Source: Faecalibacterium sp. I4-1-79 (GTDB taxonomy: Bacteria; Bacillota; Clostridia; Oscillospirales; Ruminococcaceae). Taken from it: 64,000 nt of DNA. Shown piece by piece: positions 1 to 64,000 of the stretch. Positions within the stretch are counted from its first letter, which is position 1. The number at the start of each line of letters is the position of its first letter. Location: the NCBI RefSeq assembly GCF_023347235.1, contig NZ_CP094467.1, forward strand, positions 1,736,001-1,800,000, read 5' to 3'. The notes under the pieces were generated by a model. That model worked only from the letters and a program-made list of their open reading frames with translations. It was not told the DNA's origin and did not search any database. A program made the translations under genes and the position numbers.

Positions 1-928
1 TAACGAGCGGCTGCGGCGTGAGCTCCGTTTCAAATCGGGTGGAAAAAGCATCCACTGCCACCTGCAGCTGGTAGCTGCACCATGCCCGCAGATGCAGCAT
101 GACATTCGCCGTCAGCTGGGCAGCGGCGCTTTCCGCCTGCGACAGGGTAAAGCCCACCGGCTCTGCCACGCACAGGCAGCGGCAGTCCTCGGTGATGCCT
201 TCTAAATCTATCACCTGCTGGAAGGGCAGCGCCGCCGCCTGACTTTGCAGGGCAGTGTCCCCTTCTGCCCGCCATGCACACTGCACCCGCAGCTCCCCCT
301 TGACCACAGCCTTACCGGCAAGAAGTTTTACCTCCCCCACACAGGCGTTGCCGGTAATGTCCAGCACGGCGGCAGGGGGCTTTGCAAAGACAAGCTCTCC
401 CTCTAAGGTAACCAGCTTATCCAGCACAGCCACGCTTCGCACACCTTGCAATGTACGCAGCTGCTGCTCAATGCCGCCATCTGCCAGTGCGGTGATAACC
501 TCGGTCTTGCACTGGGTGTGCACCGTGACTACCAACCCGTAGGCACCCCGCACCTCAATACGGCGCGGGTCTGCCGCGCGGGTGTTGAGGTACTCTGTCT
601 GCCCTTCCACCACGGCTGTCCATGCCGTAAAGGCAAGCTCCGGCAGCTCCAGCTGCCGGGTGAAGGGCAGCTTTTGCTCGGTCTGGCACAGGCCTTTTTC
701 CGCTTCGCTCTGGTAAAACACCGTGCAGCGCAGATAGCCTTCTAAGGTAAGCCTGCCCGGCTGCAACTGCCGCTGCAGCACCACCGGGCGGACAAAGCAC
801 TTGACCAGCTTGCCCACCGGCGGTAGGTCATCCGAGATGCGGATCTCGGTTTCCAGAGGAAGTTCTGCTTTTACGGTACAGCCTGCCCCGCCCTGCGGCA
901 GCGTGTCCCGGAATATCTTCAGTTCCAT
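1..928 (-). CDS. SPOCS-domain (DUF3794, SipL-like) protein, 3' end outside window
   Basis: The frame is open from the ATG at 928 to the window edge, so about 309 residues are visible and the C-terminus is missing. An AAAGGAG ribosome binding site precedes the ATG by about 10 nt. Two copies of a beta-rich SPOCS-type repeat can be read, roughly residues 15-110 and 150-240. Each has the pattern of a Gly-containing strand then a Y/W-rich strand (LEGYLRCTVFYQSE; VKGELRVQCAWRAE). In Clostridioides difficile the family member SipL works with SpoIVA in assembling the spore coat. The next gene upstream encodes SpoVM, another SpoIVA partner, which supports a coat role. A LysM domain, if present, would lie beyond the edge. 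The family call comes from sequence pattern only. Confidence 0.7.
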   Translation of the reverse strand, partial: MELKIFRDTLPQGGAGCTVKAELPLETEIRISDDLPPVGKLVKCFVRPVVLQRQLQPGRLTLEGYLRCTVFYQSEAEKGLCQTEQKLPFTRQLELPELAFTAWTAVVEGQTEYLNTRAADPRRIEVRGAYGLVVTVHTQCKTEVITALADGGIEQQLRTLQGVRSVAVLDKLVTLEGELVFAKPPAAVLDITGNACVGEVKLLAGKAVVKGELRVQCAWRAEGDTALQSQAAALPFQQVIDLEGITEDCRCLCVAEPVGFTLSQAESAAAQLTANVMLHLRAWCSYQLQVAVDAFSTRFETELTPQPLV

Positions 929-964
929 GTGCAGTGCGCTCCTTTCCCTGTCCGTTTCCGTAAG

Positions 965-972
965 AGTGTATG
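965..972 (-). promoter_or_regulatory. possible mother-cell sigma (SigE/SigK-type) -10 element
   Basis: The minus strand reads CATACACT about 30 nt upstream of the SPOCS gene's ribosome binding site. This fits the SigE -10 consensus (CATACA-T) and the SigK pattern CATA-3-T. No convincing -35 was identified, so this is a suggestion only. Confidence 0.25.
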
Positions 973-1000
973 CAGCGGCAAGCAGCGGTATGCCGACAGC

Positions 1001-1042
1001 AAAAGGCCGGTGTGCAGCAGTTGTGCCACACACCGGCCTTTT
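1001..1042 (-). terminator. intrinsic terminator after spoVM
   Basis: A perfect 14-bp inverted repeat (AAAAGGCCGGTGTG / CACACCGGCCTTTT) has a 14-nt loop and T runs on both sides. It lies just after the spoVM stop and separates the long operon from the SPOCS gene. Confidence 0.85.
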
Positions 1043-1048
1043 ATGGAT

Positions 1049-1129
1049 TCAGTTCTCTTTGCGAATGCCGAACAGCTTGCGCAGAATGCCGCACAGCGCT
1101 TTCGGGCTGCGAATGACCACTACCTGCAT
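1049..1129 (-). CDS. spoVM: stage V sporulation protein SpoVM, 26 residues
   Basis: This 26-codon gene directly follows thiN, the position spoVM occupies in Bacillus. The peptide is also 26 residues, as in B. subtilis, and aligns without gaps. Identical positions include I6, P9, K10, L12, G14, I15, R17 and G21, keeping the amphipathic helix and the Pro9 that the family uses to recognise convex membrane of the forespore. There it anchors SpoIVA on the spore surface. A G-rich sequence (GGTGGAG) directly abuts the ATG. A TATAAT-like box lies about 32 nt upstream. The terminator at 1001-1042 follows. An upstream ATG in another frame gives a product with no SpoVM similarity. Alignment is by eye from memory of the family. 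Confidence 0.88.
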   Translation of the reverse strand: MQVVVIRSPKALCGILRKLFGIRKEN

Positions 1130-1160
1130 CTCCACCCCGCCTTTCGCTCATGTTTACCCC

Positions 1161-1166
1161 ATTATA
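1161..1166 (-). promoter_or_regulatory. TATAAT-like -10 box upstream of spoVM
   Basis: The minus strand reads TATAAT in the 70-nt gap between thiN and spoVM. The sequence 17 nt upstream (GAACAT) is a poor -35. It may give spoVM an extra start besides read-through from the operon. Confidence 0.35.
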
Positions 1167-1199
1167 GCGTCTGACGGGTAAAAATGTTCCGGGGAGGGT

Positions 1200-1835
1200 T
1201 CAATCTGCGATGGTCTCCACCACCACAAGCGCACCCTGCCGGGTGCTGACGGTGATGCAGTCTGAGCCTTCGGCGTACTCGTTGCTTACACCCAGCGGAT
1301 AGCCTGCTGTGAGCACGGCATCCTCCAGCTCATAGAAGGAGCCTTTTTCGTACACGCCCTCGGCGCGTCCCTCCATGGGGAAGGCCGAGAAGTAGAAAAA
1401 CTCCTCCTTGGGGTAGCAGCGGCTCTCGCCCGGCAGCACAAAGGTAATGCGGGAGCGCTCGTCCTGCAAGGCGGCACGGATGCCGCGCTGCTCCAGCCCA
1501 AGACCGGTGCACAGGTTTGCAAGGGTATGCTCCACCCGCCTGCCGCCCAGTGCACCCAGCAAAAGCACCTCGTCAAAGCCCTTTTGCGCCGCGAGCTTTG
1601 CAGCATACTCGGTATCGGTGTCGTCCTTGACGTGGGGCAACACAACGATATCGTCCGCATTCTGCTGCGGACAGGGAGCGGAATCAAAATCGCCTACAAT
1701 GATATCCGGCTTGCAGCCCAGCCGTTCGCAGTTGCGGTAGCCCGCATCGCAGGCGATGATAAAATCATCGCTGCGCAGCAGGTGCTTAAGCTCAGGCTGC
1801 ACCGGGCAGGCGGAAAGGATCACACAACGGGACAT
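1200..1835 (-). CDS. thiN: thiamine pyrophosphokinase
   Basis: The enzyme transfers pyrophosphate from ATP to thiamine, giving thiamine pyrophosphate in the cytoplasm. The 211-residue length is normal. Family motifs are visible: CDAG near residues 29-32, GDFDS at 48-52, KDDTDTE at 70-76 and the GALGGRRVEH block at 94-103. The ATG follows a GGAAGGA sequence. It sits between rsgA and spoVM in the conserved Bacillus-type cluster, but rpe, which separates rsgA and thiN in B. subtilis, is missing here. Confidence 0.93.
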   Translation of the reverse strand: MSRCVILSACPVQPELKHLLRSDDFIIACDAGYRNCERLGCKPDIIVGDFDSAPCPQQNADDIVVLPHVKDDTDTEYAAKLAAQKGFDEVLLLGALGGRRVEHTLANLCTGLGLEQRGIRAALQDERSRITFVLPGESRCYPKEEFFYFSAFPMEGRAEGVYEKGSFYELEDAVLTAGYPLGVSNEYAEGSDCITVSTRQGALVVVETIAD

Positions 1836-1853
1836 TTTATTCTTCCTTCCGTA

Positions 1854-2732
1854 TTACACTTTCGGGCGTTGCCAGTCCTTGACATCCTTTACCTCGTCGT
1901 ACATGGCGCAGTAGCTGTCGTACCGGGTCTTGGAAAGCTTGCCCTCTGCCAGCGCTGCCCGCACAGCACAGCCTTTTTCGCTGCGGTGGGAGCAGCCGGT
2001 AAACTGGCACTGACCAAGATAAGGGCCAAATTCCGGGAAGGCGTGCTCCAGATTCTCCTTGGGGATGAACCCGGCGCGGTTGGCTTCCAGACTGGCAAAG
2101 CCCGGGGTGTCGGCAATGCGTCCGCCGTAGGCTTCAAAGACGGTCACCTCACGGGTGGTGTGGCGGCCGCGTCCCAACTTCTGGCTGATGGCGCTGGTTT
2201 CGCGGGCAGCGTCCGGCAGCAGCGCGTTCAGCAGGGTGGATTTCCCCACACCGGAGTTGCCGCAGAAAGCGCACAATCTGCCGTTGATCCACTGCTTCAC
2301 TTCGTCCAGCCCGGCACCGCTTTCGTAGTCGATACGGATAAACGGCAGGGTGGACTTTGCGTAGGCGTTTGCCAGAAAATCCGCTTCGACAAGGTCACTT
2401 TTGGTGCACACCACCACCGGCTGTACGCCCTTATCCACCGCAATGGCGGAAAGCTTATCCAGCACCAAGGTGCTGGGGGTGGGCTGGGTAGTGCTTGCCA
2501 CAAGGAACAGCACATCCAGATTTGCCACCGGCGGGCGCACAAAAACGTTTTTACGGGGTGCGATCTGTGCAATGACCGCCGCACCGTTTTCGGTCTCCAG
2601 CGTTACCTCATCTCCTGCCACAGGGGTGATCTTCTGCTTGCGGAAGATGCCGCGGGGCTTGCACTCCACGATGCCATCCGGCGTTTTTACATAGTAAAAG
2701 CCGCCAATGCCTTTTACGATATAACCGTTCAT
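1854..2732 (-). CDS. rsgA: small ribosomal subunit biogenesis GTPase RsgA
   Basis: RsgA is a circularly permuted GTPase that acts late in 30S subunit maturation. An N-terminal OB-fold comes first. The GTPase motifs then appear in permuted order: TKSD (G4), the P-loop GNSGVGKST (G1), then DTPGF (G3). A C-terminal zinc-binding region has the pattern C-x5-C-x-H-x5-C. The ATG at 2732 was chosen because the GGAGG lies 6 nt before it; an ATG two codons upstream directly abuts the GGAGG. It is 12 nt downstream of prkC, the usual partner gene, and PrkC is known to phosphorylate RsgA (CpgA) in Bacillus. Confidence 0.95.
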   Translation of the reverse strand: MNGYIVKGIGGFYYVKTPDGIVECKPRGIFRKQKITPVAGDEVTLETENGAAVIAQIAPRKNVFVRPPVANLDVLFLVASTTQPTPSTLVLDKLSAIAVDKGVQPVVVCTKSDLVEADFLANAYAKSTLPFIRIDYESGAGLDEVKQWINGRLCAFCGNSGVGKSTLLNALLPDAARETSAISQKLGRGRHTTREVTVFEAYGGRIADTPGFASLEANRAGFIPKENLEHAFPEFGPYLGQCQFTGCSHRSEKGCAVRAALAEGKLSKTRYDSYCAMYDEVKDVKDWQRPKV

Positions 2733-2744
2733 GCACATCCTCCG

Positions 2745-4628
2745 TCAGCCCAGCAGCGAGGACCACCAGTCCAGAATACCGCCGCCTGTGGAGCTGCTGC
2801 TGGAGCTCGGCTCGCTGCTGCCGCCGGTGCTCTCGCCGCCGGTAGGGCCTTCGCCCGTGGTGCCGGAAGTGCCGTCACCGCTAGGCTGCTCCGGCTCCTG
2901 CGCCGGTGCAGCGCCCGCGCTGACCACAACGTTTACGCGGCTGTTCAGCTTTGCGGTAGCACCTGCCGCCGGGTTCTGGCTGAGCACTGTACCTGCGGGC
3001 TGGTCGCTGTATTCTTCGCTCTGGCTGCCAAGACCCAGATGGTTCTGCACCAGCAGGGTGCGGGCATCATTCACGTTCATGCCGGTAAGGGAGGGCACTT
3101 TGGTGGTGGTGGACACCTGCGGACGGCTGATATAAAGGATGACCGTAGAGCCTGCCGCTACCTGCGTACCGGCGGCAGGGTCGGTGCGGATGACTGCGCC
3201 GGAAGCCACGGTGGTATCCACGGCCTGCGTGACCAGCACCGAAACGCCCAGTGCCTTGAGCTGCTGTTCGGCATCGGTCTGCACATAGTTGGTCAGATCC
3301 GGCACAGTGACATACTGGGTACCAAGACTAACGGTCAAAGTCACGCTTTGTCCCTCGCGGACGGTGCGGCCGGACACCGGCGACTGCTTATAGATATAAC
3401 CGGCAGCATAGTTGCTGTTGTACTCTTCTTCCCACTCCGGGGAGATCTGGCCGGATGCGATCTGATCCGTGGCCATGGCCTGATCCTTGGTCATGCCGAT
3501 ATAGTCTCCAAGGGTGACATCGGCTTTGTTGTTCATCAGGTTGGAGGAATCGTTCAGGATCATCCAGCACAGTGCCATGCAGGCCAGTGCAAAGGCAATG
3601 GTGATGCCGAACAATGCCGGCAAAAAGACGGTACGGCGCTTTTTACCCGACCTGCTTTTGCCGTTTTTGCGGGGGGCTGGTTGTTCGTTCTGACGGATCG
3701 CGCGGTTCTGGTTCATGGTACGTTTCACCACCTTTTCGGGTGCTTCTTCTGTAATATACTGATATTCAAACAGCACGGAAGGATTCTGCACATAGGTGTC
3801 CAGTGCTTCCAGCATTGCCCGTGCCGAGGGGTAGCGGTTCTGTGGGAGCTTGGCCATGGCTTTTTCGGTGATCTCCACCAGCGCATAGGGAACCTCCGGT
3901 GCCAGTTCGTGCAGCGAGCGGGGCTCGTCCGAGATCTGCTTGATGGCGACCTCCACCACATCATCGGCATCAAAGGGCAGATGACCGGAGAGCATCTCGT
4001 ACATCATGACGCCTACCGAGTAAATGTCGCTGGTGCAGTCGGTCTCGTCCCCTTTTGCCTGCTCCGGGCTGATATAATGCACGCTGCCCATCGCCTTGCC
4101 GGCCAGCATCTGGTTATCTGCCCGGGAAATACGGGCGATGCCGAAGTCCATCATGCGCAGCTGGCCGTTATCCAGCAGCATAATATTCTGTGGCTTGATA
4201 TCCCGGTGCACGACGCCGTTGGCGTGGGCATGCTCCAGCGCCTTGAGGATCTGGGAGATGAAGTGCACGGTCTCCCGGCTGGAAAGCTTGCCGCCCCGCT
4301 CGTTGAGGTACTCCCGCAGCGTCATGCCGTCCACATACTCCATGACGATATACTGCAGATGGTCGTTGACCGAAACGTCGTACACCTTAACGATATTGGG
4401 GTGGTTCAGCAGCGAGATGGCCTTGGATTCGTTTTTAAAGCGGCGCACAAGATCCGGGTCGTGCATATACTCCTGCCGCAGCACCTTAACCGCCACCACA
4501 GTCCCGGCGGGCACAGGGCCGTTCTGCCCCCGCATGACCGCCTTGTATACATTGGCCATGCCGCCGGAGCCGATCAGCTCCTGTACCTCGTACAGGCCGT
4601 CCAGTCTTTTACCGATCAGGTTATCCAT
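2745..4628 (-). CDS. prkC: Ser/Thr protein kinase with PASTA repeats (PrkC/Stk1)
   Basis: This is a Hanks-type membrane kinase that senses cell-wall muropeptides or lipid II and phosphorylates growth and division proteins. The kinase domain covers residues 1-270: glycine loop GSGGMANVYKA, catalytic lysine in VAVKVL, HRDIKPQNIM, and DFGIAR. A basic linker and one transmembrane helix follow (about 331-357). Three extracellular PASTA repeats follow at about 370-580, and a Ser/Gly/Thr-rich tail ends in WWSSLLG. The 627-residue length fits PrkC. The start codon overlaps the end of prpC by 8 nt, so the two are translationally coupled. Confidence 0.95.
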   Translation of the reverse strand: MDNLIGKRLDGLYEVQELIGSGGMANVYKAVMRGQNGPVPAGTVVAVKVLRQEYMHDPDLVRRFKNESKAISLLNHPNIVKVYDVSVNDHLQYIVMEYVDGMTLREYLNERGGKLSSRETVHFISQILKALEHAHANGVVHRDIKPQNIMLLDNGQLRMMDFGIARISRADNQMLAGKAMGSVHYISPEQAKGDETDCTSDIYSVGVMMYEMLSGHLPFDADDVVEVAIKQISDEPRSLHELAPEVPYALVEITEKAMAKLPQNRYPSARAMLEALDTYVQNPSVLFEYQYITEEAPEKVVKRTMNQNRAIRQNEQPAPRKNGKSRSGKKRRTVFLPALFGITIAFALACMALCWMILNDSSNLMNNKADVTLGDYIGMTKDQAMATDQIASGQISPEWEEEYNSNYAAGYIYKQSPVSGRTVREGQSVTLTVSLGTQYVTVPDLTNYVQTDAEQQLKALGVSVLVTQAVDTTVASGAVIRTDPAAGTQVAAGSTVILYISRPQVSTTTKVPSLTGMNVNDARTLLVQNHLGLGSQSEEYSDQPAGTVLSQNPAAGATAKLNSRVNVVVSAGAAPAQEPEQPSGDGTSGTTGEGPTGGESTGGSSEPSSSSSSTGGGILDWWSSLLG

Positions 4629-5370
4629 GGCGCACCTCCATCGGCTCTATCCCCACCAGCAGGGCGGTGATGTTGTCCGGGCCGCCGTTTTCGTTAGCGG
4701 TGCGGATCAGAGCATCCGGCAGGTCGTAAAAAGACCCGCTGCGCAGCAGCTGTTCCAGCTGCTCCATAGGCACAGCATTGGTCAGACCGTCCGTGCATAG
4801 CAGCAGAACATCCCCTGCCTGCAGCGCCACGGTAGTGAACTCCGGCTCCAGCCGGTAGTCCACGCCCAGTGCCCGGGTAATGATGTTTTTCTGTGGGTGA
4901 TGCTCTGCCTGCTCCTGTGTGATGGTGCCGCAGTCCACCAGCTCCTGCACATAGGAGTGGTCGTGGGTCAGCTGCGCCAGCTTACCATCCCGGTAGAGAT
5001 AGGCGCGGGAATCGCCCGCGTGGCTCAGGTAGGCATTGCCGCCGCGCACCAGAGCGCAGACAGCGGTGGTGCCCATACCGGCCAGAGACTCCTCCCGCAG
5101 TGCCTTCTGGAACACATAGCGGTTGGCGCTGAGCAGTGCTTTCTTTAAAAAAGTCTCCTCTTCGCCGGGGATGCACTGGCTGTACTGCTCCTGAAAGCAG
5201 CGCTCGATGACGCTGCACGCACACTGCGAGGCTTCCCGCCCGCCGCGTGCGCCGCCCATGCCATCGCACACCAGCGCCCAGGCTGCATCGCCGGGCAGCT
5301 CCCCGGCACGGTAGTCATCCTGATTGTCCTGCCGGACGCGTCCTACATCCGTTTTTCCTGCAAGTTTCAT
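4621..5370 (-). CDS. prpC: PP2C-family Ser/Thr phosphatase (PrpC/Stp)
   Basis: This metal-dependent phosphatase reverses PrkC phosphorylation. The 249 residues carry the PP2C motifs: a near-N-terminal Asp (VRQDNQDDY), VCDGMGGARGG, SHAGDSRAYL and LLCTDGLTNAV, then GGPDNIT near the C-terminus. These supply the aspartates that bind two Mn/Mg ions. It lies between rlmN and prkC as in Bacillus and overlaps prkC by 8 nt. Confidence 0.95.
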   Translation of the reverse strand: MKLAGKTDVGRVRQDNQDDYRAGELPGDAAWALVCDGMGGARGGREASQCACSVIERCFQEQYSQCIPGEEETFLKKALLSANRYVFQKALREESLAGMGTTAVCALVRGGNAYLSHAGDSRAYLYRDGKLAQLTHDHSYVQELVDCGTITQEQAEHHPQKNIITRALGVDYRLEPEFTTVALQAGDVLLLCTDGLTNAVPMEQLEQLLRSGSFYDLPDALIRTANENGGPDNITALLVGIEPMEVRHG

Positions 5371-5386
5371 AGGTTTCTCCCTCTAT

Positions 5387-6427
5387 TTATGCCTTGCCGT
5401 TCATTTCGTCGCGGCGCAGCTGGCCGCAGGCGGCACTGATCTCGCTGCCAAGGCGGCGGCGCACCGTGGCGTTTACGCCAAGGCTTTCAAGCTTTTGCTG
5501 GAACCGGCGCACATTGGCTGCATCCGTAGCGGAATACGGACTGCCGTCCACCGGGTTGATGGGGATCAGATTTACATGCGCGCCCATGCCCCGGATCAGG
5601 TCTGCCAACTGCTTTGCGCAGACATCAGAATCATTGACACCGCGCACCATGGAATATTCAAAACTGACCCGGCGGCCGGTGGTCTCCTGATACCGGCGCA
5701 CCGTCTGGATCAGCTGCTCCACTGGGTAGGCATCGTTGACCGGCATCATGCTGCTGCGGATCTGGTTGGTAGGTGCGTGCAGCGAGATGGAAAGGGTAAG
5801 CTGCAGCTTTTTCTCCGCCAGCTGGTCGATTTTGGGGACAAGACCGCAGGTGGAAAGGCTGATATTGCGCATGCCGATATTGACGCCCTCGGGCGAGGTG
5901 ATATTTTCCAAAAAGCGCATTACCTCGTCAAAGTTATCCAGCGGCTCGCCGATACCCATGAGCACGATATGGGAGATGCGCTCGCCAATATCCTTTTGGG
6001 CGGTGTAGATCTCGGAGCAGATCTCGCCCGCTTCAAGGTTGCGCACCCGCCCCGCCTGTGTGGAGGCGCAGAACCGGCAGCCCATGCGGCAGCCCACCTG
6101 CGTGGACACGCACACGGTATTGCCGTAGTGGTAGCGCATGACAACGGTCTCGATGCAGTTGCCGTCTGCCATGCGCAGCAGATACTTCACAGTACCGTCC
6201 TTGGCCTCCTGACGACGCTCGATCTGCGGTGCAGCGATATAAAAGGTTTCTTCCAGCTTTGCCAGCAGGGTCTTGGGCTGGTCGGTCATGGCAGAAAATT
6301 CGGTGACCAGTTTCTGGTGTACCCAGTGGAAGATCTGCTTTGCCCGGAAGCCCGGCTGCCCCAGAGCTTTCAATTCAGCAGTCAATTCTGCCAGCGTCAG
6401 GGAAGAAATACAGCGTTTTTGTTCCAT
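5387..6427 (-). CDS. rlmN: dual-specificity RNA methyltransferase RlmN
   Basis: A radical SAM enzyme that makes 2-methyladenosine at position 2503 of 23S rRNA and at A37 of some tRNAs. The 346 residues carry the cluster motif CRMGCRFC (C-x3-C-x2-C) around residue 110. A GEPL motif follows it, and the methyl-carrying cysteine sits in the C-terminal SAACGQL. It is 16 nt upstream of prpC in the operon. A short hairpin without a T run at 6448-6468 separates it from rsmB. Confidence 0.95.
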   Translation of the reverse strand: MEQKRCISSLTLAELTAELKALGQPGFRAKQIFHWVHQKLVTEFSAMTDQPKTLLAKLEETFYIAAPQIERRQEAKDGTVKYLLRMADGNCIETVVMRYHYGNTVCVSTQVGCRMGCRFCASTQAGRVRNLEAGEICSEIYTAQKDIGERISHIVLMGIGEPLDNFDEVMRFLENITSPEGVNIGMRNISLSTCGLVPKIDQLAEKKLQLTLSISLHAPTNQIRSSMMPVNDAYPVEQLIQTVRRYQETTGRRVSFEYSMVRGVNDSDVCAKQLADLIRGMGAHVNLIPINPVDGSPYSATDAANVRRFQQKLESLGVNATVRRRLGSEISAACGQLRRDEMNGKA

Positions 6428-6469
6428 TCTGTTCTCCTATAACAGGATACGACCCTCAGAGAGTCGTAG

Positions 6470-7801
6470 TTATTGCGTTCCGGCGGCTTTTTGCAGCACA
6501 CACAGGAAAAAGCCGTCCATGCCGGTGCGAGTGGGCACTGAGAGGCAGCCGTGTTCCCCTGCCGTCATCCCGGCGGGCAGCGGCACCTCCGGTGCGCAGA
6601 CCGCAAATTCTGGGTGGCGCTGCAAAAAGGCTGCGATCTGCTGCTGATTTTCTGCCGGGTCGATAGTGCAGGTGGAGTAGACCAGTCGCCCGCCCGCCTT
6701 GAGCAGCGCCGCAGCGGTATCCAGAATTGCCGCCTGCGTGGCAAGCAGTTCTGCCTGCCGGGCAGTTTCCAGCTTTTTATAGCGGAGATCCGGCTTTTTT
6801 GCCAGAATGCCCAAGCCGCTGCAAGGCACATCCGTCAGGATGAGGTCTGCCATGGGCAGTGCAGGGTTCGGTTTGGTGGCATCATTACAAAGGGTATGCA
6901 CCCCGGTAAAGCCCATGCGGTCTACTGCGGTGCGGATCAGCCCCACACGGTTCTCTGCCGCATCGCAGCTGTACAGTATTCCTGTGCCCTGCATCTGCTC
7001 GGCCAGCAAAATCGACTTGCCGCCGGGGGCAGCGCACAGGTCCAGCACCGTTTCACCGGGGGCTGCGCCCACGCAAAGGGCTGCCAGCTGACTGGCCTGT
7101 CCTTCTACATGGTAGTATCCCTGCCGGAACAGCTCGTTATCTGCCGGGCTGCCCGCGAACCGTGCCAGCACGCTGCCGGGCACGATGCCCTGCCGCACCT
7201 CTGCTGCGCCCTGCTCTGTAAGCAGCGCACACAGCTGCGCAGCGCTGGCCTTGAGGGGGTTTGCACGCAGGCTGGTCAAACCGCCATCGGCCTGATAGGT
7301 CAGGATGCCCAGTGCTTCATCCGGGTAGTTTTTGTGGAGGAATTCTGCCACATCCCGCCCGGCAGAGCCTAAAACCATCAGGCGCTGGATCTCGTCTGTA
7401 AAGACAGCAGCGTCTAAATCATAGCTGCAGGCCTTGCGCAGCACAGCGTTGACAAGGCCGGAAGCGCTGGATTTTTTAAAGGTGCGGGTCAGCTTGACCG
7501 CTTCGTTCACCGCAGCGGAGACAGGCACCTGCATATAGCGCGCCTGTGCCAGAGCAGCGCGCAGAATCTCCCGCACGGGTGCATCCAGCTTCGCCAGACC
7601 CTTGGGCAGAAACTGCTCCAGAATATAGTCCAGCGTGCCGCGATGCTCCAGCACGGTGTAGAAGATGGCACTTGCAAAAGCCTTATCCCGGCCTTCCAGC
7701 TTCTGGCGCTTGAGCTCTGCGTCCAGCACCAGATTGGAAAAGCCGTCCTGCTCCTGCCGTACCAGTGCGGCAACTGCTGCCGCACGCGGATTTGCCGCCA
7801 T
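6470..7801 (-). CDS. rsmB: 16S rRNA m5C967 methyltransferase RsmB
   Basis: An N-terminal NusB-like RNA-binding domain (about 1-140) precedes a Rossmann methyltransferase domain. SAM motif I reads DLCAAPGGKS. Two catalytic cysteines are visible in TDVPCSGLG and YSTCTIDPAEN. The 443-residue length fits. Its ATG overlaps the fmt stop codon by one base (TGATG), so translation is probably coupled. Confidence 0.94.
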   Translation of the reverse strand: MAANPRAAAVAALVRQEQDGFSNLVLDAELKRQKLEGRDKAFASAIFYTVLEHRGTLDYILEQFLPKGLAKLDAPVREILRAALAQARYMQVPVSAAVNEAVKLTRTFKKSSASGLVNAVLRKACSYDLDAAVFTDEIQRLMVLGSAGRDVAEFLHKNYPDEALGILTYQADGGLTSLRANPLKASAAQLCALLTEQGAAEVRQGIVPGSVLARFAGSPADNELFRQGYYHVEGQASQLAALCVGAAPGETVLDLCAAPGGKSILLAEQMQGTGILYSCDAAENRVGLIRTAVDRMGFTGVHTLCNDATKPNPALPMADLILTDVPCSGLGILAKKPDLRYKKLETARQAELLATQAAILDTAAALLKAGGRLVYSTCTIDPAENQQQIAAFLQRHPEFAVCAPEVPLPAGMTAGEHGCLSVPTRTGMDGFFLCVLQKAAGTQ

Positions 7802-8721
7802 CAGAGGCTATCCCCCATTTTCAGGCGCAGACCCGCTGCAAAAGCAGTGCCGTCCATAGGCTTTTTGCCCTCCGGCACGACTTCCAGCAGCTGGATGGCA
7901 CCCTCGCCGCAGGCTACGGTCAGGGGCTTTGTAGCCAGCACAGTGCCGGGGGCTTCACCGTTGGCGGCAGCCACGCGGCAGGACATCACCTTAAGCTTTT
8001 TGCCGCCGGAAGTGATAAACCATGCACCCGGCCAGGGATTCATGCCGCGCACCCAGTTGTGGATATGGGTGGCAGTGTCGGTCAGGTGGAACTCTGCCAT
8101 CTCCTTGTTCAGCATGGGGGCAAGGGTGGCGTTTTCGTGCTTTTGCGGCACAGCCATCAGGGTGCCTGCGGCGATTTGAGGAATAGTCTCGCACAGAGCT
8201 TCGGCACCCACAGCGGTAACGCGGTCAAACAATTCGCCGCTGGTCTCCTCAGGGTCGATGGCAATCTTTTTGCAGTACAGCACATCGCCGGTATCCAGAC
8301 CCTCATCCATCTGCATAATGGAAACGCCGGTCTCGGCATCGCCGTTCAGCACCGACCACTGCACCGGGGCGCTGCCGCGGTACTTCGGCAGCAGCGAAAC
8401 GTGCAGGTTGATGCAGCCATAGCGGGGCATTTCCAGCACGGACTTTGGCAGAATGCAGCCATAGGCCACCACCACGATCAGCTCCGGGGCGAGAGCGCGG
8501 ATGTTTTCATCCTCGCTGCCGTCCCGCAGGGTGCGGGGCTGGAACACGGGTGTGCCGTGCTCTAGAGCCACCTCCTTGACCGGCGGTGCGGTGAGCACCT
8601 GCTTGCGTCCGACGGGCTTATCCCGCCGGGTGTACACGGCACAGATATCGTGCCCGGCGGCATACAGGGCTTTCAGGCACTCGGCGGCAATATCCGGCGT
8701 GCCCATGAACAAAATGCGCAT
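7801..8721 (-). CDS. fmt: methionyl-tRNA formyltransferase
   Basis: Fmt formylates the initiator Met-tRNA using 10-formyltetrahydrofolate. The hydrolase fold begins MRILFMGTPD. The active-site segment contains INLHVSLLPKYRGSAP (Asn, His), followed by the conserved Asp in GLDTGD. A C-terminal OB-like domain completes the 306 residues. It overlaps def by one base at its start and rsmB by one base at its end. Confidence 0.96.
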   Translation of the reverse strand: MRILFMGTPDIAAECLKALYAAGHDICAVYTRRDKPVGRKQVLTAPPVKEVALEHGTPVFQPRTLRDGSEDENIRALAPELIVVVAYGCILPKSVLEMPRYGCINLHVSLLPKYRGSAPVQWSVLNGDAETGVSIMQMDEGLDTGDVLYCKKIAIDPEETSGELFDRVTAVGAEALCETIPQIAAGTLMAVPQKHENATLAPMLNKEMAEFHLTDTATHIHNWVRGMNPWPGAWFITSGGKKLKVMSCRVAAANGEAPGTVLATKPLTVACGEGAIQLLEVVPEGKKPMDGTAFAAGLRLKMGDSL

Positions 8722-9257
8722 CAGTTGTTTCCTTTCGCTTCGCGGGCGGCCTTTTTGCCTTCCTCGGTATCCTCATAGAAGTACTCGCTGGATTCCATGA
8801 TGGTGATGCCGTCCAGATGGTCGTTCTCGTGCTGGATGCAGCGACCCAGCAGGCCGTCAGCTTCCAGCTCGAACCATTCGCCGTTGCGGTCCTGCGCACG
8901 CACCTTGACAGCAACCGGGCGGGTCACAGCGCCGTTATGCCCCGGGAAGGACAGGCAGCCCTCGTAGGCAGTCTCCTCTTCCTCAGAAACGGCGAGGATC
9001 TCGGGGTTGACAAAATCAATGAACTTGTACTCGTAATCCTCGGGGATCTCCTCCGGGGCGTCGGTGGTGTCCCATACCACGAACAGGCGGCGCATCATGC
9101 CCACCTGCGGGCCAGCCAGACCCACGCCGTCGGCAGCGATCATGGTCTCGCGCATATCGTCCAGCAGGGTGGCCAGACGGTCGTCAAAATTGGTCACGGG
9201 GCGGCAGACCTTATTCAGGATGGGGTCGCCTTCTTTAACAATATTACGGATAGCCAT
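8721..9257 (-). CDS. def: peptide deformylase
   Basis: This metalloenzyme removes the formyl group from nascent proteins. All three signature motifs are present: GVGLAGPQVG (about 41-50), EGCLSFPG with the metal-binding Cys, and QHENDHLDG containing the HExDH metal site. The 178-residue length fits. The ATG follows a GGAGG with 7-8 nt spacing. In the Bacillus order def follows priA directly; here a GIY-YIG gene sits between them. Confidence 0.96.
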   Translation of the reverse strand: MAIRNIVKEGDPILNKVCRPVTNFDDRLATLLDDMRETMIAADGVGLAGPQVGMMRRLFVVWDTTDAPEEIPEDYEYKFIDFVNPEILAVSEEEETAYEGCLSFPGHNGAVTRPVAVKVRAQDRNGEWFELEADGLLGRCIQHENDHLDGITIMESSEYFYEDTEEGKKAAREAKGNN

Positions 9258-9280
9258 AATGGTACCTCCAAATCAAGCTT

Positions 9281-10120
9281 TTAATTCTTATTGTATCCAA
9301 ACTCTCTTGTCCGAAGTGTTTCTTTCCACCAGGACTCACGTCTCAAAATGTATTCGTCATCCATCCTTGCATTATAATTTTCAAGGATAGAATACTGGAA
9401 ATTTTCTTTTACATAATCGAAGCCCTGCTTTTTTACGAGCTCTTTCAATGCTTCGTTTCCGCCATGGCCATCAGCAATATAATTTGACCAACGTTGGAGA
9501 AGCATTCCCGTCTGCGATGTAGCAGAGCCAACATATAATTTACCGGTCTTGTTATCCGTAATCAGATAGACCGCTTTCTGGTTTTGCAGCGCTGCGATCC
9601 ATCCCGGAAGGTGCCGGTCGATCACATTTTTCAATTGCCGATAACTCAGCCGTACATTTTCATAACCCGGAAAATCCTCGCCAGTGAACTGATCGTTCAA
9701 AATCTCAAGAACTTCCAACTCGTCCATTACTGACGCATAGGTGCGCCCCATTGTACGGCAGGGATTATGATAACGCAGAACAAGCCGCCCGAAATATTTC
9801 CCGTAACGGGCATCATCCTGCGCCTCGTAACCAACACCGCCATTTGTTTCATCAACTTTTTTCTCCCCGGTTATCGTCTTGATGCACGTCATGAGCCATG
9901 TATCATTTCCGATTTTTAAAAAGCAGATCGCCGTTTGTCCTACACTAAAATAACGGCGGCGGTCACGCCACAGAAACCAGTCGATATTTACTTCATCCGG
10001 GTCGGTTTTATAAAGTTCCAACGGGTCATCGTAACCATTGTAAATATTGAATTTCACGCGAACATTTGGTATTTCTTCTTTGCTAAAGTTCAGAATATCA
10101 TTAATGCGTATTTTATCCAT
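9281..10120 (-). CDS. GIY-YIG nuclease-domain protein, likely insertion in a conserved operon
   Basis: The protein is about 279 residues from the ATG at 10120; a GTG 12 nt upstream is possible but less well placed relative to GGTGGA. The C-terminal half carries a GIY-YIG-type core: VYLITD, then KLYVGSA about ten residues later, then an Arg in LLQRWSNYI. The N-terminal half matches no domain I recognise. The DNA is visibly more AT-rich than its neighbours and separates priA from def, genes normally adjacent here. It has no ribosomal or translation link. Likely acquired; possible roles include a homing-type nuclease or a restriction or defence nuclease, but the sequence does not decide. Confidence 0.75.
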   Translation of the reverse strand: MDKIRINDILNFSKEEIPNVRVKFNIYNGYDDPLELYKTDPDEVNIDWFLWRDRRRYFSVGQTAICFLKIGNDTWLMTCIKTITGEKKVDETNGGVGYEAQDDARYGKYFGRLVLRYHNPCRTMGRTYASVMDELEVLEILNDQFTGEDFPGYENVRLSYRQLKNVIDRHLPGWIAALQNQKAVYLITDNKTGKLYVGSATSQTGMLLQRWSNYIADGHGGNEALKELVKKQGFDYVKENFQYSILENYNARMDDEYILRRESWWKETLRTREFGYNKN

Positions 10121-10135
10121 TTTACAATCCACCGT

Positions 10136-12397
10136 TCAAATGTCACCATCCGAGTGCAGGTCTACCACGACCGATGCCTTAGACGGCAGCTTTTCTTTTT
10201 CATACAGTGCCAGCGTGCTGCGCACGAGGTCGCGGAAGCGGCGGTCGTTGCGGCACTTAACGGTAAGCTTATAGCGGTAGGTGTCGTTGATCTTTTCAAT
10301 GCTGCCGGGCGTAGGGCCCAGAATGCGCAGGGGCAGATCCGGCTGCTTGGCCGCCTGCTGCCCTAAAAGCGCCGAGAACCGGGCAGCGGCACGCGCCACC
10401 TCGTTCTCCTTTGCACCGGCAAAGCCGATGACGCACAGCCCACAGAAAGGCGGGTACAAGCCGAGCTTGCGGTAAGCGATTTCCTGCTCGTAGAAGGCGT
10501 CGTAATCCTGTGCAGCAGCAAGGGTGAGCACTGGGTTGTCCGGGTCGGTGGTCTGAATGATGGCAAAGCCGGGCTCTTTTGCGCGGCCGCTGCGTCCCAC
10601 CACCTGTGTGATCAGGCTGAACACGTTCTCGTATGCCCGGAAACCCTGCGCGAACAACAGTGAATCAATGCCCAGCACGCCCACAAGGGTCACATCCTCG
10701 AAATCCAGACCTTTTGCCACCATCTGGGTGCCCACCATGATGTCGTATTCATGCGCTGCAAATTTGGCAAGCAGCTTTTCGTGGGCGTCCTTGGCGGCGG
10801 TAGAGTCCTGATCCATACGCAGCACCCGCGCCTCCGGGAAGAGCTTTGCAAGCTCCTCCTCGGCCTTCTGGGTGCCAAAGCCCCGGTACTGCAGCTTACC
10901 GCCGCAGGCCGTGCAAAGGGTGGGCGGCGGCTCCTGCTGGGAGCCGCAATAGTGGCACAGCACCTTATGCGCTGATTTGTGGTACACCATGGGCACGCTG
11001 CACTTGGGGCACTTGAGCACCTCGCGGCAGTCCTCGCACTGGGCAATTGTCTGGTAGCCCCGGCGGTTGAGCAGAAGGATAGTCTGCTTTTCTGCCTCCA
11101 GATTGCGGTGGATGGCGTCCTCCAGTGCAAGGCTGATCTCACGGGGGTTGCCCGCAGCCAGCTCTGCCCGCATATCCACGATCTGCACGCTGGGCAGCGG
11201 ATTGCCGCCGTAACGCTTGGTCAGCCGCACCAGCTGGGTACGTCCATTCTGCGCAGCGTAAAAACTCTCGGTGCTGGGGGTGGCGCTGGCCAGAAGCAGT
11301 AGTGCGCCGTTTTCGGCGGCACGCTGCCGGGCGACCTCGTGGGCAGAGTAGCGCGGCGCGGATTCCGACCGGTAGGTGTGCTCCTGCTCTTCGTCAATGA
11401 TGATAAGGCCGATGTTTTCCAGCGGCGAAAACACTGCGCTGCGGGTGCCGACCACGATATCTGCGCCGCCGTCCTGGATCATCTGCCATTGCAGTAGGCG
11501 CTCGGTGTGGTTGAGCGCAGAGTGCTGCACCGCCACGCGGCGGCCGAACTGCCCTTTTAGCCGCAGGATCATCTGAGGGGTCAGGCTGATCTCCGGCACC
11601 AACACCAGCGCCTTGCGGCCAAGCTCCAGACAGCGGGCAATCAATTTTAAAAATACCAGCGTCTTGCCGCTGCCGGTCACGCCGTACAGCAGCGCCGAAT
11701 GGGGCGCGGCATCTTCTAGCTTGGGCAGCAGCGTGTCGTAAGCAGCTTGCTGCTGTTCGGTGAGGGTAATAGGGTCGTTGCGCAGCGGAATGGAGGCGTA
11801 CAGGTCGATGGACTTATTCACCTTGCTGCATTCCAGCACACCCTTGGTGCACAGATTATCCAGCACCGCGCGGCTGATGCCTTTATCCTCCAACTCGTTC
11901 AGAGTGTGGGGACCGCCGCTCAGCAGCGCCACCGCTGCCAGCTGCTTTGCCGTAGGCTTTGGCTTTTGCGGCAGCGTGCTCACAAGCTTGTAGGCGTTTT
12001 CGGTGTGGCGGGTAAGCTGCTTTTGCAGCACCGGGGTCACACCGTCTGCCGCCACGGCGGGCTTATACTGCGCACCATACGGAATGACCGCCTTGACGGC
12101 CTCGTAGTAGGTGCAGAAGGTGCGCTCCTTTAAAAAATGCACCAGCCGCAGCAGCTCCGGTGTCAGACAGGCCGAGGCCGGGGCTACATCGAACAGATAT
12201 TTGAGTTTGGAGTGCTCCGGCTCAGCATCGCAGGCCAACACCACGCCCATGCGGGCGCGGCTGCCCTTGCCAAAGGGCACCAGCACCATACTGCCCAGAC
12301 GCACCGCATTCTGGTGCTCCGGCAGAACAGCGTAGGTATACAGCTTATCAAAATGGAAGGTCGCATTGCTGACGGCAACGCCTACCGTCTTGGGCAT
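10136..12397 (-). CDS. priA: primosomal protein N' (replication restart helicase PriA)
   Basis: PriA reloads the replisome at stalled forks. The 753 residues show an N-terminal DNA-binding domain, a superfamily 2 helicase core with Walker A GVTGSGKT and Walker B DEEQEHTY, and the inserted zinc-binding module with eight cysteines (CEDC, CPKC, CHYC, CTAC). Motifs LGTQMVAKGLDF-like (VGTQMVAKGLDF) and QVVGRSGRA follow. It begins 27 nt after gmk; the rpoZ and coaBC genes that lie here in Bacillus are absent. Confidence 0.95.
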   Translation of the reverse strand: MPKTVGVAVSNATFHFDKLYTYAVLPEHQNAVRLGSMVLVPFGKGSRARMGVVLACDAEPEHSKLKYLFDVAPASACLTPELLRLVHFLKERTFCTYYEAVKAVIPYGAQYKPAVAADGVTPVLQKQLTRHTENAYKLVSTLPQKPKPTAKQLAAVALLSGGPHTLNELEDKGISRAVLDNLCTKGVLECSKVNKSIDLYASIPLRNDPITLTEQQQAAYDTLLPKLEDAAPHSALLYGVTGSGKTLVFLKLIARCLELGRKALVLVPEISLTPQMILRLKGQFGRRVAVQHSALNHTERLLQWQMIQDGGADIVVGTRSAVFSPLENIGLIIIDEEQEHTYRSESAPRYSAHEVARQRAAENGALLLLASATPSTESFYAAQNGRTQLVRLTKRYGGNPLPSVQIVDMRAELAAGNPREISLALEDAIHRNLEAEKQTILLLNRRGYQTIAQCEDCREVLKCPKCSVPMVYHKSAHKVLCHYCGSQQEPPPTLCTACGGKLQYRGFGTQKAEEELAKLFPEARVLRMDQDSTAAKDAHEKLLAKFAAHEYDIMVGTQMVAKGLDFEDVTLVGVLGIDSLLFAQGFRAYENVFSLITQVVGRSGRAKEPGFAIIQTTDPDNPVLTLAAAQDYDAFYEQEIAYRKLGLYPPFCGLCVIGFAGAKENEVARAAARFSALLGQQAAKQPDLPLRILGPTPGSIEKINDTYRYKLTVKCRNDRRFRDLVRSTLALYEKEKLPSKASVVVDLHSDGDI

Positions 12398-12424
12398 TCG
12401 TCCAACTCCTTCAACGCTTGATTT

Positions 12425-12997
12425 TTAGCCTTGCAGCCCGGCGCGCTGGCAGATGACCTGATACAGCTCTGCGGCGCAGGGCTCGATCTGATTATTGACC
12501 AGCTTTACGGTAAACTTATCCTGCTCGGCCAGCTCCTGCCGGGCAGTGGCAAGACGTTCCTGAATGCTTTCCTCAGTCTCGGTGCCGCGGCCGCGCAGGC
12601 GATGCTCCAGCTCCTCCACAGAGGGCGGCAGCAGGAATACGGTTGTAGCGCCCGGGAACATCCGGCGGATATTGGCAGCGCCGTGCACATCGATGACCAG
12701 CACGACCACCTTACCGGCTTCCAGCCGCTTTTCCACCTCAGATTTCAGGGTGCCGTAGTAGTTGCCGTTATAGAAGTTGTGCTCCACCACCTGATCGTTT
12801 TCCAGCAGCTGCTGGAACTGCTCGCGGGTGCGGTAGTAGTAGTCCACACCCTCCTGCTCGCCGGGGCGCGGGGTGCGGGTGGTGGCAGAGACGGTCTTTT
12901 CGATCTCGGGGTGTGCCTCGCGCAGTGCCTTGACCACGCTGTCCTTACCAGTACCGGCTGCACCGGAAACTACAAACAGAAATTTATCATTCGCCAT
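12425..12997 (-). CDS. gmk: guanylate kinase
   Basis: Gmk converts GMP to GDP with ATP. The start at 12997 gives 190 residues, the usual size, and is preceded by GGAGGAAG. The P-loop reads [10 protein letters not shown], and the GMP-binding block [16 protein letters not shown] is clear. It overlaps the 3' end of remA by 11 nt. Longer upstream reading frames in phase would add a region without homology and overlap remA. Confidence 0.95.
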
Positions 12998-13265
12998 GAG
13001 ATGCTTCTTCCTCCATTGATGTTCTGCCCTCCTGCCCTGCGGCGCGGCTTGCCACCGTTTCGGGCTGAAGAGCGGACAGCACGACGTGATCGGAGTCCAT
13101 GATGAGCACCGCACGGGTGCTGCGGCCATAAGAGGCATCGATCAGCATCCCCCGCTCGCGCGCTTCCTTCACCAGACGCTTGACCGGTGCAGAGTCCGGG
13201 CTGACGACTGCCACCACGCGCCCCGCACTGACCATATTGCCAAAGCCGATGTTGATGAGTTTCAT
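12987..13265 (-). CDS. remA: RemA family regulator (DUF370)
   Basis: The 92-residue protein starts [10 protein letters not shown] and carries the family blocks VVSPDSAP and [15 protein letters not shown]. In B. subtilis RemA is a DNA-binding activator of extracellular matrix and osmoprotection genes. The start at 13265 has a GGAGG five nt upstream. It sits between yicC and gmk as in Bacillus. The last 20 residues (Ala/Glu-rich) are variable. Confidence 0.9.
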
Positions 13266-13283
13266 AGGCTCCTCCACAACATA

Positions 13284-14162
13284 TTATTCCAGATTCTGGA
13301 TCTGCTCGCGGATCTTTTCAATCTCCGCCTTCATATCCACCACAATGCGGGTGATATCCAGATCCTGACACTTGGAGCCGATGGTATTGGTCTCGCGGTT
13401 CAGCTCCTGCGTCAGGAAATCCAGCTTGCGGCCCACGGGCTCGTCCAGCTGCAGGATATCGCGGTACTGTGCAATGTGGCTGCGCAGACGGACAGTCTCC
13501 TCATCCACGGCGGTCTTATCGCCAAAGATGGCGGCCTCAGTCAGCACACGGGCATCATCAATGTCCCGATCCTGCAGGATGACCTTGAGTTTCTCGTACA
13601 GGCGGTTAGTGTAGTTTTCTACCCGGCCTGCACTCAGGCTCTCCACCTTGCCGACGCACTGTTCCAGAAACACAAGACGGCTTTCCACGTCTGCCTTCAT
13701 CTTGGCACCCTCGGCGGCACGCATCTCCACAAAGCGATCCAGTGCCTGCGCGGTAACGGCAGACACATCCTGCCACAGCTGTTCCTCGTCCACATCGGCG
13801 TGGCGGGTGGTCAGCACATCCGGGAAGCGGGTCAGAACGGCGGTGGACACATCATTTTTGACCCCCAGCTGCTCGGACAGGTCCCGCATGGCCTGCTGAT
13901 AGCTGCGGGCAAGCTCCATGTTGACGGCGACCACGGTATCTGCCGCGTCCACATTCTGCACGGTCATGCTAAGCTCTACCTTGCCGCGGGAGATCCGCTG
14001 GTTGAGCTGTTTTTTCAGGCGGCTGTCCAGAGAACTGCAGGTGCGCGGGATGCGGGAGGAATACTCGAAATAGCGGGAGTTCACGCTGCGCAGCTCCACA
14101 GTGATCTCGCGGCCATTGAGTACGGCAGTCCCCCTGCCGAAACCGGTCATGCTTAAGATCAT
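13284..14162 (-). CDS. yicC: YicC/YloC family endoribonuclease
   Basis: This first gene of the long operon encodes 292 residues beginning MILSMTGFGRG, the usual YicC start. AGGAG precedes it by 6 nt, and 21 further in-frame upstream codons lack a ribosome binding site. The conserved block VELRSVNSRYFEY and the acidic C-terminal block with TIGSKCQDLDI are present. Escherichia coli YicC is a ribonuclease that affects sRNA stability, and the Bacillus homologue YloC is related. The promoter at 14256-14284 drives it. Confidence 0.9.
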   Translation of the reverse strand: MILSMTGFGRGTAVLNGREITVELRSVNSRYFEYSSRIPRTCSSLDSRLKKQLNQRISRGKVELSMTVQNVDAADTVVAVNMELARSYQQAMRDLSEQLGVKNDVSTAVLTRFPDVLTTRHADVDEEQLWQDVSAVTAQALDRFVEMRAAEGAKMKADVESRLVFLEQCVGKVESLSAGRVENYTNRLYEKLKVILQDRDIDDARVLTEAAIFGDKTAVDEETVRLRSHIAQYRDILQLDEPVGRKLDFLTQELNRETNTIGSKCQDLDITRIVVDMKAEIEKIREQIQNLE

Positions 14163-14255
14163 ACTAGCTCCTATTCTTTTGCGGTTTAACTTCGGTTTTT
14201 CTGTATAGGTATCCGCTTTGGGCACACAAGCCCATGTTACGATACATATAGCATC

Positions 14256-14284
14256 ATTTTACTATTCTTTTCTGAAAAATTCAA
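14256..14284 (-). promoter_or_regulatory. SigA-type promoter of the yicC-to-spoVM operon
   Basis: On the minus strand TTGAAT and TAAAAT are separated by exactly 17 bp, about 95 nt upstream of the yicC start. It is the only strong promoter found for the 13-kb operon. Confidence 0.75.
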
Positions 14285-14395
14285 GGTGCAGACTGCATCC
14301 GCGCAAAAAACACAATTCCCATTTTTTACTGCTGCGCAGTCAAAATAACATGACTGCGGCAGTTACTGCCTTTTAGCAGCTTTTCGCTGTAAAAA

Positions 14396-14427
14396 TTATA
14401 ACCCCGCGTTTTCACGCAGGGTTATAA
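14396..14427 (-). terminator. intrinsic terminator of the HTH gene
   Basis: A hairpin with 13-nt arms (one mismatch) begins immediately after the stop codon of the HTH gene and ends in TTATAATTTTT on the minus strand. It shows that no second transposase reading frame follows. Confidence 0.7.
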
Positions 14428-14429
14428 CA

Positions 14430-14771
14430 TCAGTTCGTCTTATAAACGCAGGTCACGCTGGTTTGCAGGATATCCGCGTTAAGCAGCGTGCGCTCCACCC
14501 AATGGACATTGTCGGCAATGGTATCCAGAGAGACCTCGTATTCCTTGGCAATGCTTTCCATCGTGCGGTACTCGTAGCGATAGATCAGGGTCAGGATGAG
14601 CTTATCCATCATGGAGATCTTGGTAAAGTGTGTTTTGCGCTTGTGCTCCTGACGGTAAGCCTCCTGCAGAGCCTTAAGCATCCGGTCAAATTCCAGCTTT
14701 GAAATGCCAAAATACAGTTGATAATCCTGCTCCTGAAACTCAGCAATGCGCTGCTCCGGGATGCTTCGCAT
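14430..14771 (-). CDS. stand-alone transposase-type HTH domain protein (HTH_Tnp_4-like)
   Basis: The 113 residues resemble the N-terminal HTH domain that precedes the DDE_Tnp_4 catalytic domain in IS5-type transposases: MDKLILTLIYRYEYRTMESI, then an SLDTIADNV recognition-helix-like stretch. No DDE catalytic domain, second frame or terminal inverted repeat follows. The gene has its own strong promoter, a GGAGG with 8-nt spacing and a terminator abutting the stop, so it looks like a functional single-domain gene rather than a decaying IS. It could be a domesticated DNA-binding regulator. A GTG five codons earlier is possible but overlaps the ribosome binding site. Confidence 0.65.
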   Translation of the reverse strand: MRSIPEQRIAEFQEQDYQLYFGISKLEFDRMLKALQEAYRQEHKRKTHFTKISMMDKLILTLIYRYEYRTMESIAKEYEVSLDTIADNVHWVERTLLNADILQTSVTCVYKTN

Positions 14772-14818
14772 AGCATTTTCCTCCACATCATTTGTTGTAT
14801 TATACGGCTATACCAACC

Positions 14819-14847
14819 ATTATAAAAGGTATTGGGCGGCAAGTCAA
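14819..14847 (-). promoter_or_regulatory. promoter of the HTH gene
   Basis: The minus strand has TTGACT, a 17-bp spacer and a perfect TATAAT. A second TATAAT and a partly palindromic sequence (GTTGGTATAGCC / ATACAAC) lie between it and the start codon and could be an operator. Confidence 0.75.
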
Positions 14848-14918
14848 TGTGTAAGCAGAAGTTTTTCCGGTATTACGCGACAGAGTGCGCCCTGCACCTT
14901 TGCCGACTGCACAAAAAA

Positions 14919-14950
14919 GGGCTGCCGCACAGCATTTTGTGCAGCAGCCC
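14919..14950 (-). terminator. terminator of the carboxyltransferase operon
   Basis: The arms GGGCTGCTGCAC and GTGCGGCAGCCC (one mismatch) are followed by TTTTTT on the minus strand, just after the last gene of the operon. Confidence 0.85.
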
Positions 14951-14967
14951 TGAAAGGAACTTATTTA

Positions 14968-16371
14968 TCAGACAGGATGGGACTGGTTGGTGTAGTCCAC
15001 ATGATCACCGTCCACGCCCTGCTTTTTGGCATTGCGCTTATCGAAGAACTTGGGTGCGACCTGCGGGAACATTGCGTAGGTCAGAACGTCCTCTTCCTGC
15101 GTTGCCCACTTGGCAGCTTCGGCCTTCAGCTTGTCCATCTCGGGAGCAAGCGTGTCGGCAAAGCGGCAGGTAATGGGCTGCTCGTCGCCAAGGATCTTCT
15201 TGGTGAACTCGGGCTTGATGGGAGCGGGAGTCTTGCCGTAGTCGCCGTGGACCAGACCCTTGAACTCCTTGGTAACCATCTTGTAGCGCTCGCCCATGAT
15301 GACGTTGAACACAGCCTGCGTGCCAACGATCTGGCTGGTGGGGGTGACCAGCGGCGGATAGCCTGCATCCTCACGGACGCGGGGGATCTCGGCCAGCACT
15401 TCGTCCAGCTTATCTTCCTTACCGGCATCCTTCAGCTGCTTGAGCATGTTGGAGAACATACCGCCCGGCACCTGATACAGCAGAGTATTGGCGTCCACGC
15501 CCAGGCTCTTGGGGCTGATCTGACCGTTGGCGATGTACTTTTCGCGCAGCTTTGCAAAGTAAGCGCGCACGACATTCAGCTGCTTCAGATCCAGACCGGT
15601 GTCGTAATCGGTGCCCTGCAGGGCAGCCACCAAGCTCTCGGTGGGCATGTGGCTGGTGCCAAGGCTCAGGGGGCTCATAGCGGTATCGACGATGTCGGCT
15701 CCTGCCTCGATGCCCTTGAGGATGGACATGGAAGCCAGACCTGCAGTGTAGTGGCTGTGGATATCCACAGGGATGCTGACGGTCTCCTTCAGCTTCTTGA
15801 CCAGATCATAGCAGGTATAGGGGGTGAGCAGACCGGCCATATCCTTGATGCAGATGGAGTTTGCGCCCATCTCTTCCAGAGTCTTAGCGTAGGCTGCAAA
15901 GTACTCGTTGTTGTGCACAGGGCTCAGGGTGTAGCTGATGCAGCCCTGCACATGAGCGCCCTCCTTGTTGGCAGACTTGATGGCGGTCTGCAGGTTGCGG
16001 GGGTCGTTCAGAGCGTCGAAGATGCGGATGACGTCGATGCCGTTGGCAACGGACTTCTGTACAAAGTACTCCACAGCGTCATCTGCGTAGGGACGGTAGC
16101 CCAGCATATTCTGGCCACGGAACAGCATCTGCAGCTTCTGGTGCGGCAGTTCCTTACGCAGAATGCGCAGACGCTCCCACGGGTCCTCGTCCAGGAAGCG
16201 GATGCAGCTGTCGAACGTAGCGCCGCCCCAGCACTCCACGGAGAAGTAGTTGATCTTGTCCATTTCGGGCAGGATGGGGCGCATCTCGTCCATGGTCATA
16301 CGGGTAGCCAGCAAAGACTGGTGCGCATCACGCAGGACGACCTCGGTCACCTTGATCGGCTTTTTTGCCAT
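14968..16371 (-). CDS. oxaloacetate decarboxylase alpha / transcarboxylase 5S-like subunit
   Basis: This carboxyltransferase acts between oxaloacetate/pyruvate and carboxybiotin. The TIM-barrel domain starts at VVLRDAHQSLLATRM (Arg, Asp and Gln of the active site) and includes IKDMAGLL with the carboxylated Lys and the metal-binding HSHYTAG. A conserved carboxylase C-terminal domain follows to residue 467. No biotin domain is fused; a separate biotin protein is next door. The ATG at 16371 follows AGAGGTG; the GTG three codons earlier is less likely. Third in the operon with the biotin carrier and the 12S-like subunit. Confidence 0.88.
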   Translation of the reverse strand: MAKKPIKVTEVVLRDAHQSLLATRMTMDEMRPILPEMDKINYFSVECWGGATFDSCIRFLDEDPWERLRILRKELPHQKLQMLFRGQNMLGYRPYADDAVEYFVQKSVANGIDVIRIFDALNDPRNLQTAIKSANKEGAHVQGCISYTLSPVHNNEYFAAYAKTLEEMGANSICIKDMAGLLTPYTCYDLVKKLKETVSIPVDIHSHYTAGLASMSILKGIEAGADIVDTAMSPLSLGTSHMPTESLVAALQGTDYDTGLDLKQLNVVRAYFAKLREKYIANGQISPKSLGVDANTLLYQVPGGMFSNMLKQLKDAGKEDKLDEVLAEIPRVREDAGYPPLVTPTSQIVGTQAVFNVIMGERYKMVTKEFKGLVHGDYGKTPAPIKPEFTKKILGDEQPITCRFADTLAPEMDKLKAEAAKWATQEEDVLTYAMFPQVAPKFFDKRNAKKQGVDGDHVDYTNQSHPV

Positions 16372-16387
16372 GGTTGTCACCTCTTCC

Positions 16388-16762
16388 TTAGTTCATGGAA
16401 ACCAGAACGTCACCGGAGTTGACGGTATCGCCCTTGTTCACGTTGATGGAAGCCACAGTGCCATCCTGCGGAGCAACGATCTCGTTCTCCATCTTCATGG
16501 CCTCAAGGATGACCAGCACGTCACCGGCCTTGACAGAAGCACCGGCAGCGACCTTGACATCCAGAATGTTGCCGGGCATGGGAGCCTTGACGGCAACAGC
16601 ACCGGCGGCACCGGCGGCTGCCTTGGGAGCAGCTGCGGGTGCGGCCTTGGGTGCGACGGGTGCAGCAACGGGAGCAGCAGCAACAGGAGCAGCGCCTGCG
16701 GCGGTTTCCTCAACGGAAACGCTGTAAGCAACACCATTGACAGTAATATTGTAGTACTTCAT
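16388..16762 (-). CDS. biotin carboxyl carrier protein (1.3S-like)
   Basis: The 124 residues start MKYYNITVNG and include a roughly 40-residue Ala/Pro-rich flexible linker. They end in a biotinyl domain with EAMKMEN, whose second Lys is the biotin attachment site. A perfect GGAGG precedes the ATG at 16762. It carries carboxyl groups between the two flanking subunits. It is more like the carriers of decarboxylases and transcarboxylase than AccB of acetyl-CoA carboxylase, but this rests on context. Confidence 0.92.
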   Translation of the reverse strand: MKYYNITVNGVAYSVSVEETAAGAAPVAAAPVAAPVAPKAAPAAAPKAAAGAAGAVAVKAPMPGNILDVKVAAGASVKAGDVLVILEAMKMENEIVAPQDGTVASINVNKGDTVNSGDVLVSMN

Positions 16763-16813
16763 GGAAGGATCCTCCAATTCAAAATCGAGCTCAATTTATG
16801 TAGTTTCGGACGC

Positions 16814-18133
16814 TTACAGGGCCATATTGCCATGCTTCTTGGGCAGGCGGGCGGCGCGCTTGGTGCTCAGCAGCTCCAGTGCAGCCACAACGCTGGCGCG
16901 CACATTGGCGGCATCGCAGCTCATATCGGCAGCACCGGCAGCCACTGCGCTGGCAGCGCTGCACACCTCTGCAGTGTAGGCAGCAGCCTTGGCCTTGGTG
17001 GCGGCAATGATGTTGTCGGAAGCATCGATCTCGTCCTTGTACAGCACGCTGACAGCGGCGCTGGGCTCCAGTGCGCTGACGGTGCAGCCGGTCACAGCGA
17101 TGCGCAGGTCGGCAGCAGCCAGAGTGGTGTACACAGGGCCCACAGCCTTACCGGCCAGCACAGCCACCTTTGCGGTGGTAGCATCGGCATAGGTAGCGGC
17201 CAGACGGGCAGCCTCGCGGATGCCGCCAGCCACGTCATCAGTAACGCTGGGCACAAAGCCCTCGGTGTCCACGATGGTGACCACAGGCACGCTGAAGGCA
17301 TCGCACAGGCGCACAAAACGGGAAGCCTTGGCTACGCAGTTGTGGCACAGCTGTTTGCCGGTTGCCACAACGCCCACGGCGTTGCCGCCGATGGTTGCAA
17401 ATGCAGTGTAGACAGACTTGCCAAAGCCTGCGTACAGCTCCACAGCGCTGTCCTTATCGATCACAGCGGCAGCAGCCTTTGCGGGCTCGGCACCGGCAGC
17501 CAGAACAGCGGTGGGCTGCTCGAACTCGAAGATCGCCGGGCCGGTCAGGTTATTGGCGGGCAGCAGACCCACGATATGAGCAGCCTTTTCAGCAGCCTCT
17601 GCGGCGTCGGCGGCCACGATGGAAGCTACGCCTGCCTTGGCGGCAGCGGCAGCGCTACCTGCGTCGGCGACCTTATCGCCCTTGGCAGCGGAGGTGAACG
17701 GAGCGGTGAAGAACAGCTCTGCGCCCTCGGCCATGATGCAGACGTCTGCGTTGGCAGCGCTCAGAGCACTGGTGCCACCGCAGACACCCAGAACAACGGC
17801 CACCTGCGGAACAACGCCGGAGACCTTTGCGATCTGTGCATTCAGCTTTGCGCTGGCGGTCAGCACGTCCAGACCCTCGGCCAGCTTTGCGCCTACCGAG
17901 TTATAGAAAGTGACCACCGGGCAGCCGGTCTGTGCAGCCATTTCCAGAACCTTGATGTTCTTTTCAACATCCTTTACGGTGACAGCCTCGCCGTTCTGAT
18001 AAACAGCGTAAGCCTGCTGACCTGCAGCATAGCCGCAGGCAGCGCTCACTGCACCATCAGCAAACAGTGCAGTGTATTCCCCGTCATCGAAGAACTTGGC
18101 GAGGATTTCTCCCTTATTGATCTTTGAAGCCAT
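16814..18133 (-). CDS. acyl-CoA carboxyltransferase (12S/PccB/MmdA-like), short form
   Basis: The crotonase-fold carboxyltransferase ends in KRAARLPKKHGNMAL, the classic terminus of PccB/MmdA proteins. Its C-terminal half has the acyl-CoA/biotin region FSVPVVTIVDTEGFVPS. At 439 residues it is about 70 shorter than usual. The N-terminal half is unusually Ala-rich and diverged; the family's oxyanion Gly-Gly region is represented by GVCGGTSALSAANAD. It is first in the operon behind a strong promoter. Likely acceptors are acetyl-CoA, propionyl-CoA or methylmalonyl-CoA; the sequence alone does not decide. Confidence 0.8.
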   Translation of the reverse strand: MASKINKGEILAKFFDDGEYTALFADGAVSAACGYAAGQQAYAVYQNGEAVTVKDVEKNIKVLEMAAQTGCPVVTFYNSVGAKLAEGLDVLTASAKLNAQIAKVSGVVPQVAVVLGVCGGTSALSAANADVCIMAEGAELFFTAPFTSAAKGDKVADAGSAAAAAKAGVASIVAADAAEAAEKAAHIVGLLPANNLTGPAIFEFEQPTAVLAAGAEPAKAAAAVIDKDSAVELYAGFGKSVYTAFATIGGNAVGVVATGKQLCHNCVAKASRFVRLCDAFSVPVVTIVDTEGFVPSVTDDVAGGIREAARLAATYADATTAKVAVLAGKAVGPVYTTLAAADLRIAVTGCTVSALEPSAAVSVLYKDEIDASDNIIAATKAKAAAYTAEVCSAASAVAAGAADMSCDAANVRASVVAALELLSTKRAARLPKKHGNMAL

Positions 18134-18178
18134 AATTAGACCTCCTGGTTGTCTGTGTGAGCTTTCAAAATTATATTT

Positions 18179-18207
18179 ATTATACAGAAGCTGGCAAAAA
18201 AATGCAA
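18179..18207 (-). promoter_or_regulatory. promoter of the carboxyltransferase operon
   Basis: The minus strand has TTGCAT, a 17-bp spacer and a perfect TATAAT, about 45 nt upstream of the start codon. Confidence 0.8.
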
Positions 18208-18493
18208 GGGATTCTATAAAAATCCATGCGATTCAACATCCATCGCTTATGGAAAGCCAAATTTTTAACGATTCATCGTTTTGCGTGTTTTATCCGGGTA
18301 AATCATCATTTTGCGGATGTAGAAATTTTCCCAGTTTTTTTGGCGAAACTGCACCCGTCTGCTGCGTTTTCTTTCCCGTCTGTTTATGTTACACTATGGT
18401 TACAAAACATAGATTGCCGGGCAATCTGCCAAACTGTACTTATACAGCGCATAAGAACTGCCCGGTAAAAATGAAAAAGAGGTTGAAGCTATC
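18208..18493 (+). other. intergenic region upstream of the GDPD gene
   Basis: No convincing coding sequence was found here; short plus-strand frames lack ribosome binding sites. It must hold the promoter of the plus-strand GDPD gene, but no clear -35/-10 pair was seen. A perfect 8+1+8 dyad (AGATTGCC G GGCAATCT) at 18411-18427, 67 nt upstream of the TTG start, is the only operator-like element. Confidence 0.4.
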
Positions 18494-20425
18494 TTGAAGC
18501 GATTCTCTGCCAAGCTCCGGCAGCAGGAGCAGATCTACCGTTCCCTGCTTTCGCCAAAGGGGCGGGTATTTCTGCTTTTTCTGTTGTTTTATAAGGTACT
18601 GACAAACCTCCTGCTCGTACCGGCGTTGCAGCTGATCTGGGCGCTGACGCTGCGGTTCGCGCCCATCCGCTACCTCAACAACAAGACGGCTTCCCGCATC
18701 TTTGCCTCCCCTGCCATTATCGGGTGTATCGCCGTGCTGGCGGTGCTGGCAGCCTTCTGGAGCCTGTATGAAATCGCCACGATGCTACAGCTGCTGACAC
18801 GGATACGGCACGGGGAACCACTGCGGGCAAGGGCGGTGTTCCGGGACGCCTTTTGTAGCCTTGTGCGGGTGTTTCTGCCGCAGAACATCCCGCTGCTGCT
18901 GTATGGCGTTGCCCTGATCCCGTTGACGAACTTTTTTCTGGCAGCAAACCATCTGACCCAGTTTGCCGTGCCGGAATATCTCTGGGGACTGCTGAAGGCG
19001 CGCGCTGCCAATCGTTTTCTATTTGCTCTGGCAGTGCTTTGTGTGCTGGCACTGCTGCTGGACGGACTGGTAGTGCTACCAAAATTTCTGCTGGAACGCA
19101 AAAGCTTTGGCTGTGCGTTTGTGGAAAGCCTGCGGATTTTGCGCAGCCATACCGGGCAGCTGCTTACACTGGCACTGCGCTGGATGCTGACCGCTGCCGT
19201 GCGCACCGGGCTGATGCTGCTGTGCGGGGCAGCGCTGTTCTATTGCGTTATCCTTGGTGTCGGCTTTGCCAGCACTGCTGCCCTGCTGGCACTCTCCCGC
19301 GCGGCACTGCTGATCGAGCTGCCGTTCCTTTGCCTGCTCATGGACTGTGCCATGACGGCGGCGCAGAGCACCCTTACAGAGGTACTGTACGAAACGACCC
19401 GCCAGCCCGATGCAATACTGCCGACCGTTTCCGGTGCATTCCCTGCCCCGCACCGCGAACAGACGGTACTGGCCGGGATGATGGCCTGCGCCGCGCTGGT
19501 CACCTGCGGCGTGGCGGCGGTATATCTGCTGTTTCCGCAAACGCAGCCGCTGCAAAGCATGCTAGGGCTTGCCGACCCGGTGATCACCTACCACCGGGGT
19601 TATTCCTCCCGTGCGCCGGAAAACACCATGGCTGCCTTCGAGACCGCGTTGGAGCACGGCAGCCCCCGCATTGAGCTGGACGTGCAGATGACTGCTGACG
19701 GCGTAGCCGTGGTGACCCACGACATCAGCCTGCGCCGGTGCACCGGCTACAACGCCAACATCTACGACCTGACCTATGCACAGGTGCAGCAGCTGGATGC
19801 CGGACGCTGGTTCCATCGGCAGTTTACAGGCACCTATATTCCAACGCTGGAAGAGGTTCTGGCGCTGTGCAAGGGTAAGGCAGAGCTGAACATTGAGATC
19901 AAGCCCAGCACCTTTACGCCGACATTGGAGGCCGAGACCGTGCGGCTGATCCACGCATACGATTACGGTGCAGACTGTGTGGTCACCTCCCAAAGCTACG
20001 AGACCCTGTGCAAGGTGAAGGAGCTGGACCCGGACATTACCACAGGGTATATTCTGGCGCTGGGCGTGGGCACCTACTACGACCTGCCTGCAGCGGACTT
20101 TTTCAGCGTAGAGTCCACTTTTATCACCGCCGGTATGGTGCAGCAGATCCATCTGCGCGGCAAGACCATCTCCGCATGGACTGTCAACCGTCAGCAGGAT
20201 GCCGAAAAGCTGTTGCAGCTTGGCGTGGACGACCTGATCACAGACAAGCCTGAAATCATTGCACCGCTGCTGGCACGGGATAAGGCGCTGGATAACCGTC
20301 TGCTCTGGCTGCGGGATCAGCTTCAGGAGCTATTCAACGCGCCGGACGCTGAAGAAGCGATAGATGTAGAGGAGACTATCGAGGACGCCATTGAGGATCC
20401 CGAAGAGGTTTTGGACGAAGCATAA
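18494..20425 (+). CDS. membrane-anchored glycerophosphodiester phosphodiesterase
   Basis: Residues 1-345 form a polytopic membrane domain with about seven or eight hydrophobic helices. Residues 365-605 are a GDPD TIM barrel with HRGYSSRAPENTMAAF (catalytic His, metal-binding Glu), ELDVQMTADGVAVVTHD and LNIEIKP. It should hydrolyse glycerophosphodiesters, possibly lipoteichoic acid or lipid headgroup material, at the membrane. The C-terminus is strongly acidic (Asp/Glu-rich, about 40 residues). The start appears to be TTG with AGAGG upstream; an ATG slightly upstream is out of frame and stops after eight codons. It is monocistronic, followed by a terminator. Confidence 0.88.
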   Translation: MKRFSAKLRQQEQIYRSLLSPKGRVFLLFLLFYKVLTNLLLVPALQLIWALTLRFAPIRYLNNKTASRIFASPAIIGCIAVLAVLAAFWSLYEIATMLQLLTRIRHGEPLRARAVFRDAFCSLVRVFLPQNIPLLLYGVALIPLTNFFLAANHLTQFAVPEYLWGLLKARAANRFLFALAVLCVLALLLDGLVVLPKFLLERKSFGCAFVESLRILRSHTGQLLTLALRWMLTAAVRTGLMLLCGAALFYCVILGVGFASTAALLALSRAALLIELPFLCLLMDCAMTAAQSTLTEVLYETTRQPDAILPTVSGAFPAPHREQTVLAGMMACAALVTCGVAAVYLLFPQTQPLQSMLGLADPVITYHRGYSSRAPENTMAAFETALEHGSPRIELDVQMTADGVAVVTHDISLRRCTGYNANIYDLTYAQVQQLDAGRWFHRQFTGTYIPTLEEVLALCKGKAELNIEIKPSTFTPTLEAETVRLIHAYDYGADCVVTSQSYETLCKVKELDPDITTGYILALGVGTYYDLPAADFFSVESTFITAGMVQQIHLRGKTISAWTVNRQQDAEKLLQLGVDDLITDKPEIIAPLLARDKALDNRLLWLRDQLQELFNAPDAEEAIDVEETIEDAIEDPEEVLDEA

Positions 20426-20432
20426 GAAGATT

Positions 20433-20458
20433 ACCGGGCAGCCTGCGGGCTGCCCGGT
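20433..20458 (+). terminator. terminator of the GDPD gene
   Basis: Perfect 11-bp arms (ACCGGGCAGCC / GGCTGCCCGGT) with a short loop, followed by ATTGCATTTT. Confidence 0.75.
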
Positions 20459-20476
20459 ATTGCATTTTCACAAACA

Positions 20477-20522
20477 AAAAGGAGCCGCAGCACCCTGTTA
20501 CAGGTACTGCGGCTCCCCTTTT
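20477..20522 (-). terminator. terminator of rpsB-tsf
   Basis: The minus strand carries GGAGCCGCAG / CTGCGGCTCC arms flanked by A and T runs. It lies 20 nt after the tsf stop and faces the GDPD terminator. Confidence 0.85.
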
Positions 20523-20541
20523 GTGTCTTTGGAAGTTTAAA

Positions 20542-21465
20542 TTACTTCACCATGCTTGCAACTTCAGATGCGAAGTCGTCAGCACGCTTCTCCAGACCCT
20601 CGCCCTTGACAAAGCGGGCGAACTTGACGATCTTGATCTCGCCGCCCAAGTCCTTAGCAACCTTAGCGGTGTACTGAGCAACGGTCAGGTCGCCGTCCTT
20701 GACGAACTCCTGATCGACCAGGCAGTTCTCCTTGAAGAACTTCTTGATCTTGCCCTGGATCATCTTCTCCTTCACAGCCTCAGGCTTGTTAGCGGTCTTG
20801 GGATCCTGAGCCATCTGAGCCAGCATGATTTCCTTCTCCTTAGCCACGACCTCAGCGGGGACAGAAGCCTCGTCGACGTAGCCGGGGTTAGCAGCAGCGA
20901 CCTGCATGGCGATGTCCTTGCCGTAAGCAACGAACTCGTCCTTTGCATCGATGTCGTTGGTGGTCTCGAAGTTGACCAGAATGCCGTGGGTGCCGCCGCC
21001 GTGGACGTATGCAGAGCAAACGCCCTCGTAACGGGTGAAGCGGCGAACCTTAATGTTCTCCTTGATGACCAGAATCAGGTTCTTCAGAGCCTCGTCAACA
21101 GTCTCGCCAGCCTCAGTCTTGCAAGCCATCAGAGCCTCGACATCAGCGGGGTTCTGCTTCATGATGACCTTGGTAGCCTCCTTGACGAAGTCAACGAACT
21201 TGTCGTTCTTGGCAACGAAGTCGGTCTCAGCGTTGACCTCGATGACAACACCGACCTTGCAGGCGGGGCAGTAGTCAGCGTAGACCATACCCTCGGCAGC
21301 AACGCGGCTTGCCTTCTTGGCGGCGGTAGCCAGACCACGCTCGCGCAGGATCTCGATTGCCTTCTCGAAGTTGCCGTCAGCCTCGGTCAGAGCCTTCTTG
21401 CACTCCATCATGCCGCAGTCGGTCTGCTTGCGCAGTTCCATAACGTCCTTTGCAGAAATAGCCAT
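20542..21465 (-). CDS. tsf: elongation factor Ts
   Basis: EF-Ts exchanges nucleotide on EF-Tu. The 307 residues begin with a UBA-like domain containing ELRKQTDCGMMECKKAL and the TDFVAKN signature near residue 80. Two dimerisation/core repeats follow, and the C-terminal VDQEFVKDGDLTVAQY region is typical. It follows rpsB by 48 nt in the conserved rpsB-tsf pair. Confidence 0.97.
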   Translation of the reverse strand: MAISAKDVMELRKQTDCGMMECKKALTEADGNFEKAIEILRERGLATAAKKASRVAAEGMVYADYCPACKVGVVIEVNAETDFVAKNDKFVDFVKEATKVIMKQNPADVEALMACKTEAGETVDEALKNLILVIKENIKVRRFTRYEGVCSAYVHGGGTHGILVNFETTNDIDAKDEFVAYGKDIAMQVAAANPGYVDEASVPAEVVAKEKEIMLAQMAQDPKTANKPEAVKEKMIQGKIKKFFKENCLVDQEFVKDGDLTVAQYTAKVAKDLGGEIKIVKFARFVKGEGLEKRADDFASEVASMVK

Positions 21466-21513
21466 TTTTGTTTTCTCCCTTACACGTTATTTGTTTGGTT
21501 GCGGAATGGGAAA

Positions 21514-22236
21514 TCAGGCGTTTGCTGCGTCCTCGGCGGGAGCGGCCTCCTGGTTGCCCTGCTTGCCTTCCAGCACAGCGTCAGCCATAGCGCCGGCGAT
21601 CAGCTTGACAGCGCGGATAGCGTCGTCGTTGCCGGGGATCACGTAGTCGATCTCATCGGGGTTGCAGTTGGTATCAACGATAGCAACGATGGGGATGTTC
21701 AGCTTGCGAGCCTCAGCAACAGCGATGCGCTCCTTGTGAGGATCGACGATGAACATAGCCTTCGGCAGGGTCTTCATGTTCTTGACACCGCCCAGGTACT
21801 TGTCCAGCTTCTCCATCTCCAGCTCCAGCTTAGCCACTTCCTTCTTGGGCAGCAGCTCGAAGGTGCCGTTCTCCTTCATCTTAGCCAGCTGATCCATACG
21901 GTCGATACGCTTACGGATGGTGCGGAAGTTGGTCATCATACCGCCCAGCCAACGAGCATTGACGTAGTGCATGCCGCAGCGCAGAGCCTCGTCACGGATG
22001 GACTCCTGAGCCTGCTTCTTGGTGCCAACGAACAGGATGTCGCCGCCCTCAGCTGCAACTTCCTTCACGTAGTTGTAAGCCTCGTCCAGCTTCTTCACGG
22101 TCTTCTGCAGGTCAATGATATAGATACCATTGCGCTCGGTGAAGATGTACTTAGCCATCTTGGGGTTCCAGCGGCGGGTCTGGTGACCGAAGTGCACACC
22201 TGCCTCGAGAAGCTGCTTCATAGAAACGACTGCCAT
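21514..22236 (-). CDS. rpsB: 30S ribosomal protein S2
   Basis: The start at 22236 (GGAGG about 10 nt upstream) gives 240 residues beginning [20 protein letters not shown]. Typical S2 blocks are present: [22 protein letters not shown] and [20 protein letters not shown]. The reading frame continues 47 codons upstream, but this is the 5' leader. Transcribed from the promoter at 22366-22394. Confidence 0.97.
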
Positions 22237-22359
22237 AATAAAATACCTCCAGATATTGTTTTGCCTCCGCACACCGTGATCTGCACGGTACATCGGGTAC
22301 CGGCGGACTGCCCTCAACCCAAAAGGGCACAAAAGGGCATAGTGATGCGTGTGTAATGC
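22237..22359 (-). promoter_or_regulatory. structured rpsB 5' leader, possible ribosomal-protein autoregulatory element
   Basis: The roughly 120-nt leader contains a hairpin with ACCGTG / CACGGT arms nested in a longer CCGC...GCGG pairing, and a separate GCCCTTTT / GAGGGC pairing. Bacterial rpsB leaders are often bound by S2. I do not recognise a named motif. Confidence 0.35.
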
Positions 22360-22365
22360 TTTGTT

Positions 22366-22394
22366 ATAATAGCACAAAAAGAATGCGGTTGCAA
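22366..22394 (-). promoter_or_regulatory. rpsB promoter
   Basis: The minus strand has TTGCAA, a 17-bp spacer and TATTAT. It places the transcript start near 22359 and a leader of about 120 nt before rpsB. Confidence 0.7.
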
Positions 22395-22437
22395 GTGGTT
22401 TTCTCTGTTTTGTATAAAGAAATGCTTACTTTTTCTC

Positions 22438-24375
22438 TTATTTGCCCGTATTCATCCCGCTCAGGCCCGCAACACCCATGCGGTTGAGGGCGTATCCCTT
22501 GCCGAACATCAGGTCGTATTGCAGCATCCAGTGCTCGTTTGTCCAGCGCTGCTGGAACTCCGTGGGCTGCTGGGTGGTGGTGCCGTCTAAGTTCATGGTG
22601 GTGCCGCGAGTACAGCTGCGGCTGGCGACCCGCAGCTGCCGGTTGAGGAACTGGAAGTACAGCGGCTGCTCCAGCCCGAACAGCTCCATCATCACCGGGG
22701 AGATATCGTAGGCGGCAATGGTGCCAAAGTCCACCTGCTGCTGGCTGTAATTCGACCACATCAGCAGCGTGGTCTGGTGCAGGCGGGGGTCGGTGCTGGA
22801 GCCGCTTGCGTAGCCGGTGGTGGTGTAGACATCGTAGTTGGAATCAATGGGGTTATAGTGGTCGCCCCAGAATACCAGAATGACCGGCTCGTCCACCTGA
22901 GAGAAATACGCTGTCAGCTTGCCCAGCATTGCGTCTGCATCCCGGATGCCGGTAGCGAAATCTTCCAGCGCGCCCACAGTGCTGCTCTTGAGCCCCACCG
23001 GATGGGATACAACGTGCACCCGCTCGTCGTCCGGGTAGTTGTCTCTATTATAATTGGTATGGTTCTGCATGGTGACCGCGTGCAGGAAGATGGGCTTATC
23101 AGAGGAAGTGCTCATCTTCTCGTACTGCTGAATGATCTGGTCGGCCATGGAGTCATCGGTCACAAGGCCGCTGGTCCAGTAGTGCTTGCGCACCTTGGTC
23201 ACGCCGTGCATATCCTCCAGACTGATAAAATCGCTGAAGCCGAGGTTGGGGTAGGCCTTATCGCGGCTCCAGTATTTTGCCCAGAAGCAGTGCACCGCAG
23301 CGGTCTGGTAGCCCTTGAGTTTAAGGTAATTGGGCAGGGCGAACATGGGCTTTGTAACGTGCTGCTGGTAGGGCTTGCTGCCGCTGGGCAGAAAAGACAC
23401 CGAGTAGCCGGTCAGAGCTTCAAACTCCACATCACAGGTGCCGCCGCCAAAGCTGGGGCTGTATGCCCTGCCGTAGGCGCTGGTCTGCTGCAAAGCGTGG
23501 AGGTTCTGCGATACATCGGTATCAAAGGTGATGCCATACTGTTCCAGCTCGGAAACATCCCAGTAGGACTCGTCCATCACATAAATAATGGTGGGCTGCT
23601 TTGCCTGCTCTTCCTTGGGGGTAGTAGCGGCATAGCTACCCGCATACATGGGACCGGTAGAAAATTTTTCGCTCTCGGCTGCATTATCCAGAATATCGTC
23701 CACTGCCTGCTCCGAATAGCCCTCAGGCTTGTCGATTTCCAGATTGGTGAGGTTGGTCATAAAACCGGTAAGTACACCGTAGTAGCGGTAGTAACGGTCC
23801 TGCATCCACGCGTCCGGCGTGATGCCCAAAACCTGTGTGACAGCAGGCTGTAAGTAAACGCCAAACACCAGCAGGCATAGCGCCGCTGCCGAAGCACCGG
23901 TACCCGCAAGCCTTGGCAGCCAGCGCTGACGCAGCCGTCCACGGTAAATAAAGAAGCTTGCCACCGTCAGTACCAGCACCAACACAATGGAGACCACCAT
24001 GCTGGTCTGCAGCTTGAGCCCGGCAGCAGAGGCCACACCGGCGGCTTCGGACACCTGCATCAGATCCCACGGCAGAAAGGGCTCGCCCCGCAGCTGCATG
24101 GTATAGAAGTTTACCGCGCAGGGCGCACAGCCCAAAACGGCCATGCCCAGCGTAGCAAGCGGCGGGATGCGCAGCACCCAGTCCAGCAGCTCCCACACCA
24201 GAAACAGCAGCAGCCATGCCAGCAGATACGCCCCGAAATGGGGGAAAATAAAGCTGATAAAGGTATCAGCGGTCAGTGACCCGCGCGCGATCCACTCGCC
24301 CAGCAGCAGTACGATAAAGGAAGCTGCCACCGGGAAGAGCATGCGCAGGGTCAACAGCGGTTTGGATGTTTTCAT
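22438..24375 (-). CDS. LTA synthase family sulfatase-fold membrane protein
   Basis: Five or so transmembrane helices (residues about 10-190) precede an extracellular alkaline phosphatase/sulfatase-fold domain. Visible active-site elements are the metal-binding Glu in MDESYWD, the nucleophile Thr in SFGGGTCDVE and the Asp-His pair in FWGDHYNP, matching LtaS-type glycerol-phosphate transferases. It should add glycerol-phosphate, or a related group, to a lipid or polymer outside the cell. The start at 24375 has AAGGG 9 nt upstream; the in-frame extension lacks a binding site. 645 residues is the usual size. Confidence 0.88.
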   Translation of the reverse strand: MKTSKPLLTLRMLFPVAASFIVLLLGEWIARGSLTADTFISFIFPHFGAYLLAWLLLFLVWELLDWVLRIPPLATLGMAVLGCAPCAVNFYTMQLRGEPFLPWDLMQVSEAAGVASAAGLKLQTSMVVSIVLVLVLTVASFFIYRGRLRQRWLPRLAGTGASAAALCLLVFGVYLQPAVTQVLGITPDAWMQDRYYRYYGVLTGFMTNLTNLEIDKPEGYSEQAVDDILDNAAESEKFSTGPMYAGSYAATTPKEEQAKQPTIIYVMDESYWDVSELEQYGITFDTDVSQNLHALQQTSAYGRAYSPSFGGGTCDVEFEALTGYSVSFLPSGSKPYQQHVTKPMFALPNYLKLKGYQTAAVHCFWAKYWSRDKAYPNLGFSDFISLEDMHGVTKVRKHYWTSGLVTDDSMADQIIQQYEKMSTSSDKPIFLHAVTMQNHTNYNRDNYPDDERVHVVSHPVGLKSSTVGALEDFATGIRDADAMLGKLTAYFSQVDEPVILVFWGDHYNPIDSNYDVYTTTGYASGSSTDPRLHQTTLLMWSNYSQQQVDFGTIAAYDISPVMMELFGLEQPLYFQFLNRQLRVASRSCTRGTTMNLDGTTTQQPTEFQQRWTNEHWMLQYDLMFGKGYALNRMGVAGLSGMNTGK

Positions 24376-24449
24376 AGTTGATATCCCTTTCCACGTCCCG
24401 AACCCTATTTTCAAAGTGGCTGTGCTATTTGCACAAGCCTTTCTTGCCT

Positions 24450-24477
24450 ATTATAGTCACTTTGCCGAAAATGTCCA
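24450..24477 (-). promoter_or_regulatory. promoter of the LTA-synthase-like gene
   Basis: The minus strand has TGGACA, a 16-bp spacer and a perfect TATAAT, about 70 nt upstream of the start. Confidence 0.55.
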
Positions 24478-24530
24478 TTCATGATTTTACAAAAATTACG
24501 GTTTTATTTTTCAAAATATTCCCCTATTTT

Positions 24531-24824
24531 TCACAGACCCAGCTTTGCACGCAGTTGCTGCCAGAAGCCGTGAGGTGCTGCCGGTGCTGCCGGCACGGCG
24601 GTATGCACCAGAATGGCATCCGTGCCGATGGTTTCGATTTCCCGCCATGGGATGGTCAGGCTCTCGTCCCGGCCCAGCAGACCCAGCAGCCGCGGTCTGC
24701 CCAGCAAGATCAGGCATTGCAGCTGCGCCGTTGCGGGGTCCAATTCCAGATCATCCGCGCGGCCAAGACACACTCCCTGTTCCAGCTGAACGACCTCCTT
24801 CTCGCACAATTCCCGGATCGTCAC
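24531..24824 (-). CDS. YlmC/YmxH-type PRC-barrel protein
   Basis: Starting at the GTG at 24824 (AGGGGAG six nt upstream) the product has 97 residues. It matches the small YlmC/YmxH family: an N-terminal LCEKEVVQLEQGVCLGRADDLE, the central LLGRPRLLGLLGRDE and the C-terminal IPWREIETIGTDAILV. Family members are PRC-barrel proteins associated with endospore formation, with no assigned reaction. A longer frame upstream would use an ATG without a ribosome binding site. It is transcribed away from the HAD gene. Confidence 0.75.
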   Translation of the reverse strand: MTIRELCEKEVVQLEQGVCLGRADDLELDPATAQLQCLILLGRPRLLGLLGRDESLTIPWREIETIGTDAILVHTAVPAAPAAPHGFWQQLRAKLGL

Positions 24825-24960
24825 GGCGCTCTCCCCTTTCTGCCACAGCATACGCCAAGGCAGCACTTTCTATGCCAAAGGGGTGGAAAGCACCTGCCCG
24901 GTTGTGGTATACTATGGAAAATATCTGAGAAATATATCCAAAGCAAGCGAGGCAGCAATT

Positions 24961-25575
24961 ATGTATAAAAGCATTATTTTTGATATCGGCGGTGTGCTGG
25001 TGGATTTTGACCCCAAGGCGTACCTTGTAGACCGGCTGTGCAACGCCGAAATGGAGGAAAAGGTCTACGACCTGACCTTTGGCAGCGAAGAATGGCAACT
25101 GCTGGACGCTGGCAAGCTTTCCCGCTATGACGGCAACCAGCGGATGCTGGAGCGTGCCCATGCCGAGGGCTGCGCCTTTGAGGTGCAGGGCGTACTGGAC
25201 GACTGGATGCATATTCTGCGCCCGCGTCTGCGGATGCTGGAACTGGTGCGACGGCTGAAAAACCACGGCTATTGCGTGTATTACCTGAGCAATATTCCGC
25301 AGGACGTGCTGGAATTGCTGACCGAGCGCGGCGTACTGACCCAGTTTGACGGCGGCGTAGCCTCCTGTGAGGTACAGGTGAACAAGCCTGACCCACAGAT
25401 CTACAAGGCTCTGCTGAAGAAATATCAGCTGAAGGCCAGTGAGTGCGTATTTATCGATGACAGGCTGGAAAACGTGCAGGCCGCCTTTGCGCTGGGCTTT
25501 GCCGGTATCCAGATGAAAGACAGCGTAGGCACGCTGATCCGCAGCCTTGCCACCTGTAACGTGACGCTGCGCTGA
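24961..25575 (+). CDS. HAD-superfamily hydrolase (subfamily IA)
   Basis: The 204 residues begin MYKSIIFDIGGVLVDFD, in which the motif I nucleophile Asp is followed by Ile-Gly as in the YihX-type phosphatases. Motif II is the Ser of YYLSNIP, motif III the Lys in VNKPDPQIY, and motif IV the Asp pair in VFIDDRLENV. The substrate cannot be read; relatives act on sugar phosphates or flavin mononucleotide. GAGG lies 9 nt before the ATG. Confidence 0.88.
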   Translation: MYKSIIFDIGGVLVDFDPKAYLVDRLCNAEMEEKVYDLTFGSEEWQLLDAGKLSRYDGNQRMLERAHAEGCAFEVQGVLDDWMHILRPRLRMLELVRRLKNHGYCVYYLSNIPQDVLELLTERGVLTQFDGGVASCEVQVNKPDPQIYKALLKKYQLKASECVFIDDRLENVQAAFALGFAGIQMKDSVGTLIRSLATCNVTLR

Positions 25576-25596
25576 GCATTGATACTGTAAAACGCA

Positions 25597-25635
25597 GCAG
25601 CCCCTGCCGGAGAAGCTTTCTCCGGCAGGGGCTGC
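25597..25635. terminator. bidirectional terminator between HAD and DUF1540 genes
   Basis: Perfect 17-bp arms (GCAGCCCCTGCCGGAGA and its complement) lie between converging genes. Short T runs follow on both strands. Confidence 0.85.
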
Positions 25636-25652
25636 TTTGCGTTGGTGGGAAC

Positions 25653-25811
25653 TTACTTTTCTTCGTAGCTCTGGCAGTAGTGCGGGGTCTCCACCTGCTG
25701 GGTGGTGCAGCTGCACTGCTCCGTCACCTTGATCTGCGGCAGATCACATTTGCAGCCGTCCACATTGTGGCAGCACGCGCAGACATCACAGGTCACGCCG
25801 ATATTTTCCAT
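25653..25811 (-). CDS. DUF1540 small cysteine-rich protein
   Basis: This 52-residue gene is too short for most gene finders. AGAGGTG precedes the ATG by six nt. The product has a Cys-rich pattern typical of DUF1540: CDVCACCHNVDGCKC near the N-terminus, a central IKV, then CSC and a final Cys. Eight or nine cysteines suggest metal binding. It follows the flavodoxin gene by 57 nt on the same strand and precedes a terminator, so the two are probably cotranscribed. Function unknown. Confidence 0.8.
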   Translation of the reverse strand: MENIGVTCDVCACCHNVDGCKCDLPQIKVTEQCSCTTQQVETPHYCQSYEEK

Positions 25812-25868
25812 GCTTATCACCTCTTTGTCCATAGGTTACCCTGTGGAGTAAGGGTTTATACATGGGTT

Positions 25869-26291
25869 TTACCAAGCAGCCAGATCTGCGCCCAGCTTAC
25901 GGCAGGCGGCCTGCACATCATCATCGGGCGTTTCGTTGCAGATGAGCCCTTCCTCGCTGAACAGCTGTGCGCCGTCATCCTGTGCGCGCTGCGCCCAGTC
26001 GCGCATCCACTGGCCATCGCCCCAGCCGTAGGAGCCGAACAGTGCGATCTTTTTGCCGTTCAGCGAGCCTTCCAGTGCAGCAAACATGGGTTCGAACTCA
26101 CTCTCTTCCAGCTGCTCTGCACCCATAGCCGGGCAGCCAAAGGCCACCACATCAAACTCTGCCAGCTTTGCGGGGGTCATCTCGGCGCAGGCCACGATGG
26201 TGCCGTTGGCACCTGCGCCTTCGGCGATGCAGTTTGCCATGGTCTCGGTGTTGCCGGTTGCGCTCCAGAATACGATTGCTACTTTGCTCAT
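25869..26291 (-). CDS. short-chain flavodoxin
   Basis: This 140-residue FMN-binding electron carrier has the phosphate loop SATGNTETMA at residues 10-19 and the aromatic FMN-stacking block YGWGDGQWM near 88-96. Flavodoxins commonly replace ferredoxin when iron is scarce. The promoter region carries GTTAG-N6-TAAC dyads, one over the -10 region. Confidence 0.93.
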   Translation of the reverse strand: MSKVAIVFWSATGNTETMANCIAEGAGANGTIVACAEMTPAKLAEFDVVAFGCPAMGAEQLEESEFEPMFAALEGSLNGKKIALFGSYGWGDGQWMRDWAQRAQDDGAQLFSEEGLICNETPDDDVQAACRKLGADLAAW

Positions 26292-26315
26292 AAAACTCTA
26301 CCTCTTTCTCGCGCA

Positions 26316-26331
26316 GTTAGTTTAGAATAAC
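26316..26331 (-). promoter_or_regulatory. possible operator over the flavodoxin promoter
   Basis: GTTAG-N6-ATAAC overlaps a candidate promoter (TTCACA, 16 bp, TAAACT on the minus strand). A perfect version, GTTAG-N6-CTAAC, lies at 26379-26394, about 63 bp upstream. The spacing and sequence resemble sites of DtxR/IdeR-type iron regulators, but no regulator is identified here. Confidence 0.35.
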
Positions 26332-26344
26332 TTCATGTTCTGTG

Positions 26345-26375
26345 AAAATGCGTCCATGTTTCATGACGCATTTTT
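26345..26375 (-). terminator. hairpin after the HGSNAT-type gene
   Basis: Arms AAAATGCGTCCATG and CATGACGCATTTTT (one mismatch) have a 3-nt loop, with T runs in both directions. It lies between the flavodoxin promoter and the preceding gene and probably ends that transcript. Confidence 0.6.
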
Positions 26376-26498
26376 GTAGTTAGTATTTTCTAACCGTCAA
26401 CAGGATACCACAGCCCTGCCCCGCTTGTCAAGGCATTGGCGCAATGTTTGCACGGTGCAACAATGCCGCCTTGCTCAAAAGTGCATGAAGCGTGTGTT

Positions 26499-27254
26499 TC
26501 AGCCACCTAATACGCGGAAAACCACCAACAGCACCCCGTAGATGACCGGCTGGTGCAGCAGATACAGCAGCAGCGAGTGCCGCCCAAGCCAGCCCAGCGG
26601 CGGGCAGACCGAGCGGTGCAAGAGCTCCATGCGCTGCCGCCCTACAACACCGTAGAGAAAGTACCCCGCCCAGAACAGAAACAGCCACGGCAGAAGGGCG
26701 AAATAATCCGTAGAATAGAACCACCACGGATAAAATCCAAAGTACGCTGTAACGTAGTTTGCATACAGTGTCTGCGGCAGCCAAAGGCGCAAACTGCCAA
26801 AACCCAGATAGCCCACCGAAACATTGCGGGTCAGGGCAAACAGCACTGCGGAGACGGCAAGCCCAGCTGCGGGTGGAATGCGCCGCAGCGGCTTTTCCAA
26901 CAGACCGGTCAGCAGCATAGCGCTGCCCAGCAGGGTCAGCACACCAAAAACGACCCTGTCCTCCGGCATAAAAAGCAGCGTGACCGCCGTGACAAGCGCC
27001 CCTGCCCCAAACACCTGTGCGCCCCGGCGCAGGGTATGATGCCCCAGTTGCACACAGAAGCCGGACAACAGAATGAACACCCAGCAGATGCTCTGCTGCC
27101 ACAGATGCCCGGGCAGGCCATAATACCAGTCGGCCTGAATGCCGAACAGATTGACCAGATCCCAGCAGCCGTGATAGAGCATCATGCTAACTAAATCCAG
27201 CCCGCGCAGCTCGTCCAGAAGGGCGTAGCGGCCAGAAGTGTTATTGTACTTCAC
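26499..27254 (-). CDS. HGSNAT/DUF1624-type polytopic membrane protein
   Basis: The 251-residue product has about seven hydrophobic helices and starts with RYALLDELRGLDLVSMMLYH, the signature of the heparan-alpha-glucosaminide N-acetyltransferase-like domain. Bacterial members are thought to move acetyl groups across the membrane onto envelope sugars, but substrates are mostly unknown. The GTG at 27254 follows AAGGAAGG at about 8 nt; another in-frame GTG is eight codons upstream. Confidence 0.78.
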   Translation of the reverse strand: MKYNNTSGRYALLDELRGLDLVSMMLYHGCWDLVNLFGIQADWYYGLPGHLWQQSICWVFILLSGFCVQLGHHTLRRGAQVFGAGALVTAVTLLFMPEDRVVFGVLTLLGSAMLLTGLLEKPLRRIPPAAGLAVSAVLFALTRNVSVGYLGFGSLRLWLPQTLYANYVTAYFGFYPWWFYSTDYFALLPWLFLFWAGYFLYGVVGRQRMELLHRSVCPPLGWLGRHSLLLYLLHQPVIYGVLLVVFRVLGG

Positions 27255-27282
27255 GGCTTTTTCCTTCCTTTTTGTCACGCTG

Positions 27283-28506
27283 TTACACCGTTTTGCGGCG
27301 CAGCAGGCTCATGGGCGGCAGCTCCGGGGTGGGCATGGTATATTTTTCCATTGCGTGAGGGGTGCTTTCCACCCGCTCCCCTGCTTCGTTTTCAATCCAT
27401 TCTGGGGTAAGTGCAATGCTGCGGCCGTCCGGGCACAGCGCCTCCAGCGTATCTCCAAGGCTCCATTTGCCGCGCTGCTGGCAGTGGGCGATGCCGTTTT
27501 CCCAGCTGTCCACCGTGCCCACGAACTCCCACTCGCGGATGTAGGTGGCGCTGTCGGTGGCCTGTTTGGCCTGTTCGCGGCCAAAATAGAAGCCGGGGGA
27601 GTAGTGCCGGTGGCTGGTACGGGTAAGCTCTGCGTACACCTCCGGCGGCAGTTCAAAGTTATCGTTTGCCGGGTCGGCCAGATAGGCGTCCAGTGCCTTG
27701 CGATAGGCAGCGGTAACGCTGGCCACATAGTAGAAGGTCTTGGCGCGGCCTTCGATCTTCAGGCTGTCCACGCCCGCCTTGCAGATCAGGTCGATGAAGG
27801 GTGCGGTGCACAGATCGTTGGCGTTAAGGATGTAGCTGCCGTTCTCGTTTTCACCGATCTCGTACAGCTGGCCGGGGCGGGTCTCCTCGCTCAGGTAGTA
27901 CTTCCAGCGACAGGGCTGGGCGCACTGGCCACGGTTGGCGTCACGTCCGGCCATGTAGTTAGACAGCAGACACCGGCCGGACACGCTCATGCACATCGCA
28001 CCGTGCACAAAGGCTTCGATTTCAAGCTCCGGCGGGGTCTTATCGCGCAGGATGGCAATATCCTGTAAGGTCATCTCCCGGGCCAGCACCACCCGCTTTG
28101 CGCCCATTTTATAGGCGGCGCGGGCGGCTGCCCAGTTGGTGATGCCGGTCTGGGTAGAAAGATGCACGTCAATGTCCGGGGCAAAGGTCTTGCAGGCATC
28201 CAGCACACCAAGGTCCGCCACGATAAAGGCATCCACACCGGCCTTGGCAGCCTCCTTGATGGCCTCCGGCAGACGGTCGGCCTCCTCGTTGGTGGGCAAG
28301 GTGTTCATGGTCAGGTAGACCTTGCGACCACGGGCGTGGGCGTAGATGACGCTTTCCGTCAGCTGCTCCGGGGTGAAATTAGCCGGGGCAGAGCGCATAC
28401 CAAACTCCGGCAGGCCGCAGTAAACGGCATCGGCACCGTAGTTGATGGCATAACGCAGACGTTCCGCATCGCCCGCCGGGGCAAGCAGTTCCGGGATCTG
28501 TAACAT
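27283..28506 (-). CDS. U32 family peptidase-like protein (tRNA/rRNA hydroxylation type)
   Basis: The U32 signature is complete: EAFVHGAMCMSVSGRCLLS, then cysteines in GQCAQPCRW. The N-terminal LLAPAGDAERL and GADAVYCGLPEFGMR are also typical. Well-studied U32 members (TrhP, RlhA) take part in RNA hydroxylation using prephenate, while others were described as collagenases, so 'peptidase' is a family label. 407 residues. Ends 28 nt before the HGSNAT-type gene and may be cotranscribed with it. Confidence 0.85.
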   Translation of the reverse strand: MLQIPELLAPAGDAERLRYAINYGADAVYCGLPEFGMRSAPANFTPEQLTESVIYAHARGRKVYLTMNTLPTNEEADRLPEAIKEAAKAGVDAFIVADLGVLDACKTFAPDIDVHLSTQTGITNWAAARAAYKMGAKRVVLAREMTLQDIAILRDKTPPELEIEAFVHGAMCMSVSGRCLLSNYMAGRDANRGQCAQPCRWKYYLSEETRPGQLYEIGENENGSYILNANDLCTAPFIDLICKAGVDSLKIEGRAKTFYYVASVTAAYRKALDAYLADPANDNFELPPEVYAELTRTSHRHYSPGFYFGREQAKQATDSATYIREWEFVGTVDSWENGIAHCQQRGKWSLGDTLEALCPDGRSIALTPEWIENEAGERVESTPHAMEKYTMPTPELPPMSLLRRKTV

Positions 28507-28543
28507 TTGTAGGTTCCTCTCTTATGTATCACAGTTTTTAACG

Positions 28544-28588
28544 GGAAAGGGGCCGCTGCACCGTGTTTTTTAGTGCAGCGGCCTTTCC
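28544..28588 (-). terminator. terminator of mltG
   Basis: A long stem (GGAAAGGCCGCTGCAC on one arm) with a 2-nt bulge and a T-rich loop starts right after the mltG stop codon. Confidence 0.75.
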
Positions 28589-29725
28589 TCAGTTTTTCAG
28601 GCTTTTGTTCACAGCTGCGGCAGTTTTGCAGTTTTCGTTATGCTCTGCCAGCGTGTGGGCGTAGTAGTAATTGCCCTTGAGGTCGGTCACAAAGAAGTAA
28701 GCGTCCTTGGCTTCCCCATCGGGCTGCGGCTCCAATGCCGCCTTGATAGCGGCAAGGCCGGGGTTCGAGATGGGGCCAGCGGGCAGGCCGGTGCAGCTGT
28801 AAGTGTCGTATGCTGCAAGGATATTTTCCGGGATATCATCCCAGCTGCCGTAGTAGGGTGCGACCCAGTTCCAGAGATAGTTGTTGTCGGCGTCGCTCTG
28901 GATATGGCTGGAGGTGTTGCTTTGCAGCCGGGGGTAGGGCGAGCCCTCCGCCAGACGGTTGCGGAACACCTGCGCCACATTGGAGTCCTGACTGTTGCCC
29001 GCTTCCTCCTGCACAAAGGAGGCAAGGGTGACAAGCTCCGGCAGGGTCATGTCCTGCTTTTTGAGCGCCGCGTACATTTCCTTGGTAAATTGTGCATCGA
29101 ACTGGGCGTAGAAGGTAGCCACATAGTTGTGCACCGTATCGCCCTTCAAAAAATCGTAGGTCTCCGGGAATAGATAGCCCTCACACTTCATAAAGCGGTT
29201 CGGGGCATCCTTATCCTCCGGGACATACTGCCAAAAGGTGTAGGCGCTGAAATCGCCCTCGTTTGCTTCCTTCAAAAACTCCTCGGCGGTGCACAGACCG
29301 GCGGCTTCCATCTTCTGGGCAATGGCAATGGCCGTGGTGCCCTCCGGGATAGTTACCCGCACCGTTTCTGCCTTGGCATACTGGGAAAGCGTGCTGATGA
29401 GTGCATCGTAGGAGCTGCCGGTGGTCAGCTCAAAATCGCCGTACTGCAGCTTTGCGGCAGCGCCCTTTTCCCCCACATACCAGCGGAACAGGTAGGCAGA
29501 GCGGATGACGCCTGCGTCCTTGAGCTTGTTGGCAATAGCCGCCACGCCGCTGCCCTGCGGGATGCTTACGGTGACCGCAGTGCCGGGCTTACTGCTGCCG
29601 TGGATCTCGCTGCGGGCAAACAGCACCGCTGCGCCCGCTGCCAGAAAAAGCAGCAGAAGCACTACCAGCAGAATTTTGCCTGCGCCGCCCTTTTTGCGGG
29701 CTGCATGTGTATCGTTGTGTGCCAT
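28589..29725 (-). CDS. mltG: endolytic murein transglycosylase MltG
   Basis: MltG cuts nascent glycan strands in the membrane, influencing their length. A cytoplasmic Lys/Arg-rich tail and one transmembrane helix (about 20-40) precede the YceG domain. Its catalytic Glu lies in LASFVQEEAGNS, and the family block PYPRLQSNTS with later TGLPAGPISNPG is clear. The ATG at 29725 follows AAGGAAGG; a GTG two codons upstream is less likely. 378 residues. Confidence 0.93.
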   Translation of the reverse strand: MAHNDTHAARKKGGAGKILLVVLLLLFLAAGAAVLFARSEIHGSSKPGTAVTVSIPQGSGVAAIANKLKDAGVIRSAYLFRWYVGEKGAAAKLQYGDFELTTGSSYDALISTLSQYAKAETVRVTIPEGTTAIAIAQKMEAAGLCTAEEFLKEANEGDFSAYTFWQYVPEDKDAPNRFMKCEGYLFPETYDFLKGDTVHNYVATFYAQFDAQFTKEMYAALKKQDMTLPELVTLASFVQEEAGNSQDSNVAQVFRNRLAEGSPYPRLQSNTSSHIQSDADNNYLWNWVAPYYGSWDDIPENILAAYDTYSCTGLPAGPISNPGLAAIKAALEPQPDGEAKDAYFFVTDLKGNYYYAHTLAEHNENCKTAAAVNKSLKN

Positions 29726-29741
29726 ACGCACCTTCCTTTTT

Positions 29742-30554
29742 TCAGTTTTCCAGCATCAGACGCAGATAGCTTTCGCTTATGTCAAAAGGCTCTGCGTCAA
29801 AGCGGATCATGCCGTATTCCTGCCGGGTGCCCTCGCCCAGAAACAACGGCTGGGCAGCACCTACCGTGATGACTGCCTTTTCCACGATGACTTCCTTCTC
29901 GCGGGCGGCTTCCATCAGGATCTCGGCGGCACGGTCGCTGTCGGCCATCATCTCCACAAAATACAGAGTATCCTCCTTGCGGAAGTAGATGCCGTAGCCA
30001 TGTTCGTTGGACACGATGGTAGCGCCCCGGGCGTACAGCTCCTGCAACACCACCGCCATGCGTTCCGGGCTCAGCTGCACGGTATCCTTCCAGAACTGTT
30101 CCCGCAGCTCGCACAGCTTTTTGGCCGTCACCGTGTCAAATTCTGCCTGGCTCCACAGGTTGCGGCTCACCTCACGAGGCAGGCAACGCAGGGCAAAAGC
30201 CTTTGCAAAGCCTTTATCCTGCAGCAGAGCGGCCTGTGCCGCATCTGCCGGGACTGCCACGGTAAAGCCTGCGCCCCGCAGCTTTTGCTGGGCACATAGG
30301 GTATCCAGCAGACCTGCCAGCAGCAGACTGCCCTCACCGCACAGGCACAGGTAATTGCCCGTGCGCCCCTGCAGGGTGACCGGCACAGCCAGCGCAGCCG
30401 CCACGATGGCGTCGTTTTCATCGGCTACATAAATGTTCTGCACACCGGCAAAGCGTTCCAGTACCATTTTTGCAAAATCTTCGGTATCATGATGCTGGCT
30501 CTGCCACAAAGCCAGCACTGCCGCCTCATCGGACGGCTGCATCAGACGATACAT
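29742..30554 (-). CDS. GNAT-family N-acetyltransferase
   Basis: The 270-residue protein starts MYRLMQPSDEAAVLALW, a typical GNAT beginning. It has an acetyl-CoA-site-like stretch around GNYLCLCGEGSLLLAGLLDTL and a second alpha/beta half. The substrate is not evident. It lies between tmk and mltG on the same strand. Confidence 0.6.
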   Translation of the reverse strand: MYRLMQPSDEAAVLALWQSQHHDTEDFAKMVLERFAGVQNIYVADENDAIVAAALAVPVTLQGRTGNYLCLCGEGSLLLAGLLDTLCAQQKLRGAGFTVAVPADAAQAALLQDKGFAKAFALRCLPREVSRNLWSQAEFDTVTAKKLCELREQFWKDTVQLSPERMAVVLQELYARGATIVSNEHGYGIYFRKEDTLYFVEMMADSDRAAEILMEAAREKEVIVEKAVITVGAAQPLFLGEGTRQEYGMIRFDAEPFDISESYLRLMLEN

Positions 30555-30589
30555 CGTTCAGGATGCCCCCTCTTATCATATTTTATCAT

Positions 30590-31261
30590 TCAGTCCAGCG
30601 TTTTCCGGGCAAGCTGCTGCACCTCTTGCTGGATCTCTTCAATGCTCCGCATGACGTCCCCGCTGGTGCAGTGCACGGTGTCCCAGCCCAGATGCCGGGC
30701 GCAGAACTCGGCAGCGGCGCGGCTGCGCGCCAGATAGGCGGTATCCTTTTCGTGCACGTCCTTTTTGCTCTCGTCGCCGTGGTAGCGCAGGGTCATCAGC
30801 CGCTGGCTGACCGCCGGGTCTACCTGTAAATAGATGACCCTGTCCGGTGCGGGAAGTCCCAGCAGACGGAACTCGTAATCAAACAGCCAGCGCAGATATT
30901 CTTCCCACTGCTCCTGCGGCAGCTTCGAGCACTGGTGCACCGCGTTGGAGGTGGTGTACCGGTCGGCGATAATCACACCGCCCTGCTCGTAAAAGCTGCC
31001 CCAGCTGGTTTTATAGCTGGCATAGCGGTCCACCGCGTAAAAGCTGGAAGCCGCATAGGCGTTTACATCGTCCGGGTGCTGGCCGAACTGCCCCGCCAGA
31101 TACATCTTGACCAGTGCGCTGGAATCGCTGGCATAATCCGGGAAGGTGATCTTCTGCACCGGCACGCCCTGCGCGGCAAGATGCTCTGCCAAGAGCTTTG
31201 CCTGTGTGGCTTTGCCGCTGCCGTCCAGCCCTTCCAGCACGATGAGTTTTCCCTTGCTCAT
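30590..31261 (-). CDS. tmk: thymidylate kinase
   Basis: Tmk phosphorylates dTMP to dTDP. The P-loop is GLDGSGKATQ (residues 10-19), with Ala where most enzymes have Thr. The dTMP-binding DRYTTSNAVHQ follows, and a lid region carries RYHGDESKKD. Its start overlaps the thyX end by 4 nt (ATGA), so the dTMP synthase and kinase are made together. 223 residues. Confidence 0.93.
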   Translation of the reverse strand: MSKGKLIVLEGLDGSGKATQAKLLAEHLAAQGVPVQKITFPDYASDSSALVKMYLAGQFGQHPDDVNAYAASSFYAVDRYASYKTSWGSFYEQGGVIIADRYTTSNAVHQCSKLPQEQWEEYLRWLFDYEFRLLGLPAPDRVIYLQVDPAVSQRLMTLRYHGDESKKDVHEKDTAYLARSRAAAEFCARHLGWDTVHCTSGDVMRSIEEIQQEVQQLARKTLD

Positions 31262-32037
31262 ACGACGGCACCTTCTTTAATGGCAGCATATTTTGCGCGC
31301 ACCTCAGCGGTCTTACCGCAGCACATCTTGCCCTCCGGGCAGGCGCCGCACAGGCAGGCAGGGCCGGCCTTGGCAAAGATATGGGGTGCCACCGGGTAAA
31401 CCAGCGTAAACATCTTTTCAGCCAGTTCCCGGATCTCCCACTGGGCGCGGTTGCAGCAGCGCAGCTGGAAGAAGTTCATCAGGCTGCGGGCGTTCATAGT
31501 GACCACCATTTTGGTCTCGCAAGCGTTGGGCAGCACAAAGCGGGCATCCTCGTTGGCCTGCTTGGAAGCCTTGGCGCGCGCCTGCTTTTCCGGCATTCCC
31601 TCGGCCATCAGGCGGGCGGTGTGCCCCTCCTCCAGCTTGTGGGCAAGGTCGAGATAACGCTGGGCGTCCTCCTCCATACTGGCCAGGAAAGCGGCCTTTG
31701 CTTCCGGGATGGCCTCGATCTCCGGGGGCGTCACATAGCGGAAATCGTCCAGACGCACATAGCGCTGGCTCTGCACGCTGAAGGACGCGATGCGGTGCCG
31801 GGTGATCTGGGCAAGCAGAGTGCGGCTGACTCCCTCGATGCCAAAGGTAAAGCTGGCGTGCTCGATGGGGCTGGCATGGCCAAGGTCACTGAGCATGGTC
31901 AGGAATTTTGCAGTTTTTTCCTCGTCCAGCCCATCCAGAAGGTCGGTGATGTGGGCATCGGAGTAGCAGAGCTTTGCAGCAGCAGCCACCACCTTTTCCG
32001 GTTCCGGGGTGTGGGCGATCAAACGAACAGTCATCAT
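31258..32037 (-). CDS. thyX: flavin-dependent thymidylate synthase ThyX
   Basis: ThyX makes dTMP from dUMP with FAD and methylene-tetrahydrofolate. The ThyX motif is complete: RHRIASFSVQSQRYV near residue 80, preceded by SPIEHASFTF. The C-terminal 30 residues carry five cysteines (CLCGACPEGKMCCG). This tail is not part of the catalytic core and may bind metal. It overlaps tmk and begins 4 nt after pcrA. Confidence 0.95.
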   Translation of the reverse strand: MMTVRLIAHTPEPEKVVAAAAKLCYSDAHITDLLDGLDEEKTAKFLTMLSDLGHASPIEHASFTFGIEGVSRTLLAQITRHRIASFSVQSQRYVRLDDFRYVTPPEIEAIPEAKAAFLASMEEDAQRYLDLAHKLEEGHTARLMAEGMPEKQARAKASKQANEDARFVLPNACETKMVVTMNARSLMNFFQLRCCNRAQWEIRELAEKMFTLVYPVAPHIFAKAGPACLCGACPEGKMCCGKTAEVRAKYAAIKEGAVV

Positions 32038-32041
32038 AGGG

Positions 32042-34720
32042 TCATTCTTCCTCCATAATCTTGGTCAGGGGCGCAAAATTGGCCATCGTTTTCTTGATGC
32101 CCACTTTTTCAAAGTTGATCTCTACGATCTGATCCCCGGCAGCGGGCTTTACCTTCAGCACTGTGCCGCGGCCAAATACTTTGTGCTCCACGATGTCACC
32201 CGGTTCATAGTGCTTTGCACCAGAAGCTGCCGATTTTACGGCAGAATTTGCTGTAAAGGATGTTTGCTTTACAGCATTTTTTGCCGAATTTCCGTTGGAA
32301 TATGCACTTCCAAAGCCACTGCTTCTTGTGGTCGGCTGGGTAGAGCTGTTGCCATAGTGACTGCCAAAACCGGAGGAAACGGTACTTCTTCCGCCGTAAG
32401 AGGAGCCAAAGCCACAGCTTTCACCGGCATTATATTCCCGGTTCAGGTAGCCGCTGCGGTTGCCCGAGCTGTAACCCGAGCCATAACCGCCGCCGTAGCT
32501 GCTGCGGCTGTAACCGGAGGGGCCGGAGTAGCCGGATGCCCCGCCGGGCACGGTATCGCTGTAACTACTGCCCCAACCGCCCATGCGGGAACGCTGTTCC
32601 AGCACCGGGCTGCGGGTCTCCTCGATATATTCCGGCTCGATCTCCCGCAGAAAGCGGCTGGGCTCGTTGCGCTGGGTGCGGCCGTACAGCATCCGGGTGA
32701 CGCTGTTGGAGATGTACAGCTCCTTTTTGGCGCGGGTGATACCGACGTAGGCAAGACGGCGCTCTTCTTCCAGATCTGCTTCGGAGTACTTGCTCATCTC
32801 GCTGGGGAAAACGCCCTCCTCCATGCCGATGAGGAACACATAAGGGAACTCCAAGCCCTTGGCAGAGTGGATGGTCATCAGCACCACCTGATCGCTGCTT
32901 TCGTTGTAGCTGTCGATATCACTGATGAGGGCGATATCCTCCAGATAGCCTTCCAGTGTGGCTTCCTCGCCGTGCTGGTCGCAGTAGTTTTTGACGTTGT
33001 TTACCAGCTGGCCAAGGTTCTGCAGACGGTCGGCGGCATCCTCGTGCCCCTTGGCGGCGTCTGCTTCCAGCATGGCCTTGTAGCCGGTCAGTTCAATGAC
33101 ATCGGAGGCGAACTCGTCCAGCGTGCGGGTGGCAAGGGAATCCTGCAGGCGCTGATAGATCTGCCAGAACTTGAGCAGCGGCATGACCGCGCGGGAGAGC
33201 TTGGCGTATTGGTCGGCATGGCTGATGACATCCAGCATACTGACCCCCTGCTGCCCGGCAAGGTCTGCAATGACGTCAACGGTGGTAGCACCGATCTTGC
33301 GGGCGGGCTCGTTGATGATGCGGCGCAGCCGCACATCGTCCCGGGGGTTGGCCACGATGGACATATAGGAGTGGATGTCCTTGACCTCCTTGCGGTCGTT
33401 GAAGCGCTGCCCGCCCACGATCTTATGCGGGATGCCCGCGCGGGTGAAGTAGCTTTCGATGGGAGCCGACTGGGCGTTCATGCGGTAGAGGATGGCATGG
33501 TCTGCCAGATGGCCGCCCGCCTTCAGGTGCTGGCCGATAACGTCCGCGATATGGCTGGCTTCATCCTGCTCATTCTCGGCGGTATACACCTGCACCTTAT
33601 CGCCCTCACCGTTGTCCGTCCACAGGGTCTTGCCCTTGCGCTCGGTGTTGTGCTGGATGACGCAGTTGGCTGCGTTGAGGATGTTGGAGGTGGAGCGGTA
33701 GTTCTGCTCCAGACGGATGGTCTTGGTGCCGGGGTAGAGTTTTTCAAAGTTGAGGATATTTTCAATGGTAGCGCCGCGGAAGCGGTAGATGCTCTGGTCG
33801 TCATCGCCCACCACGCAGATATTGCGCTCCGGCCCGGTGAGCAGACTGACCAGACGGAACTGCGCCACGCTGGTGTCCTGATACTCGTCCACCAGCAGGT
33901 AGCGGTACTTGTTCTGGTAGAACTCCCGCACGTCCGGGTGGTCGGCCAGCAGCTGCACGGTCTGATAAATCAGATCGTCAAAATCGAACGCACCGGCCTC
34001 CTTCAGCTTTTTCTCGTAAGCCGCGTAGATGCGGGCGGTCTGGGTGCTCTTCACGTCTCTGGCGTGGTCTGCAAGCGCCTGTTCCGGGCTGACCAGCTGA
34101 TCCTTCCAGCGGCTCATCTGGTTGATGGCGGCCTTGATGGGCAGGAATTTATCATCGATGCTCAGTTCTTTATATACCGTTTTCATCACGCGCTGGGCAT
34201 CGTCTGTATCATAGATGGTAAAGCTGCGGGGGTAGCCGATCTCCTCCGCCCAGCGGCGCAGGATGCGCACACAGGCCGAGTGGAAGGTGGAGGCGAACAC
34301 TTCGTCCCCTTCCTCGCCGCCCAGCATCCGGCGCAGGCGCTCCTTCAGCTCCCCTGCTGCCTTGTTGGTAAAGGTAATGGCCATCACGTTCCAGCTGCGC
34401 ACCGCGTTGCGGCGCAGCATCCCGTCCAGCCAGCTGGGGGCATCGGTACCGGTCATGATGGCGGTGCGCAGGGCTTTGACGTCCTCCTCAGTCACCGGGC
34501 GGGGCGTTTCTTTAGAGCCGTGCGCCGAGCCGAACCGGATAAGGTTGGCGATACGGTTGACCAGCACGGTGGTCTTGCCGCTGCCGGCACCGGCAAGGAT
34601 GAGCAGCGGGCCGTCTGTGGTAAACACGGCCTGCCGCTGCATATCGTTCAGGCGGCCGAATTGCTTTTCAATGTAAGTATCACGCAGGGTGCAGAATTCC
34701 TGCCCGAGAGATGCTGCCAT
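32042..34720 (-). CDS. pcrA: ATP-dependent DNA helicase PcrA/UvrD with Gly/Ser/Tyr-rich linker
   Basis: This SF1A helicase acts in repair and rolling-circle replication. Walker A (GAGSGKTT), ITFTNKAAGEL, VDEYQDTS, GDDDQSIYRFRGA, LEQNYRS and VGITRAKKEL are all present. An insertion of about 45 residues follows motif I. After the helicase core, residues about 712-817 are a low-complexity stretch dominated by Gly, Ser and Tyr (GYGSGYSSG-type repeats). A C-terminal Tudor/KOW-like RNA-polymerase-interaction domain follows (PGDIVEHKVFGRGTVLKV). At 892 residues it is about 150 longer than typical PcrA. Confidence 0.95.
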   Translation of the reverse strand: MAASLGQEFCTLRDTYIEKQFGRLNDMQRQAVFTTDGPLLILAGAGSGKTTVLVNRIANLIRFGSAHGSKETPRPVTEEDVKALRTAIMTGTDAPSWLDGMLRRNAVRSWNVMAITFTNKAAGELKERLRRMLGGEEGDEVFASTFHSACVRILRRWAEEIGYPRSFTIYDTDDAQRVMKTVYKELSIDDKFLPIKAAINQMSRWKDQLVSPEQALADHARDVKSTQTARIYAAYEKKLKEAGAFDFDDLIYQTVQLLADHPDVREFYQNKYRYLLVDEYQDTSVAQFRLVSLLTGPERNICVVGDDDQSIYRFRGATIENILNFEKLYPGTKTIRLEQNYRSTSNILNAANCVIQHNTERKGKTLWTDNGEGDKVQVYTAENEQDEASHIADVIGQHLKAGGHLADHAILYRMNAQSAPIESYFTRAGIPHKIVGGQRFNDRKEVKDIHSYMSIVANPRDDVRLRRIINEPARKIGATTVDVIADLAGQQGVSMLDVISHADQYAKLSRAVMPLLKFWQIYQRLQDSLATRTLDEFASDVIELTGYKAMLEADAAKGHEDAADRLQNLGQLVNNVKNYCDQHGEEATLEGYLEDIALISDIDSYNESSDQVVLMTIHSAKGLEFPYVFLIGMEEGVFPSEMSKYSEADLEEERRLAYVGITRAKKELYISNSVTRMLYGRTQRNEPSRFLREIEPEYIEETRSPVLEQRSRMGGWGSSYSDTVPGGASGYSGPSGYSRSSYGGGYGSGYSSGNRSGYLNREYNAGESCGFGSSYGGRSTVSSGFGSHYGNSSTQPTTRSSGFGSAYSNGNSAKNAVKQTSFTANSAVKSAASGAKHYEPGDIVEHKVFGRGTVLKVKPAAGDQIVEINFEKVGIKKTMANFAPLTKIMEEE

Positions 34721-34803
34721 GGTTTCACCTGTTTCCTTCGCTGTTATTCATACCGTATAGTATAACACATTTCAAAATAGTTGTACACCAAAACTGCATA
34801 GAG

Positions 34804-35346
34804 TTACAGCTGCTTTTCCAACAGATAGCGGTCGTAGCCGCCGTACATCTCCCGGCGGCAGCGGATGACAAAGCCGGAAGCCTGTGCGTTGCGCAGGCTG
34901 TAACTGTTATCCGGGCTGACGGTGGCACCCAGATGGGTGATCTGCGGCGGCAGCAGTGGCAGGGCCGCTTCCAGCATGGCGCGCTGCAGGCCGTTGCCCC
35001 GCCAGTCCGGGTGCACCACCGCGCTGTCCGCATTCGCCCAGTGCTGCCACTGCGCTTGCGGCACGCCCAGGAAAGCAGCGTAGTTCTCACTGCTCTGCCC
35101 GCACAGGCGCAGAATGAGGTACGCGCCCAGCCGCCCCTGCTGCCACGCGCCAATGCACACCCCGGTACGCAGATAATCCACGATATTTTCCAGCGTGTCC
35201 GGCACGAACTGCTCCGGGTGCGGCATGGCGGCGCGCACTTCGTTTTGCAGCGCGAACACCGCCGGTGCTTCGGCAGGAGTGCAGCGCCGCAGGGTAATGG
35301 CCTGCCGGGCGGGCTTGCCGCCTACTTTTTGCAGAAAATAGTCCAT
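34804..35346 (-). CDS. GNAT-family N-acetyltransferase
   Basis: From the ATG at 35346 (GGAGGG 11 nt upstream) the product has 180 residues. The GNAT acetyl-CoA loop reads VHPDWRGNGLQRAML (R/Q-x-x-G-x-G/A type), with a following NSYSLRNAQASGF block, where Asn is typical. Substrate unknown. It is transcribed divergently from the GntR-pyrBI operon from the promoter at 35393-35421. Confidence 0.88.
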   Translation of the reverse strand: MDYFLQKVGGKPARQAITLRRCTPAEAPAVFALQNEVRAAMPHPEQFVPDTLENIVDYLRTGVCIGAWQQGRLGAYLILRLCGQSSENYAAFLGVPQAQWQHWANADSAVVHPDWRGNGLQRAMLEAALPLLPPQITHLGATVSPDNSYSLRNAQASGFVIRCRREMYGGYDRYLLEKQL

Positions 35347-35392
35347 CTGTACTATGCCCTCCAAAATAAAATCGTACTTTTCAGCAGATTCC

Positions 35393-35421
35393 AGTATAAA
35401 TGACGCTTTTCTAAATGTCAA
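35393..35421 (-). promoter_or_regulatory. promoter of the GNAT gene
   Basis: The minus strand has a perfect TTGACA, a 17-bp spacer and TATACT. It interlocks with the plus-strand -10 (TATAAT at 35429-35434) of the GntR-pyrBI operon, so a factor binding here could affect both. Confidence 0.8.
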
Positions 35422-35428
35422 ATTATGC

Positions 35429-35434
35429 TATAAT
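35429..35434 (+). promoter_or_regulatory. -10 box of the gntR-pyrBI operon
   Basis: A perfect TATAAT lies about 88 nt before the regulator's start. No good -35 is found at 16-18 bp, consistent with a promoter needing an activator or being weak. The leader includes a GGGCGGCTTGCCGCCC-type hairpin near 35487-35502. Confidence 0.5.
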
Positions 35435-35521
35435 AGGAGAGAAGAGGCTGTGGAGGAATCCTCCCTGCCCGTTTGTATGAAGTTCGGGGCGGCTTGCCGC
35501 CCGGAAACGGAGGAACCATCC

Positions 35522-36277
35522 ATGAAAGATCCCGCACTGGCATCGTCCAGCCGTCTGGGCGGCGCTGTGATCAGCGACCGTGTTGTTGCAAGCCTGCTGG
35601 AGGAGCTGTCCAACGGGCGCTATGCTCAAGCCGACCGTCTGCCCGCCGAGGTAGACCTTGCCACCGAGCTGGGGGTAAGCCGCACCGTGATCCGTGACGC
35701 GCTGAGCGAGATGGAGCGCGCCGGTTATGTGGAACGAGTGCGCGGCATTGGCACGGTAGTGAACCGCGCTGTGCTGGGGCTGCGCAGCCGCCTGGACCAG
35801 AAGCTGGAGTACTACCCGCTGATCCGCAGCTTTGGCAGCTACCCCCATGCAGACGGCATTCAGGTGATGCTTCTTCGTGCAGGTGAGGAGATGGCGCATG
35901 CGCTGGCGCTGGAAGTCGGTGACGAGGTGATCTGCATCAAAAAGCGTATCCTTGCCGATACGACCCCGGTGATCTACTCCATCGACTACCTGCCCCGCAG
36001 CCTGTTCGGCAACCGGGACTACACCCGTATCGACCTGACCGGCGACATCTTTGAAATTTTGGAGCAGGAGTGCCACCAGCAGATCTCTTCCAACGTGGCG
36101 CACCTGAAGGCCAGCTGCGGCGACGAAGCCATCCGTGCAGCCATGCGGCTTGCCCCGGGCGAGGCCATGCTGCTGCTGGACGAGGTATGTTTCAATCGTT
36201 TGTGCAGGCCGGTGATGCGCTCGCTGAGCTACTACACGAACTTTTTTGATTTTTCCATCTTACGCAAACTGCTTTAA
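35522..36277 (+). CDS. GntR/HutC-family transcriptional regulator, linked to pyrBI
   Basis: The 251-residue product has an N-terminal winged helix ([33 protein letters not shown] read in two adjoining parts, about residues 35-70) and a UTRA-like effector domain. The latter ends in [16 protein letters not shown]. The start at 35522 has GGAGG 8 nt upstream; the in-frame extension upstream lacks one. It is 17 nt upstream of pyrB on the same strand, so it probably regulates pyrimidine synthesis or its own operon. Ligand unknown. Confidence 0.85.
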
Positions 36278-36294
36278 ACGGAGGTATCCTATCT

Positions 36295-37236
36295 ATGCGT
36301 CATCTGATCGACCCTTTGGATCTTACCCAGCAGGAGATCACACAGCTGCTTGATCTTGCCGACCGTATCTGCGCCGACCCTGCTGCCTATCAGGAGGTTG
36401 CCAACCACAAAAAGCTGGCCACCTTGTTCTACGAGCCCTCCACCCGCACCCGCCTGTCCTTTGAGGCGGCTATGCTGAACTTAGGCGGTCATGTGCTTGG
36501 CTTCCCCAGCGAGAACGTGTCCAGCGCCACCAAGGGCGAGAGCGTGGCCGACACCATCCGGGTGGTGTCCTGCTATGCCGATATCGTTGCCATGCGCCAC
36601 CCCAAGGAGGGCGCACCGCTGCGTGCCTCCCGCTACTCCCGCATTCCGGTGATCAACGCCGGTGACGGCGGCCACCAGCACCCCACCCAGACCCTGACCG
36701 ACCTGATGACCATCCGCCGCCGCATGGGCAGGCTGGATGATCTGACCATTGGTCTGTGCGGTGATCTGAAGTTTGGCCGCACCGTCCACTCCCTGCTTAA
36801 GACCATGGCGCGCTGCAAGAACGTGCGCTTTGTGCTGATCAGCCCGGAGGAACTGCGGGTGCCGGATTATATCATCAACGACGTGCTGGAGGCCAACGGC
36901 ATCCCCTACAAGGAGACCCGCAGTCTGGAGGAATCCATGCCGGAACTGGACATCCTGTATATGACCCGCGTGCAGAAGGAGCGCTTCTTCAACGAGGAGG
37001 ACTACATCCGCCTGAAGAACAGCTATGTGCTGACCCGCGAAAAGATGGCGCAGGCCAAGCCCACCATGGCGGTGCTGCACCCCCTGCCCCGCGTGAACGA
37101 GATCGCGCTGGATGTGGACGATGACCCGCGCGCCGCCTATTTTGAACAGGTGCAGAACGGCGTTTACGTCCGCATGGCACTGATCATGACCCTGCTGGGG
37201 CTTGCAGACCCCAAAGCACCGAAGGAGGAGAACTGA
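36295..37236 (+). CDS. pyrB: aspartate carbamoyltransferase, catalytic subunit
   Basis: PyrB joins carbamoyl phosphate and aspartate, the committed step of pyrimidine synthesis. Carbamoyl-phosphate-binding [15 protein letters not shown], the [15 protein letters not shown] block and the aspartate-binding HPLPRVNEI are present. 313 residues. The pyrI start codon lies one base after the pyrB stop, so the subunits are translationally coupled. Confidence 0.96.
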
Positions 37237-37237
37237 T

Positions 37238-37675
37238 ATGTTGAATATTGACGAGATTCAGAACGGTATTGTTATCGACCACATCAAGGCAGGCACTGCC
37301 GTTGGCCTGATGGATCTGCTGGGCATTGCGGGCAACCGCACTGCCAGCGTGGCGCTGATCCAGAACGCCCGCAGCAAAAAGACGGCCAGCGGCCGCAAGG
37401 ACATCATCAAGGTAGAGGGCGATGCCTCCTGGCTGAACCTGGATGTGCTGGCTTATCTGGACCCGAACATCAGCGTGACCATTATTGAAAACGGCAAGGC
37501 TGTCCGCAAGGAGCAGCCCAAGCCCCCCAAGCGTCTGGTGAACATTGTGCGGTGCAAGAATCCCCGCTGCATCTCCAGCATTGAAGAGGAGTGCGACCAG
37601 ATCTTTGAGCTGAGCTCCAACGGCAAGTACCGCTGCATCTACTGCGAGCAGGAATTGCAGGTAAAACCGGAATAA
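37238..37675 (+). CDS. pyrI: aspartate carbamoyltransferase, regulatory subunit
   Basis: The 145-residue subunit has the N-terminal nucleotide-binding domain (MLNIDEIQNGIVIDHIKAG, with the Ile/Asp/His pattern). Its C-terminal zinc domain carries four cysteines (C-x4-C, then C-x2-C in CKNPRC and CIYC). With pyrB it should form an allosteric enzyme of the enterobacterial type. GGAGGAG precedes the ATG. A terminator follows directly. Confidence 0.95.
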   Translation: MLNIDEIQNGIVIDHIKAGTAVGLMDLLGIAGNRTASVALIQNARSKKTASGRKDIIKVEGDASWLNLDVLAYLDPNISVTIIENGKAVRKEQPKPPKRLVNIVRCKNPRCISSIEEECDQIFELSSNGKYRCIYCEQELQVKPE

Positions 37676-37688
37676 GTTTTTAAATTTT

Positions 37689-37722
37689 GAATATCGGAAA
37701 GCCCATGGGCGTTCCGATATTC
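37689..37722 (+). terminator. terminator of pyrBI
   Basis: Perfect 11-bp arms (GAATATCGGAA / TTCCGATATTC) followed by CATTTTC on the plus strand. Confidence 0.75.
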
Positions 37723-37741
37723 CATTTTCATGATTCAAATA

Positions 37742-38103
37742 TAAAAAGGGCTGCTATACTGGGCAAAACCCATGTAGAGCAGTCCTTTTTGCACAAAAGA
37801 AAACTGACGGGACTCTTTGCAGCGCACGATACCCCGGCTTGCTTACGCCATTCCCATACAGCAAGCAGAGCCGGAATTGCGACGCATCGAGTAACTTTAT
37901 CGACTGCAACCCCCAAAAGGCCCGCCGCAGAAAGTCCCGTCAGCAGAGGTCTGCGCATCTCTGCGCAACCCAAAAGCAAAGGTAGACAGCCTGCTTACAC
38001 GCACCGCAGACTGTTTTTCCATCCAGCAACAAAGCTCTTAAAAAGAGGGGTGTAACCCTCCCACCGCAACGTGACCATGTCCGCACGGAAGGCTTCCTTT
38101 ACT
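37742..38103 (-). ncRNA. structured non-coding RNA of about 360 nt, class not recognised
   Basis: The minus strand has a -10 (TATACT, 38110-38115), then about 360 nt without a convincing gene, then a strong terminator. Base-paired elements are visible. A GNRA-type hairpin TGCGCA-GAGA-TGCGCA lies at 37952-37967. An 11-bp long-range helix pairs 37804-37814 with 37933-37943 (CTGACGGGACT / AGTCCCGTCAG), extended by GCA/TGC across a 3x3 internal loop. It encloses further hairpins, including GCTTGCT / AGCAAGC and TTGC / GCAA. A 5' hairpin GAGGG / CCCTC lies near 38045-38060. The one longer frame (83 codons) runs through the terminator and has no ribosome binding site. It does not look like rnpB, tmRNA, SRP or 6S RNA; raiA-type or a new class should be tested. 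It lies downstream of the AgrC/AgrA-like pair, same strand. Confidence 0.65.
37743..37790. terminator. bidirectional terminator ending the ncRNA
   Basis: The outer arms AAAAAGGaCTGCT / AGCAGcCCTTTTT and inner TGGG / CCCA pairing give a strong hairpin. On the minus strand it is followed by CCTTTTTAT. Confidence 0.85.
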
Positions 38104-38109
38104 TGCTTT

Positions 38110-38115
38110 AGTATA
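38110..38115 (-). promoter_or_regulatory. -10 box of the ncRNA
   Basis: TATACT on the minus strand. The -35 is weak (GTGCAA at 17 bp). The start would fall near 38103. Confidence 0.55.
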
Positions 38116-38168
38116 GCAGAGTTACGCTTGTGTTGCACACAAACTGTCATATTCTGACGGTGCAGATG

Positions 38169-39461
38169 TCATGAATTGTCGGTGGGCACCGCACAGGTAA
38201 AGCGGAACCAATTGTCCCGGCAGCTCAGGGTATACTCCGCACCATGGCGCAGCAGAACGTCCCGCACGTTGGAAAGCCCCATGCCGTGGCCGGGCTCCTT
38301 GCGGGTGGTGCGGGGCAACTGCCCATCCGGCGGCAGCTCCACATCCCGCTGCACCCGGTTGCGCACCGAGAGAAGGTATTCCTCCCCCGTTTTGCGCACC
38401 CGCACATAGACCTCCGGTGGGTACGCCTGCGCTGCGGCACAGATGGCGTTATCCAGCAGATTTGCCAGCACGGTGACCATATCCACCCCGCTTAAGGGAA
38501 AATTCCGCAAATCACAAAGGTCAAAATACACGCTTACGCCCTGCCGGGCGGCTTCCTCGTATTTGCGGGTCAGGATGGAATCCAGCAGCGGGTTGTGGGT
38601 ATCCATAATGGTGGTGCTGGCTGCCACAGCCTTATCTACACCGGCAATATAGTTCTGTGCACCAGCCACATCTCCCTGTTCCAGCAAGGCACGCAGCGCA
38701 CTGATGTGGTTGGTGAACTCATGGGTCAGACGGCGCTGGGCGGTGTAGGAATCCAGCAGAGCCGAGGCCCGCTGCTGCTCCAGCTCGGCCTGAAAATGCA
38801 GGCTGCGCCGCTGCATGACCTGATCATTGAACATCGCCACGATACACAGATGCACCATGACAGCCACCGTAAGCCCCACTGTCATCCCCATTGTGGCCAT
38901 GGTGGCCCTTTTGTTGTTATCTGTGAGCATGAGCAGGATGTTCAGCACCACGACCACACCCGGAAAAAAGCTCATGGTCAGCGCCTGCAAAGGCTCCAGC
39001 GCATTGTATCTGCGCCACTTGCCCACAAAGAACGATACCCCGGTGCTGACTACCAGATTTGCGAATGACATTATGATCAGACAATCTGCGCGCTGGATGA
39101 CCTGCTGTAGCTCACATTTCAGCACCCACGATATGACATACCGCACACTGTTTTCAACCAACAGGCACATGGTGCCGTTGATCAGACAGGCGGTAAATTT
39201 CTGCCCCGGCGTGCCACCAAACAGCATAACTGTGATGAACAGAAAAAGAAGCGTGTAAACCACTGCCATCGGCGTAAAAAAGCCATGGTTGCGCACGACC
39301 GAGAGGGTCATTGTGAGCACGGTTATAATGCAGGACCACACCAGCGGGTGCTTTACCCTGCCCTTGCCAAGGTAAGCATATTCAACCATGATAAAGCCGA
39401 GCCATTGGGTCATGCAGACCCAGTGGCCGTACATATACCAGCGCCAGAATTCTTCATTCAT
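38169..39461 (-). CDS. AgrC-like sensor histidine kinase (GHKL)
   Basis: Six or seven transmembrane helices fill residues 1-215. A kinase core follows: the phosphoacceptor His lies in RRLTHEFTNHISALRALL, the N box is NLLDNAICAA and the G box GHGMGLSNV. This is the architecture of AgrC/HPK10 peptide sensors. The start at 39461 overlaps the response regulator by 8 nt; the in-frame upstream frame has no binding site. No AgrB or AgrD is present nearby, so a ligand is not indicated. 430 residues. Confidence 0.88.
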   Translation of the reverse strand: MNEEFWRWYMYGHWVCMTQWLGFIMVEYAYLGKGRVKHPLVWSCIITVLTMTLSVVRNHGFFTPMAVVYTLLFLFITVMLFGGTPGQKFTACLINGTMCLLVENSVRYVISWVLKCELQQVIQRADCLIIMSFANLVVSTGVSFFVGKWRRYNALEPLQALTMSFFPGVVVVLNILLMLTDNNKRATMATMGMTVGLTVAVMVHLCIVAMFNDQVMQRRSLHFQAELEQQRASALLDSYTAQRRLTHEFTNHISALRALLEQGDVAGAQNYIAGVDKAVAASTTIMDTHNPLLDSILTRKYEEAARQGVSVYFDLCDLRNFPLSGVDMVTVLANLLDNAICAAAQAYPPEVYVRVRKTGEEYLLSVRNRVQRDVELPPDGQLPRTTRKEPGHGMGLSNVRDVLLRHGAEYTLSCRDNWFRFTCAVPTDNS

Positions 39462-40176
39462 CGCCGAACTGCCCCTTCCATTCCAGCCATGCACTGCGGA
39501 TAGCCGGAAAATCCTGTCGGCTTGCGTTCAGTTCTACCCCGCTGCGCAGCTCCACCTTATAGTTGCGGATGGAACGCACATATTGCAGGTTGACCACATC
39601 GCTGCGCCCTACCTGCAAAAAACCGTTTTCGTACAGCATGGCGGGCAGATCAGCGATTTTGCCGTAAAAGGTGCAGATGGGCTGGTGCGGGATATCGCCG
39701 TAGACGTTGATCTGCCGCAGATCACTTTCCAGATAATAGATCTGGTCGAGAGGTATCTCGCTGGTGGTACGGTTGTGGCGCACCTCCAGCGTCTTTTTAG
39801 GGTCGGTCATGCCGGCAAAGATATCCTCCAGACAGCTGGGCAGCTGGGCGGCAATATCGCGCTTGAGTAGGTAACGGTAGGCGTTGACCGTGTAGCCCTG
39901 CGGGGCAAATTCCAGATAAGCCGAGATGTACACCAGCATGATATCCGGGGCGACCTGCCGCAATTGGCGCCCCAGCGCAATGCCGTCGGTCGTTTTCAGG
40001 TCTACATCCAGAAACGCCAGCTGGTAGTGCCCCAGCTCTGGGGTGGCCAGCAGCTGCTCGCCGCTGGTGCAGACAGTGCTCTGCACCTGAATTTCCCGGG
40101 CGCGGAACCATTCCGAGATGTATTCGTCCATCTGTGCAGCGAACGCCGCATCGTCGTCACAGATAAGAATGTGCAT
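39454..40176 (-). CDS. LytTR-family response regulator (AgrA-like)
   Basis: The receiver domain has acidic residues at MHILICDDD and the phosphoacceptor Asp at residue 57 (FLDVDL). The C-terminal half (about 140-235) is a LytTR DNA-binding domain, including IPLDQIYYLES and the conserved FLQVGRSDVVNLQYV. The start at 40176 follows GAAGGAGG. It is first in the operon with the kinase, and its promoter is separated from it by a terminator-like hairpin at 40203-40252. Confidence 0.92.
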   Translation of the reverse strand: MHILICDDDAAFAAQMDEYISEWFRAREIQVQSTVCTSGEQLLATPELGHYQLAFLDVDLKTTDGIALGRQLRQVAPDIMLVYISAYLEFAPQGYTVNAYRYLLKRDIAAQLPSCLEDIFAGMTDPKKTLEVRHNRTTSEIPLDQIYYLESDLRQINVYGDIPHQPICTFYGKIADLPAMLYENGFLQVGRSDVVNLQYVRSIRNYKVELRSGVELNASRQDFPAIRSAWLEWKGQFGDE

Positions 40177-40202
40177 GGGCTGTTTCCTCCTTCTGAATAC
40201 AA

Positions 40203-40252
40203 AAAAGCATATAGCAGTGTTCCCCGCCGGGAGAAGCACTGTATATGCTTTT
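40203..40252. terminator. terminator hairpin between the NSS transporter and the response regulator
   Basis: Arms AAAAGCATATAGCAGTG and CACTGTATATGCTTTT pair with one bulged base, with T runs on both strands. Same-strand genes lie on both sides, so on the minus strand it ends the transporter transcript. It also lies inside the leader predicted from the promoter at 40253-40281. Confidence 0.8.
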
Positions 40253-40281
40253 ATATTACACTTGTGCCGCCCGTTCGTCAA
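40253..40281 (-). promoter_or_regulatory. promoter of the two-component operon
   Basis: The minus strand has TTGACG, a 17-bp spacer and TAATAT. The transcript would start near 40246, within the 5' arm of the hairpin at 40203-40252, and must pass it to reach the regulator gene. Confidence 0.6.
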
Positions 40282-40309
40282 TCAAAGGCGGAACGCACTT
40301 GTTAAAAAA

Positions 40310-41680
40310 TCACGCAAGAAATTTGTCGTAAAGGCCAAACGCAAAGATGAACACCACGATGAGCGGCAGCACATAGGTCAGGTAGCCGCGCATCCAGTCC
40401 TGCACCTTAAGGCCCTTGCCGGTATTGACCTCTTTTTTGTAGTTCTGCCAGCCCCAGCCGTAGCGGGTAACACAGAACAGCAGATACACCAAGCTGCCCA
40501 ACGGCAGAAAGAGGTTGCTGACCAGAAAATCCTCTACATCCAGCACAGCACCGCCGAATACCGCAAAGCCATCCCATGCCCACAGGTTATAGCCCAGCAC
40601 GCAGGGCATGGACAGCAGGATGATGAGCACGAGGTTCACCAGACTGGACTTTTTGCGGCTGCATCCGGTCAGTTCCATGCCGCAGCAGATGATATTTTCA
40701 AACACTGCCAGCACGGTGGACGTGGCTGCAAAGGCCATAAACAAAAAGAACAGGCTGCCCCACAGCCGCCCCATGGACATATTGGCAAAGATGTTGGGCA
40801 GGGTGATAAAGATCAGGCTGGGGCCGCTGGTCTGGTCCACATGGTAGGTAAAACAAGCCGGGAAGATGATCAGACCGGCGGTAATAGCTACGAAGGTATC
40901 CAGCACCACGATGCGGACAGACTCGCCCAGCAGAGAGTGCTCCTTGCCGATATAGCTGCCAAAAATGGACATGGCTCCGATTCCAAGGCTCAGGGTGAAG
41001 AAGGCCTGATTCATAGCGGAGACCAGTGTGTTGACCACGCCCACCTCCTGCATCCGGGCAAAATCCGGCACAAGAAAGAAGGAAAGGCCTTCCTTTGCCC
41101 CGGGCATGAACAGGCTGTTGACGGCAAGCACCACCATAATGAGGAGCAGGGCGATCATCATGCCCTTGGTCACACGCTCCAGACCGCTTTGCAGACCCTT
41201 GGCGCACACCAGAATGCTCACTACCACCACAAATACCATCCAGAAGGTCATGGTGGCGGGGCTGGCCAGCATTTCGGTAAACTTACCAGCTACCTGCTCG
41301 GCGTTGAGCCCCGCCAGCTTACCGGTGGCAGTCATGTAGAAATAGTGCAGCATCCAGCCCGCCACGGTGGTGTAGAACATCATCAGCAAATAGCAGCCGA
41401 TGAGGGTAAAGTAGCCGTGGATGTGCCACTTCTGCCCCGGCTTTTCCAGTGCCTGATACGCCCGCACCGGGCTTTTGCGGGAGGCGCGTCCCACGGCAAA
41501 CTCCATGGTCATGATGGGCAGACCCAGAATGACCAGAAAAATCAGGTAGAACAGCACAAAGGCACCACCGCCGCCCTGCCCGGCAATATACGGGAACTTC
41601 CACACGTTGCCGATGCCGATGGCGCAGCCCGCAGAAAGCAGAATAAAGCCCAGACGGGATTTCAGAGTTTCTCGTTCCAT
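40310..41680 (-). CDS. NSS-family sodium-dependent transporter (SNF)
   Basis: The 456-residue protein has about 11-12 transmembrane helices. The sodium/substrate site of LeuT-type transporters is in the first helix (CAIGIGNVWKFPYIAGQGGGG). Substrates are usually amino acids or amines; no specificity can be read. It begins 14 nt after the rluB-like gene. Confidence 0.92.
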   Translation of the reverse strand: MERETLKSRLGFILLSAGCAIGIGNVWKFPYIAGQGGGGAFVLFYLIFLVILGLPIMTMEFAVGRASRKSPVRAYQALEKPGQKWHIHGYFTLIGCYLLMMFYTTVAGWMLHYFYMTATGKLAGLNAEQVAGKFTEMLASPATMTFWMVFVVVVSILVCAKGLQSGLERVTKGMMIALLLIMVVLAVNSLFMPGAKEGLSFFLVPDFARMQEVGVVNTLVSAMNQAFFTLSLGIGAMSIFGSYIGKEHSLLGESVRIVVLDTFVAITAGLIIFPACFTYHVDQTSGPSLIFITLPNIFANMSMGRLWGSLFFLFMAFAATSTVLAVFENIICCGMELTGCSRKKSSLVNLVLIILLSMPCVLGYNLWAWDGFAVFGGAVLDVEDFLVSNLFLPLGSLVYLLFCVTRYGWGWQNYKKEVNTGKGLKVQDWMRGYLTYVLPLIVVFIFAFGLYDKFLA

Positions 41681-41694
41681 GATTTGGTAACTCC

Positions 41695-42522
41695 TTACTT
41701 CTGCTTCCGGGGTGCGTTTTTGCCCACAGGGCCGCGGGGACGGCGCTCGGCAGCCTTGGACTGCTGGGCAGCAGAGCGGGTCTGTGCACGACCCTTGACC
41801 GCTGCGGCGCGCAGACCGTTCACCTCGGCCTTAGTCAGTTCGCGGTAGGTGCCGGGCTTGAGCATGCCCAGCTTTACCACGCCCTCGGCGTTGCGCTTCA
41901 GGCGCACCACCTCAAGACCCACGCTCTCGCACATCCGACGGATCTCGCGGTTCTTGCCCTCTTTCAGGGTCATTTCCATCACGGTGCGGCCGGGCTCATC
42001 GGTGACCACGTTGATGGCGCAGGGCATGGTCTTAGTGCCGTCGTCCAGCACGACGCCGCTGCTCAGCTTGAGGATGGTGGCTTCATCGGCGCGGGGCTGC
42101 ACGGTAACGCGGTACAGCTTGGAGATGCCGCCGGATGGATGGGTAACGGCCTGTGCAAAGGCACCGTCGTTGGTCATCAGCAGCAGACCCTCGCTGTCCT
42201 TATCCAGACGCCCCACCGGGTACAGGCGGGCGGGGATGTCGCTGACCAAGTCCATCACGGTCTTGCGGCCTAACTCGTCGCTAGCGGTGGTTACATAGCC
42301 ACGGGGCTTGTACAGCGCCAGATAATACAGCTGCTGGTTCTTCTGGATGTAGATGCGCTCGTCATCCACATGGAGCACGTCACGGTTGGGGTCCATCTTG
42401 TCGCCCACCTTGACCGGGTGGCCGTTCACCTTGACGCGGCCCTCGGCAATGATCTGCTCGGCGGCGCGGCGGGAGCACAGACCCTGCTCGGCCATGATCT
42501 TCTGAATACGTTCTTCTGCCAT
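41695..42522 (-). CDS. rluB: 23S rRNA pseudouridine synthase, RluB-like
   Basis: An S4 RNA-binding domain (residues 1-60, RIQKIMAEQGLCSRRAAEQ) precedes a pseudouridine synthase domain. Its catalytic Asp is in PVGRLDKDSEGLLL, and the RsuA-family KNREIRRM block follows. RluB makes pseudouridine at 2605 of 23S rRNA in E. coli. A Lys/Arg-rich tail of about 40 residues ends the 275 residues. Start at 42522 with GGAGTAAT upstream. Confidence 0.9.
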   Translation of the reverse strand: MAEERIQKIMAEQGLCSRRAAEQIIAEGRVKVNGHPVKVGDKMDPNRDVLHVDDERIYIQKNQQLYYLALYKPRGYVTTASDELGRKTVMDLVSDIPARLYPVGRLDKDSEGLLLMTNDGAFAQAVTHPSGGISKLYRVTVQPRADEATILKLSSGVVLDDGTKTMPCAINVVTDEPGRTVMEMTLKEGKNREIRRMCESVGLEVVRLKRNAEGVVKLGMLKPGTYRELTKAEVNGLRAAAVKGRAQTRSAAQQSKAAERRPRGPVGKNAPRKQK

Positions 42523-42558
42523 AATATTACTCCTTGTGCGCCTCACGGCGCTCAAAAC

Positions 42559-42595
42559 GCGCACCGCTCCCCTGCTTTTGCGGGGCACGGTGCGC
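42559..42595 (-). terminator. hairpin between ytfJ and the rluB-like gene
   Basis: Arms GCGCACCG / CGGTGCGC with inner CCCC/GGGG pairing, followed by GTTTTG on the minus strand. Only 36 nt separate it from the rluB start, too little for an upstream promoter, so it probably acts as a partial terminator. Confidence 0.55.
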
Positions 42596-42652
42596 GGCTA
42601 TATAAACCGCAGGCCAAAAGGTCTGCGGCTGCGGTTAGGTTGCTATAAAGGG

Positions 42653-43057
42653 TTACTCTGCCTTGGGCTCCTCTGCGGGTGCCTTATCGTCCTTTTTGAC
42701 CAGAGCGGTGAGCTTTTCCACCAGCTCGGGCAGCATGGTCAGGGCGCGGTCGATACTGTTGGAACTATCCGACAGCTGGATGGTGCGCACGCAGCCATCC
42801 TTGATGACCAGAAATGCCACCGGCTGGATGTTGACACCGGCACCGGAGCCGCCGCCGAACAGATCCTTGTTGGCAGCGTTCTTGCCGTTAAAATCGGTAC
42901 CGCCGGAAGCGAAGCCGAAGCTCACCTTGGACACCGGCAGAATGGTGATGCCGTCCTCGGTGGTGATGGGCTTGCCGATGATGGTGTTGGAGTCCACCAT
43001 CTGGTGAATCTTTTCCATTGTAACGTTCATCAGGCCCTGAATAGGATGCTCTGCCAT
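42653..43057 (-). CDS. ytfJ: GerW family protein YtfJ
   Basis: The 134-residue protein matches the YtfJ/GerW family: HPIQGLMNVTMEKIHQMVDS, then the Gly-rich FGFASGGTDF and LFGGGSGAG blocks and PVAFLVI. In Bacillus GerW (YtfJ) is needed for spore germination, though homologues exist outside spore formers. The gene follows a DUF2953 gene, as in Bacillus (ytfI-ytfJ). AAAGGAG precedes the start. Confidence 0.9.
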   Translation of the reverse strand: MAEHPIQGLMNVTMEKIHQMVDSNTIIGKPITTEDGITILPVSKVSFGFASGGTDFNGKNAANKDLFGGGSGAGVNIQPVAFLVIKDGCVRTIQLSDSSNSIDRALTMLPELVEKLTALVKKDDKAPAEEPKAE

Positions 43058-43135
43058 AAAACAACTCTCCTTTATTCATCCGTGCAGACGTTCGCCCGCC
43101 GGAAAGCATTCTGATATAGATTTAGTGTATCATCT

Positions 43136-43864
43136 TCAAATAAAAATGTCCAATACTTTTTTGCGCCAGAACTCGTACAGCACCCGCACGGCAGCAATCA
43201 CGATGAACAGCGCCTGTGCGCTGACCCGGAAGGATACCCTATCCTGTACGGTAGGCTGGGCGCTGCCGAAGTCCGGCAGAACGCGCAGCTTGTCAAATTC
43301 CAGAAAGAAAAAGCGATCCAGCACGCCAAGGGTCGGGTACAGCCACGCTTGCAGCTTGCCATAGCTGCGGGCAGCTGCGGCGGTGTCGTCCCCGCGCACG
43401 CCAAGGCAGACCGAGATCTTTGTAAAGCGGAGCGCGCCAAACACCGCCCGCAGCAGCGCACCCACGCCTCGCAGCATGGTGCAGACCACATCCAGCGTGA
43501 TCTTTGCCTTTTGGCGGGGCGGCTTTTCAGCCTTGGGCTTTGCGGGCTGCACAGCTTTTTTTTCAGCCTTTTTGCGCTTACGCTCCGCACGCCATGCGCG
43601 GAATTTTGCTTTCAGTCTGCCGGTAAAGCCCTTGGGCTTCTCCGGCTGGGCGGGAGGTTCCGAATTTGGGTATTGGAACACCGGAAAAGTGATGCCCAGT
43701 GCCCCGGCTTTTACGGTGAGCGTATCGTTTTGCCAGCAGACATCCGCGCAGAAAGGGCACAGCAGCAACAGCGCCGCCAGCACCAGAATGATCAGCAGCA
43801 GGATGCCCACCACCTTGAGAATGAACAGCAGACAAGCGCCCACTGCGGAAAGAACCATGCCCAT
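43136..43864 (-). CDS. DUF2953 (YtfI-like) membrane protein
   Basis: An N-terminal transmembrane helix (about 10-38, Leu/Ile-rich) is followed by a highly basic, Lys/Pro-rich linker (about 75-120). A DUF2953-type C-terminal domain then includes a GVRGDDTAAAARSYG stretch. 242 residues. It lies between scpB and ytfJ, the arrangement usual for this family. Function is unknown; its tie to ytfJ suggests a sporulation or germination role. Confidence 0.8.
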   Translation of the reverse strand: MGMVLSAVGACLLFILKVVGILLLIILVLAALLLLCPFCADVCWQNDTLTVKAGALGITFPVFQYPNSEPPAQPEKPKGFTGRLKAKFRAWRAERKRKKAEKKAVQPAKPKAEKPPRQKAKITLDVVCTMLRGVGALLRAVFGALRFTKISVCLGVRGDDTAAAARSYGKLQAWLYPTLGVLDRFFFLEFDKLRVLPDFGSAQPTVQDRVSFRVSAQALFIVIAAVRVLYEFWRKKVLDIFI

Positions 43865-43867
43865 GGG

Positions 43868-44413
43868 TCAGCCCTCACTTTCGGTCGGATCATCTGCCGG
43901 TGCATCGCTGTGCACCGGCGGCAGGTCTGCCAGACTGGACAGACCGAACACACGCAAAAAGGTATCGGTGGTGCGGAAGCTGACCGGACGACCCGGCAGG
44001 TCCAGACGACCGGCTTCCTCGATCAGACCTTTTTCCAGCAGGCCGGACACGCTGGAGGAGGAGTCCACGCCGCGCACCTGCTCGATAAAGGCGCGGGACA
44101 CCGGCTGGTTGTAGGCGATGACGGTCAAGGTCTCCATGGCCGCAGGGCCAAGCGGCACAGCGCGGCGGCTGTCCAGCACGCGGCGCACACAGTCCGCCCA
44201 CTGGGTCTTGGTGGCAAGTTGCCACCTGGTATTGAGATGCAGTAGGCAAAGACCGCTGTCCTCCCGCTGGTAGCGGGTGTGCAAGGCTTCCAGCGCGGTC
44301 TCTACGGTAGACTGCGGCAGCTGCACCGCCTGTGCCAGCTTATCGGCACCTATGGGGTCGCCGCAGGCAAAAAGCATTGCCTCCACGGCGGCAAGGGTTT
44401 GTTTCTGGTTCAT
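43868..44413 (-). CDS. scpB: segregation and condensation protein B
   Basis: ScpB is a winged-helix kleisin-binding subunit of the Smc complex. The 181 residues include AVEAMLFACGDPI at the N-terminus and the diagnostic LTVIAYNQPVSRAFIEQVRG block near 97-117. It overlaps scpA by four nt. The acidic C-terminal tail (DAPADDPTESEG) is variable. Confidence 0.94.
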   Translation of the reverse strand: MNQKQTLAAVEAMLFACGDPIGADKLAQAVQLPQSTVETALEALHTRYQREDSGLCLLHLNTRWQLATKTQWADCVRRVLDSRRAVPLGPAAMETLTVIAYNQPVSRAFIEQVRGVDSSSSVSGLLEKGLIEEAGRLDLPGRPVSFRTTDTFLRVFGLSSLADLPPVHSDAPADDPTESEG

Positions 44414-45132
44414 GGGTTCTCCTTATTGCGTTCCGGGCGGGTGCGGCGCATGGTCAACACTCCCCTGTCGTCCAGCGCGATGCGTCCGCCGCGCACCAGT
44501 TCCAGCAGCGCCAGAAAGGTAGCTACGTTGGTGCTGCGGCTCTGGCTGTGGGAAAACAACTGCTCCATCTTTGCCACGGTACCGCCTAGCATCCGGCGTA
44601 GGATGTACACCACCCGGCTGGTAACCGACACCATAGGCGCAGTGACCAGCGGCTCAAACTGCTGCTGGGTGGGCACACGGCGGGTCTTGGTGCGTCCCGC
44701 CAGCGCCTGCCAGTAGTCCGCAAGCATCTGCGGGGCATGGTGCAGCGCGTAGGTGTTGTCCAGCTCCATCTCCATAGGACGGCGCACGAACACCGGGGCG
44801 GCTTCTCCTTTTGCGCGCAGCAAAGCCGCCATGCGGCGGCACTGGTCGTACTCGATCAGCTGACCGGTAAGTTCCTGCTTCATGCGCTCACCCTCTTCGC
44901 TGCGGGGCAGCAACAGAAAGCTTTTCATCTCCACCAGATGCGCCGCCATCTCAATGAAGGCGCTGGCAGTCTCGGGGTCGGGGTCGGCTTGCTCCACGGT
45001 GCGGGTGTACTGGTCGATGAGCTGCAAAATGGGGATATTATGCAAGTCCATTTTATGTTTGGCCACCAGCGCCAGCAATAATTCCAGCGGGCCGTCAAAA
45101 TCTTCCAGATGGAAGGTCAATTCCTCTGCCAC
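44410..45132 (-). CDS. scpA: segregation and condensation protein A
   Basis: ScpA is the kleisin bridging the Smc dimer in chromosome segregation. The 240 residues carry the N-terminal HLEDFDGPLELLLALV helix and the KMDLHNIPI block. A C-terminal winged helix (VATFLALLELVRGGRIAL) ends it. The start is GTG, directly after the stop codon of the protease gene, so translation is probably coupled. Confidence 0.94.
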   Translation of the reverse strand: MAEELTFHLEDFDGPLELLLALVAKHKMDLHNIPILQLIDQYTRTVEQADPDPETASAFIEMAAHLVEMKSFLLLPRSEEGERMKQELTGQLIEYDQCRRMAALLRAKGEAAPVFVRRPMEMELDNTYALHHAPQMLADYWQALAGRTKTRRVPTQQQFEPLVTAPMVSVTSRVVYILRRMLGGTVAKMEQLFSHSQSRSTNVATFLALLELVRGGRIALDDRGVLTMRRTRPERNKENP

Positions 45133-45801
45133 TCAGATCACCGCCCCAAGGCTGCTTGCATAAACGGCGTAGGCGATCTTATCAATATACCCGGTGCCTG
45201 CGCCCAAAAGCGACCACACCACGTTATTCAGGTAGTACAGCGGCACATCCAGAAAGCCGCCCCACACCGCTGCCAGCATGACGATCATAATATATTTTTC
45301 GTACCGCATCAGACCAAAGTAGATGCGCTGCGGCAGCACCACCAGCAGAATGCGGCTGCCGTCCAGCGGCGGCACGGGAATGAGGTTGAACACCGCAAGG
45401 CTCACGTTCATCAGCACCAGATACCGCAAAAACATAGCAATATAAATGGTGGCGTTATTGACCGGTGCCCAGTAGTACAGCACCTTCCACGCCACCATGC
45501 CAAGGTAGGCCAGCAAAAGGTTTGCCACAGGGCCGGCCAGCGCTGTAAGTGCCATGCCCCATTTGGGGTTTTTGAAGTTGCGGGGGTTGGTGGACACAGG
45601 CTTTGCCCAGCCCACGCCCGCAAACACCATGCACAGCGTGCCAAGCAGGTCAAAGTGGGCAAAGGGGTTCAGCGAAAGACGCCCCTCGCGTTTGGCGGTG
45701 GCATCGCCCAGCAGCCATGCTGCCAGCGCATGGCCAGCCTCATGGAACGGAATGGCCACCAGCGCCACCAGTGCGCGGATGATAATTGCCTGTGCGGTCA
45801 T
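45133..45801 (-). CDS. site-2 protease (M50 family) membrane metalloprotease
   Basis: An intramembrane zinc protease with the HEAGH motif near residues 20-24 and the second metal ligand in NLIPVPPLDGS near 140-150. About six hydrophobic helices span the 222 residues. This short M50B type often precedes scpA-scpB in Clostridia. Substrate unknown. Confidence 0.92.
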   Translation of the reverse strand: MTAQAIIIRALVALVAIPFHEAGHALAAWLLGDATAKREGRLSLNPFAHFDLLGTLCMVFAGVGWAKPVSTNPRNFKNPKWGMALTALAGPVANLLLAYLGMVAWKVLYYWAPVNNATIYIAMFLRYLVLMNVSLAVFNLIPVPPLDGSRILLVVLPQRIYFGLMRYEKYIMIVMLAAVWGGFLDVPLYYLNNVVWSLLGAGTGYIDKIAYAVYASSLGAVI

Positions 45802-45913
45802 GTAAATCTCCTGTCAAAATGAATTTCTTCCTTTATAATACTATTTTTTTGTGCCCTGCACAAGCCCCACAGCATCGGGAATGCAAAAAGCTGCAAGAAA
45901 TTTAAAAAAAGAC

Positions 45914-45942
45914 TTGCTTTTTCTTTGTATCTCTGGTAAAAT
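45914..45942 (+). promoter_or_regulatory. rpmB promoter
   Basis: TTGCTT, a 17-bp spacer and TAAAAT, about 50 nt upstream of the rpmB start. Confidence 0.75.
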
Positions 45943-45994
45943 AGTCAAGCTGATTATTTTGATTCCATACTTCACTGTAGGAGGTGCAATTACC

Positions 45995-46183
45995 ATGGCT
46001 AAGTGTGAATGCTGCGGCAAGGGTGTTACCTTTGGTATTAAGGTTTCTCACTCTCATCGCCGTTCCAACCGTACCTGGAAGCCGAATGTCCGTCGTGTCA
46101 AGGCGGTCGTGGAGGGCTCTCCCAAGTATGTCTACGCATGCTCCCGTTGCCTGCGCGCTGGCAAAGTTACCCGCGCTGTCTAA
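45995..46183 (+). CDS. rpmB: 50S ribosomal protein L28
   Basis: The 62-residue L28 carries two cysteine pairs (CECC, then CSRC) that likely bind zinc, and the SHSHRRSNRTWKPNV block typical of L28. The ATG at 45995 has GGAGGTG upstream. It has its own promoter and terminator. In B. subtilis rpmB lies next to spoVM, but here it is 45 kb away from it. Confidence 0.97.
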   Translation: MAKCECCGKGVTFGIKVSHSHRRSNRTWKPNVRRVKAVVEGSPKYVYACSRCLRAGKVTRAV

Positions 46184-46196
46184 TTTGGTGTATGTG

Positions 46197-46228
46197 GCCG
46201 GTCACTTTGTCGAGTGGCCGGCTTTTTT
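46197..46228 (+). terminator. terminator of rpmB
   Basis: Arms GCCGGTCACT / AGTGGCCGGC (one mismatch) followed by TTTTTT. Confidence 0.9.
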
Positions 46229-46252
46229 ATTTGCCGCAAGGAGAGGAATAAA

Positions 46253-46429
46253 ATGTCTTTGCCTGTTGATCCCATCATGCTGCTGAGCGTGGTGAACCTG
46301 AAACTGCGGGATCAGTATAAGGATCTCGATGCGCTGTGCGAAGATCTGGAGGCCGACAAGGCCGGTCTGTGCGCAAAGCTGCACGCCGTGGGCTACGATT
46401 ACGACCCGCAGCGCAACCAGTTTGTCTGA
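46253..46429 (+). CDS. DUF4250 small protein
   Basis: The 58 residues (MSLPVDPIMLLSVVNLKLRD at the start, GYDYDPQRNQF at the end) match the DUF4250 pattern in both length and key positions: DPxMLLSxVNxKLRD, a middle LDALCEDL, then GYxYxxxxNQF. No function is known. AAGGAGAGG precedes the ATG. It follows the rpmB terminator by 25 nt and probably relies on read-through. Confidence 0.85.
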   Translation: MSLPVDPIMLLSVVNLKLRDQYKDLDALCEDLEADKAGLCAKLHAVGYDYDPQRNQFV

Positions 46430-46508
46430 TTATAGCTTCCAAATCCGGCACCGGTGCGCAGCGACTGTGCCCGGGCCGGTGAATGATAAAATAAGGAGTG
46501 CTTGATTT

Positions 46509-47267
46509 ATGATCCAGGGTACCTATTACAAAGAGTGGAGCACGGTTCTGGGCCGTGAGATGGAGTTTAAGGTGTACGGCCATGCTGGTGTGCCGGTGCT
46601 GGCGCTGCCCGCCCGCGGCGGCCGTTTTTACGACTGGGAGAACAACGGAATGCCCGACGCCATTGCCCAGCTGCTGAACGAGGGCAAGGTGCAGCTGTTC
46701 TGCGCAGATGCCGTGGACGGCGAGGGCCTTTTGAACGGTGATCTGCCCCAGCGCCGCCGCGCCGAGCTGCAGGAGAAATATTTCGTCTACCTGACCGCTG
46801 AGCTGGCTCCCCGCATTCTGACCCTGAACAACGCCAAAAAGGGCACCCGGATCTGGACTGCCGGAGTGGACTTGGGCGCTTACCACGCCGTCCACTGCCG
46901 CCTGCGTCGTCCCACCCTGTTTGCCGGTGCTGTGGGCATGGGCGGCATCTACGACCTGACCCGCTTCTGGGGCACCGACAGTGATGACATGGTGCTGCGC
47001 TGCTCTCCCCTTGCCTATCTGCAGGAGAACGGCATTGCCAACAAGCTGGCATTGACCAGGGCAGAAGAGAACTGCCTGATCCTCTGTGCCGGTCAAGGTG
47101 CCTACGAGGGCGATGCACTGGATGACACACAGGCATTGGCTGATCTGCTGAAGGATCAGGGTATGCCCGCACATCTGGAGATCTGGGGCGGTGACGTCTC
47201 CCACGACTGGTACTGGTGGGGCAAGATGTGGAGCCTGTTTGCACCGCGCATTCTGGAAGTAAAGTAA
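46509..47267 (+). CDS. esterase-fold protein with Asp at the nucleophile position
   Basis: The 252 residues follow the family of small esterases (alpha/beta hydrolases) that start with a LGREMEFKVYGHAG-like block and GRFYDWENNGM. Family members usually have G-C-S-M-G-A-Y-H at the nucleophile elbow. Here it reads AGVDLGAYH, so the Ser is replaced by Asp (residue about 121). The late His (GGDVSHDWYWW) is kept. It may be a non-catalytic or altered enzyme. AAGGAG precedes the start; a terminator follows. Confidence 0.7.
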   Translation: MIQGTYYKEWSTVLGREMEFKVYGHAGVPVLALPARGGRFYDWENNGMPDAIAQLLNEGKVQLFCADAVDGEGLLNGDLPQRRRAELQEKYFVYLTAELAPRILTLNNAKKGTRIWTAGVDLGAYHAVHCRLRRPTLFAGAVGMGGIYDLTRFWGTDSDDMVLRCSPLAYLQENGIANKLALTRAEENCLILCAGQGAYEGDALDDTQALADLLKDQGMPAHLEIWGGDVSHDWYWWGKMWSLFAPRILEVK

Positions 47268-47275
47268 GAATTTTT

Positions 47276-47306
47276 AACGAGGGAAAGCCTGCGGGGCTTC
47301 CCTCGT
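47276..47306 (+). terminator. terminator of the esterase-fold gene
   Basis: ACGAGGGAAaGCC / GGCTTCCCTCGT arms followed by TTTTCTT. Confidence 0.8.
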
Positions 47307-47382
47307 TTTCTTATATGCAGCGGTAATGGCCTCCGCGTACGCTCTGGCCATGTTCAGAGGTATTTTACTTTTAAATTTATGA

Positions 47383-47418
47383 TTCAGAAGCACCTGCGGC
47401 GTTTCTGAACCATTTTTT
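47383..47418 (+). terminator. second terminator-like hairpin upstream of csoR
   Basis: TTCAGAA / TTCTGAA arms followed, after CCA, by TTTTTT. No gene lies between this and the esterase terminator; it may insulate the copper operon. Confidence 0.4.
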
Positions 47419-47450
47419 GTTTGCAGCACCATTTATTCTTGATTTCCTAC

Positions 47451-47479
47451 TTGAATTGTCGGATATTATGTGCTATACT
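47451..47479 (+). promoter_or_regulatory. promoter of csoR-copA
   Basis: TTGAAT, a 17-bp spacer and TATACT. The CsoR-type operator follows 16 bp downstream. Confidence 0.75.
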
Positions 47480-47495
47480 GCTGTTGCAAGGAAAT

Positions 47496-47514
47496 ATACC
47501 CCATGGGGGTTTAT
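47496..47514 (+). promoter_or_regulatory. CsoR-type copper operator
   Basis: The G/C-tract dyad ATACCCCATGGGGGTTTAT matches the TACCCC...GGGGTA pattern of CsoR operators. It lies just after the -10 box, over the expected start region of csoR-copA, where binding would block transcription until Cu(I) releases CsoR. Confidence 0.75.
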
Positions 47515-47532
47515 GAAAGGAGTGTTTCCCGT

Positions 47533-47895
47533 ATGGAAGAGAGCAAAAGGCAATGTTGCTGCTGTAACGATGCGCCAAAGGCGGACACTACGGCAGATGC
47601 TGCTGTCCCCTGCTGCTGCCGCCACAAGGAGCGCAGCCAAGAGGAATACAAAGCCCTGCTCAACCGGCTGAACCGCATTGAAGGGCAGGTGCGGGGCATC
47701 CGCGGAATGCTGGAAAAGGACGCCTACTGCGTGGACATTCTGGTACAGGTGGCTGCAGCCAATGCGGCGCTGAACAGCTTTTCCCGGGAATTGCTGGCAC
47801 AGCATATCGGCAGCTGTGTGGCGGACGACCTGCGTGCCGGCAGCAACGAAAAGCTGGAAGAACTGCTCCGGCTGCTGCCCAAGCTGATGAAATGA
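47533..47895 (+). CDS. csoR: CsoR-family copper-sensing repressor with Cys-rich N-terminal extension
   Basis: The DUF156 helical core (RLNRIEGQVRGIRGML, about 44-60) has the Cu(I) ligands Cys66, His91 and Cys95. Their 25- and 4-residue spacing equals that of Mycobacterium CsoR. A roughly 35-residue N-terminal extension holds seven cysteines in two clusters (CCCC at 8-11, CCC at 27-29 followed by Arg-His), which standard CsoR proteins lack. Start at 47533 with AGGAG about 12 nt upstream. copA follows by 38 nt, and the operator precedes it. Confidence 0.88.
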   Translation: MEESKRQCCCCNDAPKADTTADAAVPCCCRHKERSQEEYKALLNRLNRIEGQVRGIRGMLEKDAYCVDILVQVAAANAALNSFSRELLAQHIGSCVADDLRAGSNEKLEELLRLLPKLMK

Positions 47896-47933
47896 CCGCC
47901 CGCCGGGCAGACTGACCACAAGGAGAAAAAGCA

Positions 47934-50489
47934 ATGGAACAATTCAATGTTACCGGCATGAGCTGCGCGGCCTGCTCTGCCCGGGTAGAAAAGGCCGTAA
48001 AGAGTGTGCCGGGCGTCACCGGCTGTTCGGTAAACCTGCTGACAAACTCCATGGGCGTGGAGGGCACCGCTGAGGATGCCGCCATTATCCGCGCCGTGGA
48101 GCAGGCCGGTTACGGCGCAAGCCCCAAAAAAGCCGCAGCAGCAGCCAGCACCAGCGCAGAGCTGGATGCGCTTGCAGACCACGAAACGCCCAAGCTGAAA
48201 CGGCGGTTCATCGCCTCGCTGGGCTTTTTGCTGGTGCTGATGTACTTTTCCATGGGGCACATGATGTGGGGCTGGCCGCTGCCCCGCTGGTTCGACGGCA
48301 ACCACATTGCCATGGGGCTGGTACAGCTGCTGCTGGCGGGCATCGTGATGGTGATCAACCAGAAATTTTTCATCAACGGCTTCAAAGGGCTAGTGCACCG
48401 CTCCCCTAACATGGATACGCTGGTGGCTATGGGCTCGATGGCAAGCTTTGTATGGAGCACCTACGCCCTGTTTGCCATGACCGATGCGCAGCTGCACGGC
48501 AACGAGGAACTGGTCATGCACTACATGATGGAGTTCTACTTTGAGTCCGCCGCCATGATTTTGACCCTCATCACGGTGGGTAAGATGCTGGAGGCACGTT
48601 CTAAAGGTAAGACCACCGATGCACTCAAGAGCCTGATGAAGCTTGCCCCCAAGACTGCCACCTTGCTGCGGGACGGCGCAGAGGTGACTGTGCCCATTGA
48701 GCAGGTGCAGAAGGAGGACATCTTTGTGGTGCGTCCGGGCGAGAACATCCCGGTGGACGGCATTGTGCTGGAGGGCAGCAGTGCCGTGAACGAGAGCGCC
48801 CTGACCGGCGAAAGTATCCCGGTGGACAAAGCCGCGGGCGATAAGGTAAGCGCCGCCACCACCAACCAGTCCGGCTATTTGCAGTGCCGCGCCACCCGCG
48901 TGGGCGAGGACACCACGCTGGCGCAGATCATCCGCATGGTCAGCGATGCCGCCGCCACCAAAGCCCCCATTGCAAAGATCGCAGATACCGTATCCGGCTT
49001 TTTCGTGCCTGCGGTCATCAGCATTGCGGTGGTCACCACCCTTGTCTGGCTGCTGCTGGGGCGGGATGTGGGCTACGCGCTGGCGCGGGGCATCTCGGTG
49101 CTGGTCATCAGCTGCCCCTGTGCGCTGGGTCTGGCAACGCCGGTGGCTATTATGGTGGGCAACGGCCTTGGTGCGAAGAACGGCATCCTGTTCAAGACCG
49201 CTGCGGCGCTGGAAGAAGCTGGTCGTACCCGCATCGTGGCGCTGGACAAGACCGGCACAATCACCTGCGGCGAGCCTACCGTCACCGACCTCCTGCCCGC
49301 TGCAGGCGTGACCGAGACCGAGCTGCTCACGCTGGCTGCCGCGCTGGAGGGCCACAGCGAGCACCCGCTGGCACGGGCAGTGCTGGCCTATGCGGAGGAA
49401 AAGCAGCTGGAGCTGCCCTCTGTTACCGATTTTACTGCCCTGCCGGGCAACGGCCTTACCGCCAAGCTGGAAGGCAAGGAGATCTTTGGCGGCAGCGCTG
49501 CCTTTACCAGCACAAAGGTCGCTATCCCTGCTGCGCTGCAAACGCAGGCTGCTGCACTGGCTGCTCAGGGTAAGACGCCCCTGTTCTTTGGCGGTGCAGG
49601 TCGTCTGCTGGGCGTTATCGCGGTAGCAGATACCATCAAGGAGGACAGCCCGCAGGCCATCCGGGAGCTGCGAAATATGGGTATCCGGGTCGTGATGCTG
49701 ACCGGCGACAACCAGCGCACCGCCGAGGCCATTGGCCGACAGGCCGGGGTTGACGAGGTGATTGCGGGAGTGCTGCCGGAGGGCAAGGAGGCTGTTATCC
49801 GGCAGCTGCAAAAGTACGGCAAGGTTGCCATGGTAGGCGATGGCATCAACGATGCCCCTGCCCTGACCCGCGCTGACACCGGCATTGCCATCGGCGCAGG
49901 CACGGATGTGGCCATTGACGCTGCGGACGTCGTGCTGATGAACTCCAAGCTCTCGGACGTGCCCGCCGCCATCCGGCTGAGCCGCGCTTCCCTGCGCAAC
50001 ATCCACGAAAACCTGTTCTGGGCATTTATCTACAACATCATCGGCATCCCGCTGGCAGCCGGTGTATTCATTCCCTTGGGGCTGACGCTGAACCCCATGT
50101 TCGGCGCAGCTGCCATGAGCCTTTCCAGCTTCTGCGTGGTGAGCAACGCCTTGCGGCTGAACCTGTTTGATCTGCACAGCGCAAAACGTGACCACCCACC
50201 CAAACACGTCCCTGCCCTGCCCGCTGCCCTTGTGCAGCCCGCAGCGGAGGAAGATACAACTCAAAAGGAGGAGACCACAATGAAAAAGACCCTGACCGTA
50301 GAAGGCATGATGTGCCATCACTGTGAAGCCCGCGTCAAGAAGGCGCTGGAGGCTCTGCCGCAGGTGGACAAGGCTGTTGTCAGCCACGAAGCCGGTACCG
50401 CCATCGTTACCCTGAACGCCGAAGTAGACGATGAGGTGCTGAAGAAGGCCGTGGAAGCACAGGATTATCCTGTTACCGGCATTCAGTAA
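47934..50489 (+). CDS. copA: Cu(I)-exporting P1B ATPase fused to a C-terminal CopZ domain
   Basis: One N-terminal heavy-metal domain (GMSCAAC at 8-14) is followed by eight membrane helices with the ion-binding SCPC near 393, phosphorylation motif DKTGTITC near 436, SEHPLA and GDGINDAP near 635. After the last helix and a linker, residues 783-851 form a second metal domain beginning [15 protein letters not shown]. CopA pumps Cu(I) out of the cytoplasm. The usual P1B pump does not carry a C-terminal HMA domain. Downstream of csoR and the copper operator; a strong terminator follows. Confidence 0.95.
50280..50489 (+). CDS. copZ: embedded CopZ copper chaperone reading frame (internal start)
   Basis: The in-frame ATG at 50280 (Met 783 of the long product) has a textbook ribosome binding site, AAGGAGGAGACCACA, directly upstream. 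It would give a 69-residue chaperone with one ferredoxin-like heavy-metal domain, MxCxxC motif GMMCHHC, ending naturally at the shared stop. The linker before it is Gln/Thr/Glu-rich. This suggests that both the fused pump and free CopZ are made from one message. Free CopZ delivers Cu(I) to CopA and CsoR. Confidence 0.6.
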
Positions 50490-50510
50490 GGGTATCAGCA
50501 CCACAAATGC

Positions 50511-50551
50511 AAAAAAGGCAGCTGCGCGTATTCTGCGCAGCTGCCTTTTTT
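50511..50551 (+). terminator. terminator of csoR-copA
   Basis: Perfect arms (GGCAGCTGCGC / GCGCAGCTGCC) flanked by A6 and T6. Confidence 0.9.
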
Positions 50552-50649
50552 GTAAGTAGGACGATTTTGAATGCGCCCACGTTCGGTTTGCACATCTTTA
50601 AGATTCCATTTTTACGAAAGAAGTCGTCACCATGATTGAAACACAAAAA

Positions 50650-50683
50650 GCCCGCTGCAAGGCGGAATGTCCTTGCAGCGGGC
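50650..50683 (-). terminator. terminator of the rubrerythrin gene
   Basis: Perfect 13-bp arms (GCCCGCTGCAAGG and its complement) with TTTTT following on the minus strand. Confidence 0.9.
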
Positions 50684-50708
50684 AGCATAGATAACCGGGA
50701 AACCCTTA

Positions 50709-51260
50709 TCAGACTTCGGTGTTGAAGTAGCGCTTCAGCAGGCCCTCAAAGCCGCGGCCGTGACGGGCTTCGTCCTTTGCCATCTCGTGGACAGTGTCGT
50801 GGATGGCGTCCAGATTCAGAGCCTTAGCCTTCTTGGCCAGATCCATCTTACCGGCACAGGCACCGCACTCGGCCTCGGCACGCATCATCAGGTTCTTCTT
50901 GGTGCTGTCGGTCACGACCTCGCCCAGCAGCTCTGCAAAGCGGGATGCGTGGTCAGCTTCCTCGTAAGCATAACGCTTGTAGGCCTCGGCGATCTCGGGG
51001 TAGCCCTCACGCTCTGCCACGCGAGCCATAGCCAGATACATGCCGACCTCGCTGCACTCGCCCTCAAAGTTAGCGCGCAGACCATCAACGATCTCCTGCG
51101 GCACGCCCTCTGCCTTGCCGATGCCAACAACATGCTCGGTGACGTAGGTGTTGCCCTTCTTTTCCACAAAAGCGGAAGCGGGAGCCTTGCAAACGGGGCA
51201 CTGAGCGGGGATCTCACCCTCAGCGATATAACCACAAACGGTGCAAACGTATTTCTTCAT
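50709..51260 (-). CDS. reverse rubrerythrin
   Basis: The rubredoxin-like iron site (C-x2-C at 6 and 9, CPVC at 21-24) lies at the N-terminus. The ferritin-like di-iron domain with EEADHAS and DEARHG follows. This reversed order is that of the oxygen-induced revRbr of Clostridium. It acts as an NADH-linked peroxide and oxygen reductase in anaerobes. 183 residues. Transcribed from the strong promoter at 51410-51438 with a long leader and palindromic GAATWATTC sites. Confidence 0.92.
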
Positions 51261-51358
51261 AAGAATTTACCTCCATTCGATCTGTTAAAAATGATACAGG
51301 ACGGAAACCACCCGCCTGTTGCTTCTATGCTGGGCAGCTGCGCTGCCGGGTATAGAAA

Positions 51359-51408
51359 GAGCCATGGAAAGAAGTTTTGTGCTTTGTGCACTTCCCTTTC
51401 CATGGCTC
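51359..51408 (-). promoter_or_regulatory. long stem-loop in the rubrerythrin leader
   Basis: Perfect 13-bp arms (GAGCCATGGAAAG / CTTTCCATGGCTC) enclose a further GAAGT / ACTTC pairing. The element starts within a few bases of the expected +1 and has no T run, so it is not a simple terminator. It may protect or regulate the message. Confidence 0.5.
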
Positions 51409-51409
51409 T

Positions 51410-51438
51410 ATTATAGCGAATAATTCCTAGTTAGTCAA
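51410..51438 (-). promoter_or_regulatory. rubrerythrin promoter
   Basis: On the minus strand, TTGACT, a 17-bp spacer and a perfect TATAAT. Confidence 0.8.
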
Positions 51439-51459
51439 GTATATTTTTAAGAATTATTC
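51418..51459 (-). promoter_or_regulatory. paired GAATWATTC operators at the rubrerythrin promoter
   Basis: GAATAATTC (51418-51426) lies in the promoter spacer and GAATTATTC (51451-51459) upstream of the -35. Each is a palindrome with the AATnATT core shared by Fur/PerR-family boxes, and their centres are 33 bp apart. PerR control of reverse rubrerythrin is known in Clostridium, so PerR is the first candidate. Confidence 0.45.
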
Positions 51460-51523
51460 CTATTTATTAAAATCTGGCAGGATGCCCAAATTCCACTGCA
51501 GAAAACTGGGCGCATTACCGGAA

Positions 51524-52885
51524 TCAGACCTGCAGGTTGCCGCTGGTAGCAGCATCGGTACCGGCAGTGGCGTCAAATTCGTAGTCATTGCCGGGCAGGA
51601 TGGCGTTGAGCAGAATGCCTGCGATAGCAGCCACAGCCAGACCGGACAGGTTGATGGTGACGCTGCCAACGGTAAAGCCAACGCCGCCCACAGAGTTGAA
51701 GCCCAGTGCACACACCAGAATGACGGCGGCAACGATCAGGTTGCGGCTGTTGGTGAAGTCCACGCGGTTCTCCACCACGTTGCGCACGCCGATGGCAGAG
51801 ATCATGCCGTACAGTACGAAGCTGATACCGCCGATGATGCCGGTGGGAATGGTGTTGATGACGGCCTCAAACTTGGGGCTGAAGCTCAGGATGATGGCCA
51901 GCACAGCTGCAATGCGGATGACCAGCGGGTCGTAGATCTTGCTCAGTGCCAGCACGCCGGTATTCTCGCCGTAGGTGGTGTTGGCGGGGCCGCCCAGCAG
52001 ACCGGCCATGGTGGTAGCCAGACCATCGCCCATCAGGGTGCGGTTCAGGCCGGGGTCATTGATATAGTTGTGGCCAACGGTGGCGCTGATGGCGGCAATA
52101 TCGCCAACGTGCTCCATCATGGTAGCCAGTGCGATGGGGATGATGGTGAACAGAGCGCTGATGAACTCCGGGCTGCCGTCAATGGCAAACAGACCCATAG
52201 CCTCCTTGTGCAGGGGGATGCCCAACCATGCAGCCTCGGAGATCTTCTGGAAGTCCACTGCGCCGGTGACCAGTGCCACAGCGTAGGAGACCAGCACGCC
52301 GATGAGGATGGGCAGGATCTTGACCATGCCCTTGCCCCAGATATTGCACACGATCACAGTGCCCAGTGCCACAAAGGCCAGCAGCCAGTTGGACTGGCAG
52401 TTGGTGATGGCAGAGGGAGCAAGGATCAGACCGATGGAGATAATGATGGGGCCGGTGACCACCGGCGGGAAGAACTTCATGATGCGGCGGATGCCAAAAG
52501 TGGAGATCAGCAGGCTGGCCACCAGATAGACCAGACCCGAGAATGCAACGGCAGCGCAGGCGTATGGCAGCATCTTGGTGTTGGCAACGGTCAGGTTGCC
52601 ATTGGCATCAGCCAGCATGGGAGCCACGATGGAAAAGCCGCCCAGATACGCAAAGGAGGAGCCAAGGAATGCAGGCACCTTCTTTTTGGTGATAAGGTGG
52701 AACAGCAGCGTGCCCAGACCGGCACACAGCAGAGTGGTGGAAACGCTCAGGCCGGTGAGCAGCGGCACCAGAACCGTTGCACCGAACATGGCAAACATGT
52801 GCTGCACACCCAGAATGAACATCCGGCCGGTGCCCAGCTTTTTGGCGTCATATACGCCCTTGGAGTAATCGATCTTTTCGCTCAT
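51524..52885 (-). CDS. uraA: NCS2-family uracil permease
   Basis: The 453-residue transporter has about 14 hydrophobic segments in the UraA-like order: FMFGATVLVP-like beginning (MFAMFGATVLVPLL), AFLGSSFAYLGG, and the Glu of MEHVGDIAAIS in the substrate site. GLLGGPANTTYGENTGVLA, the NCS2 signature, follows. Specificity for uracil over xanthine is inferred from these motifs and from the leader. It is transcribed from the promoter at 53106-53134 through a leader peptide and a terminator. Confidence 0.9.
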   Translation of the reverse strand: MSEKIDYSKGVYDAKKLGTGRMFILGVQHMFAMFGATVLVPLLTGLSVSTTLLCAGLGTLLFHLITKKKVPAFLGSSFAYLGGFSIVAPMLADANGNLTVANTKMLPYACAAVAFSGLVYLVASLLISTFGIRRIMKFFPPVVTGPIIISIGLILAPSAITNCQSNWLLAFVALGTVIVCNIWGKGMVKILPILIGVLVSYAVALVTGAVDFQKISEAAWLGIPLHKEAMGLFAIDGSPEFISALFTIIPIALATMMEHVGDIAAISATVGHNYINDPGLNRTLMGDGLATTMAGLLGGPANTTYGENTGVLALSKIYDPLVIRIAAVLAIILSFSPKFEAVINTIPTGIIGGISFVLYGMISAIGVRNVVENRVDFTNSRNLIVAAVILVCALGFNSVGGVGFTVGSVTINLSGLAVAAIAGILLNAILPGNDYEFDATAGTDAATSGNLQV

Positions 52886-52911
52886 AGAAAACCTCCTGTA
52901 CTGTTATTCCC

Positions 52912-52949
52912 AAAAAAAGAGGCATTGCCGTTGAAACAGCAGTGCCTCT
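52912..52949 (-). terminator. leader terminator (attenuator) upstream of uraA
   Basis: The AGAGGCA / TGCCTCT stem (with extra inner GCTG/CGGC pairing) ends in seven T residues, 27 nt before the uraA start. It lies between promoter and gene, so transcripts must pass it. Confidence 0.85.
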
Positions 52950-52954
52950 GAATT

Positions 52955-53020
52955 TCAGGAACAAGACCTCCACACAAAAACGGGAAAGAAGCCGCTATGC
53001 AGTCGCTCATGCTTGAACAT
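52955..53020 (-). CDS. uraA leader peptide, 21 codons
   Basis: The ATG at 53020 follows a strong GGGGAGGAG. The 21-codon peptide contains SGFFPVFVW, encoded by a U-rich run (TTCTTTCCCG then TTTTTGTGTGG). It stops 5 nt before the 5' arm of the terminator. The arrangement is that of E. coli pyrL, whose U-rich PFFFPL segment couples UTP level to pyrBI attenuation. A longer in-frame ORF is excluded because it would begin upstream of the promoter. Confidence 0.7.
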   Translation of the reverse strand: MFKHERLHSGFFPVFVWRSCS

Positions 53021-53105
53021 TGTGCTCCTCCCCTTCTTTTTGTGTTCCTTCCAACAACCGGAACCGCTCCGGCAAGGCAGCAGCGGCGCCGCAGCCTTTT
53101 TGATA

Positions 53106-53134
53106 AGTATAGCAGATTTTGGGCTTTCCAGCAA
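53106..53134 (-). promoter_or_regulatory. uraA promoter
   Basis: On the minus strand, TTGCTG, a 17-bp spacer and TATACT; divergent from the nifS-like promoter 40 bp away. Confidence 0.75.
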
Positions 53135-53173
53135 GGTGTTGACAGCTTTTTCTTGCCTGTTAGGCTGCGGGGG

Positions 53174-53202
53174 TTGCGCTTTTGGACGGAATGCCCTATA
53201 AT
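53174..53202 (+). promoter_or_regulatory. promoter of the cysteine desulfurase gene
   Basis: TTGCGC, a 17-bp spacer and a perfect TATAAT, about 55 nt upstream of the start. Confidence 0.7.
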
Positions 53203-53256
53203 AGAGCCTGCTCTTATTTCCTACCATTATAATGTGTTGATATTACAGGAGGCTTT

Positions 53257-54378
53257 ATGCTCTATCTGGATTACTCTGCCAACACCCCTGTGGACGAGGC
53301 GGTGCTGCAATGCTTCTGTGAAGCAGAGCGGCGTTACCCGGGCAACGCCAACGCCCACCATCAGGCAGGCGCTGCCGCAAAGGCTGCTATAAACGAGGCG
53401 ACCCGCAGCATTGCCCGCTGTCTGGGCGCACCGCCTGCGGGCATCATCTACACCTCCGGCGCAAGCGAAGCCAACAACCTTGCTGTAAAGGGGCTAGCGG
53501 CGCTGGGGCGTGCGGCAGGCAGGCACATCCTCTCTACTCCGCTGGAGCATTCGTCCGTCAGCGGCAGCCTAGAGGCACTACAAAAGCAGGGGTACGAGGT
53601 AGAGCTGCTGGACATCCTGCCGGACGGCACGGTGGACCTTGCAGACCTGAAAAACCGGCTGCGCCCGGACACTGTGCTGGTGGCTGTGACTGCCGTAGAC
53701 AGCGAACTGGGCGTAGTGCAGCCCATTGCGGAAATTGCAGAGCTTTTAAAGGCATATCCCAACTGCCATTTCCATGTGGACGCCACGCAGGCTGTGGGGA
53801 AAATTCCCGTACAGTTTGAGGGTGTGGACACCATGAGCCTGACAGCCCATAAGTTTTACGGGCTCAACGGCATCGGTGTACTGGTAAAACGGCTGGGACT
53901 GGCACTGCCGCCCCTCATTCATGGTGGAGAGAGCACTACTCCCTACCGCAGCGGCACACCTACCGTAGCGCTGGCTTGTTCGCTGGCGCTGGCCTTGGAA
54001 AAGGCTACTGCGGAGCTTCCCGCCCGCGCCGCAACAGTCCGCAGGCTGAACGATCGACTGCGTGCAGAACTTTCCCGCTATCCAAAAATGCGCATCAACA
54101 GCCCGGCAAACGCTGTGCCGCATATCCTGAACCTGAGTGTGCAGGGCGTAAAGGGCACCGTATTCCAGCGGGAGCTGGACGCACGCGGGGTGTGCGTCTC
54201 GGTCAAATCTGCCTGTTCGTCCGATGGACTGCCCTCCCGCGCGGTGCTGGCGGTCAGTCAGGACCGGCGCAACGCCCTTTCCTCCTGGCGCATCAGCCTG
54301 AGCCATCTTACCACAGAGGAGGAAGTGACCGGCTTTCTGCACGCCTTTGCAGACTGCTATAACACCCTGACCCGGTAA
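53257..54378 (+). CDS. cysteine desulfurase (NifS/IscS family)
   Basis: A PLP enzyme releasing sulfur from cysteine for Fe-S clusters or tRNA thiolation. The 373 residues begin MLYLDYSANTPVDEAV. The PLP lysine is in SLTAHKFYG (about residue 198), and the catalytic Cys in VSVKSACSSDG (about 319). GGAGG lies 5 nt before the ATG. It stands alone, with no iscU or thiI next to it. Confidence 0.92.
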   Translation: MLYLDYSANTPVDEAVLQCFCEAERRYPGNANAHHQAGAAAKAAINEATRSIARCLGAPPAGIIYTSGASEANNLAVKGLAALGRAAGRHILSTPLEHSSVSGSLEALQKQGYEVELLDILPDGTVDLADLKNRLRPDTVLVAVTAVDSELGVVQPIAEIAELLKAYPNCHFHVDATQAVGKIPVQFEGVDTMSLTAHKFYGLNGIGVLVKRLGLALPPLIHGGESTTPYRSGTPTVALACSLALALEKATAELPARAATVRRLNDRLRAELSRYPKMRINSPANAVPHILNLSVQGVKGTVFQRELDARGVCVSVKSACSSDGLPSRAVLAVSQDRRNALSSWRISLSHLTTEEEVTGFLHAFADCYNTLTR

Positions 54379-54423
54379 AGGAGCTGTGAAACAAAGCCGT
54401 TTGTAACTGCCATAAAGAAACAA

Positions 54424-54460
54424 AAAGACCTTCCCGCTCTCCGGAACGGGAAGGTCTTTA
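54424..54460. terminator. bidirectional terminator between nifS-like gene and tuf
   Basis: Perfect AAAGACCTTCCCG / CGGGAAGGTCTTT arms between converging genes. Confidence 0.9.
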
Positions 54461-54502
54461 TAAATTGCTAGTTAGCCTTGGAACTTACGTTCAAAGACAA
54501 AA

Positions 54503-55705
54503 TCACTCAATGATCTTGCCAACAACGCCGGAACCAACGGTACGGCCACCCTCACGGATAGCGAAACGCAGGCCCTCTTCCATAGCAACAGGGGTCAGCA
54601 GCTCAACGTGCATCATGACGTTATCGCCGGGCATGCACATCTCGGTGCCTTCGGGCAGGGTGATGATGCCGGTCACGTCGGTGGTGCGGAAGTAGAACTG
54701 AGGACGATAGTTGGAGAAGAACGGGGTGTGACGGCCGCCTTCGTCCTTGGTCAGGACGTAGACCTGAGCCTCAAAGACGTTGTGGGGGTGCACAGTGCCG
54801 GGCTTAGCCAGAACCTGGCCACGCTCGATCTGGGTACGATCAACACCACGCAGCAGAGCGCCGATGTTATCGCCAGCCTCAGCGAAGTCCAGAGACTTAC
54901 GGAACATCTCCAGACCGGTGATGGTGGTGTTCAGACGATCGGGCTTGATGCCGACGATCTCCATAGCGTCGCCAACCTTGGCGATACCACGCTCAACACG
55001 ACCGGTAGCAACGGTACCACGGCCAGAAATGGTCATGACATCCTCGATGGGCATCAGGAAGGGCTTATCCTCCTCACGATCCGGGTTGGGGATGTAGGAG
55101 TCAACAGCATCCATCAGCTCCTTGATGCAAGCGTAAGCGGGATCCTCGGGATCGTTGGGAGCCTCCAGAGCCTTCAGAGCGGAACCACGAATGATCGGGG
55201 TGTCGTCGCCCGGGAAGTCGTACTCGGTCAGCAGCTCACGGATCTCCATCTCAACCAGGTCCAGCAGCTCTTCGTCGTCGACCATATCGCACTTGTTCAT
55301 GAACACAACGATATAGGGCACGCCGACCTGACGAGCCAGCAGGATGTGCTCACGGGTCTGGGGCATGGGACCATCGGTAGCAGCAACGACCAGAATAGCG
55401 CCGTCCATCTGAGCAGCACCGGTGATCATGTTCTTAACGTAGTCAGCATGGCCCGGGCAGTCAACGTGAGCGTAGTGGCGCTTCTCGGTCTGGTACTCAA
55501 CGTGAGCGGAGTTGATCGTGATACCACGAGCACGCTCCTCAGGAGCCTTATCGATGTTAGCGTAGTCCATGAACTCTGCATCACCCTTCAGAGCCAAGTA
55601 CTTGGTGATAGCAGCGGTCAGAGTGGTCTTGCCGTGGTCAACGTGACCGATGGTGCCGATGTTAACATGCGGCTTAGAACGGTCGAACTTTGCCTTTTCA
55701 GCCAT
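54503..55705 (-). CDS. tuf: elongation factor Tu
   Basis: EF-Tu delivers aminoacyl-tRNA to the ribosome. The 400 residues show [11 protein letters not shown] (G1), [12 protein letters not shown] (G3) and NKCDMVDD (G4), then the barrel domains with [16 protein letters not shown]. It lies downstream of fusA with its own promoter and a terminator hairpin between them. Confidence 0.98.
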
Positions 55706-55783
55706 TGGAATATCCTCCCTTAATTTAGGTTTTGATATTGGTTACAACAACCCTGCAAAATGCAGACATTGCACTGCAAGGCT

Positions 55784-55812
55784 ATTCTACTAAATTTGCC
55801 CTGTAAAATCAA
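55784..55812 (-). promoter_or_regulatory. tuf promoter
   Basis: On the minus strand, TTGATT, a 17-bp spacer and TAGAAT. The CTGTAAAA / TTTTACAG dyad at 55801-55824 overlaps the -35. Confidence 0.7.
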
Positions 55813-55826
55813 GTGCTTTTACAGGA

Positions 55827-55860
55827 AATTTTGCCGGAGTTACACTACCCCGGCAAAATT
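55827..55860 (-). terminator. hairpin after fusA
   Basis: Perfect 11-bp arms (AATTTTGCCGG / CCGGCAAAATT) with a short T run on the minus strand. Possibly a partial terminator between fusA and tuf. Confidence 0.55.
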
Positions 55861-55877
55861 CTTATGCTTTACAGCGC

Positions 55878-58004
55878 TTAGCCCTTGGTACGGCCAGCAA
55901 TGATCTGGTCAGCAATGTTCTTGGGAACCGGCTCGTAGTGAGAGGGCTCCATAACATACTGGCCACGACCCTGAGTCTTGGAACGCAGGTCGGTAGCGTA
56001 GCCGAACATCTGAGCCAGAGGCACAAATGCGTTGATACGCTGGGTACCGGCCATAGCCTCCATGCCCTGGATCTGACCACGGCGGGCGTTCAGGTCACCG
56101 ATAACATCGCCCAGATACTCATCGGGAACGATAACAGCAACCTTCATGATGGGCTCGGTGATGATGGGATCAGCCTTGCGCATAGCATCCTTGAATGCCA
56201 TGGAACCTGCGATGGAGAAGGCCATTTCAGAGGAGTCGACCTCATGATAAGAACCATCCCACAGGGTGACCTTGACATCAACAACAGGATAGCCTGCCAG
56301 AACGCCGGACTTCATAGCACCCTGAATACCGTTGTCGATAGCAGGGATGTATTCCTTCGGGATAGCGCCGCCAACGATGGCGTTGACGAACTCGTAACCC
56401 TTACCGGGCTCGTTGGGCTCGATTTTGATCTTAACGTGACCGTACTGGCCCTTACCACCGGACTGACGTGCGTACTTGGTCTCCTGGTTGGCCTCCTTGC
56501 GGATGGTCTCACGGTAAGCAACCTGGGGAGCACCCACGTTTGCCTCAACCTTGAACTCACGCAGCAGACGGTCAACGATGATTTCCAGATGCAGCTCGCC
56601 CATACCAGCAATGATGGTCTGGCCGGTTTCTTCATCGGTGTAGGTCTTGAAGGTCGGATCCTCTTCGGCCAGCTTTGCCAGCGCGATGCCCATCTTCTCG
56701 TTACCAGCCTTGGTCTTAGGCTCAATGGCAACGCGGATAACGGGCTCGGGGAACTTCATGGACTCCAGAATGATGGGATGATTCTCATCACACAGAGTAT
56801 CACCAGTGGTGGTGTTCTTCAGACCAACAACAGCAGCGATATCACCTGCGTAGCAGCAGTCGATATCCTTGCGGTGATTGGAGTGCATCTGCAGGATGCG
56901 GCCCATACGCTCCTTGTTGTCCTTCACGGAGTTGTAAACAGTAGTACCTGCCTCAACCTTACCGGAGTACACACGGAAGTATGCCAGCTTACCAACAAAC
57001 GGGTCGGTAGCGATCTTGAAAGCCAGAGCTGCGAAGGGAGCGTCGTCAGAAGACGGACGGGTCTCCTCTTCCTCAGTCTCGGGATTCACGCCCTTGATGT
57101 CAGGGACATCGGTAGGAGCGGGCATATAGTCAACGATAGCGTCCAGCAGCTTCTGCACACCGCGGTTCTTGTAGGAAGAACCGCAGACAACGGGAACCAG
57201 CGTGTTAGCGATGGTCTCCTTGCGGATCGCAGCCTTCAGCTCGGCACGGGTGATCTCCTCGCCCTCAAGGTACTTTTCCATGAGCTCTTCGTCGTTCTCA
57301 GCAACAGCCTCGATCAGGATGTTGTGATACTCCTCAGCCTGCTCACGCATATCCTCGGGAATGGGCTCGGTACGCATATCGTTGCCCATGTCATCGTAGT
57401 AGACCTCAGCGTTCATATCGACCAGGTCAACGATACCACGGAAGGTATCCTCCTGACCGATAGGCAGCTGGATGGCCACGCCGTTGGCGTGCAGACGATC
57501 ATGCAGCATCTTGATGCAGCGGAAGAAGTCAGCACCCATGGTGTCCATCTTGTTGACATACACCATACGGGGGACTTTGTATTCATCAGCCTGACGCCAA
57601 ACGGTCTCAGACTGAGGCTCGACACCACCCTTTGCGGCCAGAACGGTCACAGAACCGTCCAGAACGCGCAGAGAACGCTGGACCTCAACAGTGAAGTCAA
57701 CGTGGCCCGGAGTGTCGATAATGTTGATGCGGTGACGATTCTTCTTGAACGCAACCGGATCCTTCTGGGTCTCGGAGTGAGACCAGTAGCAGGTGGTAGC
57801 AGCGGAAGTGATGGTAATACCACGCTCCTGCTCCTGAACCATCCAGTCCATGGTGGCGCCGCCATCGTGGACCTCACCGATCTTATGGTTGATACCGGTG
57901 TAGTACAGGATACGCTCGGTAGTGGTCGTCTTGCCGGCATCGATATGAGCCATAATGCCGATATTTCTCGTCATCTGAAGAGAAACTTCTCTGGGTGTAG
58001 CCAT
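55878..58004 (-). CDS. fusA: elongation factor G
   Basis: EF-G drives translocation. The 708 residues carry [12 protein letters not shown] (G1), the switch block [21 protein letters not shown] (G3) and [10 protein letters not shown] (G4), followed by the other four domains (GMGELHLEI in domain III; domain V with [13 protein letters not shown]). The str-operon position after rpsG is conserved. Confidence 0.98.
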
Positions 58005-58028
58005 GAAATTAACCTCCTACAGAACAGA

Positions 58029-58499
58029 TCAATAACGGAAATGTGCGAAAGCCTTGTTAGCTTCTGCCATCTTGTGAGTGTCCTCACGCTTCTTCACGGC
58101 GTTACCAGTGTTGTTGGCAGCATCCATGATCTCAGCAGCCAAACGCTGTGCCATGGTCTTCTCACCACGGGTGCGGCTGTAGGCAGTCAGCCAGCGCAGA
58201 CCCAGAGTCTCGCGGCGAGCGGGGCTGACCTCCAGGGGGACCTGGTAGTTAGCGCCACCAACACGGCGGGTCTTGCACTCGAGGCTGGGCATGATGTTCT
58301 CCATCGCCTTCTCGAAAGTCTCCAGAGGATCGTTGCCGGTCTTTTCCTGAATCATGGAGAAAGCTTCGTAAACGATCTTCTGAGCGACGCCCTTCTTGCC
58401 ATCCAGCATGACGCTGTTGACCAGGCGGGTGACCATCTTGGAATTGTAAATAGGATCAGCTAAGACATCGCGCTTAGCAATGTTACCTCTTCTAGGCAT
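58029..58499 (-). CDS. rpsG: 30S ribosomal protein S7
   Basis: The start at 58499 gives 156 residues beginning [20 protein letters not shown]. The conserved [13 protein letters not shown] and [10 protein letters not shown] blocks are present. Standard str-operon position between rpsL and fusA. Confidence 0.97.
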
Positions 58500-58658
58500 C
58501 TTTCTTCCCTCCTTCACAGAATGATATCATCGGTACTCGAAAGTAATAAAACTCCCGTTGTGTCACAAAGAGCTGACCTTACATAAACCGTTACCCTCCG
58601 CTTTTAAGCGGACTTGTTATTTATATAAAGGAAAGCCGTTTATGGCGGTTGTCCTCAA

Positions 58659-59087
58659 TTACTTCTTTGCAGCACCGGCCTTAGGACGCTTTGCGCCGTA
58701 CTTGGAGCGGGCCTGATTACGGCCTGCCACACCCTGAGTATCCAGGGTACCACGGATGATGTGGTAACGCACACCGGGCAGGTCCTTAACACGACCGCCA
58801 CGGATCAGCACGACGGAGTGCTCCTGCAGGTTATGGCCGATACCGGGAATGTAAGAGGTGACCTCGATACCATTCGTGAGGCGGACACGAGCAACCTTAC
58901 GCAGAGCAGAGTTAGGCTTCTTGGGGGTCATGGTACGAACTGCAGTGCAGACACCACGCTTCTGGGGGCTGCTCAGATCAGAGTACTGCTTTTTCTGAGA
59001 GTTATAAGTCTTCTGCAGAGCGGGAGCGGTGCTCTTGGTAGTCAGGACCTCACGGCCTTTGCGTACAAGCTGGTTAAAAGTAGGCAT
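58659..59087 (-). CDS. rpsL: 30S ribosomal protein S12
   Basis: S12 lies at the decoding centre. The 142 residues keep [14 protein letters not shown] and [13 protein letters not shown], with Lys at the usual streptomycin-resistance positions, so a sensitive allele is indicated. First gene of the str operon, behind a TTGACA promoter. Confidence 0.97.
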
Positions 59088-59175
59088 TTTGTTTCTCCTT
59101 TCTTAATGATGAACATCGGAAGCATTTTCCGACTTTTTTGCCGCACTATCCCCGTGAGGGACGCGCAACAGTTAT

Positions 59176-59204
59176 ATAATACCCTCTTTGCAGCCGGATG
59201 TCAA
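59176..59204 (-). promoter_or_regulatory. str operon promoter (rpsL)
   Basis: On the minus strand, a perfect TTGACA, a 17-bp spacer and TATTAT. The strongest -35 match in this end of the window. Confidence 0.85.
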
Positions 59205-59311
59205 CAGTTTTTGCAAATTTTTTTGTATTTATTCCAGATTTTTTCTTTTGGGCAGTTTTCGGCAGAAAATATGACTTTTCCTCCCCTGCTGCGCTGCTTT
59301 ATGCACGCAAA

Positions 59312-59345
59312 AACCGCCCCGCAGGCTTTCGCCCACGGAGCGGTT
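59312..59345 (-). terminator. terminator of rpoBC
   Basis: AACCGCTCCG / CGGGGCGGTT arms (one mismatch) followed by TTTTTG on the minus strand, after rpoC. It separates rpoBC from the str operon. Confidence 0.8.
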
Positions 59346-59380
59346 GTGTTTAACGGATCAGATCCTGACGGATGCTGCGC

Positions 59381-62300
59381 TTACTGTGCGGAGGCAGCCA
59401 GCTCGGCTGCGACCTCGGCGTCGCGCTCAGCCTCACGGTTCTTCAGATCCTCACGCACCTCCGGCAGACCGGTACCGGCGGGGATCAGCTTACCGATGAT
59501 GACGTTCTCCTTCAGACCGGACAGCGGGTCGACCTTGCCCTTGATGGCGGCCTCGGTCAGCACGCGGGTGGTCTCCTGGAAGGATGCAGCGGACAGGAAG
59601 GAGTCGTTGGCCAGAGCAGCCTTGGTGATGCCCAGCAGTACCTGCTGGTACTCCACCAGCTTCAGGCCCTCTTCGCCTGCATCAATGCGCTTCTGCAGAT
59701 CCGCATTGATGTTCTCCACCTCCAGACGGCTTGCCAGAGCACCGCCGATCAGGTTGGAGGAGCCGGAGTCGGTCACACGCACCTTGCGGCACATCTGACG
59801 GACGATGACTTCGATATGCTTATCGTTGATCTCAACGCCCTGCAGACGGTAGACTTTCTGGACCTCGTTGATCAGGTAGTTCTGCACGTCCTCCAGACCC
59901 TTGATGGCCAGAATATCCTGCGGGTACAGCACGCCCTCGCGGGTGATGATGTCGCCCTTCTCCACACGGTCGCCGGGCATCACGCGGGCATGCTGGGTGA
60001 ACGGGATGGAGTAGCTCTTGACTTCCTCTGCACCGTTCTCGTCCTTGCCGGTGACCTTGATGACCACGTTCTTCTTGGTGTCGTCCTGAGAGACCACACC
60101 GGAGATCTCGCTCATGATGGCCATACTCTTGGGACGGCGGCTCTCGAACAACTCCTCAACACGGGGCAGACCCTGTGTAATATCCTCGGCAGATGCGATA
60201 CCGCCGGTATGGAAGGTACGCATGGTCAGCTGAGTACCGGGCTCACCGATGGACTCTGCGGCGATAACACCGACAGACTCGCCCAGACGAACCGGCTCGC
60301 CGTTGGCCATATCGGAGCCGTAGCAGCGTGCGCAGACGCCGGTCTTTGCACGGCAGGTCAGCAGGCTGCGGATCTTCAGGCGGGTGATGCCGGCTGCCTC
60401 GATCTCGTTGGCATCGTACAGGTCGATCATCTTGCCCTCGGGCACGATGACCTTGCCGGTGATGGGGTTGACCACATCGCCCACGGCAAAACGGCCGATC
60501 AAACGCTCGCGGAAGCTCTCGATCTTCTCCTTGCCCTCGTGGATCTCAGAGACCCACAGGCCATCGGTAGTGCCGCAGTCGATCTCGCGGACGATGACGT
60601 CCTGAGAAACATCGACCATGCGGCGGGTCAGGTAACCGGAGTCGGCGGTACGCAGAGCGGTATCGGCCAGACCCTTACGAGCACCACGGGCAGAAACGAA
60701 ATATTCCAGAATATTCAGACCTTCGCGGTAGTTTGCACGAATGGGCATCTCGATGGTGTGACCGGCGGTGTTTGCCAGCAGGCCGCGCATACCAGCCAGC
60801 TGCTTGATCTGGTTCATAGAACCACGAGCACCGGAGTCTGCCATCATATAGATCTCGTTGTCCTTGGGCAGGTTGTCTGCCAGAGCCTTAGAGACCTTAT
60901 CGGTGGTCTTCTGCCAGATATCGATGGTCTTGTTGTAACGCTCGTTATCCGAGATCAGACCACGGTTGAACAGCTTGCCGACCTTGGCGATTTCCTTGTC
61001 AGCCTCAGCGATCAGCTCCTGCTTCTGGGGCGGGATCACAGCATCGCACACAGCCACGGAGATTGCGGACAGGGTGGAGTACTTATAGCCCTGTGCCTTG
61101 ATGGCATCCAGCATCTTAGCGCACTTGCGGGTGCCGTTGCGGGTCATGCAGCGGGAGATGATCTCAGGCAGGGTCTTTTTGGTCACGCGGAAGCTGACCT
61201 CGTACTCCAGCCAGTGCTCGGGATCGGTACGATCCACATAGCCCAGATTCTGGGGAATAGGATTGTTAAAGATGATGCGGCCGGCGGTGGCATCCACCAG
61301 ACCGGTGCGCTCCACGCCGTCAATGGTCATGGTGCGGCGCACCTTGATGGGTGCGTGCAGGGTGATGACGTGCTCGGCGTAAGCCATCAGAACCTCGTTC
61401 TCATCACGGAACACCTTGCCTGCGCCCTCATCGTTCTCGCGGACGGTGGTCAGGTAGTAGCTGCCCAGGATCATATCCTGCGTAGGCACGGTAACAGGTG
61501 CGCCGTCAGAGGGCTTGAGCAGGTTGCCGGAAGCCAGCATCAGCATCTTGGCCTCACGGCAGGCATCCTCGCTCAGGGGCAGATGGACTGCCATCTGGTC
61601 GCCGTCGAAGTCGGCGTTAAATGCGGTACAGGCCAGCGGGTGCAGTTTGACGGCACGGCCTTCCACCAGCACGGGGTTGAAGGCCTGAATGCCCAGACGG
61701 TGCAGTGTAGGTGCACGGTTCAGCAGCACGGGGTGACCCTTGATGACGGTCTCAAGGCTGTCCCAGACTTCGGGCTTTGCGCGCTCGACCATCTTACGGG
61801 CGGACTTGATGTTGTTGGCAATGCCCTTCTCCACCAGATCCTTCATGACAAAGGGTTTGAACAGCTCCAGAGCCATTTCCTTAGGCAGACCGCACTGATC
61901 CATCTTCAGCTCAGGGCCGACAACGATAACGGAACGACCGGAGTAGTCAACACGCTTGCCCAGCAGGTTCTGACGGAAACGGCCCTGCTTGCCCTTCAGC
62001 AGATCGGAAAGGCTCTTCAGTGCGCGGTTGTTGGGGCCGGTGACCGGACGGCCGCGACGACCGTTGTCGATCAGGCTGTCCACAGCCTCCTGCAGCATAC
62101 GCTTCTCGTTGCGCACGATGATGTCGGGAGCGCCCAGCTCCAGCAGACGGCGCAGACGATTGTTGCGGTTGATGACGCGGCGGTACAGGTCGTTCAGGTC
62201 GGAAGTGGCAAAGCGGCCGCCATCCAGCTGGACCATGGGGCGCAGGTCAGGCGGCAGCACAGGCAGCACATCCATGACCATCCACTCGGGGCGGTTGCCG

Positions 62301-62953
62301 GAGATGCGGAAAGCCTCGACAACTTCCAGACGCTTGAGGATACGCACACGCTTCTGGCCGGAGGACTTTTCTACCTCGGCGGTCAGCTCAGCGCTCAGCT
62401 GATCCAGATCGATCTCCTTCAGCAGGGTCTGGACAGCCTCGGCGCCCATAGCAGCCTCGAACTCGTCGCCGTAGCGATCGCGCATTTCGCGGTATTCCTT
62501 CTCGGTCAGCAGCTGCTTCTTGTCCAGCGGGGTCAGACCGGGATCGGTGACGATATAGCTTGCAAAGTACAGCACCTTTTCCAGCAGGCGGGGGCTGATG
62601 TCCAGCATCAGGCCGATGCGGCTGGGGATGCCCTTGAAGTACCAGATGTGGCTCACAGGAGCGGCCAGCTCGATGTGACCCATACGCTCACGGCGAACCT
62701 TGGCCTTGGTGACCTCGACGCCGCAACGATCACACACCTTGCCCTTGTAACGGATACGCTTGTACTTGCCGCAGTGGCACTCCCAGTCCTTGGTAGGTCC
62801 AAAAATGCGCTCGCAGTACAGGCCGTCACGCTCCGGTTTCAGGGTGCGGTAGTTGATGGTTTCGGGCTTTTTGACCTCGCCGTAGCTCCAAGCGCGGATC
62901 TGCTCCGGGGAGGCAAGGCCGATTTTAATGGAATCGAAAACGTTGTTTTCCAT
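59381..62953 (-). CDS. rpoC: RNA polymerase beta' subunit
   Basis: The 1190 residues begin with the zinc finger ([20 protein letters not shown] read at about 59-79 in two parts) and contain the catalytic [12 protein letters not shown]. The rim cysteines are in [13 protein letters not shown]. The trigger-loop region [16 protein letters not shown] follows. The length is typical of Clostridia. It ends in an Ala/Glu-rich tail and is 128 nt downstream of rpoB. Confidence 0.98.
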
Positions 62954-63081
62954 GAAACGAACCCTTTCTTAATCTCTAGTTGTCTCGATGATACAGGCGG
63001 CTTTTCTGTTGCAGGATTACAAGCACTTCTCCCCTGCCGCAGCACGCGGCCAAGGGGCGAAGGCTGTGTTCAATATCCAAA

Positions 63082-64000
<919 letters not shown>

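Follow-up and report, generated by a model that had tools for sequence, protein, structure and literature searches.

Upstream of uraA, a candidate uracil permease gene of Faecalibacterium sp. I4-1-79, lies a short, U-rich leader frame that ends just ahead of an intrinsic terminator; this arrangement is probably a translational attenuator that senses UTP, as in the pyrBI operon of E. coli. The leader is located in the window, i.e. the whole 64,000-nucleotide stretch of DNA that was analyzed, to which coordinates refer unless a genome and contig are named. An earlier note made from the letters alone had described, between promoter and gene, a frame of 21 codons behind a very strong ribosome-binding site, a U-rich stretch within this frame, a stop codon 5 nt ahead of a hairpin, and seven T residues behind; all of these parts were located, and their coordinates proved exact.

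53134–53106, minus strand: uraA promoter, sigma-70-type, read in the sequence
53134–53129, minus strand: −35 box of this promoter, TTGCTG, separated from the −10 box by a 17-nt spacer
53111–53106, minus strand: −10 box, TATACT, read in the sequence
53045–53037 and 53033–53025, minus strand: 5′ arms of a predicted helix, the latter being the ribosome-binding site (fold prediction)
53033–53025, minus strand: ribosome-binding site (Shine–Dalgarno, SD) of the leader, GGGGAGGAG, read in the sequence
53020–52955, minus strand: leader frame of 21 codons, MFKHERLHSGFFPVFVWRSCS, plus stop, with its ATG at 53020 and counterparts in relatives
52992–52972, minus strand: U-rich tract in the leader frame, GCTTCTTTCCCGTTTTTGTGT, providing the 3′ arms of the predicted helix
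52990–52973, minus strand: U-rich stretch in the leader frame, TTCTTTCCCGTTTTTGTG, read in the sequence
52960–52957 with 52911–52908, minus strand: short outer helix, from alignment (A1, columns 129–132 with 181–184)
52949–52918, minus strand: intrinsic terminator hairpin of uraA (putative attenuator), −18.8 kcal/mol
52918–52912, minus strand: seven-T run of the terminator, read in the sequence
52885–51524, minus strand: uraA, NCS2-family nucleobase (uracil) permease, with its ATG at 52885; the presumed regulated gene

The promoter, with 3 + 5 of 12 consensus matches, falls below the threshold of our promoter scan and is absent from its output. Folding of the 201-nt leader is more stable than that of shuffled versions (z −4.5). 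In profile searches the gene product matched TIGR00801 (over cut-off) and PF00860, and on the uracil-permease model NF007995 it scored 309 bits (cut-off 477), above RutG and pbuX; the protein is thus a predicted NCS2 nucleobase transporter, for which uracil permease is the best-fitting identity, and it is 99% identical to a record from F. prausnitzii ATCC 27768. On the opposite strand, uraA shares its intergenic region with a diverging gene (53257–54378, plus strand), which from its sequence we take to resemble a NifS-type cysteine desulfurase.

Comparison with the uraA leaders of relatives, as the earlier note had proposed, revealed that both the frame and its position against the hairpin are kept. 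Our sample combined the best 80 of 572 confirmed named relatives with 58 loci from genus and family genomes; from these 138 uraA-type rows, 11 paralogous or partial permease loci (L107–L117) were set aside. Five of the remaining 127 yielded no start codon, and removal of upstream regions below 220 nt and of duplicates left 107 distinct upstreams (L090, L094, L096, L103, L105, and L106 repeat other genus rows). For the chance model, the 170 nt before each hairpin were shuffled with dinucleotides kept. A terminator was present in 65 of the 107, and 43 of these 65 had an SD-led frame reaching it (11.2 expected), with the stop codon between 12 nt before and 40 nt after the hairpin start in 39 (6.3 expected). 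Judged from these sequences, the leader architecture is beyond chance; the z-scores of the leader count overstate independence, because the sequences are related. Shuffled upstreams of the window locus (L088) yielded such a frame in 0.25 of cases, so the window alone is weak evidence, and it is the relatives that make the case strong. The device is common, not universal, given that 42 of the 107 upstreams lack a terminator and that the leader went undetected in 22 of the 65 that have one.

Within the genus, UraA of at least 81% identity was found in 19 of 31 searched genomes (own included), and all 19 carry an SD-led frame running to a terminator. In the family sample, 14 of the 26 close orthologues with a readable upstream are without a leader when read by eye. 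The leader scanner recovered pyrL in E. coli K-12 as a positive control and found no leader at ten paralogous permeases, four of them with a terminator. For the sequence comparisons below, we chose by eye a curated set of 50 leaders (45 uraA, five pyrB). It leaves out three of the scan-positive upstreams (L139, located at a PyrR element in G095; L035; L051) and includes seven (L005, L012, L013, L022, L120, L122, and L127) at which the scan took another hairpin or frame, or none. Dropping similar peptides left 43 representatives (38 uraA, five pyrB). Leader-bearing records are named, among others, Faecalibacterium, Gemmiger, Fournierella, Angelakisella, Oscillospiraceae, Pygmaiobacter, and Christensenellaceae.

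Some uraA upstreams follow other designs. At six loci (L004, L011, L014, and L029 from Gemmiger; L015; L017) a terminator-like hairpin comes almost directly after the promoter, with little room for a frame, and uraA may there be under a different, leaderless control. At L007 and L009, a hairpin with arms like ACGG..CCGT and without a T run adjoins the ribosome-binding site of uraA and perhaps controls translation. In a further group (L051, L053, L056, L058, L060, and L079), the leader ends at a weak hairpin of the GACAATCAC..GTGATTGTC kind, in most cases with the stop codon at its very foot; as read from their sequences, these hairpins are a separate solution with the same geometry.

If uraA is governed by a UTP-responsive attenuator, a regulon is to be expected, and a leader of the same design, MLCSAQNPKLNKQFASGFAVASLFPFFAQ, does precede pyrC in the same genome, with a seven-T run in the frame and the stop codon at the hairpin foot. 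The operon behind it reads pyrC, pyrF, pyrK, pyrD, then pyrE, carA, and carB (the last named from its place and sequence). This second leader is found in all 30 readable genus genomes, own included (31 searched; one gene partial). Across 37 pyrC leaders, the stop codon lies 1 nt (22 leaders) or 0 nt (12 leaders) before the CTTTTCC arm of the hairpin, making 34 of 37. The other three were scored past the start of this arm; for one of them, L261, the script had matched CTTTTCC inside the leader, and a separate scan places the stop at the hairpin. Of the 119 genomes that make up the family sample, 113 have a pyrC match; we read the upstream regions of 30 genomes, and in 17 of these 30 a leader heads the pyr operon, pyrB-first operons included. 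G088, G008, and G110 were counted by eye among these pyr-operon leaders, and the leaders at L197, L280 (with a non-ATG start), and L282 were likewise accepted by eye.

A scan of 2.1 of the 3.23 Mb of the genome (one contig) for SD-led ATG frames of 12–55 codons covered 878 terminators. Twelve frames reach a hairpin, and only those of uraA and pyrC are U-rich with a gene downstream. The U-richness thresholds were set once uraA was known, and three of the scanned stretches besides the window had been picked for pyr genes; the other 2.0 Mb held no fitting locus. The best reading of the two leaders is that uraA and the pyrC operon form a putative pyrBI-type UTP-sensing regulon.

Other pyrimidine loci of this genome did not add to the list. 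The pyrBI operon of the window (36295–37675) was considered as a second attenuated locus and rejected: a leader was sought upstream and none was found, and the operon sits behind a GntR/UTRA regulator gene (35522–36277, plus strand) that directly precedes pyrB and pyrI. Similar gene ends precede pyrB in G012, G110, G081, and G054 (by eye), and the GntR/UTRA product may be a pyrimidine repressor. No leader was found at pyrE, nor at the second pyrB of this genome, an aspartate carbamoyltransferase-type gene (G000:C1:2695881-2696777, minus strand, L176; 326 bits on TIGR00670) that lies in a gene context different from that of pyrBI. Among 89 pyrB upstreams scanned, 20 had a terminator; the frames at L150, L189, and L222 were discarded as not U-rich or as chance.

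We then considered the structure of the leader RNA. In 18 Faecalibacterium sequences, 98% of the pairs of the uraA terminator are kept, and three of its ten pairs have changed on both sides. The short outer helix across the T run (85% kept; two-sided changes at three of four pairs) joins the leader end to bases beyond that run, and can form only in read-through transcripts. In addition to the features proposed by the earlier note, folding predicts pairing between the leader's ribosome-binding site and the U-rich tract. This SD–tract pairing averaged 0.83 in the 50 curated leaders and 0.62 after shuffling of the leader body; it was higher than in the shuffles in 47 of the 50 and exceeded them by a z over 1 in 27. 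Own ribosome-binding sites with own tracts also outperformed swapped partners (0 of 5000 permutations for 34 pyrC pairs and likewise for 44 uraA pairs; 34 of 5000 for five pyrB pairs), a result that may stem in part from base composition common to a lineage. An 11-bp helix that we positioned by eye across 24 pyrC leaders has 88% pairing and shows A-U to G-C exchanges at two positions (in eight and nine sequences, mostly of one clade). Its pairing and its covariation score surpass every slid version and all, or all but a few, of the shuffles; 142 of 500 shuffles match it in two-sided pairs and 438 of 500 in pair types, and sliding it by −3 gives an equal number of two-sided cells. Folds of single leaders against shuffles were uneven (z −0.3, −3.4, and −2.5; −1.4 for the window). 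Taken together, a helix of the leader ribosome-binding site and the U-rich tract is likely but not established.

Such pairing is also what would be expected if the helix were the aptamer or expression platform of an unrecognized pyrimidine riboswitch, with the frame being incidental, and both its excess over shuffles and swapped partners and the two-sided changes in the pyrC set speak for this possibility. We nevertheless regard it as improbable: no Rfam family reached its gathering score, with sub-threshold matches only at a lax threshold, the stretch between the helix arms is poorly conserved in the alignments, and the open frame with its stop at the hairpin would go unexplained. A suhB match in the uraA leader (23 bits; gathering score 41) was treated as chance.

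Across the leaders, it is the nucleotide sequence rather than the peptide that is conserved. From start codon to hairpin, the 50 curated leaders contain 35% T and 17% A (0.356 and 0.176 in the 43 representatives), and T exceeds A in 41 of the 43 representatives, compared with 20 of 43 for the DNA preceding the leaders. UUY triplets (UUU plus UUC) make up 0.144, 0.138, and 0.160 of the three frames in the 50 uraA/pyrB leaders, and 0.143, 0.140, and 0.166 in the representatives. The conserved element of these leaders is, by this comparison, nucleotides—an excess of U—as the peptides differ. Hence, the U-rich tract singled out by the earlier note does not vary freely; its U excess persists while the leader peptide changes.

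These counts bear directly on the idea of an amino acid sensor, in which a ribosome stalling at Phe (or Leu) codons would allow an antiterminator to form, as in pheA-type leaders. The peptides are indeed Phe-rich, only two of the 50 curated leaders being without Phe before the hairpin, and 37 pyrC leaders have their highest UUY share in frame (0.157 versus 0.093 and 0.125), albeit among closely related sequences. Yet a Phe sensor should show a bias towards its own frame, and the uraA/pyrB leaders show no in-frame excess of UUY; moreover, L092 and L095 have no Phe, and the genes behind such leaders are pyrimidine genes. We thus hold sensing of Phe to be very unlikely.

Equally unlikely, in our estimate, is a TnaC-like arrest, in which the nascent peptide would halt translation by binding a pyrimidine inside the ribosome tunnel. 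What favors this notion is a GFFPVF-like core seen repeatedly in Faecalibacterium and also in three records of Gemmiger (L012, L026, and L028), but most of the 50 curated peptides are without it, and the matching DNA core occurs out of frame as well. This core, YYYYC(C/G)GTT, is present in eight of the 50 leaders (1.7 expected; some of the eight are related) and is spread over the three frames (5, 2, and 1), possibly representing a polymerase pause signal. The leader of F. hattorii (L002) and E. coli pyrL (L236) have TTCCCGTTGAT in common within the U-rich tract, which may be chance.

In Bacillus, the uracil permease gene is under PyrR attenuation. As in the leaders described here, a terminator then controls pyrimidine genes, but the Bacillus system needs both the PyrR protein and its RNA site (RF00515), neither of which was found in this genome; PyrR attenuation is not known to involve a leader peptide. 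The searches returned no PyrR RNA in the window at gathering score and none in the own genome at E 0.001 (under strict filters, by which some weak matches are lost), and the best match to the PyrR protein model NF003549 scored 27.7 bits against a cut-off of 138. The pyrBI-like reading of the earlier note called for this absence of a PyrR-type element at the uraA leader.

The distribution of PyrR among relatives complements this picture. PyrR RNA matches (E 0.001) occur in 43 of the 119 family genomes, eight of them over gathering score. None of the 17 genomes with a pyr-operon leader has such a match, compared with seven of the 13 read genomes without (Fisher p 0.0008; one genome was moved by eye, the figures before the move being 0 of 16 and 7 of 14, p 0.0017). 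For all leader genomes, the count is 1 of 22 versus 42 of 97, in statistics that ignore kinship and with some pyr upstreams unread; before pyrC loci were counted, it was 1 of 16 versus 42 of 103. With uraA leaders alone, the difference (1 of 12 versus 4 of 14) is not significant (p 0.33). PyrR protein scored over cut-off in two of 16 leader genomes (G104 and G066), as opposed to all 11 PyrR-RNA genomes tested. From this distribution, leaders seem, with exceptions, to take the place of PyrR, also at the head of the pyrB/pyrC operons of relatives. PyrR-type or other protein-mediated attenuation at the leaders themselves would find a precedent in the family genomes with PyrR RNA; with neither an RNA match nor a protein over cut-off in the own genome, and most leader genomes lacking both, there is very little to recommend it.

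How might the UTP-sensing attenuator operate? With ample UTP, polymerase would outrun the leading ribosome, the terminator would fold, and uraA would be off. With UTP scarce, polymerase would slow in the U-rich tract while the strong ribosome-binding site of the leader recruits a ribosome; on reaching the stop codon at the hairpin foot, this ribosome would cover the 5′ arm and let transcription enter uraA. Since the tract can close the ribosome-binding site, we propose that its transcription sets the window for ribosome loading: behind a fast polymerase, the tract would close the site, and behind a slow one the site would stay open, sharpening the timing. The same device would act before the pyrC-F-K-D operon here and at the head of pyrB/pyrC operons in relatives. 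We infer these kinetic steps, as well as UTP as the signal, from the arrangement of the parts.

The template for this model is the E. coli pyrBI operon with its leader pyrL. Low UTP slows polymerase in the U-rich tract, and the ribosome blocks the terminator. The Clostridia leaders share with pyrL the SD-led frame, the U-rich coding tract, the intrinsic terminator before a pyrimidine gene, and a frame that reaches this terminator. They differ in their host, in the genes they precede (uraA and pyrC/pyrB operons), in their peptides, and in the predicted SD–tract helix. Furthermore, the pyrL frame ends 47 nt beyond the start of the hairpin, whereas the Clostridia stop codons mostly lie just before, at, or inside the hairpin. 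Consequently, of the earlier note's claim that the leader reproduces the pyrBI mechanism, the design is supported and the likeness to pyrL breaks off at the position of the stop: the window leader ends 5 nt ahead of the hairpin and does not read through the attenuator as pyrL does. A few relatives (among them L002, L099, and L102) do run through the hairpin, and we do not treat this trait as defining for pyrBI-type attenuation.

For E. coli, coupling across pyrL is reported to prevent the terminator (PMC5021804). Translated leaders before attenuators also occur in Firmicutes: a His leader has been predicted in bacilli (PMC2965389), S. aureus is reported to have a Leu-rich attenuator peptide (PMC5794164), and BmrC/BmrD of B. 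subtilis reportedly undergo attenuation mediated by the ribosome (PMC4191407). Those leaders reportedly sense an amino acid or antibiotics, in contrast to the frame-independent U enrichment and the pyrimidine genes of the uraA/pyrB leaders. According to a 2026 review (PMC13328217), pyrimidine control in Gram-positives is the task of PyrR, and premature termination or a change of start site in response to nucleotides belongs to Gram-negatives. Among the matches listed by our search of open PMC, to which the subscription journals with most of the pyrBI literature are external, none was a Gram-positive leader of the pyrBI kind.

What counts against attenuation by a ribosome that catches up is the classification of Bacillota as runaway-transcription organisms, in which ribosomes normally lag polymerase (PMC13323073), a class that likewise includes B. 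subtilis (PMC7858274). We tried the stop-to-terminator distance as a sign of uncoupling and abandoned it as too coarse (median 34 nt and at most 20 nt in 25 of 79 rough cases; five cases with a median of 25 in the window). Pyrimidine-rich RNA is a Rho target in runaway-transcription species (PMC13323073), and a terminator with a translated, unregulated frame that merely shields such a leader from Rho could be imagined, but the confinement to pyrimidine genes among 878 scanned terminators and the recurrence of stop codons right at the hairpin make this a far-fetched account.

The wider scenario built on the UTP-sensing attenuator is that PyrR-less Oscillospirales run a pyrimidine regulon (uraA and the pyrC/pyrB operons) by UTP-sensing attenuation that evolved apart from Enterobacteria, with the SD–tract helix as a timer, and this in a runaway-transcription phylum; we advance it tentatively, its chances lying slightly short of even. 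If true, a key gut commensal genus would control its pyrimidines without a regulatory protein, and an attenuator that needs the ribosome to catch the polymerase would report when coupling happens in a Clostridium.
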